Source: Prototheca cutis (Eukaryota > Chlorophyta > Trebouxiophyceae > Chlorellales > Chlorellaceae). From it: DNA of 64,000 bases. The stretch lies in contig BCIH01000014.1 in the NCBI GenBank assembly GCA_002897115.2, positions 245,707 to 309,706 of the forward strand, given 5' to 3'. The notes beneath the pieces were generated by a model. The model was not told the DNA's origin. It searched no databases and was given only the letters and a program-made list of their open reading frames with translations. The stretch's first letter is position 1, and every line of letters starts with the position of its first letter. The position numbers were made by a program, and so were the translations under genes. Below are positions 1 to 64,000 of the stretch, in pieces.

Positions 1-67
1 CACCCGTTTGCGGGGGCGGCGCGGCACACACCCATGTTGGTAGGAATCCCTTTCAGAAACAGCGCAT

Positions 68-2438
68 CTAGCCATCAACCTCTATTCCAGTCGTACCCGA
101 AGAGCTGCCGACGTAAGATTGTCCAGGGTTTGTCACCCCTCTTAGGTAGGCAGGCAGGTGCTTGAGGTGGGGCGCTGTGCTTGCCGATGTGGCAGCCAGC
201 GGCCGATCATGCTTGAGCAGCTGCAGTGAGGGAAAATGTGTGAATTCTTAAAACGTTTCAGGGCAGTAGAATGCAGGAAGGTGTCTGGGCGGGCCCTTCA
301 GGCCAGGGATCAAATGCATTGGCTCCAGGCGGGCTCATGCATTGCCTACACCAAGTAACGAGCTCGTCGATGAAAATCCATTCCCGACAACCCACCTGGA
401 GATCAGCCGGATGCTCTTCAAAGAAAGTCTCCAGACGTTTGGAATTGAGCAGCTCTGCCTTGAGTTCCTTTGCCCGCGCCTGTGTTTTGATTCGTTAATG
501 GGGCCAGGGGTAGTTGGGATTCAGTTCTAAAGAAGGCGGCTGCCAAGAACACATGTACCAGGCGGACTGCCTTCATCAAGCACCGTAAGCCCTTGACGAT
601 GGGCGTCTCCCCACCAGTAGAACCACACGCACCTCGGTGAGCGTGGCTTGCGTGATGCTGCGGGCCACGTCCTCTGCACGATACCGCAATGCCGCCACTG
701 CCTCCTTTGTCAGTTTGGTGAACGGCTTGAGGCCCCGCTGTTGGGGACGCGAAGCACCGTCAGCGGTGGCCTCCGCCACTGCAGCTTCCGGCTGTTCCGT
801 GGACGGGGACAGGGTCGAGCCCACGGCAGCAACCAGTTCTTCATCCGCCGGCCCCACGAGGCTGATGCCCATGCCCTGGGCCCCTGCGCGGCCCGTGCGA
901 CCCAAACGGTGCACGTACCCCCGCACGCTGACTGGCATTTCAAAGTTGATCACCGTGGACACGCCCTTGAAGTCCACCCCGCGCGTCACTCCAAACTCCT
1001 CGTCCTTGGCCGGCCGGCCGTCGGCCGAGCGCTTTGATGATTGCTTCTTCTTAGAGCCTTTCTTTGAGGGTTTGGGTTCGCCGGAAGTGCTGTCACCGCC
1101 GTGAACGTCGTCCGTGGCGATGAGAACGTCGAAGAGCCCGCGGTTAAACTCCTGCAGTGCATGCGCCCGCGAGTTGGCAGGGAGCTCGGCGTGCACGAGC
1201 GCCGCTCGGACGCCAAAGGCTTCCAGGAACAGGCGCAGGCGCAACCCGCTCTCCACGCTGTTGGCAAAGACCAGCACCTTGCGAGGCACCAGCCCCAGTC
1301 GCAGCAGTGCCAGCACACGAACGAGCCGCTCCGTCAGTGCCGCTTTGTTCTTGGCCGTCGCGGGCACGTCCACTCGCCAGTGGGACACCTCGGTCGCGAT
1401 CCCAGCCGCAGCACCGTCAGCGCCACTGGCCTCCCCGGCCAGCAGGTCGAGCACCTGGGGGCTATGCAGCACGCGCGCCGTCAGATCCTCCACATCCGAA
1501 GAAAGCGTGGCGCTAAACAGAGAACACTGGCACGACCGCGGTACCTGGAGTAGGGTGTTTGGGGTTGTATTCTCGTCTTGGGGTTGGGGGGTGGATGGGT
1601 TTCAAACCAGGCAACTTGCTACGTGAACACATCATAACACACTACAAAGAGACAAAAATACATACGTGTCCGGCAATGTTCTTCATGTCGTCGGCGTAGC
1701 CATAGGCGAGGAGGAGGTCGGCTTCATCCAGGACCAGCGCCTTCCAGCCGCCGGCGACGGCCGCGGCATCGACTTGGGGAGCGGCGAGGGCTTCGGCCAG
1801 CTTGGCCGGTGTGGTTACTACAACAGCCCCAATTCGGGCCAGGGCCGATTTAGAAAGGCCCTCCCCCGCCAGCGTGGTGACAGACAGATCCTGGCCGGCG
1901 GCGGTCGCCACGCGGGTGGCTTCGCTGGCTACTTGGTGGCACAGCTCGCGTGTGGGCACCAGCACCACTGCCTGCCAGGGCGCCGTCGCATCGCCGCCCT
2001 CCAGGATGTGGTGCAGTGCAGGGAGCAGGTATGCGAGTGTCTTCCCACTTCCCGTACGAGCCCGAGCCACGACGTCGTTCCCCGCCAAGGCCACAGGGAT
2101 GGTGGCGGCCTGCTTACACACATGGGGAGGAGGAAGCGCGTTTATGGTCAGGTTTAGTAGAGAGAAGGCACGTTGCACCTGTACCCTCTGTGTTTATAGC
2201 AGGCCATGCATGCAATACTTGCAGGAAATGCCTTGGCCTGCCTGACCCTGGTGGTGAACAGCTTCCCCAACTAGCACAACCACCACCAAGTCAGCGGCAC
2301 CACGACACCGCGCTCCCGGCCACCTGCATATCCATCGTGCACAGACACACGCACCTGGATGGGTGTGGGCTTGGCGAGTGCCAGCTTGTTCAGTGCCCGG
2401 AGCAGCCGGGCGTCGAGGCCCAGGCCGTCGAAAGACAT
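68..2438 (-). CDS. DBP9: DEAD-box ATP-dependent RNA helicase, DBP9/DDX56 type
   Basis: Nucleolar RNA helicase of the DBP9/DDX56 (plant RH16) subfamily, known for a role in large ribosomal subunit assembly. Five exons: 2438-2355, 2109-1666, 1544-633, 479-396, 220-68; 558 residues against about 547 in human DDX56. Visible motifs in order: Q motif PTPIQ at the end of exon 1, motif I ARTGSGKT, PTRELCHQV, motif II LDEAD, motif III SAT at the start of exon 3, ATDDVHGGD, then a lysine-rich insert, RGVDF and motif VI HRLGRTGRAG. The lysine-rich insert between the last motifs is typical of this subfamily. The small exons 4 and 5 encode the conserved tails LKAELLNSKRLETFFEEHP and LLKHDRPL. The start gives MSFDGLGL just before the Q motif. 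All junctions are GT-AG and in phase. It shares a 312-bp divergent promoter region with the bilin reductase gene. Confidence 0.9.
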
Positions 2439-2750
2439 GGCTCCACTGTGTTCGCCCGTGGCACCCTCCTTCTCCGCCGACACGCGCCGCTCACAAGCAG
2501 CGGGGACTCCGCAGATACCAAAGAAAAGTATAAATACCCCTGGATGCGGAGCCAGGTTGCCCAGACCTGCAAGCATATGCTCCATGCAGGAGCCCGCACG
2601 AACTCGCGCCCTGACCAGGCTAGACAGAACCGACACCAACCCAACATTTAACCCATAGCCCGTGCATGGCCAGCAGAGGTGTGATAACGACTCAGAACCT
2701 TCAACTGATCGCCATAGAAATATTTCTGACCCAGTAAAATCTTCATCGAC
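2439..2750. promoter_or_regulatory. Divergent intergenic region (DBP9 / bilin reductase)
   Basis: A 312-bp gap between two start codons on opposite strands, so it must hold both promoters and both 5' leaders. I see no convincing TATA box or other named element. Confidence 0.5.
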
Positions 2751-4750
2751 ATGCATCCGGGGGCATACACGGCGGCCAGGCAGCCGATCGGGCTGCTGCG
2801 TCCTCCCGGTGGTGGGAACCTCCTACGGCACTGCACTGTGCCACGGTGCGGGCACAGCATCTTCAGAAAGGGGCCCCCTCCAGCTGCTTGGAGACCGTAC
2901 GCCGGTCCAAATAACGCGGGGCCCAAAATATCAACCGAGGATTTCTGGAATGAGATCATGGGAGGGGACCAGACAGGTCGTAGCGCTGCCCAGAGGGACC
3001 CAACCTCCTCTGACGAGCGGCCTGATGACTACGGTATGCTGGAGTGCCGGCGGTAGGGTCATGCGCCTTTGGTTTGGAATCCTATCATTCATGCACCGTG
3101 GCCGGCTGCGAGAGGAATGGAAGCGTCATGACACTTGGCTGACAAACCTGTCCTCTATCTCATCCCAGTGCGGATGACGCCGGAGCAGGCAGTTGAGGCA
3201 CTGCAGATGGGGAGCTGGAGACTAAGGAGCCACGCCTGCCCGCAAATAGAAGCCCTCGCGGCACAGATTGAGGGCGCATGGAGACTCACATTTGGTAGAG
3301 ACCTCCGGCTCTATTCCAAAACTCACAAGGTCGGTTGGGGGGCCGAGCATTTCAGGCAGGGCTCGCTGCGGTTCTGGAGCAGCTGCATGGTAACAAAGGT
3401 TGCGAGAAACAGTACGTTTAATTGATGCGCACGTGAACATAATACTTAGCCTGACCTGTATCCCCAACTCTCCCCTCCCCCCCAAAAAACACCCAGGAGT
3501 ACCGCTTCATTGACAGTTTGGACATGGAGAAGCAGTACCCGTCATCGTATGCTGAGCTGCTGGATCCTGGTCGTGATGAGCCGGGGTATCCCCGTCTCAT
3601 GCTGGAAAGCAGGGCATATGAGTCTCGTGTCTTCCGCAAGATGTTTTTGGAAGTCTGCATTCAGCAAGACGGCATCCAGGTGAGGTGGGGAGGGGGTTGG
3701 CTTGGGGGCAGCAGTTGGTCCCGTCCTGGAGCACCAGGCGGCAGCGACGTGTCCCCTGCAAGATGTCACTCTGAAGAGGTGGCACTGGGGGTATTGATGA
3801 CCATGTAACGAGCATGGTCACAATTCTGATGATGTCGGCGCCTCACGCAACCCCCCTTGCTGCCACAGCGACACCACAACGTTTCACCAATCCACGATGC
3901 AGAGCGTGCGGTGCCTGATGTACCCCCGGTCAAACTTCGACTTTCCAATATTGACCCTTCAAGCGGTGGCGCTCAACAGCCGCCTTGACTGGGTCTTTGT
4001 GGACGCTTGCCCCGTGAACGCTGAGCAGAGCTTGCCTTCTTTTTACGAGCAGCCCATCAGGTAGCGGGGGGGGGGGGGGGTATTTGCTGGTGGGAGAGGG
4101 GTGTGCGGTGCACCAGCAGTGCAGGGGATCATTGTACCACTTCCCCGGAAGCTGATGAGAAGATATTTTGTCAGCAACAATCTCTTCATCACGTGAACCC
4201 GCATCAAACTCTGTGCAGGGGCATGCTGAAGCAGTACTCTGTGCAACCTTCCCAGGACTTGCCTGGCTGGGCTGTTGAGACTGCTTCCCACATTGCAGTC
4301 TACACCAAGCCCCGCACCCCAGAGGATACCGCCAACATCATCAAGTACTGCATCGCCTTGGTCCGCTTCCAGACCGAGGTAGAGGGGCGGTGATGACCGG
4401 GTCCTGTTCGTCGTAATGAGGCCCTGTTTCGGTGTATGGCTGAAAGGACACAGAGCTTGTGCCTGGTTCGCCCCCAGTCGATATCCACGCTCCGCACATG
4501 AACAAGCTGAACCCCCCGCAAACGGATACAACGACGAGCGCATCCAATGCATCGCATGCAGGTGGGTCGGATCCTCAACCCTGTAACCCCCGGACCGACC
4601 GCAAAGGCACGACTGGAGTCCATCCATGCGGCCCATGGAGCGTATCGCGAACACAGCCTGACCAATGGCAAGATGCAAGCCCTGCTGGCTGGCGCCCTTG
4701 GTCAGGACTGGACTGAAGGTTACCTGAAAAGCTACGTCTTTGACACATGA
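2751..4750 (+). CDS. Ferredoxin-dependent bilin reductase family protein (PcyA-like), putative plastid protein
   Basis: Member of the PcyA/HY2/PebA bilin reductase family, which reduces biliverdin with electrons from ferredoxin. Six exons: 2751-3033, 3169-3329, 3497-3679, 3903-4060, 4219-4378, 4562-4750; 377 residues. Family landmarks seen: PQIEALAAQIEGAW near the N-terminus, ESRAYESRVFRKM, CLMYPRSNFDFPIL, VDACPVNAEQSLPSFY, LPGW and the C-terminal block TNGKMQALLAGALGQDW ending in VFDT. The first about 60 residues are basic and hydroxylated, consistent with a plastid transit peptide, as in green-algal PCYA. Aligned by eye with cyanobacterial PcyA, the catalytic His (LHCVMFP) is Arg (VRCLMYP) and the catalytic Asp (GCDIV) is Gln, so the bilin product, or even activity, is uncertain. 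The exon 2 donor is the least certain junction; an alternative at 3389 also keeps phase. Intron 4 begins with a run of 15 G. Confidence 0.8.
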
Positions 4751-4905
4751 TATGTGTACATGAGTGTGCAGATTTATTGCAATGATTTGTTTGTCATATG
4801 TTGATAAAAGCAGCATGCTGCAACTCTGATGACACTGCCCACTCTACACGCCCATCGGCTCCTTTCACTGAGACCTCTCCCGTACGGGGAGGGGGGATGA
4901 AATTC

Positions 4906-4910
4906 TTACA
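4906..4910 (-). terminator. Candidate polyadenylation signal TGTAA for beta'-COP
   Basis: TGTAA on the minus strand about 125 nt past the beta'-COP stop codon. TGTAA is the usual green-algal poly(A) signal. It lies in the 285-bp gap between two convergent genes. Confidence 0.5.
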
Positions 4911-5035
4911 GGCACGGCTCTCATCGCTTGGGGGGGCAAACGGTTGCCAGTTGATGTGGCCCAAGGCGGATGACAGAAGCTTGGCTGACCGAATGCAACG
5001 AGGGCACGGATTCCTTGCCGTACTGAAAGCCGTCC

Positions 5036-7835
5036 TCAGTCGCGCTTGGCGTCTGCCGGCTCATCCAGACCTGTGCATCGCACGACAGCAGGGGGGGGGT
5101 GATATGGTTATGCAAGCAAGTCCTCTGCTGACAATGCGTGGACTTCTTCCCTGCTGTTTCCAAAAATAACACCCCACAAAGCAATCACCCCCCCGCCCAT
5201 CACCGTGCCCCAGCATCATCCCCCCAGAGCACCCCTACCAACAAAAAAAGCCACAGACCAATCACTGACGCACCCCAGTCGTCATCGAAGCTGCCGTCGC
5301 CAAGGTCAAGGTCACCCTCAGCGTCCCCAAACCCGGCCAGCTCATCGTCGTCTACGTCACCGTCCTCCTCAGCCAGCAAAGCCTCCTCGTCGGCAGTCAG
5401 ACCGCCAAAGGCTGCCGCCAGGTCGTCCACCTCCTTGGGTGCAGGGGCAGTGGTGGTGGGGACGGGGGAAGGCGCAGGAACAGCGGGCACGGAGGAAACA
5501 GCAGCAGCAGCAGGGGCCAGGGACGGTTCCCAAGCGCCTTCGACGCTGACCGACAACGGCTCCACAGCTGCAGGCTCTTCCTCTTCCTCATAATCGTCGT
5601 CAGCAGCACCTCCAAACAGCGTGGCGGCCACTGGTGCAGTCAGCTCGCCCGTAGCAAACGCCGGAGGCTCCTCCTCCTCCGCGGCAGCAGAGGGCGCAGC
5701 CTCCTCCGAGGCAAACTCCTCGTCCTCGTAGGCGGCCGCGGGCTCGTCGGCCGCAAACGCTTCCGGCTCCGCGGTCGGCTCGTGCCAGTGGGTCTCAGGT
5801 ACTGCCGCTGGTGCTGCTGCCGCAAACGCGGTAGTAACACCAACATCTTCCTCTTCTTCCTCCTCCTCGTCGACAAACGGAGCAGCAGGCAGGACGCCAG
5901 CCGGCGAGCCCGCCTCCTCCCGGGCCTCTGGTCCGGCAATACCAGCGCTCTCTGCCGCTCCCGCAGATGCCTTGACACCGCCACCATAAAGAATGCTTTC
6001 AGCCTCGAGGGCTTGGTCCCAGCCCGGGAACAAGTTGGGGTACTCGTCTGGGTCGGCCAGCGCAGCGGCGGCTTTGGCGTTCGTGCGGGTGAGGTCTTCG
6101 CGCCAGCGCGCGACGACCGCCCCCGCGCGGGAAGGCCGGCAGCTGCGCGCCAGAAGTGCAGCCTCTGGCAGCCGCCCCGCGGCCAGCAGCTGGTCGAGGG
6201 CGCCGTCGACGTCGCCGCGAGCCCACGCCGCCGCAAATGCCACGTTCCGTGCCCCTTGCTCCGCGGCGTCGGTGGCCAGGCGCTCCAGCGCGGCATCATC
6301 GCGGGCGGCCAGAGCCAGCAGCAGCTGCCCCGGCCGGTCCCGGGCTGCGGAGAGGGCATGAGATGCAACCCCAAATTCCCCAGCAGCCAGCGCCGCGTCC
6401 CCTAAAGCCCGCCAGGCCAGTTCGTTACCCGATTCGCGGGCGAGGGCCGTGGCGTCGTCCAGACGACCCAGCGCGAGTGCCAAGTCAAACTTGTGCTCCG
6501 TGTCTGGGGTAACTGCAGCGGCTGCCTCCAGGTGACCCTGGGCCTCGAGGAACTTGGCCAGAGAGGCGTGTTCAGTTGTGGGGATCAGCGGGGCCACACC
6601 GCCGGCGCCGTCGTCAACAGTCTCCTCGAGCATCTCCAGCGCTTCATCGACATCGCCACGCAGTACGCGCGTTTTGAACTCGATCGCACCGAGCTGGAGT
6701 GCATAGCCCACAACAGCCCCCCCGCGGTCGAGCAGGAACAGTTTGCCTGCCGACGCGAGGTACCCCAGCAGATACAGCGGCCGATCGAGGTGCGCGAGCA
6801 CCGACGTCTCCCCCCCCACAGCATAACACAGCCGCAGACTGGGCGTGGTGTAGGCCAGACACTCCGCGCCGACCCAGACGGCCGACGCCAGGCGCTCGGG
6901 CACCTCCCATGCCAGGTCAAAGGCCGCCTCGACGCCGTCCTCGTCCACGCCCTCGCCCGTCGCCAGCGCAGCCTCGGCCGCGCCGCGGTCGTATGCGAGA
7001 ACGTGCGTCGAGGCGTCGCCCGCAAGAGCGACGTAGCACCCGCCTTCGGACCAGCGCACCCACTTGACGGATGCTTCGACGCGCCGGACGACCGCGCCAG
7101 TCGTCCAGTCATAAAACGTCACCGCATCGCTACTCCGCACGCCCAGCAACGCGCCGCCATGGATGCCCTCGGCGACGCCACCCAGTGGGATGGTCAGGGC
7201 TTCCTTGAACCCACGGAAAATCTTAACTGACCCGGGGCTCTCACGCACCGCATACGTGCTGGAGTCCTCGCCCCACGCGAAATCCAGTGCAGGCCCAAAT
7301 GCCTTGTTCCGCCATGCCAGTGCGGTGTAGATGACGTACTCGCCGTCGCCGCACAGGGCCACAAACCGGCCGTTAGACGAGTGCTCCAGGCTTTGGGGGT
7401 AGAGCTCCGAGGGGCCCAGGTCCTTGACCGCCAGGGGCAGCCGCTCGCCATCCGAAGCCGCGGCGATGGAGCCACCGGCGCCGCCGTCCCCACCCAGGGC
7501 GCGCAAATTTGCTGCCTGGACCTCATTGTTCCGTGCCCAGACCAGCTTCCCGCCGGCATCCATGCTGGCCACGGGCTCGTCGCGGCCCAGCCGTACCATG
7601 ACGCAGCCCTCGTCGTAGCCGGCCACCAGTGCGGGCGAGCCATGCGCCACCGCCAGGCCCCACACCCGCTCCAGCCCATGGTCCAGCGTCTGCTCCAGCC
7701 GGTACGTCGTCGAGTGCCACAGCTTGACCGTCCCGTCCTCGGAGCCTGCGGATATGGTGGTGATCGGCTTGTTGATTCGTCTGTTGCTTGGGTCTCCATC
7801 AAACAAGAAAACCACCACGGGCCCCCCCACCAAAA

Positions 7836-7878
<43 letters not shown>

Positions 7879-8923
7879 CACTCTTACTTACCGGTGATGA
7901 GGAGGGGCAGTTCCGGGTGAAAGGCGACGGCGGTGACGTTGTGGGCGTGACCATCCAGGGTCTGGATGCAGGCCTTGGTCTGGTAGTCCCAGACTTTGAC
8001 CAGACGGTCGTCGGCGCCCGAGGCCAGGTAGGGCCTGTCGCCGCCCTGGTAGTACCCGACGCAGTTGACGCCCTTTTCGTGGCCCTCCAGCGTGAAGTTT
8101 GGCATGTGGGAGCCGATGGACCAGACCTTGACCGTGCGGTCGAGGGACGCCGAGGCAAAGGTGTTGGGGTCCTTGGGGTTGAAGGCCACGTGCATGACGT
8201 AGTGGGAGTGGCCCTCAAAGACCTGTGTGCAGGCCCAACCCTTGTCCCAATCCCACAGCTTGACCAGCATGTCGTCTGACGCCGTCAGGATCAGCGGCAG
8301 CGTCGGGTGCACGGCAATGTGCCGGATGTAGTCCGTGTGTGCCTCCCAGCTCTTCACCTTGTCCATCGTGTTGTAGTTGTACACGCGGACGTGCATGTCG
8401 TCCGCGCCGCAAATCACCCACTGCTTGCGAGGCACAAACTTGGCCGTCCGCACGGGCAGGTCGGTGATCTCAAACGACTTGACCATCGATCCCTCCACAT
8501 AGTTCCAGATCACCACGTTGCCGCTGTACAGGCACGCCAAAATCCTGATGTTTTTTTAAGGGGTCAGGGGGGTGAGCGAATGTAAATGTGAATGCGTGGC
8601 AGATTGGTCGCCGTTCAGACAAGGTGCCAAGACGCCCCCATCTCTCAGACAACGCACAGCAGGACCTGGCCCCTAACCCCTCCAGACACTGACCATGGCT
8701 CGGTGGGGTGGAGGTCCACCCCCTTCACCCTGTCCGAGCGCTGGGTGAAGACATTCTGCGCAGGGGAGGGGGAGCGAGCGGTGATGTGCCGCGTTGCGAG
8801 CGTGAGCAGACACCCATCGACAGGCAGGCAGGAAAGCTCGCAACCACCAGGCCAGGCTGGGACCACCAAGCCCCGCCGTCCAGGCCCAACGCTTGCCTTG
8901 ATGTCCAACCGAAGAGGCTGCAT
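5036..8923 (-). CDS. COPB2: Coatomer subunit beta' (beta'-COP)
   Basis: Subunit of the COPI coat that drives Golgi-to-ER vesicle transport; its N-terminal WD40 propeller binds dilysine cargo signals. Five exons: 8923-8897, 8755-8694, 8544-7892, 7745-5274, 5070-5036; 1082 residues. The start MQPLRLDIK and [15 protein letters not shown] match the family exactly. WD repeats follow (for example [19 protein letters not shown]), then the alpha-solenoid. The last roughly 250 residues are acidic and Ala/Glu/Val-rich, making the protein longer than human COPB2 (906). The final 35-nt exon adds [11 protein letters not shown]. Intron 1 has a GC donor (AAG|GCAAGC); no GT donor preserves the conserved [14 protein letters not shown] spacing. 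Intron 3 carries a (TG)n tract on the sense strand just after the donor. Confidence 0.95.
7838..7877. repeat. (CA)n microsatellite in COPB2 intron 3
   Basis: About 20 CA units on the plus strand, which is (TG)n on the sense strand of the gene. It begins roughly 14 nt after the GT splice donor. Confidence 0.95.
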
Positions 8924-9392
8924 TAGATTCGCGAAAAGGGAACAGGATGCAGTGAGAACTCGATCGCGAGAGACACGACGGACGCACGCACTGCTAGCCG
9001 AGATCACCTATGCACACCGGAACAGCACTCACCATCCTGTCAATGCGGATGCAAGCAGACCATCCGCCAGGGCCCTGCAATCGCGTTCACGTCGCATCGA
9101 CGGAGGAACGGCCCAGCCGGAGCGGGATCATGGGATGGCATGGGCCCAAACAGGGGAGCCACGGGCCTGGACAGGTCCCTGCAGGATTTTGCGCGGGAAA
9201 CGGTCCCTCCCCAATTCATCCGACGCTAGCTCGGTCTGGAGACCTCGGAAACACCTTGAAAGGGACGCGTCCTCCAGCTGCACACCATACTCTGAAACTT
9301 TTTGCGCTGTTCGCTCGTAGAACTCTCGCCTCCGACACTCCCTACCCCCGTCGCACCCGTTCGTGAGCGTCTCACCGTCACTCTCCCGCTAT
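8924..9392. promoter_or_regulatory. Divergent intergenic region (COPB2 / eIF1)
   Basis: A 469-bp gap between two divergent starts. The stretch just 5' of eIF1 (about 9310-9390) is C/T-rich on the sense strand, as leaders of translation-factor genes often are. No TATA box is evident. Confidence 0.45.
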
Positions 9393-10182
9393 ATGTCCGA
9401 CGCTGCAGTTCTTACAGCATCTGGCCTCGGCGGATTCGGTGAGCCGGTGGCTGTACCTTCGTCTTCATGCAGGGTCTCTATATTTCGTGTACCGTGCGGC
9501 TGGGCCTGCGGCTCCGGCCCCGGGACAGACGATGCCCATTCTCTGTGTTCCACCCCCGCGCAGATCCTTTCGCTGATGCTGGTATCATCGACGCCAAGGG
9601 AAAAGACGCCAAGGACTACGTCCACGTTCGTGTGCAGCAGCGCAACGGCAAAAAGTGCCTGACGACCGTGCAGGGCCTGCCCAAGAAGTTTGATCTCGAC
9701 AAGGTTCTGAAGGCGCTCAAGAAGGGTGAGCGGAGGCGGTGTGTTGTCCTGATACGTCTTGTTTTTTTCATATGGTATTGCAGGGGATGTTGGCGAGGCC
9801 AGACAGTTGCTGGCATCGGTGCCGATTCTCGGAGGGGGTGGGAGTTCGGGCCTGCCCTGTCGGACAATCTGGGCAAGCCGGCTGCTTTCCCCATGAGCGA
9901 CGACAAGGCCATGGCATCCACACATCATGCATGGCGAAACACACCAGAAACAAATGCGTTGAGGGCATGCTCTGAGCAGCTGCGGTCTGGAAGCCATGCC
10001 CTGACCCTCCCCCACATCCCACTACCCTAACAACAGAGTATTGCTGCAACGGCACCGTGGTGGAGGACAAGGAACTGGGCAAGGTGCTGCAGCTCCAGGG
10101 CGACCAGCGCAAGAACGTGTCGGCCTTCCTCATCGGCAACGACCTGACCAAGAAGGACGCCATCAAGGTGCACGGCTTCTGA
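9393..10182 (+). CDS. SUI1: Translation initiation factor eIF1 (SUI1)
   Basis: eIF1 binds the 40S subunit near the P site and enforces AUG selection in the pre-initiation complex. Three exons: 9393-9438, 9564-9725, 10037-10182; 117 residues, normal for the family. Exon 1 encodes a short variable head ending GGF. The SUI1 core is clear: VHVRVQQRNGKKCLTTVQGL, KKFDLDKVLKALKK, CCNGTVVEDKELGKVLQLQG and the end KKDAIKVHGF. All junctions are GT-AG in matching phase. A TGTAA signal follows 141 nt after the stop. Confidence 0.97.
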
Positions 10183-10645
10183 TCCGCCCACTCCGCACCG
10201 GCGCGGCCTCGCCCCGTCGGCTCCCTCTATGCCCGGCCCTGCTGCGGCTCTCCCAGGCTCCAATGCTGTGCAATGACCGCCGTCTTCGCGGGCCCGATGC
10301 CCGTGCCACGCATGCTCTGCCATGTAACATCTAGCAGGATTGCCTTATGGTGGGGGGCAGAGCATTACAGCAGTACAGCAGGGCGATATGAGAGTGCTAC
10401 AGGAACGATGGGGGTGTGTTCGTGCGGCCTCCCCAAACACGCAGGAGGCGCAACAGGCCCCGGCGTCATGGCAGTCAAAGATACAGAGCGCGCGCAGTTG
10501 CTGCAGCATCAAGGTATGTATCCTGCTCCATGCAACGGAGCAGGTGGCATTGCGGTGAGCGCGTGGAAAAAGCGGGGGGGGATGCACCAGCCGACGGGCC
10601 CCTCTGGCACCCATCCCAGGAGCTTCAAAGTACCCAAGCCCGGGT
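10183..10645. other. Convergent intergenic region with poly(A) signals
   Basis: A 463-bp gap between two convergent 3' ends. TGTAA occurs at 10323-10327 on the plus strand (for eIF1) and at 10365-10369 on the minus strand (for the RAD6-type gene). The two signals are only about 40 bp apart and cross over, so the two 3' UTRs probably overlap in antisense. Confidence 0.45.
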
Positions 10646-11482
10646 CTATTCTTCGACGCTCTTCTGTGCGATGCGCCGCACCTTGCGGTTGTACTCAGCG
10701 ACAGACTGCGTCAGCAGGCGGGCGGCTTCGGGATTTGCCGGGGAGGCCGGATTGGGGTCTGTGAGCAGCGACTGGACGGACGTCAGGATGGAGCAGATGT
10801 TGTGGCAGGGCGACCATTGATCCTGGATCATGTCCATGCACAGCGTCCCATCACTCTGTGGAAAGAGGGAAAGTTTTCGCAGAGGAAGTGCATGTCAGAG
10901 GAGTGGCGTGATGGCCATGGTAGATGCAGCACCTGGGCTCGGAGCTGCAAGACCCCCCCCCCTTTCCCTGCTCTGGCTCGTCGACCAGCCCTCGCCCTCA
11001 GCAAACCAACAACATGGCCGCGCACATAGACGTTGGGGTGGTAAATCTCGGAGACGAAGCGTACACGCGGCGGCTTGTCCGGATAGTGCTCGCCAAATGT
11101 GATCCGTAGCTGAAACACGCCTCCCTCCCTGCTCCATGGGGGGGTCATCACGGGGGCCCCGTCTAAACACTGCGACCAAAACAGCCCTGCACCAACACCG
11201 CGAACCAACCCCCCGACACCCGCTTACCATGGTGTATCCGCAGGTCCCAGGATAGTCGCGCTCTACAGTGAAGGATGCGGGGGCGGTTGGTCAGGAGGTG
11301 AGAGCCAGCCAAACCGGCATGCAGAAGGTCTTTGGTGGACCAGCGACCCGCCCACGCTCGCGCGCGCATACCCAGACGTAGAGGTTGTCCTCTGTGATAG
11401 GAGACGCACTACAGCCGTCTGGGGGCTCTCGTGTTATGGCTTTCAGGTCAGACAGAAGCCGAAGCGATGCAGGCGTGGACAT
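10646..11482 (-). CDS. RAD6: Ubiquitin-conjugating enzyme E2, RAD6/UBC2 type
   Basis: E2 of the RAD6 (UBE2A/B) class. With RAD18-type or BRE1-type E3 ligases these enzymes ubiquitinate PCNA and histone H2B. Four exons: 11482-11372, 11262-11228, 11128-11026, 10855-10646; 152 residues, the same length as human UBE2A. The start MSTPASLRLLSDLK matches the MSTPA start of the class; an in-frame ATG 15 nt upstream is ignored for that reason. Seen: ILGPADTPWEGG, the HPN motif in YHPNVY, the active-site Cys in DGTLCMDM, and the SSILTSIQSLL-like segment SILTSVQSLLTDPNP. There is no long acidic tail of the yeast Rad6 kind. Confidence 0.95.
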
Positions 11483-12551
11483 GGACGTGTTCGCCACTCA
11501 AAGGCTGAGGTCGGTCGAATCCCGAGGAAACACCGCTGCAGCCCGAAAATAAATCCAAAAGGTGCTGCCCTCCTGGTCTCCACGAGTATACTGAGATTGC
11601 AGAACTGGTTCGCCGGATATGCGGGCTGTTTCTCCATCCTCTCTCTTTCGCTCCTGCAGGCACTATGTTTCGCTCCGACAGGATGCCGTAACCCCCAGGT
11701 AGTGTGCTCCATGGCCAAACCCCCCTCCCACTTCCAGGAGAGCTCGCACATTGCAATCTGGAAAAGCCTGAAAGGAAGATCACAGTCACGCTCCGGACCA
11801 CCCAAAGCCCATGTGCCGGAGCGGCAGCTGTGTGGTCTGCATCCAGCTGAGGCCACCCCTTGGGTGTGGGACTGCCTCCTCTGATACAGGAAGAGAAAAA
11901 TACATGAGCCCCGAACAATAGGACATCTCGTCTTAGCACATGGTGTGCACAAGTACGAGCTCTATAGAATCTTGGTGAGCTATTTTATCAAGCACACATG
12001 CTAGAGAACTGATCAACCGGGGAATGGAGTGCCACACAGCGCATACATAATGCAACCAAAAGCTCAGCCAGGAACAGCGCCACGTCCCTGGGGGTGCTGG
12101 GGGCGTACTGGCAGCAAAATTCCCACACTGCAGGCAGTTGGGAGGTGGACCGCGTCGATGATGGACCACCAAGGTGCAACAAGTGTCGTGTCGGGTGCGA
12201 TTTCCAGGATTTTCTAGAACCACCTTGCGCGACCTGCCCTGCTGCCACGAAGGAGCCCAGCCCATCGTCTGAGCGACGTGGCAAGGGAATGTGGTCAACC
12301 AGGCATTTTGTTTGGGAAGTATGCCCATGCTGTTCACGTGGGAACCTTGTCACAAATCTCAAGAAGGGTTTCATCATTTCTGCGGTTAATGGACGTACCG
12401 AGCCAGTCTCGTTCCCCGCCGCCTTTTGCTTCCGGGCATCCGCGGGACGAGTCGGGGAAGCATATACAAGGGAGCCAAACAGGGACATCCACCTTATCGC
12501 GTGGAAATCAGTATTGTGGCCTATTTCGTATCGTCGCTGGAATCTGACTAA
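11483..12551. promoter_or_regulatory. Divergent intergenic region (RAD6 / basic protein) containing a dispersed repeat
   Basis: A 1069-bp gap holding promoters for two divergent genes. Several long ORFs cross it on both strands, but none shows a recognisable protein. Its centre is copy A of a dispersed repeat (listed separately). Confidence 0.5.
12061..12382 (+). repeat. Dispersed repeat family 1, copy A
   Basis: About 320 bp that recurs in inverted orientation at 59107-59436. The best-conserved 135 bp differ at 22 positions (84% identity). Read on this strand, the block contains CNKCR and CATCPAA, a C-x2-C...C-x2-C pattern, followed by ERRGKGM. The reverse strand is also open. The 22 substitutions fall 8, 6 and 8 on codon positions 1, 2 and 3, so there is no sign of coding selection. 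No terminal repeats or target duplications are evident. Confidence 0.8.
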
Positions 12552-13089
12552 ATGGGCAGAACGGGAGGTAGGACCGCCGTTTGTCGCAGGCCCCTGCCAT
12601 GCCATATGGAAGTGCGGCTGCGCTCCGCGCTGGAACACAAACCTCTGTTCGTGACGCAGCCGAGCCTAACATGCCCCCAAACCTGCAGGGTGCAAAAACG
12701 GCCAGTTCAACGGTCGGCAGAGGAGCTGGCAGCACCGGGCCAAGATCAAGTCGAAGGTGGTCCGCAAGCGCCTGGGCACACGCGAGGTAGGCAGGTCGGC
12801 CCTGGAGTGCGCATGCTGACTGGGTACGAATCCGGGCCGTGGGAGGTGTCGAACGCCTGTGTCGCGCGAGGACCTGAGGTAGCAGCGCACGGCAACCCCC
12901 TTTCTTTCACAGGAGCACGCCGACAGGGTCAAAGCCCAGAGCAAGAGCAACAGCGCCAAGCACCGCCGGCGTGTGGAGCACGCCAAGAAGATGACTGAGA
13001 TGGCCAAGCAGGAAAAGGCAGGGGCGCTGGCCCAGACTAGTACTGCGATGGACACTGCGCCCTCTGGCGTCGAGGCCATGCAGGAGTGA
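12552..13089 (+). CDS. Small highly basic protein, unidentified (probably nucleolar)
   Basis: Three exons: 12552-12567 (16 nt), 12689-12786, 12913-13089; 96 residues. I do not recognise the family with confidence. The protein starts MGRTGGCKNGQFNGRQRSW, continues with Lys/Arg-rich helices (KIKSKVVRKRLGTREEH, KHRRRVEHAKKM) and ends in an uncharged tail. This composition is typical of small ribosome-biogenesis or RNA-binding proteins. The frame was chosen because it alone stays open across both GT-AG junctions and keeps phase. The first exon is very short, so the start is the weakest point. The stop lies 62 bp before the ADAT1 start on the same strand. Confidence 0.6.
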
Positions 13090-13151
13090 GGCGGGTCCAG
13101 GGGCGAGGCCGTTCGCTGCTGCTGTCGCTTGCCTGCAGCCTGGCCTGTCCA

Positions 13152-14960
13152 ATGGACCAGGGCGCCACCTGGAAGAGACGTCTTGATCCGGAGTGGCGGT
13201 TTGGTCCGTTGGGACCGATGGAACCAGTGACGACCAGCAACCCTGCGCTGCCCCCCACGACCCCCTGCCTGGGTCAAAGCATCGCCAATGCCGTGGTGGA
13301 GGTCTTCCGTGCCCTGCCGCGGACAGCCAAGCCGCAGCCGCACGAGCACACCGTCCTGGCCGGATTTGTGGCGTCAGAGGACGGGAGGGGTTCAAGCACG
13401 GAGGACGATGCCGGGGACAAGGGCAGCGCCGCACTGACACAGCGGCGACCGAGGGTGCTGGCTATCGCGACAGGGACCAAGTGCCTGCCGTCATCAGGAC
13501 GCGACGGCAGCGGGCTGTGCCTGAACGACTGCCACGCAGAAGTGCTGGTGCGCCGGGCGCTGCTGCTCTATCTCCACACCGAAGCCCGGGAGCTGCTGCG
13601 GCGGGCTGTGCTGCCGGTTGGTGCAACTGGGGACGGCAAGGACCTGGGCCCGCTGACCCTGCTGACCCTGCAAAGGCGGCAAGTCGGCGATGGGAAGGAG
13701 ACGGCGGCATTGAATGCCTCAACGGCAGCAGATATCGCGGCGGCGGCCAGGTCAACGCTCGACAACGAAACACCCGGCTGGGAACTGGGGCTGCGCCCCG
13801 GGGTCCGGCTGCACATGTTTACCAGCACGCCTCCCTGCGGCGACGCCTGTGTCGTGCATGCTGTGGATGGCGACGATGATTCAACTGGCCCTGCTGCCAA
13901 GGCTGCGGTGCAGTTTACGGGGGCCAAGCTGCTCGCAAGGAAAGATCTCATGGGGGAAGAAGTGGCCGACAGGACTGGCGGCAGCCATGGCAACACAGAA
14001 GGCGCGGCCGTTCGTGTGGCCGTGCAGGAGGAGTCGTGGGCGGCCGGGCCTCAGATGGCAAGTTGCCTGCGTCGGAAACCTGGGCGGGGGGAGAGCACAC
14101 TGAGTATGAGCTGCAGTGACAAGCTTGCCAGGTGGCGGCTCCTGGGGGTCCAGGGTGCTCTGTGGACGGGTCTGCTCGACGGGGCGCGCCTGCACCTGGC
14201 ATCGATCACGACGTGTGCGGCCCCTGGGATGAACGGGTTTCCCCAGGCAATGACTGCTGCCCACGCTGCGTTGGCTAGAGCCTTGGTTTCACGGTTTGAC
14301 AGTCTCTGCAGCAGCGGCGCCGATGCAGTTGGAGCAAACTCCTGCTGCTGCCCTTCTGCGGCAGAAAGCGGCGTTCCATGGTCGGGCGATACAAATGCAG
14401 CTGGTTCCGTGGGATCAACACCTCCGACGATCACGTTGCTGCCACCGTTAGAGAACAGCATCGCAGAATCCCTGGGCTTGGCACCGAGTGAGCGTCGGAG
14501 ATCTTCATGCGGGGCAAGCCTGCTGTGGCATGCTGCCGTGCCAGGGTCAACGACTGGGCCTTATTCGGAGGGCCTCACGGGGGTGCTCGGCCTGCGTGCT
14601 GGGCACCGCCGCAAGGGGACTGACAGACCCGTTCCAAAGGCCGCATCGGCGGCGAGCAGGGCACGCTTGGGTGCCGCCGCTGCAGAGCTGCTGCAGATGC
14701 TGATGCCAGGGGAAAGCACTGGTGCAGAAAGAAGCAACCCCCCAGTGGAGACGTACGACGAGCTCAAAGCTCGACTCGGTGGTGCCTACTGCCGCGAGTG
14801 GAAGCAACTGAGGGCAACAGAGCAATTTCAGGCATGGATTCCCAAGCCGCCTGCGGCATTCCGCCTGGGTGCAGTGTCCACAGACAAGCTTCAGCCGACC
14901 AGCTCCAAGCGACGCCGGGATGCTTGCGACCAAGAGTTGGATCGCACAAAGCCCGGCTGA
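13152..14960 (+). CDS. TAD1: tRNA-specific adenosine deaminase 1 (ADAT1/Tad1)
   Basis: Deaminates adenosine 37 of tRNA-Ala to inosine. Single exon, 602 residues. The deaminase domain is clear: zinc ligand and proton shuttle in NDCHAEVLVRRALL (His about residue 128), the second ligand in FTSTPPCGDAC, the third in SCSDKLARWRLLGVQGALW. Variable, low-complexity inserts lie between these blocks. The N-terminal part has GQSIANAVVEVF and HEHTVLAGFV, as in ADAT1 proteins. The first ATG of the open frame (13152) is taken as start; a second in-frame ATG is at 13218. The gene lies 62 bp after the upstream stop on the same strand, with no ATG in between, suggesting a shared dicistronic transcript. Confidence 0.92.
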   Translation: MDQGATWKRRLDPEWRFGPLGPMEPVTTSNPALPPTTPCLGQSIANAVVEVFRALPRTAKPQPHEHTVLAGFVASEDGRGSSTEDDAGDKGSAALTQRRPRVLAIATGTKCLPSSGRDGSGLCLNDCHAEVLVRRALLLYLHTEARELLRRAVLPVGATGDGKDLGPLTLLTLQRRQVGDGKETAALNASTAADIAAAARSTLDNETPGWELGLRPGVRLHMFTSTPPCGDACVVHAVDGDDDSTGPAAKAAVQFTGAKLLARKDLMGEEVADRTGGSHGNTEGAAVRVAVQEESWAAGPQMASCLRRKPGRGESTLSMSCSDKLARWRLLGVQGALWTGLLDGARLHLASITTCAAPGMNGFPQAMTAAHAALARALVSRFDSLCSSGADAVGANSCCCPSAAESGVPWSGDTNAAGSVGSTPPTITLLPPLENSIAESLGLAPSERRRSSCGASLLWHAAVPGSTTGPYSEGLTGVLGLRAGHRRKGTDRPVPKAASAASRARLGAAAAELLQMLMPGESTGAERSNPPVETYDELKARLGGAYCREWKQLRATEQFQAWIPKPPAAFRLGAVSTDKLQPTSSKRRRDACDQELDRTKPG

Positions 14961-15408
14961 TGCATCTCTGTGTCTGTTTTGCGAGGAGACTCTTCTCCAT
15001 CTGCATGTTGGTCCATCCACCTTTAGTGTGCTCCTGGTTGCGTCAACTGCAATTCATTTGTCTGTGTTACAACCAAACTTGGAGGCATTCCCGTTTCGAA
15101 CGGTGTACGTAGTCCACACATACAACTCTGGGAGGGTGGACAGCATCTGGGCCACTCATGCGTGCCACAGCTATCAACGATGCTCAAGCAGTGCTTGCCG
15201 GCTGTGCAGCCACCTTATTGGTGAGAGTTAGGAAGCGGTGGCTCTGCCAGCCAGCGGGCCTCCATCCAGGGAGAATGTCGCAGAGTACACTCGCCAAGCA
15301 CGGCGCTGGTTGTTTGTCAGGAAGTTGAACCGTCATCGAACGGGAAGCCTCACTCACCAGGGCTGTTCCTGCAACCCATCCTTTCAGCAAAAACCAAAGA
15401 GTTTTCAA
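14961..15408. other. Convergent intergenic region (ADAT1 / FolC)
   Basis: A 448-bp gap between convergent 3' ends. It contains a minus-strand TGTAA near 15065-15069 that could serve the FolC gene. I see no gene in it. Confidence 0.4.
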
Positions 15409-17863
15409 TCAAACCAGGGGCACCGTGTTGAGCACCGCCCCTGCGGCATGGAGTGACCCAGTCACCAGGATCACGCCCGGTGGGGCCCCTACAGCAACTG
15501 GCCCCAGCTCCCTCCTGGCAGTCTCGATGGCCGCGCGTACGGATGGCTGGATGATGGTGCGTCCCGTCCTCTTCACATTAAACTCCCAGGCCGCCATCAC
15601 GGTGCCCGGCGGCGTGGCCCGAGCACGCCCTCCTGCGACATCAACTTGCGTTGGGAGCACGACGACAGGCTGCAGGGTCCCAAGTTCCCGGCAAATTCCG
15701 GCCAGGTCCTTGTCGGCCGCCGTGGCCAGGACCAGTGCCACGGGAGTTGGCTCCGGGAAAGCGCGGCGCAGCGTCCGGCACAGCGCCGCCACGGCCTCCG
15801 GGGTGTGCGCCCCGTCCAGCACCACCCAGGGCCCCTCGGGTTCGGCGCGCAGCCTGCAGCGCTGAAACCTGCCGGGAAGCTGCGCCACGGTGAGCCCGGC
15901 GGCAATGTTTTCCAGTGTGATACCATCCAGGCCGCCTTGCACCTTGAGCACGGCTGCTGCCGTAGCTGCTGTGGCTGCATTTTCCAGCTGATGTGGACCC
16001 TCCATGCCCACTGTCACCACTACAGGCAGGCAGGCACGTAGAGGGGGGAGGGGGGATGTCATCCAGGGAGGTGGTTTGGCTTTCGCTTCATTCAATTGCT
16101 CTGGACTGTAACGAAGAAAGGCTGGTTTCATCCACGGGCATCCACGCAGGCTAACGCATGGCAACCCAACAGGCAAAAGCACCCAGCTGTTATCCGTCAC
16201 CGACACCCCACGCACGCACACGCGTGCACACACGCACACACACGCACCGCTGTTCTGCCCTAGCTGCATGTCAAAGGCAGCGGCAGCCAAGGTGCCTTTG
16301 ATCGTGAGTCGTGCCCGATTCCCAGGTCCGGCGAGGGCTTCCATGCCAATCTGGTCCGCGACATGCACCACAGGCGCTTCCAGATTTGCCGCTGGGACAG
16401 ATGGCAAGTATTGTATGAGAAGCAAGTGGATGGATCTTTGGTGGCCTGTGCGGCCAAGAGGATTGAGTTGCCAAACACGCCACGCACCCAGGCAACCACC
16501 GGTTGCACCACTGAAACGCGACTGTCTGGAGCGCATTCCGCACAGACGCACTCACCATGATCTAGGAGCACGTCGAGCACGGCGGCTCCCTCGGGCTGCT
16601 GGGCAACTACTACAGGCCGGCCCCGCTTCATGACGCCGGCCTTGGCGGCGGCGATGGTGGCCAGGCTGCCGCCCAGTGCGCCCATGTGGTCCCGAGCCAC
16701 AGGCATGATGACACCTGCAAGCAGGTTCCCCGGGTCAAACACGTTGGTCGCATCGCGCATGGCACCCAGTCCGGCCTCGACCACGGCGACATCCATCTTC
16801 ATGTGGGGGTGGGTGCATGAGGGTTCTTGGTGCAATTGCTGGGACGGTGAGCAATCACATTGATGAATCACATCTTGTCAGGGAACTGTGCCGTCGCCAT
16901 TCCATCCCTCCCTTCCTCGTGCATCCCGGGTCTGGACCCGGCCCACCCACATGCCACACTATGCCAAGCTCTACTACACACACCTGCTGGTGCGCAAAGT
17001 GCGCCAACGCGGCGGCGGTGAGGACCTCGAAATGCGATAGCGCATTCCCGGTGGCAGCTTGTACTCTTTCCACGACAGGCAGGCACCGCTCCAGCAGAGC
17101 CTCCAGGTCCTCTGGTGAGATGCTGACGCCGTCGGTGCAGATGCGCTCCCGTAGGCTCGCCACATGCGGACTGCAGGCAGGTGCCAAGAGATGATGTGGC
17201 TGCTGTTGTGTGGGATGGCGGCCAGATGGCAGATGGCCATGCCTCTAGGCCATGTCTCCCTGGCAAAACTAACCACGCCCTAACAACTCCAAGATAACAT
17301 CGAGACATGTCCGCCTGATCTAAAACATTGCCCCATCATTCACCGGATCTGTCATGAACCTCAACAACACACACGTGCACACCTAGAATAGCAGCCTGTT
17401 TTGTATCCGCTGGCCGTCAGGCCTGCCGCCAGCATGGCAGCCGTGGAACCCTTGCCCTTTGTCCCCGAGATGTGCACGGCCTTGCATGCTCGCTCAGGGT
17501 GGCCCAACTCCGCAAGGAGCGCCCTTAGCGGACCCTGCTTGTTGTCAGTGGGCCCGTGCCGTCGGCGGTGGCTCGGTCAGGGCGTGCGCCAGAGAGAGAG
17601 CAACCATCCACATATGCACACAAGACTATCGCTTTCTGTCCCTCTCCCCTGCTCCCAAATCCGCCCACACACACTCATTCGCAACGCACCAGATCGAAAC
17701 CCTTTGCCGAGTCGGTGCCTGCGCCGTCTGGGACACCCCTCTTCTCATGATCAAGCAGGCTCTCCAGCATTTGCATGCCGGGGCCAGTCCTTGACGACAT
17801 GGTTCTCCCAGGAGCGATTGATTGAAGGGCCTGCCCTAGTCTGGGCAGGCCAAGCCGCAGCAT
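15409..17863 (-). CDS. Dihydrofolate synthase / folylpolyglutamate synthase (FolC family), probably mitochondrial
   Basis: ATP-dependent ligase of the Mur/FolC family that joins glutamate to dihydropteroate or folates. Six exons: 17863-17690, 17534-17383, 17170-16984, 16796-16556, 16391-16248, 16019-15409; 502 residues. Seen in order: a basic, Leu-rich presequence (MLRLGLPRLGQAL), RALLAELGHPE, the P-loop GTKGKGS, SSPHVASLRERI, VVEAGLGAMRDATNV, DHMGALGGSLATIAAAKAG, HQLENAATA, and DGAHTPEA, where most relatives have DGAHNP. The presequence looks mitochondrial, as in the plant dihydrofolate synthase GLA1. The sequence does not tell synthase from polyglutamylase specificity. Intron 5 begins with a GT-rich stretch (CA-rich on plus, about 16200-16247). 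All junctions are GT-AG in phase. Confidence 0.9.
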
Positions 17864-18240
17864 GGACTTCACCCCAGAGTGGCTGGGCAGCAGAGGGGCC
17901 CCTCCGACCCAGCTGTCGCACTTCTGCGTATTACATGCGTCTCGAAGAGTTGAATTTTATTGGAGTTCAAACTGCATTGGCGTCATGATTCGTAACGAAA
18001 TGCTGCTGAGCTGCGATGCATGTCGTCGCGTGGGAACGAACAGCACCGTGTATGATTTTCCGCTTCCCCGTCCGGGCGGTGTACGGCGACAAAGCCAGAC
18101 CGATGGACACCTGAGCAACTCGCCCGCATCGAAATCCGCCGCGAGATCATGCGCCCTTGCAGACAGATCGCATAGGTATATCGTTTCTCATTGCATGGGC
18201 GAAACATAGGCCGGCTGGGGTCGGATCAACATCCAGTGCC
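17864..18240. promoter_or_regulatory. Divergent intergenic region (FolC / GT77)
   Basis: A 377-bp gap between divergent starts, presumably both promoters. I see nothing else in it. Confidence 0.45.
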
Positions 18241-20880
18241 ATGGCGCTCATGCGGTCGGGGCCTGGGGGCAGCTCCCGGAAGCAGTTGAGATGGCTCGTC
18301 TACAGCTTGGGCGCTGGAACAGCCTTGGTATACATAGTCTGGCACCTGGCATCCGGACCATTCTCTATGGCTAGCCTTCACGGCGCGGGCTTGGAGCAGA
18401 GGATCCTGGCGACTGGGCAGAACCCCGGCACCTGCGTGGTGCGTCTGGCGTTCTGGGCAAGGGCAATGCTACAGGAGCTCCTGCACCCGTTGGCGAATGC
18501 CCGCAGATGTTCGCCTTCTTTTCCCCGTTCTGTACAGGATCGACACGCTATCTGGGAACCGTCTGAGGAGAGGGACAAGAAACACCCAGAGCTGGCTGCC
18601 GTGCTCCGCAAGGCAAGTTTCCCCAGGGGGTCTGAAAATGGGGGAGGGTGGCTGTGGCCACCGGAACCTGATCCTGCTCTCCATGACTCGACCATCTGCT
18701 TCATGAATGCATGATCGCTGAATTCACTTTCCCCCAACACACGTGGCCCCCGTGCCTCCTGCAGATCGCAATTAACAATGAGGTGCTGGTGGCTGTCAGC
18801 AACCAGCACCTGGCCAACAAAGGAGGCATGCTGGATCTCTGGATGCGGAACGTGAGTCTCTGGAGGGGGTGATGTTGGGTGTTTGGAGATGTGCGTGGCA
18901 GCATGGCATGGGGGGAATGGTTCCTGTGCCGTGTCATTGCCCGAGTATCACACACCGGAACCCGGGAAGAACCGCCGCCTTCCTGCCCTGGAAACTTGCA
19001 GGTCAAACGTGCCGGGGTCAAAAACGCCATGGTGTTTGCCCTGGACGAACATACCAAGAAGGTGGCAGAGGAGGCTGGCATTGCGTCCATATTTATGAAG
19101 ATCAAGGCACGCAGGAGCATTGGGAGGGGGGCTGTTGTTGTTCAGGCGGCGAGAAGGAGCGCGCCGCGCCGGTCTTGCATCATGCTGCAGCAGCGCCGGC
19201 CTTGGAAAGCACAGTCGGTGCACAATCTCTTTCCTCTGCGATGCCCGAGCACACTTTCTTGCAGCAAGGCAACTGAAAATCCTTTTCAAATGCGTCTGCA
19301 GCTTGGCAAGGCACAGGAGGGCAACGGCAGCAACCATGCAGTGTCATCCATGAAGTTCCGTATCCTCCGCATGTTCCTGGAACTGGGGTACTCGGTCTTC
19401 CTGTCAGGTGCGGACCAGGAGGGGATGAGATTTGACTTGTTTACCTTGACTCTGTGCCTCCTGCATGGTGGTGCTTGCAATGGCATGAGCTGCGGCGGCG
19501 GATGTAGGGGTGGTGCAATCCGCACACGCCAGCGGGCCAGGCTGCAAGTGGCACAGACGCCTCCTTTTCTTCGACAGACGATTATATCCCCCCCTTCCTT
19601 TTTTAAAAAAAGATGTGGACATCATCACACTGAAGAATCCATTCGGCTACCTTACCCGGGACTCGGATGTGGAGGCTCTCAGCGATGGCTGGGACAAGGG
19701 CACTGCATACGGCTACAACGACGTGTTTGGTGCGCCAGAATCCATATCTTTGTCGGTTGGCATGGCGGGCATGATGATGGCGGGGTGGGCTGTGGCATGT
19801 GGATTTTCGTTTTGATGCAGTGATCATGGCAAGGAGGTTGGGGGCGGGGGATGACCGGGGTGCGTACCAATTGAACAAAGCCTCCAGGCCAGTGCATGAC
19901 GCCTCTGCACCCCAAAAATTCGATCACATGCAGATGACGAGGAGATGGGCTGGGCGCGGTACGCTCACTCCATGCGTGTGTTTGTCTTCAACAGTGGCCT
20001 GTTCTACATCAGGTGTGTGCAGTGTGGAGGAGTGGTGGCTGTCGGGTGAACGTCCGTGAGGTGGGCAGCGATGAAACTGTGTTTCGACAGCTACCACCAC
20101 AATGCTGAGGACAAAACACCCCCCCCTCCCCCGTGACTACCATAGGCCGACGATTGCGGCCATGGACCTGATCAACAAGGTCATCTACCGCGTGGAGGAC
20201 GAGGGCGGTTGGGATCAAGCGCTGTTCAACGAGTGCATCTTCTTCCCTTCGCGCCCAGGCTACAAGGTTGGGGGCCAGTTGGCGGTTGGGGGGGTCGTCC
20301 AAGCGCAATGATGCGGAATGGCTTGCCATCTGTCTGGCTCGTCTCTTTTATCAAGGGTACGTCCATGGAAAAATGCAGAGAAACAGAACCAGTCAAACCA
20401 TCCCAAACCGGCTGTAGGATCCATCGGTCACTCGGCGGGTGCTGGATATCCACCAGTTTATGAACAGCAAAGTGCTGTTCAAGTTCTTCCGGTACACGCC
20501 CGAATTCAAGACATTCGTGCCCGTCATGATCCACGTCAACTACCACTCCAGTGTGTTGATCGGGGGCTCCTTGTGTGTATATGTTGGAGGGATCCAGAAT
20601 GTGCATGTGCGAGTTGGCGGGAGGACCTGGATCTTTGGGGTGTCCGCCAAGAAGAAGAGGGAGGTTGAATGAAACGAGACTCTCACTGCGGTGGTATGAA
20701 GGCTATAACGGCACGCCATCCAGCAGCCCTCATTGACACCCCCGTCCTCCCAATAAATAAATAAATAAATGACACCACCGCCAATCTTTCACAGACAAGT
20801 TTGAGAGGCTGCTGGCGATCGAGAAGCGGTATGTCGAGAACCAGATGAATGCTCTGGACAACTTTGAGGTCCGGTCGTGA
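18241..20880 (+). CDS. GT77 family arabinosyltransferase, RRA type (type II membrane protein)
   Basis: Golgi glycosyltransferase resembling plant and algal RRA proteins, which add arabinose to hydroxyproline-linked arabinans of extensin-like wall proteins. Ten exons: 18241-18438, 18538-18612, 18765-18851, 19002-19106, 19302-19407, 19613-19729, 19934-20012, 20146-20266, 20418-20550, 20795-20880; 368 residues. An N-terminal signal anchor ([17 protein letters not shown]) gives type II topology. The catalytic core has [29 protein letters not shown], the DxD motif in [64 protein letters not shown] and HVNYH. Introns 2 (AAG|GCAAGT) and 4 (AAG|GCACGC) use GC donors. The donor of intron 9 is the least certain. 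Acceptor substrate is inferred from the family only. Confidence 0.88.
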
Positions 20881-20889
20881 TTGTCTATG

Positions 20890-20894
20890 TTACA
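20890..20894 (-). terminator. Candidate poly(A) signal TGTAA for the TPR-WD40 gene
   Basis: TGTAA on the minus strand, about 220 nt after the TPR-WD40 stop and only 10 nt past the stop codon of the convergent GT77 gene. The two 3' UTRs must overlap in antisense if it is used. Confidence 0.45.
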
Positions 20895-21114
20895 GCTGTT
20901 CAAAAAGAACCCAGCTGCTCGCGTCGAGTGAAAACTGACGTGCTGCTGTGCGCTGTCTACCCCACGCGCGGTTGCATGGTATACAAAAAACCTGAGCTTT
21001 TGGACAGATCAAAAAGGAAGAGACGGAGCGGTTTTCATGCACGGTCGTTGGTTCAGTATCTTGCGAACAGCGTTGTGGATCAAACATGCGCAAGGCTGCT
21101 CTGCATGAAGGCAT

Positions 21115-23118
21115 TCACGACGGTGTCAAGGGCGCTGGTGCTCTCCAAAAGTGCACGCCGTCCCGCTGACCGGCCGTGGCGACGGTATCATGATCGACCC
21201 AGAGCAGCGTGCGTGGCCGACCCTGGGTGTCCAGGGCCACGGGGGCCTTGCATCCTGAACTGGTGTCCACGATCCATAGCCGGCCACCGGCACTCAGCAC
21301 CGCCGCCCTGCTGCCGTCGGGGGAAACAGCCAGGGCAGCCCGTGCATTCGTGGCATGCTGCGCTGCATGTCGTACCCAGGCGGTTGGTTGGAATGCTGCT
21401 GCGGCTTGGTTGCCGAGGTTTGCCGGGAACAAACTGCCAGCATCGTCCTCTGCCGCTCCCAGCACATCCACCTCCCACACCCGCTCTCCCAGAGGATCGG
21501 GCCTGGTGTCCTGGCTGGCCCCAGACTCCGCGCCCCAGTGGCATCGCAGTGTGCCATCCGAGGCCAGCACCAGCACCAGTTCTCCAGAGCTCCCGGCGGC
21601 CACCAATGCCACAGGCGCAGCGCCCAGGTCGTCGCGCGTGCTGACGGGTCGGCGTAGGGTGCCGTCCACCCACTGGGGCGATCCGGGGTCCAGGCTCCAG
21701 GCCATCAACCGTCCCTCCCGTCGCTCGCTGTCATAGTGGCCTGTGATGAGAACGGCCCTACCGCTGGCTTCAGATGGTTGGACCGTCGCTGCTGCTGCAG
21801 CGGCTGTTTCAGCATGAGTACTGTCTTTTAAATGAGTCGCTGCAACCAGCGACACCGCTGCTGGTGCCTCCTCTGGCTGACGATTTTCCTCTGCACACTC
21901 ACCACACAGCCAACCGAGCGCGGTGATCTGCCCCGACTCGGGTTTCAAGTCGGCACGCAGATTCCCCGTTTCCAGCTCCCACACCTGGCATGAGCCCTGG
22001 CCTGCAGTGTAGCCGTGTGTGTGGGAGCGGGGGGTTGACCTAGTGGCAAGTCTCTCCACAGGTCTGCTGGGTCTTCAATCACATACTTCTTCCCCACGGC
22101 CCAGCCACCCAGACAGATGCGTCATCATACCTGCAGAGGTACAGGTGGCGGCAAGCAAGGTGCCACAGGGGGAGATGGCAAAAAGCATGGCTCCAGAGTC
22201 CTGACCCCCGCCACGCAGTGTGTTGACAAGAGTGCCAGTCGCGGTGTTCCAGATTCGAACAGCGCCGTCTGTCCAGCCGGAGGCTAGCCACTGGCCGGAA
22301 GGACTGAACGCCAGCCGCCGTGGCTGCACGCTGGCATCTGCGCATGCTTGCAGCCTGTTGCGGGGTGTCGGCGCCAGCTTCACTGTCTGCGTGCTGTCAT
22401 CCAGCAGCCAGAGTGCGATGCTGCCATCTAGCGATGCCGTTGCCAGGGCAGGAAACGCCTTGTCGTCGTCCTGATCAAAGGTGCTGCCACGGCCGCAGAC
22501 TGCCACAGACACGATGGCTGCGGTGTGCGCCTGCTCCACTGCAACTGTGCCTTCCAATTTGGCGGCATCAACGCCATGCACTGCTGGATCTGATTTCGAG
22601 TTTCCGGGGACACGGATGAGCCCGAGGTTGCCGCCCTCGTCGCCGCTCACAATCATCGATTCAGCATTGCTGTCATGGCCAGTGCTCATGAGTGGTATCC
22701 TTGCAATGGAATTGACACACTCGTCACTCACAAGGGCTTGGCCGCAGAGGGCATGCCTGGTCGCCAGGGTGACGAGGCTGTCCAGTGCGGGTGACACCTC
22801 TGGCAACAAGTTGGGCTCAAGTTCAAGGACCCGGTGCCAGGAGGCCGCGGCCTGGCTCCAGTCCCCTGCCGCTGCCAAGGCCGCTCCCAGACGCGCATGG
22901 GCTTTTGCCCAGCGTGGCCGACAGGCGATGGCACGCTTCGCCGCACTGGTCGCCTGAGCCGGCCGCCCGGCCTTGAGCTCGGCCAGGCTCAGGTTGGTCA
23001 GAATGGGGGCGGCATCGGGGGGGTTGCCCTCCAGCGCTCGAGCGTAGGCAGCCGATGCTCGATCATACTGGCCCTGGCGCAGGAGGGAATCGCCCTGGGC
23101 CTTTAGCGTGTCCACCAT
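21115..23118 (-). CDS. TPR and WD40 repeat protein, uncharacterised
   Basis: Two exons, 23118-22131 and 22001-21115; 624 residues. Residues 1-120 form about three TPR units (LKAQGDSLLRQGQYDRA, LTNLSLAELKAGRPAQA, WAKAHARLGAALAAAGDW). The rest is a WD40-type beta-propeller: LATASLDGSIALWLLD, LAFSPSGQWLASGWTDGAVR, ISPCGTLLAA, CQVWELETGNL, LAVSPDGSRAAVLSAGGRLW and a final HFWRAP. Such fusions are usually protein-binding scaffolds. No signal peptide or membrane segment is seen. I do not recognise the orthologue. It is followed in tandem by another minus-strand gene, upstream by 489 bp. Confidence 0.8.
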
Positions 23119-23607
23119 CGGGAGTCAAACATGGTGCACCATGGCCGGCGATGTCCGGCAGAGAGATACGTTTCCTCAGAGCAAACACGCTGCACAAATG
23201 GTGTGCATCGTGATAGAAACACAATCGAGTACTGCAGAAATCCCGAAACATTGCTCCCTTGCGTTCTCCGTCTAGCATTTTTTTGCGGGACTGCCAGCCC
23301 TGACATATGTCGTCGATCACTTCCGGAACCCACTTCTGCGGATGGTCCCCCCTGCAATATTGCGAACACTCGCCCATCTGCTCTTGAAACCATAGCGGCA
23401 ATCCTGCGCTCAACATCGCTGATCGGCACAATTCATTGTAGTGCTGCACACACCGCACGCAGAGCTTGTCCTTGGGTGATCCCAGAAGGGGAGGCACCGG
23501 CCGCAGCAGCAACACTACCATCACACCCCACACACGAGCTGCACCGCAACCCAAATAATTTCCGGGCTTCCACGGCATGCTTGCTGGGATGCAAGAATTC
23601 CGGGTTT
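23119..23607. other. Intergenic region between two tandem minus-strand genes
   Basis: A 489-bp gap carrying the promoter of the TPR-WD40 gene and the 3' UTR of the upstream gene. It is open in one minus-strand frame throughout, but third codon positions are not GC-biased as in the genes around it, so I do not call a gene. Confidence 0.45.
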
Positions 23608-26210
23608 TCAATCTTCAAAACGAATGTACCGGCCGCAGGGGGTGGGCACGCCGTTGAGTCGAGACGCCATTGGAAGTTGGCCCTCCGCAGCCGGGTTTGC
23701 GGCCGATGGTGCAGTCTGAGGTCCCGGAGTGGCGCCGTCCTCGTCATCGAACCTGCAAGACCAGGTGTCACTGGTGGCCGTTGAAGAACTTGGCATTGTT
23801 GGAAATGGGCTGGTGCATGCTTGATTGATGATAACGACAGCACAGCAGTCTGGACGGCAGACTAACAACTGCCAGCCAGTGGTGCATGCAAGTCATACTC
23901 AGAGAGGACACCCCACCACCCAACCACATACCGACCTGATGTGGGTGCCCTGGGGAGTAGGAAGCCCGCGGAGCTTGGCATCGGGACCCAGGGACAAGCC
24001 TGCCAGGGCTGATTCCAGGTCCTGGGCATGCTCGTCGCGCACATCGTCGGCAGCAGGCTCATCATCCACTTTGTCATACTCGCTTTCTTCCCCAAACTCA
24101 TCGGCGTCAGTCTGTATGCTGGAAGCACGCGCCGCCATCCTCTCCGCCACCTCCTTGCGCAGCGAACGCAGCGACCTGAGTGGACACGTGTTGCCGTGGG
24201 TGACTGATTGATGGGGGATGATGATCATCATCCCTTTGTGTGCTGGTTTCGAGAGCACTGAGATTAAGCAAATGTTGTAGCATCCAAAGAGAATAAGTAA
24301 TTGTACGGCAACAGCACACTCATGCATGCATCCATCCAGATGGAAGACCATTCCCCAAAACATTGTAGGCCCCGGCATACCTTGTGTCCAGTCCACCCGC
24401 GGGCACCGCCACCTTGGATGCCAGCCGGGGACGATCCTCGCAGGCTCTGTCCAGCTCCCCCTGCTCCGGCAGGCACATGACAACGTCCACGGGGTCTGCC
24501 GGAATACCAGTAGGGGCTGGGGACAGGACAGCAGGAGTGGGCTGCTCGTCCACAGAAACATCCCCGGCCACAAACAGGATGGCCGGGCTAGGTGCAGCTG
24601 CATCGGCACTGGCCCCAGGAGACAGGGCAAGTGAGATGGCAGGACTCGTTGTCTGCTTCTTCTTCCCCGTTGTCCGGGGGGCGGCATCCTCGGGGGACAG
24701 CGCAGGGACTGCCATGGGAGATGGGGTTGGCGATGGTGCAGCCACAGACATGGGCGATGGGGCAAGGACAGCCGTCATCATTGGAGAAGCAGCATCTGCA
24801 ACCACCATCATGGGAGAAGCAGCATCAGCCGCCACGGGCTGGGGGGGCGCTCCCACCACAGGGAACGACGTCGCTGCCTTGTCGATCGGCGTGTCAATGC
24901 CACCCAATCCCACACTGGCAATTCCAGGGGTGGGGACCAGGGTCGGGGAGTGCACAATCTCGTCCACCAGGGCGCTGGCCTGGAGTCCCAGATCCGGGGA
25001 TGCAGGCTCCTCGCCCTCCTCAGCGACGGGATCCAGCGCAGGGGCCGAGGTGACCTCGGGACTGTCCCAGTTGGCAGCGGCGGCGATGGCATCGCCGACC
25101 GACACCGTGATGGACGCAGAGTCGTGTGGCGTGGAAAACTCGGAGGGCGACAGCGTGGCCGCGGGGGAGAAGAAGGTGGCGTCTCCAAGCGCAAGGCTGC
25201 CACCCGGCGAGCGCTGGGCTGTCTGAGGCGTCTGCATGGGCGCGTTCCCCTGCAGGGCCTGCGGGGCAGGGCGGCAGGGAATGCTGCGAGGTGTTTGATG
25301 GCGTAAGAAGATCATCTGGTCTCATCAAAACCACGAGACATGCAAACTCCATGGAATCAAACAATAACTGTCAACTGCCTCCACCTCCACCCCTCCCCCC
25401 ACCCATCCACCCAGCTGCATACGAACCTGGGCAGCGGCCATGAGACCCTGAGTCACAGCAGTGTGCTTTTCCTCCTCTGGAGCCAGGCCCTGGGCGGGTG
25501 TGGGGGCCGGCGTGCGACTGGCATGAGCATGCATGCCGAGCGCATGCGCCGGGGTCACGGGGGACAGGGAGGACAGCCCAAACCCGCTCGGCGTGGCCGC
25601 CGGGATGGACTCGCCCACGGTCTTTGTGCGACTTGCCGGTGTCCTTGCCTCAGTGGGGGCTGGTGCAGCTTCTTCCTTGGCGGACGGGTTGATGGCAGGC
25701 TCGGTGGTCTGGGGGATGGATTGTTCATTGAGGGTTTGGGTTAAGGAAAGAGAGCACGATACTCCATGATCACAACATCTGCCTCCAGGCCGACGTCCAA
25801 TACATCCAACATGAGTGTGTCTTCCAACCACAGACTAACACCCAGTCCACAGACAACTCCAGCACCAAGCACTGACCTTGTTGGTGATGTCGAAGAGGAC
25901 GGTGGGCTGGCAGGCGGCCTCCTTCCTTCGGGAAGCAGCTCGGCGGCCGGGGCCAGCGGTGGTGGGGGCATGCATCGGCAGGGCGGCGAATCCGGCTGCA
26001 CGGGTCGGCAGCGGGATCCCATCGTAACACTTCGTCCCAAATATGATGATGATCATCATGCGCGATAATAGCTGTCACTGGCAAGCAACGATTAGCCTGC
26101 ACGCCAGCGTCAGCGGGAGATGTCCCACCCACCCCACCAATCATACGTGTCTCGCCCCCCTCCGCAGCCATGCGGGCCCGGCTTCGCGTCACGCGTCCCT
26201 CGCTGTACAT
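23608..26210 (-). CDS. Unidentified Ala/Pro/Ser-rich protein with duplicated PTPxGxxIRF motif
   Basis: Six exons: 26210-26147, 25995-25877, 25708-25427, 25258-24381, 24175-23936, 23752-23608; 575 residues in matching phase. Family unknown. The N-terminus is basic (MYSEGRVTRSRARMAAEGG) and includes RRAASRRKEAACQPTVLFD. The centre (about residues 155-450) is low-complexity Ala/Pro/Ser with repeated AASPMM units. The C-terminus has a basic/acidic helix (SLRSLRKEVAERMAAR, then EFGEESEYDKVDDE) and two copies of a short motif, PTPQGTHIRFDDEDG and PTPCGRYIRFED, the second ending the protein. SP/TP sites are abundant, suggesting a phosphorylated nuclear or cell-cycle protein, which is inference only. 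The frame is open in phase to an ATG at 26468, so an 86-residue longer form is possible; that extension is AT-rich and unlike the rest. Confidence 0.65.
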
Positions 26211-26330
26211 GTTGATATTCTTCACGGGTTGATGCGCAAGTGACAGAGCACGATTTGTCCTGGTGATGATGGACAAGAGGTTGCAGAGCGCAGATGACGG
26301 TCTCGCTTTGAAAGGTTTGAAGGCGACTGA

Positions 26331-26468
26331 CGAAAAGAAAGGGCCGCTATATTTACTCAATGGCTTAATTTCTTCTTTATCCTTTTTCTTGCCAATTCCA
26401 CCAATCTTACCAAGACCACCGAGTCCTTTCAGGCCACCACTGAACTCAACATCATCTTCTTCTGCCAT
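26331..26468 (-). other. AT-rich open stretch with unusual codon use
   Basis: On the minus strand an ATG at 26468 opens MAEEDDVEFSGGLKGLGG, followed by Lys/Ile/Gly-rich sequence. It is rich in GAA, GAT, AAA and ATT codons, unlike the GC3-rich genes nearby. The frame stays open into the next gene start at 26210. It could be an alternative first exon, a recent insertion or a foreign fragment. I recognise no homologue. Confidence 0.4.
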
Positions 26469-26618
26469 ATATTGATCCCTCTGCTTTGCCGGGGTGGGGT
26501 ACGCACCCCACAAGAGATCCGCGAGGGTAACCCAGAAACAAACTGGCCTCACAGCACGTGTTCAATGGTACTGATCCGGGGCGCAGGGCCTGCAGCAAAT
26601 CTTGATGATCAAATCATA

Positions 26619-26876
26619 TCATATCAGGTGGAGCGCCTGGGAGGCAGGGGAACATGCAAGGGGGACGGGCTTGGTTTTGCGGTCAAAAGGCGACGGTCTT
26701 TTGCCGGTCAGGACCAGTCTCTCCCCCAGGTGGCGGATGTTGCGCGCGGCGTTGACGTCGCAGTTCCACACCATGCCACATCTCTGGCATTTGAGGACAG
26801 CGTACTTGTTCTGGGCGGTGCTGCTGTTTGGGTTGCGCGCAGTGCTGCAGGAGGGNCCACTGNCAACCGCGGGGCA
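26619..26876 (-). pseudogene. TnpB/Fanzor-like nuclease relic: C-terminal zinc finger and RuvC-III motif
   Basis: An 85-codon open stretch after an in-frame TGA reads KYAVLKCQRCGMVWN followed at once by CDVNAARNI. This is the C-terminal signature of the TnpB/Fanzor family: the second CxxC knuckle of the zinc finger, then the RuvC-III motif (usually RDxNAAxNI) whose Asp is catalytic. The Asp is kept; the usual preceding Arg is Cys. An upstream cysteine stretch (CPAV, then GPSC) could be the first knuckle. Upstream sequence to about 27200 keeps basic segments (KRHTFMMRRGWEEK) but only in shifted frames, and two Ns (26856, 26863) fall in the fragment. TnpB/Fanzor proteins are RNA-guided nucleases of IS200/IS605- and IS607-like elements, present in green algae. 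I see no intact ORF, recombinase or element ends, so it looks dead. Confidence 0.6.
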
Positions 26877-28034
26877 TCACGTCCACCGGCCTCGTCCCGG
26901 CCTGGAGCACCTGTTGCGCTTGATGCCGGCGTAGCACCTGGGTGGGTGTCTTCTCTTCCCACCCGCGCCGCATCATGAAGGTGTGCCTCTTGCGCGTGCT
27001 TGAAAACCTCAATGCCACCCCTGGCGTGCATGTCCCAGGACAGCCGCCGGTGCAGCCCTCCCTCCGAGGTCGTGCTCACGCAGCAGCAATGCGTCGTGCG
27101 GGGCGGCCCGGTGCCGACCGGGGAGCTGTCCCCGGCCCTGCAACAGCCGGCGCATCGACCAGACTGATACAGTGGCTGCACTACCCATTCCCGCGGTCCG
27201 GCTTCAATGCAGGATGAGGAGAAGGCGTTTTTTGACTGCGGATGTCAACCAACACCAGCCACCACAGCTTCTCAGCCTGACGATGAAGCCCGGCACATGG
27301 ACGACTGGCACGATCCGAGCCAGGAGGCAGTCGGGTGTCGGATCAGCCGGCGGCAGCGCCGGGTCAATCCCCGCTACGCTGAGCAGGATTCATCATGAGA
27401 TATCCATGCTACCAGATCCCAGCAGGCTGCAGTGGACAGCCAGCTGGTCTTGCTGACCCCGAGCGCGGCACCCCCAAGTGGGGAGGATGCTGGACCTTCA
27501 ACCCCGCCCCCCCGCCACACCCTGGAAGACTTTGTCATCAGCGGCATCATGCAGCGCCACATGCTGAAGAACCCAGGCGCACCGAAGGATGGCCATCTTC
27601 GATTCACTCGCAAAGTGCTGAGCACCCGCTCCTCGGAATGCATTGACAAGTGGGCAACAGAGCTGGAAGAAGAGAGCTCTGGGTTGAAATGCCTCCCAGC
27701 GAAGGCTCTGGATCCAAGAAGCGGAAGATCGGGTGGTGGGAACGCAGCTGCCAGAAGTACAGGCAGAGGACCACAGCGAGGCCGGATGCAGGTGCAGAGG
27801 CCCAGAAGACGGTGGCCACAACATAGCCTGTTGCTGAACTTGAATCTGATCCCTAGATAGATTGACCTGCCTCTGTCCGCACAGTACTCCCCTTGATGTG
27901 GCAACAAAGGGCAATTGAATGAGGATATGGAGGCATAAGACGAGATTTTCTTCTGAAATCAACCCAAACAGCACCTGCTCTGGGGCTCAAACAGTGCATG
28001 AACCCTAAGGCGCTTGCTGGCGGCGCGTTTGAAG
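26877..28034. other. Gene-poor region with frame-broken coding-like DNA
   Basis: No intact gene could be modelled. On the plus strand, 27442-27700 reads as GC3-rich coding-like sequence (HTLEDFVISGIMQRHMLKN, then WATELEEESSG). About 27690-27830 is GC3-rich in a different frame (GSGSKKRKIGWWERSCQKY). No convincing splice pair links them, which suggests a frameshifted or decayed gene. An ATG-led short frame at 27207 could be an upstream exon. No family is recognised. The first part may be the decayed N-terminal portion of the adjacent TnpB/Fanzor-like relic on the opposite strand. Confidence 0.3.
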
Positions 28035-28235
28035 AGTGCCATGGGCCGCCGAACGAGAAACCGCAGAGACACTACTCCCATATGCACCCTCAATCCTTTC
28101 ACTATCTCGATTTCTGGAGTTGACAGGCGTTGCGAGGGCCTACACGCGCGGCTTGGTGGCCCCGTCCCCCGCGGCTGCGCAGCCCCCGAACGTCGAAGGG
28201 TGATTGCCCACGAGCGCGCTCCTTTCTGGCCCTGC
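28035..28235 (+). repeat. Dispersed repeat family 2, copy C
   Basis: About 200 bp with similarity, in the same orientation, to 46585-46795. The best block is CGAACGTCGAAGGGTGATTG here against CGAACTTCGAAGAGTGATTG there. Flanking similarity is patchy, including GAGAAACC near the left end of both. It lies about 310 bp upstream of the BRCA2 start. Confidence 0.5.
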
Positions 28236-28545
28236 TCTGTCCTGAGACTAGACTTTTGGTGCGGAATAAACATCATCTTGCAGTCATACAAGGGGGCGCT
28301 GCACGGGTGGTGCACCGGAGGGCCTGGAAGGGATTGTCGAATATCGTGTTTTCCTTTCCTGCTTTGTCTGCGTAGCATGACGATTCATCCTGGGTTTCGA
28401 AACCGCATTCCTCTGTGCGATCAGGCTCTGGCAGATGTCGCTGTGAAAGCGTCATTGCCTTGATTTCTACATGCATGAGCGCATTTTCGCTGTCTGATCG
28501 CAGCTTTCGCCGTGCCATGGGCATGGCTGCTCGAGCGTGAATGAC

Positions 28546-31500
28546 ATGTTGGTGCATGTGGTGGAGCTCCACCAGAATGGGCAGGGCTGGGAGGCCGTCC
28601 CTGCCGGGCCCAGAACACTCCAGACAAACGCGCAGGGGGCCCAGGCTTTGCCTCCTCTCTTTGATGCCCTGAGTGAATTAACAGCGCGTCCTAATGGTGG
28701 GGGGGGGGGGGGGGGGGCCTGTTACCATGTCTTGACCTGTACCTGTGGGGAAGCCCTAGCCATGCTTGCTGGGCACTGGGTTGCTGCTCTGCTCCTCAGG
28801 GAACTCACTGGGATATGGACCAACCCACCACTGGCAAACATGAGCCGCTCAGGGATATGCTCAATGTCCCACACAGATGCAGGAGTCACGCCAGGGCCCA
28901 CACCTGTTTACACACCAAGACCTGCCAGTTTGGTTGGTGCCTCACCGTTCATGGTCTCTGCACTCCAGGGCTCCCGGCGCTGCCCAGGGGACTCTGGGCT
29001 GTCGAGGAGCGAAGGCCGGGTTCCCCCCAGCACCGGGGTAAAGAGCCTGAGGTCCCTTTTCTTGGAAGAGACTGCCTTTCTCAGTCTGCAGCAGCAGCAC
29101 ACACCAGAGTCATGCCGGCTGGTGGGTGGGGACATCAGTCTGAAGACCCTGGGAGGTACGCCCACCCCTCTCGGCATCCCATCCTCGGTGCCGCGGCCTG
29201 AACCCGAGCTGTCGATGCAACCCGCTGAGGCGCAGTTGCCAAGCCGTGGGCCCCCAAGGGGAGTGCCGGCAGGACTGGCAATGTTTGATCTCCCTGACTG
29301 CGATCCCGTGGCCGCGAGCAGTGGTAAGACGAAATTGGCAGTTCGTTTGCTGATTGGCGAGCCTGGCAATTTGCGGGGTTGGTCAACAGCAATGCTACCG
29401 ACTGGCTGAATGCAAGTGTGAGCAGGAGGTTCTGAAGGGCTTCAAAACGCCGACCTGCACATGCCTGCCTGCCGATGCAACATCAACCTGGCCCTTCAAC
29501 CCTCCTTGTTGGTCGGCATGGCAGGCCCATCACCATGTGAGCCGGCAGTGCCCGTTGCTGGGTTTGACTATGACATTGCAACCCAAACGGTGGGAGCGGG
29601 TGTGTCGCAGGATGCTTGGGCAGGTGAGATAGACATGTGGTTGGGTGGATTGGTTGATTGTCTGACAGAGTCGTCATCCATGTGAGCAGCCAAGAACATG
29701 ACAACGGCCAACCCCACGAACCCTCATCCCCACCCCCATGTACCTGTCAGTGGCGATCCCTGTGCCCAAGACCCAGGTTGGACCATCTCCCGGAGATGCA
29801 GGCATGGGGGAGACGGCTGGGGCCCGCAGCACATCCCAGGCTCTGCCACTGTCTCTTCAGGCAAATGCAAACGGCAAGTCACACGGTGCCATGGATGCTG
29901 GGGAGGCTGGATACACACTACCAAATCATCTGGGGTCTTCTGAGGCAGCACCCGCAAGCAACATAGCCCGGCAGCATGACACTGGTCCCATGGAGGGCAT
30001 CCCGGCAACCACGAGCTTTGCCGACAGTGGATGGACGCAGGAGGCAGATCTCGATGGGTTGGACGTGTGCCTGGCAGCCGTGGAGGGTCTCCGACCACCC
30101 GAGCAGCCTGCTTGCATGACCCCAGAGCTGCAGGTCCCGCCTGGCATGTTTGTGACGGGTCTGGGGGCACCCGTAGCCATCGCAACTGACAAGCTGGCAG
30201 CTGCACGGCGGCTGCTGGGTGATGTTGATGATGACGACACTGGCGGCCGTCACGATGCTGCTGACGGCGACCTTGGGAACCGACTCCCGGGTCCGGCTGC
30301 TGACATAGATCAAGCTTCGCCATCATCTGGAGGAGGAGCAGCTCAACAGTCTGCTGTTGTTGAGCTGCAGCCAGCTGCTGAAGAGCCAGCGATGCACAAA
30401 CAGTCCCCAGCCAGATGGATGGCTCCCCATGGTGGCGGGTTTGTCGGCTTCACGACGGGGCTGGGTGTGCCAGTGTCCGTCGATGCTGCACGCCTGGAAG
30501 CTGCCAGGAAGCTGTTGGGCGACGACACCCCTCCCGCCCCCCCTCCAGACAACCCAGAGCCAGAGGCGGAGCGCTATGCAGTGCCTGGGTTCTGCACCGG
30601 GCTGGGAACTCCTGTGCACGTCTCGGCTGCAAAACTGGCGGCCGCGGGATGGCTGCTGCGGGACAAGCCCGAAAGCAGCAGTGGTGGTGGATGTTCGGTT
30701 GATGGTGCCCCAGACGGTGCGGGGCCAGTGCCGGCTTTGCCCAGAGGCCCAACTGTGCCAGAACGTCAACCGGTGCTGGTGGTACCAGAGGATGCTGCTC
30801 CACATGCTGACCAGAATGCAGATGGAGAAGCCTTCCCCGACAGCAACAGACGAACAAGCATCGAGGATGCGAGTTCAGATGGTCTCCTTTCAGCAGCCGC
30901 CGCGACACCCACCGTAGCACTGGGCTTCACCACGGGGCTGGGCACCGCGGTGACCATCTCGGCTGACAAGCTGGCAGCTGCCAGGAAACTGCTTGCAGAT
31001 GATGATAAGACGGAGGACTCCTCTGGGACGACGAACACAGAGCCGCCGCCTCCTGCCAAGGGCAGCGGCACAGAAATCATTCAAAGGACGCCGCTGGGAC
31101 CAAGAGCGCCGCCCGGACATGCCAACACCCCGGGGCCATCATCGGCTTTCAAGCTGGCACCTTGGACTGCTGACAGGGTATCCAGTGGCGTAGCAGCAGG
31201 GACGCCCACGGCCTCGACCCCAGGCCTTCGCAAGTCTGGAAGGTGCGTTGAGGGGTATAGCCCTTGTTGCTGTCCAGGAGCCGATTGTCATCCACGCGTG
31301 TGTGTGAGAGTTCGATTTGAAGGGGTCAAGCCTTGTGGCTTTTGGACTGCTTTGTGGCATGTGACCCTGGCAGCATGAGGTTTTCACCGTCTCGTATCCC
31401 TTTTCTCATCCCAGTCGCCTGGGAATGAAAGGGATGGCCCTGACGACGCCTGGGGTGCAGACCAAGCGACGGAAGTTCCAGACCCCACGAAGCCTGGTCA

Positions 31501-34500
31501 GAGGGGGGATCATTGGATTAGGACATTGCTGTACGGTAGTATTGCATGAGGGATGTTGGGTGTCGCTGCAGGTACCAAAATAGAGCAATACCGTCTGTGA
31601 GGGTTTGCCTGACGAGCTGGTTCAGGGTGCAATGCATCCTACAGGAGCTTGGTGGCTCCCAGTCTCCTCCACGACGATGAGGCAACACTGCCCATCCATC
31701 CATCCACGGCCCGAAACACCCTATGATGCATCAACACCCCCGACAGGCTCCAACGTCTCGGTTGTCCAAAGATGCCGGTGGGGCTGGAGCGTCTGAGCAA
31801 GCATCCAGCACGCCTCGGCCAGCCAGGGTGCCGCTGCATGCTCTTGGGCCTGGCAATCTGACCCGAGATCTGCTTGCACACACACCCTGTGTGGCTACCG
31901 GAGGCACCAGCTCCCCTGTACCACCATTGCTGGACGACGCAGAAGCTGCCCAGAAGCTGCTGCTGGAGCACGGCGCACTTCCTGGCTGTGCCACGGCTGA
32001 ATGGACAGCCAATGCGCTGCTCATGATTCGATGGAAGCTGGACCGCATGGTGGGGCTGATGGCTGCTGCAGGGCGACCGGGTGTGTGGCCCACTGACGCA
32101 GCTGTCGTCGACCTGCTCCGTCGCAGGCACGTGGAGAGAGAGAAGGGTGGAGGCGGGGGTATGGGTCGAACATGCATGCGTGGACAGGGGAAAGCAGGGA
32201 GGGCTTGAAGGTCCGAAAGGAATCCTGGTCTGACACCTGGGTCAGAACCCATTCATTCATTCGTTCACCTTGAGGGATTGGATTAGCGTTTTGAGATGGA
32301 ATTGTTCATGTGTGCAACCAACATCAGGCAATCGAACACACCCACCCATGCTCGTGCAGGTATGAGAGAGAGTTTGGCCGCGGCACGACATCTGTCCTCA
32401 AGGCAGTCTTGCAGCAGGACCTGCCGGCTTCGCTGTGCATGGTTTTGGCAGTGTACAAGTCTAGCCCCGGCGACAGAGTGGTGAGAGATGGTTGGGGGAT
32501 GGGTTGCAGGGAATACACATGCACATCCCTTGCCTGGCACGTGTGGGGCCCTGTTCCCTCTTCGTCACTTGAGAGAGCATCACCATATTCCCCCACTCCT
32601 ACTCCCTGTCCAAACCCTGCCAGGCTGAGCTGACGGACGGGTGGTACCGCATCCGGGCCCAGCTGGATGGGGACCTGACAGCTGTCGGTGCCGCGGGTCG
32701 GCTGCGCCCCGGGTGCAAGCTCAGGGTGGTGGGCGCGAGATTGCAGAGTCCGGCACCCAATGACCCCCTTGCGGCCTTTGCATCTTCGCTGTTGCTCCTT
32801 CACGCCAATGGCACTCACAGGCAAGAAACGCACTGAGGGTTGGAGTGGGGGGGTGGAGTGGGGGGGAGGGGGGTTGAGTCTTGGCAGCAGCAGTGGTGGG
32901 ATACAGTGTTCCCGGAATGACACGATCTGCACAGCAAGAAGACCCCAAGGCCCCCTGACTGATACATACACTGTATCACCCGAACAAGCATTTCACCCCA
33001 TTCTCTTCAATTCTTGACAAAATCGTCCGCAGCATGAACCCAGGCACAAAGCTGGGCCGCCCCCATCACCGGTCAACAGTCGTGCCGCTCGGCGGCATTC
33101 TGACCCTTGGCGGCCCCTTGCCCCGCACTGTGGTGCTGATTCAACGGTGCGTCGTTGTGTGAGACGCATGCCAGCTGTCCTTCCAAAACTCGAGTGCTAA
33201 CGTCCATTGGTCCGCCAGAGACCCCCCCCCCACACACACGCACGCACGCACACGCACATGCACACGCCCGACTGATGCAGGGTCTTCCCTCCTCTGGTGT
33301 GGTGCCGGTGGAACGACGGCTCCGCGAGCATGCAGACGGAGCGCGCGCATGCCGCGGCCCAGCGCGCCGCCACGACTGACACCGATGCAGCCCGGACTGC
33401 AGTTGCTGCGCGAGTCTCCGAGGCCGAGCGCCAACGCTGCGTTAAGGTGTTGGATGAAGCGCGAGAATATGGTGGAAGCGGAGATCCCGTGGAGACGGCG
33501 TATGCACAGCTGCGGCTTGCTGCAGGGTCGGGGTCACAGGATGATGGCACGGCGCAGTTGACCCCAGCACAACGGAATGCGCTGGAGCGTCTTGTAGTTT
33601 CCCGGCAGGCGGAGCTCGAGGCCGAGTGCACCAGGCAACTGGCCGCAGGGCAGGGAGAAAGCGCCGCGCCAGGCCGGGGCCAGCGCGTCATCACGCGTGC
33701 AGTGCCCGTCCAGCCCCTTCTCGTCGCAGAAGTCCGGCACCGGGACTGTCTGCCGGCCTCCAGAGTCGATTGGGAACCCATCGAAGCCATGTGCATGTGG
33801 GTTTTTTTTGTTGTTGTTGGCTGTCGGTTAGGGGGGTTGAGCGCACATGCGGTGTCAGAGCGGGGATGTTTACTGCCTGTTCCAGGGTTTTTTGTCTTAC
33901 AACCCCATTCCTGTGATGAAAAAAATAAAAATAAACACAGGGTGTGGCGCTGCGGGGAGGACATGGCGGGGACGCTGCGAGAAGGCGCCGTGTACGCGGT
34001 CACGGGGCTGGAGCCACGTGCCGCGGGGTCGTCCGGCGGGGACCAGCTTCGCAGCGCCCTGTCGCTCCAGACGGGGCCCAGCACACGGTGGCAGCAGCTG
34101 GCTGCCACGTGCCCCGCCCTGCCGCCGCAGCTGCTGGCCCAGCCCCGGGCCCGGCGGCAGTGGCGGCTTGCGACTGAGGGCCCGGCGCCTCAGGGCGGGG
34201 AAGTGAATACACGTGGCACAGTGCTCTGCGTGGGACCCGTGGCTGGCGAGGGCCCAAACGCATGCCAGTGGGTCTTCCTCGCTGATCTTGGGGCTGAGTT
34301 GGGTGCGACGGCTGGCAACATGGGCGCCGATGGCCTCGGGGGAGGAGGAACAAGCTGCTCCGTAGCAGCCACTGGTTCGCCGCCGCCGTGGCTCTTGGCA
34401 GTGCGGATCGATGGTCCGTGGGAGGGCATGGACTGGTTGGATCCCGGCACACAGCATGGCTCCGATCTGCACTGCACGTGCGTCCTGCTAGGGGCAGTGG

Positions 34501-34927
34501 ACCTCGAGTCCAGGGTGCAGCAAGCGCACGCCGATCGGCACAGCACTCTGACCCTCAGGTGTGATGGGGGGTTTGTGAAAGGAGGCTGGATTGGTAGTGA
34601 AGCATGCTCGTATCGCCCCAAAGTCTGTGTGCTGTGCTTGGAAGGTCCTGGGTGCCCATGCCTGCCAGCAAGCCGCCACTGGCTATATTGCATAAAGTGG
34701 CGATGCCGAGTTGATGTCAATTCCAGCAGTAGAAACCCTCACTGCCTGCACCAACAATCTCAAAGACGTCCATGGCTGAACGAATGACATCCTCGTACTG
34801 CCACAACCACAGGCCACCGGCCATGGGCTCGCCTGGTACGATGGCGCCCTCGATGGAGCAGGAGCGACGACAGGTGGCTCTGGAAGCCCTGCGGCGACGG
34901 GCCGCGGCCCTCCTGGGCATCGACTAG
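28546..34927 (+). CDS. BRCA2: BRCA2 homologue (RAD51 mediator)
   Basis: Loads RAD51 on single-stranded DNA during homologous recombination. Twelve exons: 28546-28696, 28883-29323, 29525-29623, 29751-31242, 31415-31496, 31747-32126, 32360-32480, 32624-32820, 33033-33146, 33281-33790, 33941-34558, 34813-34927; 1439 residues, all in phase. Four BRC-like repeats lie in exon 4. Exon 5 has KRRKFQTPRSL. Exons 6-7 give the helical domain (LLMIRWKLDRMVGLM, RYEREFGRGTTSVLK). OB1 follows (ELTDGWYRIRAQLD, GCKLRVVGARLQSP), then GPLPRTVVLIQRVFPPLVW, a shortened tower-like region, and OB2/3 (VWRCGEDMAGTLREGAVYAV). The tail ends RRRAAALLGID. Introns after 32126 and 32820 have GC donors (CAG|GCACGT, CAG|GCAAGA), required by phase. 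The start and exon 1 are the least certain. Intron 1 begins with a G-run. Confidence 0.9.
30146..31000 (+). repeat. Four BRC-like repeats within BRCA2 exon 4
   Basis: Units near 30146-30223, 30446-30523, 30588-30663 and 30923-31000. Consensus GFxTGLGxxVxISxxKLAAA followed by RxLLxD. They match the BRC pattern FxTASGKxVxIS...LxxA...LF, but the A of FxxA is G in every copy and LF is LL. Spacing is irregular, with acidic and Pro-rich linkers. Confidence 0.85.
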
Positions 34928-35082
34928 ACCCATTTTTTCCAGGCAGTATTTCCTTGGGTTCTGTCCTCGGTGGACGTTCCATTGTTTTCATTCCAGTTTG
35001 TGCAGCAAGTGTCTGATGCAGCAGGAGTACCATGGACGCCATGATCCAAGCGGTTCTCAAGGGCCAGACAAGCTCCTCTCAG

Positions 35083-35087
35083 TGTAA
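35083..35087 (+). terminator. Candidate poly(A) signal TGTAA for BRCA2
   Basis: TGTAA 155 nt after the BRCA2 stop and 65 bp short of the stop codon of the convergent PET117 gene. Confidence 0.5.
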
Positions 35088-35152
35088 CCTACACAGCACG
35101 TCCACATTCGAGGTAAAAACAAAATACTGCCAAGCGTAGAAAACTCCAATGG

Positions 35153-35504
35153 CTATTGCTGAGGTTGCCGCAGTCGCCGCCTCTCCTCGAGCTTCATCCT
35201 ATAGAGCTCCTCGTCCCGAATGACTCCCTTGTGCAAGTTCTGCATCGCAACAATTGGATCAATATCTCGATCTGGGCTAATTTGTGTACATGGAAGTGTA
35301 TCCGCAGGACTCCCTTTCTGCCCGCATGTCCATCCTGCCTGCTCTCCCCTGTGAATCCCCACTCTGCCTGACGAGGGGCACACTCAGCCTGAAACACCCG
35401 AGTCTTACCTCGCGCTCCTCCTTTTGGTTTTTATGGACGATGGCAATTCCCCAGGCCGACACGGCCGTGACTACGGCGAGCGCCATGATACCGCCATGCC
35501 GCAT
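35153..35504 (-). CDS. PET117: PET117-like cytochrome c oxidase assembly factor
   Basis: Small mitochondrial inner-membrane protein needed for assembly of cytochrome c oxidase. Two exons, 35504-35409 and 35239-35153; 60 residues. One membrane segment (IMALAVVTAVSAWGIAIV) is followed by HKNQKEERE and, across the junction, NLHKGVIRDEELYRMKLEE. The LHxGVIRDxE core is the hallmark of PET117. The gene is easily missed because of its size; phase and the GT-AG junction are clean. It is convergent with BRCA2, 225 bp between stops. Confidence 0.85.
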
Positions 35505-35988
35505 GGAGCCGAGCCCAGGGCTCACGGTGTACTCCCTTGCAGCGGGCGACGTGCCCAAGATACAGAGCCCTTAAGCTCGAGGACCAGTAGGAGAACAACA
35601 GCAAACGAGTACAATGAAATACAATTGTGTCATTAATATTCCGAGTACCACACCCTCTTTGCCCCAGCTGTGGGCATTCTCGTTCATTGTGTGAATCCAT
35701 GCCTTCCGTGATCCGTGACGCACTGGGGCTTTGGAGAAACACCTCACGCGTGTTCCTGTTTGGTTTCCGCAGCCTTTTGTGGGTGCACTGTGTTGACAAG
35801 CAGATGCATTGCCTGCACTCAATGTGCACATTATTATTTAACACTGTTTGAAAACATAGAGGTCACAAGCAGGTCAGTTGGCGAGTGACGCGCGACGCGG
35901 ACCGCCCGCGAGGGGCGCAGGATGGGCTCTGCTGGCGAGGACCAAGGAGCGCCTTGCACACAGCCCAACGGGGTGTGTAAGGCGTGCC
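35505..35988. promoter_or_regulatory. Divergent intergenic region (PET117 / SLC33A1-like)
   Basis: A 484-bp gap with the promoters of two divergent genes. The exact start of the SLC33A1-like gene is unsure, so part of it may be 5' UTR or an upstream exon. Confidence 0.4.
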
Positions 35989-38744
35989 ATGCACCACAAA
36001 ACAAGGTCGGTCTGTTCCGGACGAGGTTCGCTGCAGTGTTTGCGAGTCGTGATCACTTCTGTCTGTGCTGCCAGAGGCTGTACGGCTGAGATCCCCTCCG
36101 GACAGGGAACTGATCAGCCGCTCTGCATTTCCTCCCACGTTTCGCCTGCTCCGCAGAAGACAAGCCTAAAGAATGAGTGGAGCAGTGTGCTGGTCCTCAT
36201 TGTCCTGTACGCCCTCCAGGGCATCCCCCTGGGCCTCAGCTCAGGCAGCATGTCAGTGTTGAAGTGGGATGTGGGCTTGCTGCTGCTGCTGCTGCTGCTG
36301 CTGCTTGCCAATGGAACTTGGTCATGTATGCATCCTCACGTCCGTCAGTAATTCGAACCAGCATTCATAACAGCAGCCAACTACATGATCTCCCCCCAAT
36401 TGCAACAACACAGGCCGTTCCTGATGCAAGCAAGGATGTCGTATACTGCGATCGGCGTCTTCTCCCTGGCGGCATACCCCTACTCCTTCAAGCTGCTGTG
36501 GAGCCCATTGGTGGACAGCACACGCTTGCCGGGTTTTGGCCGTCGCAAGTCGTGGATCGTGCCGCTGCAGCTGGCTAGTGGCGTTGCCATGCTTGCCGGC
36601 GCAGGTGCCGTGCAGGCACGACTGGACACCGGAGACGCCGCCGGGATCACCGCAGCATTTGCAGTATTGGTACTGCTTGCGGCGACGCAGGACATTGCTG
36701 TCGATGGCTGGGCACTCGAACTGTTGTCGGAGGCCAACGTGGGCTGGGCATCCACGTGCCAGACGGTGGGCATGAACGTGGGGTATTTCATGTCCTTCAC
36801 CGTTTTCCTCGCTCTCAACGACCCGGAATTTTGCAACAGCTGGCTCCGGGTCCCGGGGACCCAGTCCAACCAAGGTGGGCAGGGGGTGTATGTTTTTGCG
36901 AGTGTCCAGTGCTGGTGGTCATCAGAGGGGCGTGGGCATGCACAAACGCTGTCTCAAAACCCCCCCCCGACCGACCAACATTCCCAGGCGTGGTGACGCT
37001 GGCCGGGTACCTGCGCGCCGCCGGGTGGGTCACGCTGGTTTTGACCCTGGCAGTGGCGCTGCTCAAGCACGAAGAGCCGGATCCGAGGGGCGGGAATGCT
37101 CAGCAGCAGCACTGCATTGTTCGTGACGAAGCGTGCAACGCCGCTGGTGGCGCTTGCAATAGTCGATGCAGCAAGACCAGCGTTACCGCTCATGCCGAGT
37201 GGTCGGAAGTGCAGCAGAACGGAACCGCCACGGTAACATCATTGACAGACAATGGAGGACTACCCAGCGGCACAGACACGGTGGACAGCGCCCATCCCTC
37301 AGACGAGCAATCGCTGGGACAGGCGTACGGTCAGCTGTGGCGAATCGTGCGCCTGGGAGCTGTGCAGAAGCTGGCCCTGGTCCTCGTGGTCTGCCGGCTG
37401 GGCATGCTTCCGGCCGAGTCGGCAGCTGTCCTGAAGCTGCTGGAGAAGGGCATCAGCAAGGAGACCCTGGCTGCGCTGGTGCGAAAGAGGGGGCTGGCGT
37501 GGGGGGTGGGGATATAGTTGTGTCCTCACGAGTCCTAGGTCTTGTGTTTCGTTATCGGTCACATGCATGCGGATGCATGCATGCATATCGCTGCATGCTC
37601 CAGTAAGCAAATGCTGGTTTCATTCCATTTTCTGCTTACAAGCTACAACGGGAATAAACACATTCAATCCACGCAGGTCTTGATTGAGTTTCCCATGGAG
37701 ACGGTGTCGGCGGTGGTGGCAGGGCGGTGGGCCGCCTCGGGCAAACCCTTCCACCCCTGGCTGGTTGGATACCGGCTCCGGCTGCTCCTGGCTGCACTGA
37801 GGTGAGGCGCTGGCGTGTGTGCTTGTATTCATGCAGAGTCAGACTTGGATGGGAACGACATTGGAGCTGTTGTTGTGGTTGGTTCCCTCATCCCATCCGG
37901 AAACAAAACCCTAAACCCGCCATCACGATTCAAAAATACCCTGCAGCACGGTGGTCGTGTACGCATTCCCCACCGGTGTGACGGGGCTCTCGGACGCGCC
38001 AGCAGCATTCGGCGCCATCGCACTTCTCGGCGTGGCAACGTCCTTTTGCAGCACGCTCATGTTCACCGCGATGGGCAGCTTTTACAACACGTGCGTAGTG
38101 TGTGGCTGGCTTTGGGGGGTTGGGGACAAGTTGATGGAAAGGTTTCATTCCTGGTCCCCTACCTGGTCGTCGTGCTACCCAAAAACGCTTCATTCTTCCC
38201 TTTCATGCCCTTCCTCCCTGCAGGATTAGCGATCCCACCATGGGGGGGACGTACCTGACCCTGCTCAATACCATTGCCAACGCCGGCATCACCGTGCCCA
38301 AGCTCTTTGTGTTTGCAGGTGGGAGGCGGTTGTGACTTGTCTTTGGGGCCGGCGTGCTTGGGCTGCGACCTGTTTGCAGTGTCGATCCTTGCAAGTCACA
38401 GTGCACTCCCTCCACCACCACAAACACCCGCAGCAATGGACGCGCTGACGCGGCGCGAGTGTGTGGATCCAGCCACTGGGGCAGCCATCGCCGGGCTTCC
38501 CGCCGGCGTGTGTCCCAGTTCTGCCGCGGCGCATTCCCATGCCGCCCCGGCACATGCCGCCTGTCTGGCTGCGGGCGGTGCCTGTGCCGTCCTGCGAGAT
38601 GGGTTTTACGCTGTGTCCGCTGTCAGCATCGTTCTGGGAGCGGTGGTGCTGCTGTGGCTCCAGCGGACTCTTCCTTCGCTGGATGCCCTGCCCCTCCAGG
38701 CCTGGAGAACGGCGCCGCCGGAGCGCCGCCAAAAACAGGCCTGA
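35989..38744 (+). CDS. Acetyl-CoA transporter, SLC33A1/AT-1 family
   Basis: Polytopic ER-membrane carrier of the major facilitator superfamily that moves acetyl-CoA into the ER/Golgi lumen. Seven exons: 35989-36263, 36414-36874, 36988-37478, 37677-37801, 37947-38090, 38224-38318, 38434-38744; 633 residues. Family landmarks: VLYALQGIPLGLSSGS, YPYSFKLLWSPLVDS, FGRRKSWIVPLQL, ATQDIAVDGWALELLS, CQTVGMNVGYFMSF, EFPMETVSAVVAGRWA and ISDPTMGGTYLTLLNTIAN. A polar, Ser/Thr-rich loop of about 90 residues lies in exon 3. The last exon has a Cys-bearing lumenal loop and a final membrane helix (AVSIVLGAVVLLWL). Intron 1 contains a (CTG)n tract near 36278-36304. The start is uncertain: the ATG at 35989 is in frame, but an acceptor-like site just before KTSLKNEW allows another first exon. 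Confidence 0.88.
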
Positions 38745-39407
38745 TTGTATGCATGCGAGTCGTGACCAGCGCCGGGACCGGCCCCCGCAAGCACGGGCTC
38801 TGCTCTCTGTCGATGACACTGACATTCCCTGTCCCCGTTTGATCAATCTCCTGTTGTTCTTGCAGTCGTCACCATCTGCGGACGGTGGCAAGTCCTCAAT
38901 TGATTGCGTGCGCGCTCACTGGGGAACCCGCCTGTGTGCGTCCGATCCTTTCATTCTCTTTCCCTTATGCCCACCCCTCCCCTTCAATTGCACCACTGTC
39001 AGTGCTGGGGCTGAAGGAATTGAGCCCTGGCAGAGCAAAGGGAAGAGAGCTCTCATTTGGAAGAGGTTCCTCGTCGGTTGGGAAGGACCGCCAGGCAGCA
39101 TGTGCATGCTCGGTTTGATCATATCACATGTGGGCTGCTCAGATAGGGAGCCCCGATCCCAGGCATCAGGTCATGCAGACTCCCTCGTGTGTGTTAAGGA
39201 GACTCGTCCACGCCGAGATCCTCAGACGGTTCCTCGGCACTTTCGTTGGCACCTGGCATTGATGACGCTTCTTCAAACGGCAAACAAGCTGCTGGTGCGA
39301 CGGATCCATCGGGGCAGCTTATGCGGCCTATTTTATGAAGATGTCGTTGTCGTCGGACTTGGCTCTTGCAGCACCACCCCCCTGCCTCCTTGACGGTGAA
39401 TGCTGCC
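38745..39407. other. Convergent intergenic region (SLC33A1-like / bL21)
   Basis: A 663-bp gap between convergent 3' ends. ORFs cross it but none has recognisable features. I see no RNA gene or repeat. Confidence 0.4.
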
Positions 39408-39618
39408 TCAGCCCCTCCCCTTTGCGGCAGCTGTAACCTTGGCTTCAACACCCTCCTCCTCTGCTGGGTCGGACAGCGGCTCGGCTGCCTGCACGATGTC
39501 CTTCACGACAAACCGAGTCAGCTGCTGGCGGTGACCCTGCGTCCGGCGGTAGTGCTTCTTCCGCTTGTACTTGAACACCGTAATCTGCAATTGTAATGTG
39601 TGTGTGTGTGTGTGTGTG

Positions 39619-39649
<31 letters not shown>

Positions 39650-40863
39650 AAGGGGGGGGGGGGGCCAGACGAAATTGTGCGTGAGGAAGCGGAGATCATA
39701 AGATGTCGGTGTAGATCTAGTCGGGTGCACAGGGTGACANCCAGGCCACGCAAGATTTTCCAGCAAGCGGGCTCCAAATTTCCTTCTGAGGCCGGTTTGA
39801 CCGAATGCATCGGAGTGAGTAACAGGTGTGTGTGTGGGGGGGGGGGGGGGGGGGGGGGGGGGGTTGGTGTTGGGGCGAGGGCCCAGGTGATTTCAGAACC
39901 TCACCCCAAGGAGGAGGCAGACCTGTTCAGTGCAGGTCCCAGGACCCATGGACTAGATTTCAGCTGGCCGCTCCCAATGCCAACAACTGCCACCTCTCCT
40001 GCACCTTATCTCCGAGCCGCTCCTCAATGATGGTGGCCATGACGGCGACATCATCGAGGTATGGCGTCCCGAACCGGGCTTCGTCCCCGTTTTTGACCGC
40101 GAGCACCCTCCCGAGCCGGATGGTTGACCCCGGTTTGGCCTGCACAGAGCATGAGGGTGAGCGTGTGCGGGGTGAAAATGTTGGCATATTGATCTCCACA
40201 TCCACTTCTACGTTCTTTCTTTCTTTCTTTTTTTGGGGGGGCATCTTCAACCGATGGCACATCACTACCCACATCAAGTTAAACTGCCCTCCTCCCCAAC
40301 GATAACAACCCCTCCTAGATAGACACCCACCGTGAGGCGGTTGGCATCGTACCATCGCCCCTTTTCAACAATCAGCTGGTGTCCCCCAATCTCGACCACA
40401 GCATACTGCTCCGGGGGCGCCTGCCTGGTGGAGGGGGCAAATGGAGACGCCCATGGAGTGTCATCCCCATCCTCACTCTCTGCAAGAAATTGGAAACGAA
40501 TGAACGGAGGGAGGGTTCTAGATGCAGATCGGGGATAAAAAGATGATTGTTGTTCATGCAGCGTGGGTGTTGTCAGCAACAGGTGCCCTGGCCCTCCCTG
40601 ATGGGACCGGCATATCCTCTGGTTGGAACATCCACCCCCTCTCGTCGCCTGTCAGGATGCCCACCTCCCATTCGGTTTGAGGTTTCAGGGACTGGCGTTG
40701 GTGCAGCATTGGCAAGGACTGCGCGGTGACGCGGTGCCCTGGTCCTCTGCGTCAGCAGGGTGGCACGGGGCGGAGACACCAAGCTCGGCCCAAATGGCCG
40801 CACATTCTGGCATCTAGTCCCATGATATAGGACAGAAGAAGCGGATAATATCAAGGAACACAT
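39408..40863 (-). CDS. RPL21: Plastid 50S ribosomal protein L21 (bL21c), nucleus-encoded
   Basis: Component of the large subunit of organellar, bacterial-type ribosomes, bound to 23S rRNA. Four exons: 40863-40665, 40479-40331, 40139-40005, 39584-39408; 219 residues. The first about 60 residues are basic, Ser/Ala-rich and contain RHRAVLANAA, like a plastid transit peptide. The core follows: YAVVEIGGHQLIVEKGRWYD, IRLGRVLAVKNGDEARFGTP, VMATIIEERLGDKITVFKYK and the bL21 signature KHYRRTQGHRQQLTRF. A 30-residue acidic/Ala tail ends the protein. Mitochondrial targeting is not excluded. Intron 3 (40004-39585) contains long homopolymer and dinucleotide tracts and an N at 39740. Confidence 0.9.
39598..39664. 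repeat. (TG)n followed by G-runs, in bL21 intron 3
   Basis: About 11 TG units, then 29 G, two A and 13 G on the plus strand. On the sense strand this is C-run then (CA)n, ending roughly 14 nt before the splice acceptor. A similar (TG)nGn tract is at 39827-39863 in the same intron. Confidence 0.9.
39827..39863. repeat. (TG)n plus 28-G run, in bL21 intron 3
   Basis: Second copy of the compound TG/G tract in this intron. An ambiguous base (39740) lies between the two. Confidence 0.9.
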
Positions 40864-41477
40864 TTTGGATAATACTGGTGGTCACATGCTCAATGCATGG
40901 TCATTTGTGTACAATCGGCAGGCCCGTTTCACCGATGGGGTGATGTGGGACGAGTCGCGAGATTTTGCCGTGGGGGCCCCCGACCGGTCGCTGGCGGGAA
41001 AAGCAGGGCCGGCACACTCCCGTCAGGACCCACCACGGACCCGGCAAACCAAAACCAGATGCCGCTCCAACCTGCTATCAACAATCGTGCTCAGGCATGT
41101 AATGACACAAAGGGTTGCTTGCAGCGTTCGGATCGTGACTGCAGATGAACAATCGCGGTGGGCAAAATTCAAATCTTGCAGAGTCCCACGCACGGGGGGT
41201 ACCCTGTTAACATTTCTGGGACCCCGCTAACCTTCGCTGCGTCGGGCGACACCCTGCTGCAGGGCATCAACGGGATAAGTGCGTCGAAGCACGTTTAATA
41301 ACCTTTCGCAGGGACGTCAGCTGTCCCACGGGGAAGCGGATAGATTCTAGCCTTGCTTCAACAGAGCTTGCTTGTGAACCCCTGGCGCTTTCGGGCAACC
41401 TCCGCGTCTGTTGGAGCCACTCCTGACGGGGGGCATGCCATTCCCTGTACCGGCATAGTTGAAAACACCAATCTGGC
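40864..41477. promoter_or_regulatory. Divergent intergenic region (bL21 / unidentified membrane protein)
   Basis: A 614-bp gap between divergent starts. Long ORFs cross it, but I see no coding signature; promoters are presumed. Confidence 0.4.
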
Positions 41478-42902
41478 ATGGGCAACGTGCTGAGTTTTGT
41501 CATCCTCGGGGTGCCATCGGCAGTTGGGCGGGGCACCTTGGTCCTGTGCGCCACTGGCCTCAGCTGCCTCCAGTTTGCCCTCGAGGTGAGGACTTTTCCT
41601 TGGGATTGATGGGCTTCGCCGTCTCTGTATGGTACGTGCGCTGTTGTGTAATGGTCACAGCGCTCATATAAGAACCTTTCAATGACGTACCAAAGTTGTG
41701 GGATGGTGCCTGCAGGCCCTTGCACACCCATGGTCCACGTTGGGCATTGCCTACCAGTTCCTGTTGATCAAGCCTGCTTCTCCTGGCACGGAACATGAGG
41801 TGCGGTGCATTGGGTGTCGATGAGCGCCGTGTTTGACTGACGACCAGGGAAAGCACAACGTTCTGGTTGTCTTGCTGAATGGCAGCGACATCCCAGTCTG
41901 GCATCAGCTCGCTCAAGAGCCAGGCAAAGAACGGACGCGTGGCCACATGCCACAGGAGGAGCTGTGCAAGCTGAGGGCCCGGGTTGATGAGCTGGAAAGT
42001 CTGAATGGGCAGCTGCAGGCTGCCCTCACAAGCAGCATCAGGACTGGGCTCGATGGAAAGGACTCCTCGAAAAGCCTGCCAGGTGGAGATGCTGTGGGAT
42101 TTCAGGGCTGGAAATGTTACCAGAAATTATTTCGCTGCATACCATGCATACATGTCAATCGCATATCTGTCACATCAACGGCAATTGCAGTTTGGATAGG
42201 TAGTCACTCTGGCCACTCCAAAACTCATTTCTCTTTGTCTTCCCTGACCATCATCCTCCCCACAGGATCCGAGGCCCAGCTGATAAAGTCGCTGCGCCCA
42301 CCGTCGCCTAGCCCTGCAACATTCGAGGCACGTCGTGCCCTGTTGTGTGACCCCAGGCAGGATGATACTCTGAGCGTGGACGATGTCTGGTTGTTGACTG
42401 CAGGGCAACAGACAACCCTTGCATTCTTGGGAATGTGTTCAACCTCCTCCTGCACACTTGTCTTCTGCAGGGCGCGCTGAATGAGCTCTTGCTGGAGCAG
42501 CTTGTGGCTGACAACTGCCGGGTGTGGTTGGAGGGAAAATGCTGGGGGAGGTTGTCGGGGGGTGGGGACCCCGTTGTGGGTAGTAGACAGCGCCGTCTGA
42601 TGCCGAAGACACATCATTCAATCCCCATGTGTGATCGCACAAATCATCAATCTCACGCTCACGCCTGGGGATGGAACGCTGCAGCTGCACCAGCAGTTGG
42701 AGACGGCTCTGCGGAACAACAAGGAGCTGGCCGACCGGTTGATGGAGGCAGCATTCATGCCGGGATCAAATGCAGGCATGCAGAATTGGGAGATTTGTGG
42801 TGATCTGGGGTCAGTATGCATGCCTGTATGCAGCATCATAACGTGGTACCCCGGGCGGACGATCTGTGCTTGTCTTGGGTCATGCGATGGCTGTTACTGT
42901 TG

Positions 42903-42939
<37 letters not shown>

Positions 42940-43477
42940 ACCCCCCCCCCCCCCAAAAAAAAGAAAAACCTACTGCCCCCCAATCTTCTGCAGAGGACTC
43001 CATGACCAGACTTGGCGGAGACAAATCGCCGCAGCAGCACCTGTGGAAGGATGTTGAGAGTGCCGGCACATGGAGTCCCAGCCGGATGTCTGTCCCTGCA
43101 TCCGCAGCGAAGGGGCATCGGGCGCGCTTATACGCCGATGTACGTCCGGGGTTGATACGCATGGTTTTGAGGAAGGGTCTGGGCCATACATTGGTCTCTC
43201 TCCTGCCGATGGCCACGCTCGTTGTCGACCATCCAACAGCAATGGTACCGGTTTCCAACCCGCGTAGGTGGCTGAGATTGGCCCCTCCCCCGATGGGAAT
43301 GTCCGCCGGACACGGAGCACACCGGTCACGCTGCGCCGCCGGGTGCTCCTCTCGGACTTTGCAAAGAGTTGCGGTGTGGAGGAGCAGGCTGGTCCGGAGC
43401 CAAGTGACGAGACCGTGGAGGATACCACCCCACCAAAAGAGAGCGAGAGCCGGGTGGACAGGGCTGTCGAGGTTTGA
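41478..43477 (+). CDS. Unidentified protein: hydrophobic N-terminus, coiled coils, acidic tail
   Basis: Eight exons: 41478-41585, 41716-41799, 41848-42082, 42266-42384, 42471-42521, 42685-42799, 42994-43139, 43268-43477; 355 residues, phases consistent throughout. Family not recognised. It starts MGNVLS, which fits an N-myristoylation site (Gly2, Ser6), and continues into a hydrophobic stretch (about residues 5-60) that could span or insert in a membrane. Two heptad-like helices follow: EELCKLRARVDELESLNGQL and LHQQLETALRNNKELADRL. A basic segment (RRTRSTPVTLRRRVLLSDF) precedes an acidic tail ending DRAVEV. Possibly a membrane-attached tether or organelle-associated scaffold; this is inference. 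A TGTAA signal at 43687-43691 supports the 3' end. The donors of exons 4 and 6 are the weakest. Confidence 0.55.
42904..42954. repeat. Poly-C tract before a splice acceptor
   Basis: A run of about 50 C broken by one A, then A-rich sequence, in intron 6 of the unidentified gene. It ends about 40 nt before the acceptor at 42993. Confidence 0.95.
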
Positions 43478-44310
43478 GGAACTGGTTAGTCCCAAGTATG
43501 GAATCCTCCGGGCGTTTTTGGATGTGTGTTTATCTCTGGTACTGCAGTCTGTATGGTGATGAGGCTCCCATCCTTGATCGTGATTGTCCATGCTCGCATA
43601 GTGTCTTTCCCACCTAGGCAACCAGGATGTGTTTCATTAGACAGCTGATCAACACGCTTTTCTGTCTGTTTTTAGATTTGATAACCTGTAATTGTCGGCT
43701 TCTCTTGCATCCGCTCAGAAAAGGAGGCAGCTCCACTGGGTGCGATGCATGTGTTGTCACAGAATTGGTTGGAAAGCCCGCCTTGGACGGCGCATCCACA
43801 CCATTCCAACCACGTCTCCTTTGAGTGCGTGCGTTCGACAGCTGAAACGAGTCGAATTATGACCACCAACCGGGTTGCAAGGCACGTCGAACTGCTTTGA
43901 GTGTGGGGCGGTGCCCTCGCTCGGATACGGTAGCATCTCGTTAACCAGCCGACCGAGGCCTCAACTTGACAAGCCTCGAAAGCTCGCCGACGTATCTGTA
44001 CGGCTTCTCGTTGCATCACAACAACGTTGTTTTACTCATAGAATGATTCAAATAACAATGTATACTCCTGATAGTGTGTTGTCGAGTGTATGAATGTGGT
44101 GATCGCGTGGGTGTTCTCGGACAGCCAGGGCGGCTACGCCCCAGCTGCAGGACACCATCCCAATGACCTCACGCTCTGTGGCAGGTTATGACGTCAGGAC
44201 ACTGACCCCGATCCACAGAATATTATTAATTCCCATGATATTGTCTTTTGGGAGTGCCATAAGGCTGGTTTGTCTGCGTTTGAAACCATTCCGAGGGAGG
44301 GTTGATCGAC
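43478..44310. other. Intergenic region (3' UTR and promoter, same strand)
   Basis: An 833-bp gap between two plus-strand genes. TGTAA at 43687-43691 probably ends the upstream transcript; the rest would be promoter for the ferritin-like gene. I see no other gene or repeat. Confidence 0.4.
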
Positions 44311-45927
44311 ATGGGGCTTGTGGCGGCTGTGCTGGTTGTGGGCCTGTTGGCTGTCCAAGGGTCCAATGCTCAGCCCCCGGGCTCCAACGCGGGCCTGCCC
44401 CCTTCGGCGACAGCGACAGGCCTGGCACCCCAGAAACTCAATGCTGCCATCGGTGAACACCTGATGGTGCGTGGGGTGTGAGGCTGGGTTGCCTGGGTGG
44501 GTATCTTTGTTGGGCGATGCAGGGCCCGGGCCTTGGACCTTGCGCAAGAACACACACACACACACACACACACACATTCTTATGCATGTCAGGACTCGGC
44601 ATGCACCTGGGACAGAAAAGCCCAACCAACAAGCAAACCCCTCCACAAGTGCAGAAAAAATTCAAGTACAGCGACGAGGATATCATGAGTTTCCTGGTAA
44701 ACACCGAGTGCCTGGAGGCCGAGTTCAATTCGTTTGCTGCCTTTGGTACGGGCATGCACCCAAAACTGTTTGGTCTGTCCGCTCCCAAGCCCATGGGCGG
44801 GCGCAAGGCATCGCTGTCCTGGGACATCCAGCTCTGGGCGGAGGAGGTGGCCCGTGACGAGATTGGCCATGTCCGCCTGCTGCACGAGGCACTGGGCGCC
44901 GCCGCGCCCCACTGCCCGCAGCTGAATATCGACGACGCATTCAAGGCCCTGTTCAATGATGCCATGGGCACACGCAATGTGGAATGGGATCCGTACAAGG
45001 ACGACGTCCACTTTGTGCTCAGCACTTTTGCCCTGGAGGAGATTGGCGCCACGGGGGACAAGGGCTGCACCGGGCTCGCGGCGGTCAATGGGAACGGCAC
45101 GGTCGTCGACCTCATCGGGGGGCTGGCCCAGTCCGCAGGGTACCAATCCGCCGCGGACCGGTACATCCTGTGGACCAAGCGCAACGAAACGCTGCCAGAA
45201 TTTGGCAAGACGGTTGATGAAGTCATGGAGAAGCTGACCGCCTACCGCCAGGACCTGACGGGGGATGTCCTCATCGACCAGGGTCTGTCGTACTACCGGG
45301 GTATCAACGTCGTGCCCACCGACGGCAACGGGGTCACGCTGGGCCGCACGCCCCAGCAGGTCCTCCACATCCTGACCCTTGGCAGCTACAGGGGCAAGGG
45401 TGGGTTTTTCCCAGAGGTAAGGGGTATTCATCATGGAAGTGGGAGGTCTTGTCGCATGCGTACCTGGATGTGCATGCGTGTGGAACCATCCTGTCACCCA
45501 TGCATACACTGGCCGTATGTGTGGAAACAGCCAGTGCACGAAAGACCTCAGACACACAAACCATCGTTCTTCAGGGGGTGAATGGCAGGATCAACTCGCC
45601 GAGCCCGCTGAACCCGCCGTCCTCACTGTCGAGCCTGGTGAAGGAAGCCAACAAGCCCTATACAATCGTCAAGAGCTGGGAAGACATCAAGGACCCCTAC
45701 GCCACAGAGGTACGTGATGCAGAGTTCCCTGAGATTTTGCTGGGATACTGAGGGCTGGGGTCCGTTTCCCTTCTTTCTTCCTGCAAATCAGGGGGTCCAC
45801 CATAGCTGTTTGCCGTGCGGAGGATGGATGTGAGACCTTGCATGATCGTGGCATTGTGGGTCTCATCACCTCCCTCCCTCACGGGCCCCTCGATCAGCTG
45901 CCGGACACCGTCAAAAGCGAGCTGTGA
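44311..45927 (+). CDS. Secreted ferritin-like protein, desiccation-related PCC13-62 family
   Basis: Ferritin-like four-helix protein of the family that includes the resurrection-plant desiccation protein PCC13-62; the biochemical role is unknown. Four exons: 44311-44466, 44655-45416, 45575-45709 and a last exon about 45823-45927; about 385 residues. The signal peptide MGLVAAVLVVGLLAVQGSNA predicts secretion. The domain starts DIMSFLVNTECLEAEF, then GMHPKLFG, IQLWAEEVARDEIGHVRLLH, QQVLHILTLGSYRGKGGFFP and GVNGRI. The Glu of LNTECLEAEF and the E..H pair of ARDEIGHVR are the expected metal-ligand type residues. The last exon (ETLHDRGIVGLITSLPHGPL) is supported by open frame, GC3 and a TGTAA at 46043-46047, but its acceptor is uncertain. 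Intron 1 contains a (CA)n tract. Confidence 0.85.
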
Positions 45928-47538
45928 TTCGGAGGCTTGTCAGGCCCAGGCAAAGAGCACGTCTTGGCAAATTCATGAGATCACATGGCGTCCTTGTATA
46001 TTATGCGATTCCTGCAATGGATGTATGCAGTGCATGCATGCATGTAACATATGATGATTCAATCAGTTTAGGGATGCTTGTCGATGCCCACATCCACTTG
46101 ATCGATGGGGATTTCAGGGACTTGGCTCAGACCCCTTCCTTCCGGGGTGTCCCACGTGGTAGCACCATTGGAAGGTGGATGGCATCTTCGCCGTCATTAA
46201 GAGTTGGCAGACCAGGTTTTCCAGGTCCTCGGTGGTTCGCCCGCGTCCACGCCGCAACTCCGCACAATGTCAGACCAACTGAGCGTGCAGCCACATAGAA
46301 CACGTGGAATCACGCGGTGCACCAACTGAGGCCCAAACAATTCCCCATGCACTGCCCAGTGTGGACGTTGAAGCTGACTCCCAGACTGAGCTGCCAACAA
46401 GCCATGGACTGCTTGTTACTTCCCTTGATTTGATGAGGCACCATTTAAGATGAATATGAAGACATGAATGGGAAGCTGTGCTGTGGAATCCCCCCCAGAA
46501 AGCGCTTGTTCAAACGGTCCATGCTGGGTGCAACCCAGGCTCCCAGTACCCCCCTTAGAAAGCCCCGCCCCCGCCGTCGCGGATGAGGGCCGGAGGCGGC
46601 CTACCGAGAAACCTAAACAGGTGCACATATACAGCGCCAACTGCTGTAACACATCATATGCGAAGGTCCATACTATTGGTTTCTAATGTTAACAAGCACT
46701 GCGCGAGCCGGTACGCGCCGTTCAGAGGGCACGACCTCCGCGGGTGCGCCCCGCGCGAACTTCGAAGAGTGATTGCTCGCAAGTATGCCCCGTTATGATG
46801 CAGAGGTACTGTTCATGCACTGTTGTATGGATATCGAGTAAGCATTTCTGTGGGGCGGGACAAGGGGATGCGGCACGGGAAGGCCGGATGGGCTGGAACG
46901 GGAATGCATTGCGAGCCTGCCGTCACGGGTGACTCAGCGGGCGACAGATCAGAGCTTCTCTGCGCGCCAAAATTTCCGGGAACCAGGTGGTGGGACTACA
47001 CAGAGGCTCACGAGAGCTCAGGGAGCACCCTCCATGGCCCCCGCGATTCGAAAAACACACATTTGGATTGCACACAGCAGAAAGTTTCCTACTAGGGGGC
47101 CTTCGCCTGGGACCTGGACCGGGCCCTTTACAGCTCGGGGCCAGTCCGCCTGAGGAGGCCGCTGCTTTATACAACGGCGATGCTGGTGCGACTTTTCATG
47201 CCTTCTCAACAACATTGTGTGGCTTGAAAAGCCTAGAGGCATTGGAAAATTAGGCTCATCGCGCCTGCACAGTCGCATCGCCTTCGGGCACCCCTGGCAA
47301 CCCGGGGGAAGTGATCAGGAGGAGCGTGGAGCCTCCTGGATCATCTCCCAGTCCGAGTATGATTGAGCGCATTCAATCACTGGGAGTGTTTGCATGATTT
47401 GAGCCGTCTCCAGACAAGGTAAGGGCAGTGTTGGGGGTTGACATGAACATTGTCATCGGGCGGCGGGGACTGGGCAGGCAGGCATGCGAAAGACCTCCCC
47501 GTTCGATCTGGCTTGCTGCAGGCCCGGCCCTGACCGCC
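45928..47538. other. Long intergenic region upstream of SWR1
   Basis: A 1.6-kb gap. TGTAA at 46043-46047 probably ends the ferritin-like transcript. The middle holds copy D of repeat family 2. I see no convincing ORF or RNA gene; the last few hundred bp would be the SWR1 promoter and leader. Confidence 0.45.
46585..46795 (+). repeat. Dispersed repeat family 2, copy D
   Basis: Similar, in the same orientation, to 28035-28235, best over the block around CGAACTTCGAAGAGTGATTG. Identity outside this block is moderate and gapped. Confidence 0.5.
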
Positions 47539-48095
47539 ATGGCGTCTGTGAAAGAGGAACCTCATGGCGAGGAGCTGGGCATCCTGCTGGGAGATGACGC
47601 AAAGGTGCAAGCCGATCTGGCCCGGACCGGGCAGCTGCTCCAGCAGGCGGCTGCCATCCGGGATGTCCGGGCTGCAGTCAAGGTGTGCACACGCCCTGGC
47701 GTGAATGGTGGTAGATAATGTCTGTAGGGCATGGCGTTCCATGGGTTGATATGGCTGACTGTGTGGAAGCAGAGGAAAGGGGCGGCGGATGGCCGAGCTG
47801 GGAGAGAATATTGGCAATGGGGCGGGTTCCAGGGACTCGTTGCTGTTGCCGTGACAGTGTGTTTTAGTGCTCATGTTTCGACTCTTTCTGCACCCAACCA
47901 CTGGTCAGGTGCCTCCTTGGCCGGAGCCCAAACGAGAAGGCAAGACGCACTGGGACCACCTGCTTGAGGAGATGGCGGTGAGTTTTGATGGCTTGGTCCT
48001 TGGACCGCATGAGTATGTGTTGTATTGCAGTGATTGGGATCTGCCTCTGTTCCTTTGGACCAATGCAACCCCCTCCTCCTCTGTGACATCCCCCC

Positions 48096-48127
<32 letters not shown>

Positions 48128-51100
48128 ATTGGCAGTGGCTGGCCAAGGAGTTTCAAAAGGAGAGGGCCTGGAAGCTGAAGCAGGCCAAGCGCTTTGCGGT
48201 GGCAGTCGCGCGGTCCGACAAGGACCTGGAGTCGCGAGTGGTGGCACGGGAGCGGGAGGAGGCGCGCGTGCTGCGGCGTCGTGCGGCATGGATCGGCCGG
48301 GAGGTAATGGCCTTTTGGGACAAGGCAGGCCGGCTCGTGGCACATCGCCGCCGGGCTGAGGCCGAAGCCCGAAAGAAGGAGATCATGGACCAGCAGGTCT
48401 GCCGGGAGTAGTCGTAGGGCTTGCAATGGGCTTTCGTATTTCTTTTTGGGGGAAAGGGTGTGCATGTGCGTGTCTGTTGGTGTCCCTCGCTCGGTCGGCA
48501 GCAAATGAACAAGCAGCTTGCGTGCTTGATGGGTCCGCAGAAGCGAGGAGCTGTCAAGTTCGCTGCCTTGCTGTTGCTGCATCTCCACAACAGTTCTGCT
48601 CATGGACACCCCCTGGACACCCACCAAATTCTATCCTGCAGCTGGTGTTTCTGCTGGGGCAAACGCAGCGTTATTCCTCCATGCTCGCCGAGAGGCTGAG
48701 CAAAGAAGAGGAGGAAGAAGCCGATGCTCGGAGGCGATCAGAGGCAGCGGCTGCTGTGGCAGAAGCGCTGCCTGGCGACGTATCTGAGCCGTTGCCGACA
48801 GCTCAGACTGGACCGCCGGCTGGCAGTCAAGTCGCTGCAGGGGACAGCTCTCCAATGCCCAAAATAGGACCGGCCAGTGGAGCTGGAACACCGTCGGATG
48901 CAGTCAGAGTTGATGATGTATGGGGGCCGAGTGTATTGCAAACCAGGGAGTTGCCACACCCGGAGCCAGATCCCTCCGGACGACAGGACACCCTCCAGTC
49001 CCACGAGGCGCACGAGGACATGCTGATTGACCAAGCCCTGGACGGGATGGGATCTGAAGGTGAGGCTTCGGAGGATTACGCGGCAATGTCCGACGATGCC
49101 GACGATGAGGCCACGCTAGAGGAAGAGGAGGAAGTGGCCAGAGCTGAGGGCCACTCAAAAATGGCACGTCTGCTTTGGGGGGGGTGGGGGGAGGGGCCCC
49201 AAGGGGCCTGAGTTGTATGAAAATGTGTGTGCATATGGAAGTGTGTGGGGATTTGCATGCTGGTGGAGCTGATTGTTGGCACCCAACCACACATTTATCA
49301 CAGACGGAGGCGTCAGAGGTGGCGGGCCTGGCAGAGGATGCGGACGTTCCGCTCGATCAATTGCTGGCTTCGTACGGAATCCCCGCCGAGGCCATGCCCG
49401 TGCCGCTGTCTGCCGCAAAGTCATTCGGAAACAATGCACAGACGGCGCCCGAGCCATCGATGCCGGATGCAAGCGCCCGCATCATGCATCCCGAGCCTGC
49501 TCAACAGCCTGTGGACGCGGCTAGCACCGAATCTCGGCTGGCGAGGGAAGGGTTTGGCCTTGCGACGGGGCCTGTATCTGGAGCGGCGGCATCCGCCGAT
49601 GAGGAAGACAGTGGCGGTACGTTGCGAGTGCCTTGGGCAGGGGGGGACCTGTGTCTGCTATGCTAGCTGTGTGGTTCAGAGAAAATTGTTTTACTGGCCG
49701 CAGAAGCGTGCGGTGATGTGTGGACGTGCATGTTTTTGGGAAGGCCCAGAGGTTTGAGCATTGGGCAGGGCAGTCAAGCATACCTGCATCTCTGGAAGAA
49801 AGCCAGCTGAATGTACCCCTCAATCCCACCCCCCCCTCCCCCCCACCCCCAAAAAAAAACAAAAACAAAAAAAACAGGAGACTATTCCGGTGACTCTGAC
49901 AGTGCGGACGACGAGGCGACACTGGAGGAGGAAGAGGCAGAGGAAGCGGCCGAAGATGGCGTGGATGCGGCGCGGGCCGAGGAGCTTGCCGGCCTGGCCG
50001 ACGATGCTGACCTGGACCTTGATCAGCTGCTGTCTCGTTACGGCTATGTCCGGCCTGGAGGTGGCGGCGATGAGGAGGAGGCGGGGCGCGATGATGATGG
50101 GCAGCACCAACCCTCTAGTGCTGCTGCTGCCTCCTTGAAAGCAGAGACGGCGATGGCAGTGGATGAAGCGCAGCCTGACCAGGCAATGTCGCTAGACTCC
50201 ACACGGGCACCGTCACAGAATGGGTTGACAGCTGTCAAGCAGGAGCACGAAGAGGGACACCGACCAGGGTTGGCATCGTCGTCAGAAGGGCAACGCCTAC
50301 AGGTTGGCTCTCCGAGCCCACCAGTCGTCGGCGGTGGGCCGCCGGCCGACAGCATGACGGATGCCCTGGCGACAATGCAGGAAATCCAGCCCAAGGGCAA
50401 CACGCTTTCCACCACCACCATCGTTACCAAGGTTGTTAAGATTGTCGGTTAGGGGCTTTGTTAATATTTGGCGGCTTTGTCCCTTGGCGAATGGCATGAT
50501 GATGCGCTGGCAAGTCGGCGGCAGGAGGAGTGTAGTCAATTTTTGTAGAACAGTCAAGTGCGGAAGCATTCCCCTGACCTACCCATCCCTCTTCATTTCT
50601 CCCACTGCAGCCGCCATTCCTGCTCAAGGGCACGCTGCGCGAGTACCAGCAAATCGGCTTGGACTGGCTGGTCACCTTGTACCAAAAACGCCTCAATGGT
50701 GTGGTTTTTGTGTGTGTGTGTGNGGGGGGGGGGGGGGGGGGGGGGGGGGGGGGCGGCTCGGCTGCAGAGGCATTGTAATGTTGTTGTTGGTGCGCTGCAT
50801 CGGGGGGGGACTGCGCCGGGATACCTGCAGACTGTGATAGCCAAAACTCGCACTCGCACTCGCACTCGCACCCCAGCCTGCCATTCCATGCATCCAACAC
50901 GCTGTGGCCGCAGGGATTCTGGCCGACGAGATGGGCCTGGGCAAGACCATCCAGACCATCTCGCTGCTGAGCTATCTTGCATGCGAACTGTGAGTTTGTG
51001 TGTGGGTGTGCGCGGGTGACGGGGAAGGGGGGGACTTTCTTGGATGGCGGATGTTCGTGGTTCATAAACGCATGTGGCAGTGGCGGCTTACGACAAAGTT

Positions 51101-54100
51101 GAGTTTTGTCTTTCTTGCTTGCTTCCTTCCACAGGGGCGACTGGGGCCCGCACCTGATCGTGGTGCCCACATCCGTGATGCTCAACTGGGAGATGGAGTT
51201 TAAGAAGTGGTGCGGAGCTGAATTTGGGATATGATGCACATATGGCGTTTGCTAGGAAAAGCTGGCGGTTGTCGGTCCAGCAAAACCAGACTTTGCAGCC
51301 AACTCGCTCCCCCCCGAAACACGTGCACAGGTGCCCCGCCTTCAAGTTGCTGACGTACTATGGCAGCGTGAAAGAAAGGGCGGCCAAGCGCCAGGGCTGG
51401 TCCAAGCCCAACGCTTTTCATGTCTGCATCACCAGCTACACCCTCATCCTCCAGGTTTGTTGTTGTTGTTGTCTGGAAGCTGCATGGAAGCTGCCTTAAG
51501 TGATATGTCGACATGTCTTGCAGCTTGGTATCCGGTGGCTTTTTTTGTCACAAGCAGGGCTGGGGCTTTCAGAGACCCTCCCGAAATCCCCCTCCCCTCT
51601 CACACACCACATACACAACACAACAAACAGGATGCTCGGATGTTCAAGCGCAAAAAGTGGAAGTATTTGATCCTGGACGAGGCGCACATGATCAAGAACT
51701 GGAAGAGCCAGCGCTGGCAAACCCTGCTGAATTTCAGCTCCAAGCGCCGCCTGCTCATCACAGGTGCCATTTACGATGGAGCGGGGTGTAAAGTGCTGGC
51801 CGATTTTGCAGATGACTGCGGTGTGATGTGCCGTCTCCAGGTTGCCGTCGTTGGTATTACAGCAGTACAGGTACAGGCAAGCGACTCCATGCCAATCTCC
51901 ATCCCCTCAACCCCGTCCTGGCACAGGCACACCGCTGCAAAACGATCTGATGGAACTGTGGAGTCTGATGCACTTTCTCATGCCTCAAGTCTTTGCCAGC
52001 CATGCGCAGTTCAGGGACTGGTTTTCAAATCCGCTGACCGGCATGGTCGAGGGGTCTGCAGAGGTGAGTGGGATTGGTTTCTCTTGCAGGAGTCGCATGG
52101 ATTTTGAACAGGCTGCCCTGCTCATGAGCAGGGTGTGCCGTGCACCACCATGTTGGCAGCCAGCATCGAACCGCGCATGCGGGATCCACACATGTGCGGC
52201 CCACTGACCAAACGCCCTGATGCGCCTCCACCAAATGAAATCAGATGAACCGGGCGATCGTGGAGCGGTTGCACGCCGTGCTGCGCCCCTTCCTCCTGCG
52301 ACGGCTCAAACGTGACGTCGAGAAACAGCTTCCGGCCAAGCATGAGCATATCCTGTACTGCAGGTGTGTGTATGTGTGTGTGTGTGTGTTGAGGGCGGCC
52401 TGCGATGGTATTGTTTGTTAATCCTTTGCACAACAGCCGGTGCACATAGGGAATGCGGTGGTTCTTTGAACGATCTCCACACACACACACACACCGACAG
52501 GCTTTCCAAGCGACAGCGACAGCTGTACGAGGAGTACATGGCGAGCTCCAGCACGAGAAGTGCGCTGGCAAGCGGCAACTACATGGGTATCATGAACTGC
52601 CTGATGCAGCTGCGCAAGGTGTGCAACCACCCCGATCTGTTCGAGCCAAGGCCAATCGTTTCGTCCCTGGACATGGCGCCAGGGCTCGAGCTCTGGGTGC
52701 CCAGCGCCGTGGGCCGCATGGCGCCACCACTTGGCGCCGCCCGGGATCCCCTGCTGACCTGGCGAGGCGGGGCGCTTGATGTCATCATGCCAGGCACCCT
52801 GGCCTGGGTAGCACTGGCCAGCAATGAGCTGGCCGAGCCTGTGTCGAGTTTTGAGGCTGCAGTTTCAGCATTGTGGGCTGGGGGCCAGGTGTCGCAGACC
52901 GATCTCGGTGCAGCACTGCCCTTGGCAGCGGCCGACCCGGGGTCGCTGGCCGCTTGGCTGTGTCGCCCCATATCGTCCCCGGCACAGGCAGCAGCACGCG
53001 CGGCCACACTGGAGACGGTCTCCCGGGCGTTGCGCTGGCGTGCGGGGCGCATCGAGGAGCTGGGACAGCTGTCCCGCTGGCGGCTCAGCTGTGCTGCAAG
53101 GGGACCGGCACTGGGAGCTGAAATGGCTACGTCGTTGCATCTGCGGGCGAGACCAGAACTTGTGCACGAACTCGCATCAAGTCCCCAGCACTACCTTGAC
53201 TTTCCCAATGCCCTCAGGTGTGCCTTTTTTTGGGGGGGGGGGGNGGGCATAGTTTCTTTTGGGGGGAGGAGTGGGGGAGTTGAGATGGCGGAGGCTGTGG
53301 TGCAGTGCTGTCCTGTGTGGTCGTTTCCGGGGTGGAACAGCAGCTCGGCAGCCCTGGCTGGCATGGCAAATCCAAACTCACTCCCTTGGAACAAAAATAT
53401 CGCTAATGATGCCAGGGACGCGGTGCTCCTGCCCGAGCAGCGGATGGCGCACATGCGTGAGGAGCTGGAGGCATTTGCGGTGGTCATTCCACGTGCTCGG
53501 GCACCTGCGCCCCGTCTTGTGTGTTCCCGGCCAGATCCAGCCGCCGTTTGCCGTGCCGCCGCGGCCACCGTCGCCCTGGCCCAGGTGATGTGGATGGTTG
53601 GGGGTCAGGATTTAAGGGGGGTTTTGTCTGTGTACATCGGCACAGTCTCCACGTGGTGCTTGCAGGATCCATGGCACCCCAGCAGGGACCTCAGATGAGT
53701 TTTAAAGAACCAACAAAACTCGACACAACATGATGCTCCCCGCTACATGCAGGCGTGGTATACACGTGGCAAAGTCATACACCTTGCTCGGACGCGGGCG
53801 AGCCTGAATTTCCCGGACAAGCGCCTGGTGCAGTACGACTCTGGCAAGCTGCAGGAGCTGGCGGCGCTGCTGCCCAAGCTGCGGGCGGGGGGACACCGCG
53901 CCCTCATCTTCACGCAAATGTCCCGCATGCTCGACGTCCTGGAGGCATTTTTAAGTCTGCAGGGCCTGACCTACGTCCGCCTGGATGGCGCGACCAAGCC
54001 CGAGCAGCGCCAGCTCCTCATGCAGGTCTGTGTTTGGGTGGGCATTGGGCTTGAGATGGGAGGGAGGGGGGCAGGAGCGGCGTTGGACATGGGGGGTATC

Positions 54101-55692
54101 TGGACATACCAGACTCAGTGTGAAGATGCCAGTTCGTGTTCATGGATGAAGGCCAGCCCAATTGTTAACGACCTATGCACCCCCACAAATGCCATGACAC
54201 CCAACTGATGCACCTGCAGCGCTTTAATACCGACCCCAAGATCTTCTGTTTCATCCTTTCCACGCGCTCTGGGGGTGTGGGCATGAACCTGACTGGTGCC
54301 GACACCGTCATGTGCGTTGTTAATCTCTTGGGTCAACTTGCATGGTGCCCCTGGGGGGGGGGGGGGGGGGGGCCTCCAACGGGTGTGTGCACGCAAAGGT
54401 CTTGTTTCAGGTGGCACAGCGTGACCGAAACCTTGATTGCCAGATCATTCAAATCTGAAAAATCTCCTTCCTCCACTCGCCCATGCAGATTCTACGATTC
54501 TGGTATGGAGGGTTCTGTGTTCAAGAGCAATTCTGGGGAGAAAGGGAGTTGGCTTTGGGGTTTGTCTTGCAGCGTCCGCTGCTTGACATGCTCCGCAGTA
54601 ATGCACGCCGTGACTGTCGCAGTTCTGCAGCATGGCCGTTTCAAGTTCATTCACGATCAACCTCCCCCCACCAATCTTTGGTTGCAGACTGGAATCCAGC
54701 GATGGATGCTCAGGCACAGGACCGGTGCCATCGCATCGGTCAGACGCGGGAAGTCCACATCTACCGCATGATCAGGTTTTGGGGGGGGGGGGGGGCTTTG
54801 TGGGCATGGGTCGAAATGGTGTGGCAACTGAAGCAGAGGATGTGCGACTGACTCTCTGCATTCATAAGACTTGTCCATCTTGCTGCTGCACACACCCCAC
54901 ACCCCATCCCCCACCCCACGCAGCCAACACACGATTGAGGAAAACATCCTGAAAAAATCAGATCAGAAACGACACTTGGACTTCTTGGCCATCCAGGTTT
55001 GTGGGTGGGGCTGGTCGCCCCTTTTTAGAAAAGGGGGAATGGCTAGAGGCAACGGCAGGAGTCAATCAGGGCATGTGCCCTCCAATGGGCCCATGCCGGG
55101 TGCATGCATGTGGAATTGAGGCTCTGGACGGTTTATTACTCCGGTCAGTCGAGCAAAACCCATCCCTCCCTTTCCCCTGGGACAGTCTGGCGGGTTCACG
55201 ACGGACATGTTGAGCAAGCTTGACCCCGGCGAGATGCTCGTGGCTGGCATGAGTGGTGAAGGCCGGGCCCCTGGCCAACCGTCACAGCAGGAGCTGGCAG
55301 TGGCCATGCGAGCCGCCGAGGATGCCGGCGACGCTGAGGCCGCCACGGCGGCAGAGCTCGAGTCGGCCGCACAAATGGACGAGTTTGTCAAGGTATGCTT
55401 TGTCTGTCTGTCTGTTTTAGGGTGTGTGTGCTTGACGAATAAGCATCTGATGCGCAAGCTATATGCCAGCGCCTTCCCTCCATACATATGCAAACCAATT
55501 CAATCAATCCCCGCCCACAGGAGCCGACGCCTGTGGGCAGGCAGGGTGAGGGTGGGGAGGATGAGGAAGGAGAGGACGAGCCCAGTGTCACGCCTGGTCG
55601 CGAGGGCAGCTCCACCCCCGCACCCGCCGCCGAGCCTTCAGAAGATGCCGATGAGCTCATGAGCTCCCAGCCAGGTGGGTTTGTGTGTGTGT

Positions 55693-55772
<80 letters not shown>

Positions 55773-58700
55773 TTGTACGCTGCTGCTTGGCAAAATGTAT
55801 TCTCAGACCCGTACTCCACGCTCCCCAGCAATATTCCCCTCCCCGGCCACCTTTCTTCTATGACACAGGCACAGACTGGGGGGCATCGCTGCGGCCGGTG
55901 GAGCGGTACGCGGTGCGACTGGTGGAGGCGCAGGCCCCCGGCGTGGATCCGGACCTGCTCTCTGCTGAGCTGCAGCGGGAGTACCAGGTGTCTGAGTTTG
56001 ACCTGGCGGGAATGGAAATCGCCGAGGCGGCAAGGGATGAAGAGATCGATGCCGACGCAGAGCAGAATGTCGTTCCCGAGTGGGACGTGGGTGCCGCTTC
56101 CCGAGCATATGCGGAGGAGGTTCAGGCTGCGCAAGAAGAAGAAGAGGCGCGCCAAGCCGCCGAAGCTGCATGGCTCGAGGTCAGCAGTGCTTGGATGGGA
56201 GGTGAATTGCAGGGTGTTGTTCGTTTTGATTTGGAGGAGAGTCTGTTTGGCTGGGCTGCGGTTGTGCTGATGATGCGGATTCCGACGGCGATGAACCAAT
56301 AACCCGTACCCACAGGAGCAAGTGGCGCTGGCAGCTGCCGCTGCAGCCTCAGCCGCCGCAGTCGCAGCTGCTACTGGAGCCTCACAGCAATCCACTGGAC
56401 TCAAACGGAGTCGGGGCAGACCATCGGTGCATGGCGGAGCCGGCGCTCTGCTTGAAGATGACGAGGATACCGCCGCCTCGTCGACCGCTGCTCCACGGAA
56501 AAAGGAAAGAAAGGCACAGTCACAGGCATTTGCCGTACCCCCCCCCTGGGAGGCGCAGGAGGACCTGGTGCTCTCGTTGGTTGTGCAGCATTTCTTGGTT
56601 TCTTTCCCTCCCAAGTGGTTGACCTCGAACGTCCAGGGAGGTCCCACGAGCTGGCCAGCGGAGGGGCCATGGGCCCTGGCGTCCGCCGTGCTGGCCGCCG
56701 GCGCCGCGGCCAATTCGCTGGCGGGCGTCGCCTCTGCGGCACGTGCAGGCCGGGCACGGGGGGCGGCGCAGTGCGCGGCGCGATTCGCTGCGCTGTGTCG
56801 CAGCGCGGAGGGCGAAACGCGTGGGTATGAGAATGCAGGTGCCCGTGAGCGCGACGCCATTCAACGGCGTGGGGCTTATCTACTGGCACCTGTGGTCACC
56901 GAGCCCTCGCCGACGCCTGCGGCTACGGAACTGCCGCCATTCATCCGGCAGCAGGACGTTGCACGGAGCAAGCAGACACGGTTGGCACTTGGCGCTGTCG
57001 TGACGGTGCTGGAGCGCGCGCTGGGCACTGGGTCGGGAGGAAGGCGCGGCGGCGCCGTGCAGATGCAGCTTGCCGCTGTGGCGGGCATGCTTGGCCGAAT
57101 GCTGGATGGTGCTGTGGGAGTTGGACAGAACGGCAGTGACAGCAGCCGGATGGCAGACGAGGGGTCTGGGCCCACCGAGGTCGACAACAACGATGGCGGT
57201 GGGCTGGCTACAACAGAGCCGCTGCCGCTTCCATCTGCAATGTTATCACCAGACTCTGTCAACATAGAGGCAGTGCTGGAGGCCACACGGCGACGATGTG
57301 GCCCAGGCGCCTCCCGCGTGATTGCCGGACGGCTGCCCGTCGTCATCGACACAGGTGCGGCGCTGAAAACTTTCTTGTTTGGTGGGGAGGCGTCTGGGTT
57401 GCATGTGTTTGGTAATGGTGCCTCACTGTGCGTCTACATTGCCGGAACTCCTCCTCTCACCATCATCATCTTCTCATGCATACCCCCCCCCCCCNNNNNN
57501 NNNNNNNNNNNNNNNNNNNNNNNNNNNNNNNNNNNNNNNNNNNNNNNNNNNNNNNNNNNNNNNNNNNNNNNNNNNNNNNNNNNNNNNNNNNNNNCCCCCA
57601 CACACACACACACAACCCCCAACACGCAGCCCGGAACGGAAGCATCAGGGCAGCACGGGAGGCCCTAGAAGATGCTTTTTCCCGGCCCAACGCCGACACG
57701 AGCGGGAGCCGGGGCGGTGCGCCGCGAGTATCCAGCCCCACACAACGCCTGACTACTGGGGGGCCGGCTTTCTTGGGTGCCAAAGGGGCCCCAGTCAGCA
57801 TCAATGCAGTGGTGAACGATCCGCCACTGCCAGCAATGGCGAGTCCACGGGCCTTTGCTGCGCAAGGGACCACCAGAGCACCCGTTACGGCCACGGCAAC
57901 ACAGCTCACTGGCGTCATGCCACCTGCTGCCGGGTCATCTACACCGGCCGGGGTCAACGGGCCTGCGACGCTGGCCTCGTCCGACCTGGCAGAGATGACC
58001 CAGATGGCTCAGATGCCCGGCAGTGCTCGTCGACCTGCAGATGCGATGCCTATTAATCCAGTGTCTCCACAGGAATGGCAGGCTCAGGCTGCCGGCGTCC
58101 CTCCAATGCTTTGGACGGCAAGCTCTGCCCCACAGCAGACATCAGCTGGGCCTGCAACGTCAATGCCTGGGCAGGGCTGGGCACCGACAGCACGGCAAGT
58201 GGTGCCAGGCAGGGGGTGGTCCGGGGTTTTGCCAGGCTCCTCTGGGCCCCTGCCGGGTCCCCGGGCACCGGGGATGATGCTCATGGGCGGGGGCTTTGCG
58301 CAGCCGCCTCAGCCGCAGCTGCTGCAGCACCTGCTCCTGCAGCAGCACCTCCTCCAGCAAGGGGCCTGGCAGAATCCTGTGGCATCACTCCCACCAGGGT
58401 GGCGGCCGCCTGTGCCAGGGCAGCCAGCCTTCCCATTTGCAGCTCCCACTGCTGGCGGTGCAGCCCCTGCTGCTGGTGGCCCTTCCACCGCTGGCCCTGC
58501 CACCGCTGGCCCTGCTGCCGGCCAGACGACCACGCCAGTACGTCCACCGCCGCCGACTGCCGCGGCAATGCTGGCACGGCTGTCCCCCCCGCAGCTCATG
58601 GTGCTACTGGGGCAGATGCAAGCTCAGCAAGCTGCCTTGGCCGCAGCAGCTGCTGCGACGGGCCAATCGCCGCCGTCACGGGGACAGGTCGCCAGCGGAG

Positions 58701-58903
58701 GAGTGTTGCCGGCAGACACGGTCTCCCCTCCAACGGGAATTATGCCGGTACCGGCAGTGCATGCCGGACAAGCACCTGCTGGGATCCAAGGCCCTTCTGC
58801 CCCCACGGAGCACTTGGGCTGCTCTGCTGCCGGACTGGCGCCGGGCAAGGCCGAACCCGACACAAACGGCTCCGGCACCTCCCACGGTGCTGGGACCTCG
58901 TGA
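47539..58903 (+). CDS. SWR1: SWR1/PIE1-type chromatin remodelling ATPase
   Basis: Snf2-family ATPase that swaps H2A-H2B for H2A.Z-H2B in nucleosomes. The gene spans 11.4 kb with more than 20 exons. The start has a strong context (GCCATGG). Exons 47909-47977 and 48136-48396 encode the HSA domain ([16 protein letters not shown]). Acidic repeats follow, including two copies of [11 protein letters not shown] and of [15 protein letters not shown] motifs (48.6-50.2 kb). ATPase lobe 1: [12 protein letters not shown] (50611 on), [11 protein letters not shown] (about 50926), DEAH (51676-51687), [14 protein letters not shown]. After [17 protein letters not shown] comes the long insert typical of SWR1/INO80, then lobe 2: [65 protein letters not shown]. 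Downstream are [15 protein letters not shown], a SANT-like segment ([17 protein letters not shown]) and a Pro/Gln/Ala-rich tail. An assembly gap lies in a late intron. Confidence 0.9.
48090..48116. repeat. Poly-C tract before a splice acceptor in SWR1
   Basis: A 27-C run followed by A7, ending about 10 nt before the acceptor region of exon 3 (acceptor at 48135). Confidence 0.9.
50709..50753. repeat. (TG)n-G30 tract just after a splice donor in SWR1
   Basis: TG units, an N at 50723, then 30 G, beginning about 10 nt after the donor that follows the [10 protein letters not shown] exon. A (CTCGCA)n hexanucleotide repeat (about 50847-50872) lies further down the same intron. Confidence 0.9.
52364..52500 (+). 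other. SWR1 intron with (GT)n at its 5' end and (CA)n at its 3' end
   Basis: The 137-nt intron begins with a GT-repeat (52364-52389) that includes the donor, and has a CA-repeat (about 52479-52494) just before the CGACAG acceptor. The two tracts are complementary and could pair, bringing the splice sites together. Confidence 0.75.
54353..54372. repeat. G20 run in SWR1 intron
   Basis: A run of 20 G in the intron that starts after GADTVI, upstream of the 14-nt exon. Confidence 0.9.
54489..54502 (+). other. 14-nt microexon of SWR1
   Basis: Flanked by CATGCAG and GTATGG, this exon supplies IFYDS between [10 protein letters not shown] and [13 protein letters not shown]. Phase (2 in, 1 out) and the conserved order VIFYDSDWNP of Snf2 motif V/VI both require it. 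Confidence 0.85.
55693..55769. repeat. 77-nt poly-G tract in SWR1 intron
   Basis: An uninterrupted run of 77 G after (TG)n, beginning about 15 nt past the splice donor of the exon ending SSQPG. The true length is doubtful given how assemblers treat such runs. Confidence 0.9.
57495..57594. other. Assembly gap, exactly 100 N
   Basis: Flanked by a C-run on the left (57483-57494) and by CCCCCACACACACAC on the right, within a late SWR1 intron. The round size implies an arbitrary placeholder. Confidence 0.98.
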
Positions 58904-59737
58904 TATGAGCGGAAGATTGAACGACAGATGCTGCGATGATGTTGCCTCTGACAAACTGCAGTTCAGACTGGAGGGAACCATGGACCTGACGTTGGCCTGG
59001 CCCAAAACCATAAAGGTCAATAAATTTTAGGAATAACGAATGTACAACAGATGAACCTGGGTTTTCAGAAACAGCGAAAGCAAATGACAACGTATGTACA
59101 ATGCAGGGCAAAAATGATGAAGCCTTCTCGAGAATCGTCCACTCCCACCTGCACAGCAACGGCATAGTTCCCAGTCAAAATGCTCGTTTCACCGCATTCC
59201 CTTGCCACGTCGCTCAGCGGATGGGTTGGGTTCCCTCTTGGCAGCAGGACAGGTCTTGCAAGGAGGTTTTAGAAGGTCCTGGAAATTGAGCCTGGCACGA
59301 CACTTGTTGCAACTCGGTGGCCCATCGTTGAGGTGGTCCACCTTCCTATTGCCATGCAAAGAGTATGAAAATTTTCGGGCCATTCGTGATGCCCAGCAAC
59401 CTCCGGGGTGATGTGATGCTGTTGCTGGCTGAGCTGGTCGCATTGTTTTTGCCCTGCATGATATGTGGCCTGGCAACAGTGGACCCTGCCCTCCAGATGT
59501 GAGCACTTCCCAGGGAACGTGTGGATGATGCCCACAGGCACGACCACTGACCCCCGCTCGTTTCCCTCGCGACACACCAAAGGCACTTGATGGATAAATC
59601 ATTGCTGTTTGGCGCCGAATCCTAGAGGTCCGAGTCCCATCCGACGAAACTCGCTGGGCTCGGTAAAGTGATCTCAGGCCCGCAACCCTGCCGTGCTGCG
59701 CCATGTGCGGCGGTGGTGATGCCCAGCAGTAAAGGCC
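58904..59737. other. Intergenic region between SWR1 and VPS24, with dispersed repeat
   Basis: An 834-bp gap between two plus-strand genes. It holds the SWR1 3' UTR, copy B of repeat family 1 and the VPS24 promoter. A minus-strand ORF (59189-59704) covers the repeat but shows no independent coding evidence. Confidence 0.5.
59107..59436 (-). repeat. Dispersed repeat family 1, copy B
   Basis: Inverted copy of 12061-12382. On the minus strand it reads CNKCR and CKTCPAA, then ERRGKGM, but a TGA follows directly where copy A has TCA. Similarity continues beyond the stop (WELCRCC against WEVCPCC), and a further frame difference follows. Confidence 0.8.
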
Positions 59738-61108
59738 ATGTTGGGCCAGAAGAGCTGGAACCCGTTTCGGAGGGAGGATCCTCGGGAGCTGGTCCGCAAA
59801 TGGCAGGGCGTGATCCGGAAGGAGGTTAGGGCAGTGGAGCGACAGCAGCTAGGTCCGTGGGGGAGAGGACGTTGCAGGGGGGTTGAAGGGGCGTCAGCAT
59901 ATATGGGCCGGCGAAACGCTGTGTGACTTTAACAGCGCGTATGGCGTCCTTGCTGCTTCAATGGGAGCTCGTATGAGGCACAAGCATGCATCTGCTGCTG
60001 CGTCACCATCGTACCTGCAGACTTGCAGCGGGAGCAGCGCAAGGCCGTCAAGCTCGTGAAGGATGCTGCCAAGGAGGGCAACTTGCCCTCTGCCAAGGTG
60101 TGTTTGCCAGGGTGTTGGCGGGCTGAGCTGGGTGGCCCTGGGATGGAGCAGATGCTAGGCGCGGTTCCCGGTCCTTGAGCGCTGGCGCCGTGCTACGGCT
60201 GTGGTTGCATGTAGACAGACCCCCAAAATGCCACCTCGCCAGTGCCCCCACTCCAGGTCCTGGCGAGGGAGATTGTCACAATCCGACGGACCATCGGCAA
60301 ACTGGCTGTGAACAAGGCCACCCTGATCTCGCTTTCTTCCCAGCTCACCGAACAGCTGGGTATGGATGAAGGGGTGGTGGGGGATGGCGGGTTGAGCCTG
60401 TGGATCTTTTGGGTTAGGGTTATGAGGTTGGGGAGGAAATTCAGTCCGATTCACTCCTGGCTGCATGTGCGTGTTGGAGTTGTTTGGGTTTGCCGGTACG
60501 ATGCATCCATGCATGGGGATTCTTGGACTCGGCTGCTCTGCGAAGCGCCCGACCCCAGGGACGCCCAACCACCCATGTCACCCAATTCCAACAGCCATGG
60601 CGCGAGTGGCAGGAACGCTGAGCAAGAGCACCGAGTGCATGCAGTTGGTGAACAATCTCCTCAAAATCCCAGATTTCCAAGCTGCCATGCGGGACATGTC
60701 CAAAGGTGCGAGGGCTTTGACGAGGAGGGAGAAGTTGTTGGCATGCATGGACTCCCCGGGCCCCCTGTCTGCAGAACAACAACAGTACCACCCAGCCCCC
60801 AGGTCCACTTCATAATTCAACCACGATGCATGCCTCACCACATCATTGCAGAGATGTACAAGGCAGGGGTGTTGGAGGAGATGGTGTCAGAGACCATGGA
60901 TTCGGCACTGGATGAGAGCGGGGTGGAGGAAGAAACTGAAGAGGCAATCGACAAGGTCTTGATGGAGGTGGCGGGGGAGACGCTTGCCCAGATGGCGGCC
61001 GTGCCAGAGCGCCGGCCCGCCCAGCCCGCACCCGTGGCCGCAACGACAGAGGAAGACCTGGAGGAAGAAGACGCCCTCGCCGCTCGCCTGGCCGCTGTGC
61101 GCTCCTGA
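59738..61108 (+). CDS. VPS24: ESCRT-III subunit VPS24/CHMP3
   Basis: Membrane-remodelling ESCRT-III protein that acts with VPS2 and VPS4 in multivesicular body formation and scission. Five exons: 59738-59852, 60021-60097, 60257-60359, 60595-60705, 60852-61108; 220 residues (human CHMP3 has 222). Seen: basic helix 1 (KWQGVIRKEVRAVERQ), LQREQRKAVKLVKDAAKEG, LAREIVTIRRTIGKL, AMARVAGTLSKSTECM, LLKIPDFQAAMRDMSKEM, the acidic segment EESGVEEETEEAID-like and a C-terminal MIM-like helix LAARLAAVRS. The exon 1 donor after CAGCAGCTAG was chosen because it restores the RQ-xxD-LQRE spacing exactly. Confidence 0.93.
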
Positions 61109-61396
61109 CACCCGCTGCTTCCGTCTCTTTTCTGACCATTGACCAGGTGCGACCTTGCTTGTTACAGGAACATGGCAGGGTGACATTGCCTGGCATCTCG
61201 GAGTGGTGACCTGGGAAGATGCAGGGGAATATGCACGAGAACATGCTCGTCATGAGGGGCATGGGAACCAAACGAAAGGGGGCATCATCGGGGAAGAAAC
61301 AAGGGAGTGTCTGTGAATTTGGATACACCTCGGCTGCGCCTCGTGACATTGCGAGATGGATCGATCCAGCGCCACCCCGACCCAGTAGGCCGACGG
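61109..61396. other. Short convergent gap (VPS24 / B3 gene)
   Basis: A 288-bp gap. A minus-strand TGTAA near 61160 could be the poly(A) signal of the B3 gene; it lies within the VPS24 3' region. Confidence 0.4.
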
Positions 61397-63951
61397 CTAC
61401 GTGTTGCGGGGGGCTTTGGGCGTGGCATCTTCGAGCCAGGCCAACACATCGAATTCGGGCTGCATGGGTTGAGCCGTCGTGTTACCATCGGCAGCTGTAG
61501 CAGGCATGCCTGCGGCGGCGGCGGTGCCACCTGTCGGCGCAACGCCTCCAGTCCCACCGGGCACCGAGCTGGGCAGGCACAGGGGTGCCACAGTCAACAG
61601 CAGGTGGCTGGGATCGGTGCCGGGCAGCACCGGTGCCCCGAATGCATTCGCCGCACTCATCATGCCCGGCGGGAAGAGCAGCGGTGCAGCCAAGTGCATC
61701 CCTGCCGCCGCTGCCGTTGCTGCCGTCGCAGGGTTCTGGGCTGCTGCAAGCAGCGCCGCGTTGCCGGCCTGAAGCATGGCCGCAGCAGAGTACGCCGCCT
61801 CCATCGCCGCTGCAATGCCAGGCACCTACGGGTTGTATTTTCGTGTAAAGGCTTGTTTACGATGTCGTGCAACCCCCCTTGGCCGGGGAAAGCATTCGAA
61901 AAAGGTCTCTCTGGCAAACAACCATCATCGGCAACGCACTGCAAGGGGGTTTGTCGCCGCAAGGGTAGCCTGCTGCTGCTGGTGCTGCTGGTGCTGCTGT
62001 GCTGCCACCCCTGCCGCCCCTGCAGACACAACAGATGGCAGCTGTGTCGTTCCTGGCACCAGCAGGGAGGGTTGGGGGGAGGGTCCTCGACTGCCGAGGC
62101 CCAGGGGGATGCTGCCGGCGCCGAGCGAGGACATGCGTGCCAGTTCGGGCGAAGCTCGGGCAGCGGCCGCAGGACGCAGCGGCGACTGCAGGTGCGGCGG
62201 CAGGGCTTGCGCGGAATCAGGCATCACGAAAATGGGCGGCNCCCCCGCCTCGGGCGCCGCTGCTTGGGGCATGGTGGATGGCAAGAGGCCCTTGCTCGCA
62301 CTGCCAGCACCGGCGGTGGTGCTAAACGAAGAGGATTGCACGGTGGCGAGTCCCGCATTTGGGCCTTCACCCACCACACGGTCGTCTGCCCCCACCGACA
62401 CCAAAGGCCGGGGCGGCCGCGCGGTGGAGCCCGCTTCAGAGCTGCTGTCGGTGCCAAGCACGCCTGGTTCACCGCGGTCGCCGCCTGTGCTGAGTGCGCC
62501 GCTGGCCTGGCGGGACAAACCGCCGCTGGTAGTGGTGGCATGCCCCGTGCGGGGCACCAGGCGTGCCGGCGACCCGACGGGCGTGATCGGCCGGCCCGCA
62601 GCAGCCGCAGCCGCAGCGGCAGCGCCGTGGGGTGTGCGCGTGCAGAAACCCGGGTGGCCTGCGGGCTTTGAGCAAAAGGGGCTGCGACTGCAGCGCCCGG
62701 CTCTGGCTTGGGCCAGCGGGCTCGCCGCCCCAGGAGCCAGCGCCACGGCCGGGGAGCCGGAGACTGCTGTTGCGCCGGTTGCCGAGGCGGCGCGTTGGTC
62801 GTCAGACTGCGACCCGCCAGCGCCCAAGCCTCCAGTGGATGACTGGCCCGCAACTGCCGTGGGCCCGCCAGGCCGCAGCGCCGCCTGCCCAGCTGCCGCA
62901 GCAGCAGCGGCGCCGCCGCCGCCTCTGGAGGCCTGCTGCGCGCCCGCCAGAGCCAACGCCTCGGGCGTGTTGACTTCCACCAAAAAAGTTCCATCCACCG
63001 TCGAGGAGATGGCGACGACGTCTTCGACCCGCAGGCCTGCGGCCCTGACAAACTCGCCGGCGTGCTCGAGCACGTACACGCGCCGGGACTCGAGGCCGTT
63101 GGCCCAAGACTGCAGCGTAAAGTCCCAGCGCGCCCCCGCAGCGTCTGCCACGACCAGCGCGTGCGGCCTGCCGACAGCAAAGGGCAGGTTGGCCTCGACC
63201 GCCGCACGGGGCAGCAGGATCCTGCCTTTTGTCACGTCACTGTTCGTCAGGCGTTTGGCCACGAGAACCGTCCGGGTTGCAGGCAAGCCCATGCTTGCGG
63301 GCGCGGGGTGCGTCGCTGCAGACAGGCCTGCCGCAGCCGCCGCGCTCGCTGCTGCATTTGGCCGCGTGGGTGGAGGAGGTTGTTGCACAGGTTGTTGCAC
63401 AGGTTGAGTCGGGGCAGCGTTTGATGCAGCGCTCAGACCCGACCGAGCCTCGACATTGGAATTTGTCCCACCGGCAGGAGCAGTACCATCGCCCGCAGCA
63501 GCAGCAGCACCAGCCGCCAGGGAGGCAATCGTGGTGGCGGCGGCAGCCGTCGCGGGGCTGGGGGCAGCTGCAGCCATGCTGCCCCCCGGCAGCCCCCCGG
63601 CCGGGGAACCGCCAACCCTGCCACCGACTCCGACTCCCTGCCGCCCACCGCCAGGCCGCGTGGGCGTCTTTGACCCCGGCGCGGCCTCGTCATCCGACGG
63701 CTGCTCCCCCAGCCGCCGCGTGGGCCGGCGCAACCGCTTGGAGCTCGGCCGCGTCAGGACGGCAGCCGCCGGGTCGGCAGCGCTCGTCTCCGGAGTCTTG
63801 CGGGATGCTCCTGGGAGATCGGGTGGAAATGGACTGGGGTCTGTGAATTCATGTCCTGCCGTATGCGCTGCTGCCGAGGCAACTGCTTCAACAGAGGACC
63901 CAAGAGAAAGTGCCGTAGTTCGGCATCATCCAGTGCACCAGCATCAGGCAT
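61397..63951 (-). CDS. B3-domain transcription factor (ABI3/VP1-VAL-like)
   Basis: Plant-type DNA-binding protein. Exons: 63951-63900 (uncertain), 63810-61940, 61825-61397; 783 residues if the start is right. A basic nuclear-localisation-like segment (SSKRLRRPTRRLG) is followed by low-complexity Ala/Gly/Gln/Pro sequence. The B3 domain spans about 100 residues: LVAKRLTNSDVTKGRILLPR, WDFTLQSWANG, SRRVYVLEHAGEFVRAAGL, EDVVAISS. This pattern (SDV...GRIxLP...RxYxLE..G.FV) is that of the ABI3/LEC2/VAL branch rather than ARF or RAV. Downstream is a Cys/His motif, RCSRSPFCSKPAGHPGFC, of unknown role, then Ser/Ala-rich sequence with an N at 62241, and a C-terminal Ala-rich part ending AWLEDATPKAPRNT. 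The first exon rests on a weak donor (TTGG|GTCCTC); an ATG at 63960 is also in frame. Confidence 0.8.
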
Positions 63952-64000
63952 AATAATCATAACCTGGCACAGCCATTGACCGGAACAAGAACCCTGGGGG

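Follow-up and report, generated by a model that had tools for sequence, protein, structure and literature searches.

The zinc-ribbon remnant on the minus strand of the 64,000-nucleotide stretch of Prototheca cutis DNA analysed here (the window) most probably belongs to the 3' arm of a 'ghost', that is non-autonomous, Fanzor1 element that was deleted once, then amplified, and that possibly bears an omega-RNA. We give this reading a probability of about 0.82. An earlier note on the same DNA had taken the remnant for the dead 3' end of a mobile nuclease gene. Our analysis bears out a Fanzor1 C-terminal coding end with no complete nuclease, but places it in an amplified non-autonomous family rather than in a solitary gene. 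The element is bracketed on both sides by the 8-bp target duplication CAAAGCAG and lies in a window of ~60% G+C; its parts are as follows.

26489 to 28358, minus strand: whole non-autonomous element, 1,870 bp (full-length blastn to other copies; boundaries set by the target-site duplication)
28359 to 28366, minus strand: target-site duplication at the 5' end, CAAAGCAG, read directly, with the element read on the minus strand
26825 to 28358, minus strand: 5' arm; L009 (2552-4070) and other long copies have the homologous sequence as their 5' 1.5 kb
26979 to 27860, plus strand: antisense frame with two stops; longer open stretches occur in some other copies
26811 to 26824, minus strand: deletion junction, the remnant of a 14-bp direct repeat GCAGCACCGCCCGG, of which one base differs in the window
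26619 to 26807, minus strand: Fanzor1 C-terminus remnant (PF07282 above cut-off; related to 95 tails)
26489 to 26610, minus strand: 3' end matching the structured (candidate omega-RNA) region of the family; decayed, its terminal hairpin without the apical part
26494 to 26511, minus strand: terminal palindrome GTGGGGT-GCGT-ACCCCAC
26481 to 26488, minus strand: target-site duplication at the 3' end, CAAAGCAG

Identity of the coding remnant

The zinc knuckle and following CDVNAARNI reported in the earlier note are present: KYAVLKCQRCGMVWNCDVNAARNI is located at 26807-26736 (minus strand), inside an 85-aa stop-to-stop frame at 26619-26876 that reads ...KYAVLKCQRCGMVWNCDVNAARNIRHLGERLVLTGKRPSPFDRK... 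and also encloses two N positions. The comparison with Pfam that the note had proposed for these 85 residues gave a match to PF07282 (Cas12f1-like_TNB, the TnpB/Cas12f zinc ribbon) with E 6e-6; its 26.8 bits lie just over the cut-off of 26.3. The remaining three Pfam models listed for the frame each scored under their own cut-off, NCBIfam models of Cas12f2/TnpB gave weak matches that fall far short of their cut-offs (E 1e-4 to 6e-3), and in a phmmer search of the PDB chains named OrfB or transposase ranked first (E 0.019). When the host genome (19.9 Mb, 23 contigs) was searched for relatives of the tail, the best 150 of 256 candidates were scored, and among these 95 distinct places, down to E ~1e-8, make up the family; second pieces of one tail are omitted from this list, and C7:276402-276536 (E 9e-11) also stands outside it. 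The best other member by E-value is 85% identical to the window tail. With 95 related places in the same genome and a best relative this close, a chance match is excluded. Lower-scoring rows of the search are mostly 38-50% identical, and the four that we inspected (L073-L076) are other Fanzor-like tails. Three of them (L073, L074 and L075) represent a second Fanzor-like family, CSACxKPLRLGDCPT...CQNEACGVVHNR(D/N)KNAA(R/Q)NM, ~40-45% identical to the window tail; L076:3864-4721 (plus strand) holds a third, divergent tail (CCKC...CPACGVIHRCDDNAGANI) that scores below the cut-off of PF07282 and shares the Cys ahead of the RuvC-III Asp.

The remnant at 26619-26807 consists of the second zinc knuckle CQRC, the RuvC-III motif (N)CDVNAARNI, the C-terminal GKRP..FD and the stop codon. 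RuvC-I, RuvC-II and the first knuckle are absent, as is a complete D-E-D nuclease frame. The window copy is dead as a protein and, with only the second knuckle and RuvC-III remaining, is not itself a Fanzor. The further cysteines seen upstream are not the first zinc knuckle but left-arm sequence joined to the tail by deletion. As for the Arg-to-Cys change before the RuvC-III Asp, which had been called unusual, it is present in the window but not unique, being found also in L002, L003, L006 and L007 among the tails displayed.

Long copies carry a multi-exon Fanzor1 gene

The expectation of further copies in the same genome held good: there are longer relatives of 3.2-6.5 kb as assembled, several with N gaps, that bear on one of their strands a Fanzor1 gene of several exons. 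These long copies encode GIDPGRK, VVFMGNASF, EVDEFRTSQ, CSAC..CQSC and VWNRDVNAARNI. The DPG of RuvC-I is seen as GIDPGRK in L009, L012 and L013 and as GIDPGXK in L010; the C4 zinc finger is followed by the RuvC-III Asp (CSAC..CQSC..NRDVNAARNI), and PF07282 is matched in L012 with E 2.9e-12. A GC-AG intron of 171-279 nt is predicted in 12 copies (7 long copies and 5 of a second deletion form described below). It sits between DEFRTSQ and ICSAC, starting CAG/GCGC and ending CCGCAG/AT; in L023 the acceptor has CAT in place of CAG (CCGCAT). Reading through the predicted intron breaks the frame in 2 of the 12 copies, and its removal yields DEFRTSQICSAC in 11, the twelfth having an N. Given splicing of this intron, DEFRTSQICSAC is an exact Glu-x6-CxxC. 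Descriptions of the Fanzor signature in Yoon 2023 (PMC10711439) include this alternative Glu, Glu-x6-CxxC, together with a RuvC-I bearing DPG. We accordingly file the long copies, classed from sequence only, as Fanzor1.

AlphaFold2 run on three long-relative sequences returned a pLDDT of 38, too low for a usable model, and when the L012 exon was compared with the PDB by phmmer the best E was 0.013. A homologue search in which 7995 candidates were scored found none, and a search with residues 290-632 found one relative, P0001, a 642-aa ENA protein (E 8e-5). P0001 shares GIDPGRK, ETYTSQICSEC, VWNRDRNA and GKRPQAFD; it differs in being ~30% identical over the alignment and in lacking the insert that separates the Glu from the zinc finger. 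Viral contigs gave 28 pattern matches and 0 relatives.

One deletion between direct repeats, then amplification

The window from 26495 to 28348 aligns by blastn as one piece to L002-L008, L019 and L025-L028, and as two blocks to the long copies L009, L012, L014, L015 and L017. For L009, window 26502-26824 corresponds to 8351-8038 and window 26813-28348 to 4070-2552. From this two-block homology we conclude that the window copy corresponds to a long element from which ~4 kb is missing. The TGA and shifted frames that had been held to break the upstream part of the gene find another explanation here, since everything upstream of 26824 is 5' arm, joined to the tail by one clean internal deletion. 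Among the best 40 of 137 candidates, at least 36 copies including the window span at least 1,600 of the 1,881 query bases at an identity of at least 83%.

The 14-bp word GCAGCACCGCCCGG was sought at the two break points of eight long copies. It is intact at both in L009 (perfect at 4059 and 8038), L010, L012 and L014, altered at one or both in L013 and L017, and altered and single-sided in L015 (left only) and L011 (right only). The derivatives displayed have a single copy of GCAGCACCGCCCGG, with left sequence before it and right sequence after it. When up to 3 mismatches are allowed, a 30-mer across the fused junction has 67 matches in the genome and its reversed control 0. The fused junction adjoins 64 of the 95 listed tails, three fused places being without a listed tail, and the remaining 31 tails include more-changed derivatives (L002, L019, L040). 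At the junction-bearing loci examined, the flanks differ from one another. A tree built on the 5' arm common to both forms separates 23 derivatives from 5 full copies by a branch with 100/100 support; most derivatives join as a star, the median end branch of the tree being 0.09 and its bootstrap not fully settled. All 23 tested derivatives lie on one side of the 100/100 branch, which argues for one deletion followed by amplification, and the presence of the same deleted form at at least 64 sites indicates that the window form moved after the deletion. These data show that the window form arose when ~4 kb was lost between a pair of 14-bp direct repeats and that the deleted form was amplified to at least 64 sites with target duplications of ~6-10 bp.

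Other rearranged forms were also seen. A second internally deleted form of ~1.14-1.17 kb, with frames of 230-266 aa, is found at L018, L020, L021, L022 and L023 and retains the half of Fanzor that runs from RuvC-II to RuvC-III. L002 and L005 combine the 5' arm of the derivatives with 3' hairpins of the long-copy type (z ~-6), a mixture that suggests exchange between ghost and long copies.

Codon periodicity in the 5' arm was never significant in the frames tested. The antisense frame within it is open for 310 aa in L026 and 374 aa in L033; a third-position excess was absent in 23 derivatives (p 0.63), and 5 full copies gave p 0.09, so that in the window copy it is probably not a protein gene. 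We also considered this antisense ORF2 as an accessory transposase and rejected the idea, because it is open in few copies and has no codon periodicity in the 23 derivatives.

Around the element, a start codon (MAEEDDVEFSGGLKGLGGLGKIGGIGKKK...) stands at 26466-26468 (minus strand), 12 bases past the 3' target duplication; given this start codon, the element lies directly upstream of an apparent coding exon. Farther along, a 558-aa frame at 29702-31378 (plus strand) matches the BRCA2 repeat model PF00634 (E 3.2e-8). A chlorophyll-binding (LHC) domain was not found in the host genome, the same search being positive in 1 of 14 control genomes (a cyanobacterium).

Structured 3' end and target sites

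The region around and beyond the stop, where a guide RNA had been anticipated, is the expected place for one. The last 128 nt of L012 form a row of four hairpins (z -6.8), the second of which has the stop codon TGA in its loop. Over 32 copies, which are kin and hence non-independent, tail RNA folding has a mean z of -3.1 (-4.8 in the 7 long copies, -2.7 in the remaining 25); upstream segments (n=26) gave 0.2 and flanks (n=22) 0.0. The 3' end of the family can form strong hairpins in tandem, which in the long copies extend over the stop codon. For the window copy the folding z is -0.1 and the top of the terminal hairpin is gone; it is very likely dead as a guide RNA too. Covariation of the terminal stem was at the level of shuffled alignments (301 pairs against a shuffle mean of 299.9, with 1429 of 5000 shuffles as high), and the 2 double changes in it were equalled by 231 of 5000 shuffles. 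Nor is the 3' end better conserved than the rest when derivatives are compared: its last 120 nt, like the 60 nt at the 5' extremity, are among the most variable parts. At the Rfam gathering threshold, the window and six loci gave no match. An extra hairpin whose length is highly variable while its pairing is kept was noticed in the 3' ends of some derivatives, namely L044, L054, L042, L062 and L068, for example CTCTCCACCGGG...CCCGGTGGAGAG in L044 and L054.

By analogy with known ghosts, these hairpins may constitute an omega-RNA scaffold, the guide being the stretch of host DNA immediately beyond the 3' end. The grounds for this reading are position, family structure and precedent; constraint is not among them.

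Target duplications were assessed on 47 end pairs, of which 8 were dropped as their end, truncated or changed, did not match the search pattern. A word of at least 7 bp is common to both ends in 19 of the 39 pairs kept, whereas 1000 derangements averaged 1.1 such pairs and never had more than 6; the duplications are ~6-10 bp long. At 15 of 22 insertion sites a CG falls within -1 to +3, where ~3 would be expected from the 0.046 per step in the flanks. Beyond this CpG lean, the flanks show no clear TAM motif. Similarity between the two ends of the kind expected of long TIRs is weak (2 of 8 comparisons at or below 0.01, both with the L018 5' end).

The mobilising enzyme was not found in genome searches for MULE, Helitron_like_N and PIF1 or in Pfam scans of two copies. 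The MULE transposase PF10551 was hit 0 times in the host genome, as was Helitron_like_N PF14214, for which a silent control renders the search uninformative; a PIF1 helicase occurs at one locus. The Pfam scans, covering the L009 plus strand and the L012 minus strand, returned PF07282 alone in the former and nothing in the latter. Six loci inspected for the same end beside another gene gave none that was convincing. Only the final 27 bp of the element are present at L078:3692-3718, in sequence that is otherwise unrelated.

Proposed history and alternative explanations

The history begins with a long element carrying a multi-exon Fanzor1 gene, in which deletion between the 14-bp repeats took away nearly the whole gene and spared the 5' arm, some 60 codons at the end of the gene and the 3' end. 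The deleted form then amplified, inserting with target-site duplications. Ghosts would be moved in trans by an enzyme that recognises the ends they share with long copies; the same layout in Spizellomyces ghosts suggests such mobilisation by analogy. The coding remnant would owe its retention chiefly to its overlap with the RNA and the terminus. Conceivably, Fanzor from long copies also loads ghost guide RNAs and cuts element-free homologues. Extended to the whole family, this last step would turn the ghosts into a distributed guide-RNA library, in which each of at least 64 loci makes an omega-RNA guided by its own flank and Fanzor from longer copies cuts ghost-less chromosomes in trans. We regard this extension as rather unlikely; if true, ghosts would spread or stay through RNA-guided drive.

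The most serious competitor to a guide-RNA function is that the structured 3' end, and with it the retained coding tail, serves the mobilising enzyme as a DNA signal, for instance as a terminal hairpin for a nuclease of the HUH/Helitron2 kind. Precedent comes from the CRe Fanzor1 elements of Chlamydomonas, whose description in PMC3627910 includes end hairpins, target duplications of ~7-19 bp and internal deletions, and the present family has a terminal palindrome and duplications of ~6-10 bp. By eye, 5' ends are shortened in L010, L013, L018, L025 and L037, and the solitary 27-bp 3' end in L078 points the same way. However, the four hairpins across the L012 stop codon exceed what a terminus needs, PIF1 is at one locus only and targets are CpG-leaning rather than TTTT. 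On balance this explanation stands somewhat below even odds.

Movement by target-primed reverse transcription, as in LINEs and SINEs, would account for a fixed 3' end, target duplications of variable length and several 5'-shortened copies. Yet the long copies retain their predicted introns, poly-A is absent from the 3' ends displayed, and no reverse transcriptase was detected in the L009 plus strand or the L012 minus strand; we consider it improbable.

Two further explanations have next to nothing left to recommend them. A solitary Fanzor 3' end that decayed in place through stops and frameshifts would agree with a PF07282 match in an isolated, short, N-bearing frame that no in-frame nuclease precedes, but the DNA upstream is a different 5' arm common to other copies, and the junction shared by 67 places and the target duplication of the window copy itself already refute it. 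That the short frame encodes a zinc-ribbon protein or peptide which has been exapted and is functional, as its openness in many copies and a protein identity of ~80% in the best rows might suggest, is just as hard to maintain, since its third-position excess is not significant over 23 copies (p 0.14), several copies contain stops and the catalytic partners are missing.

Comparison with known systems

Mutator-like elements and Helitron2 were considered as possible host transposons of the ghost Fanzor1 family. Mutator-like elements combine a MULE transposase, long TIRs and target duplications of 9-11 bp; here PF10551 had 0 hits, similarity between ends is mostly no higher than in shuffles and duplications are ~6-10 bp. 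Helitron2 elements have RepHel, ATIRs and insertion after TTTT; this genome has one PIF1 locus and CpG-leaning targets, and its 0 hits to PF14214 are uninformative.

One of the closest parallels is Spizellomyces punctatus, for which Saito 2023 (PMC10432273) reports 134 ghost Spu-1 loci without a Fanzor ORF against 42 coding ones, the omega-RNA end being kept; in the assays described there, ghost omega-RNAs from four loci worked about as well as an improved canonical RNA with SpuFz1 in human cells. The present family likewise has the ends of Fanzor loci, lacks a complete Fanzor ORF and is multicopy. As far as Spu-1 is described in that paper, the two are alike in that protein-less copies share their ends and a 3' region of omega-RNA type and outnumber the coding copies, here at least 64 of 95 tails. 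Spu-1 ghosts hold a conserved region of ~550 nt between 30-nt inverted repeats, as portrayed there, whereas the present element is 1.87 kb long, with ~60 Fanzor codons, a 1.5-kb 5' arm, weak inverted repeats and a single repeat-mediated deletion. The Discussion of Saito 2023 treats the role of Fanzors in their carriers as an open question. In open-licence literature, Fanzor and ghost were found together only in that paper, and Fanzor and Prototheca only in PMC12633428. The latter describes an uncharacterised Fanzor element as the most abundant repeat of another trebouxiophyte, Auxenochlorella UTEX 250-A; the comparison with our family is by this description only.

Among green algae, Bao and Jurka 2013 (PMC3627910) portray CRe-1, CRe-2 and CRe-3 of Chlamydomonas reinhardtii as non-autonomous Fanzor1 elements. 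According to their account, the likeness extends to a multi-exon Fanzor1, internal deletions, 5' shortening, variable target duplications and structured termini. CRe elements differ in sharing Helitron2 ends and inserting after TTTT or T-rich tetranucleotides, as opposed to one PIF1 locus and CpG-leaning targets here. Fanzor1 elements with internal deletions and variable target duplications are thus a kind already known from Chlamydomonas, as set out in that account. What is distinctive in Prototheca is that a single repeat-mediated deletion underlies the derivatives and that the deleted form is numerically dominant. The alga would be the second lineage in which nuclease-less Fanzor derivatives outnumber longer ones while keeping a candidate guide-RNA end, lending independent support to the model of trans-acting ghosts. 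The single origin of the deletion allows elements to be compared before and after gene loss, and the small genome suits testing of the ghost model.
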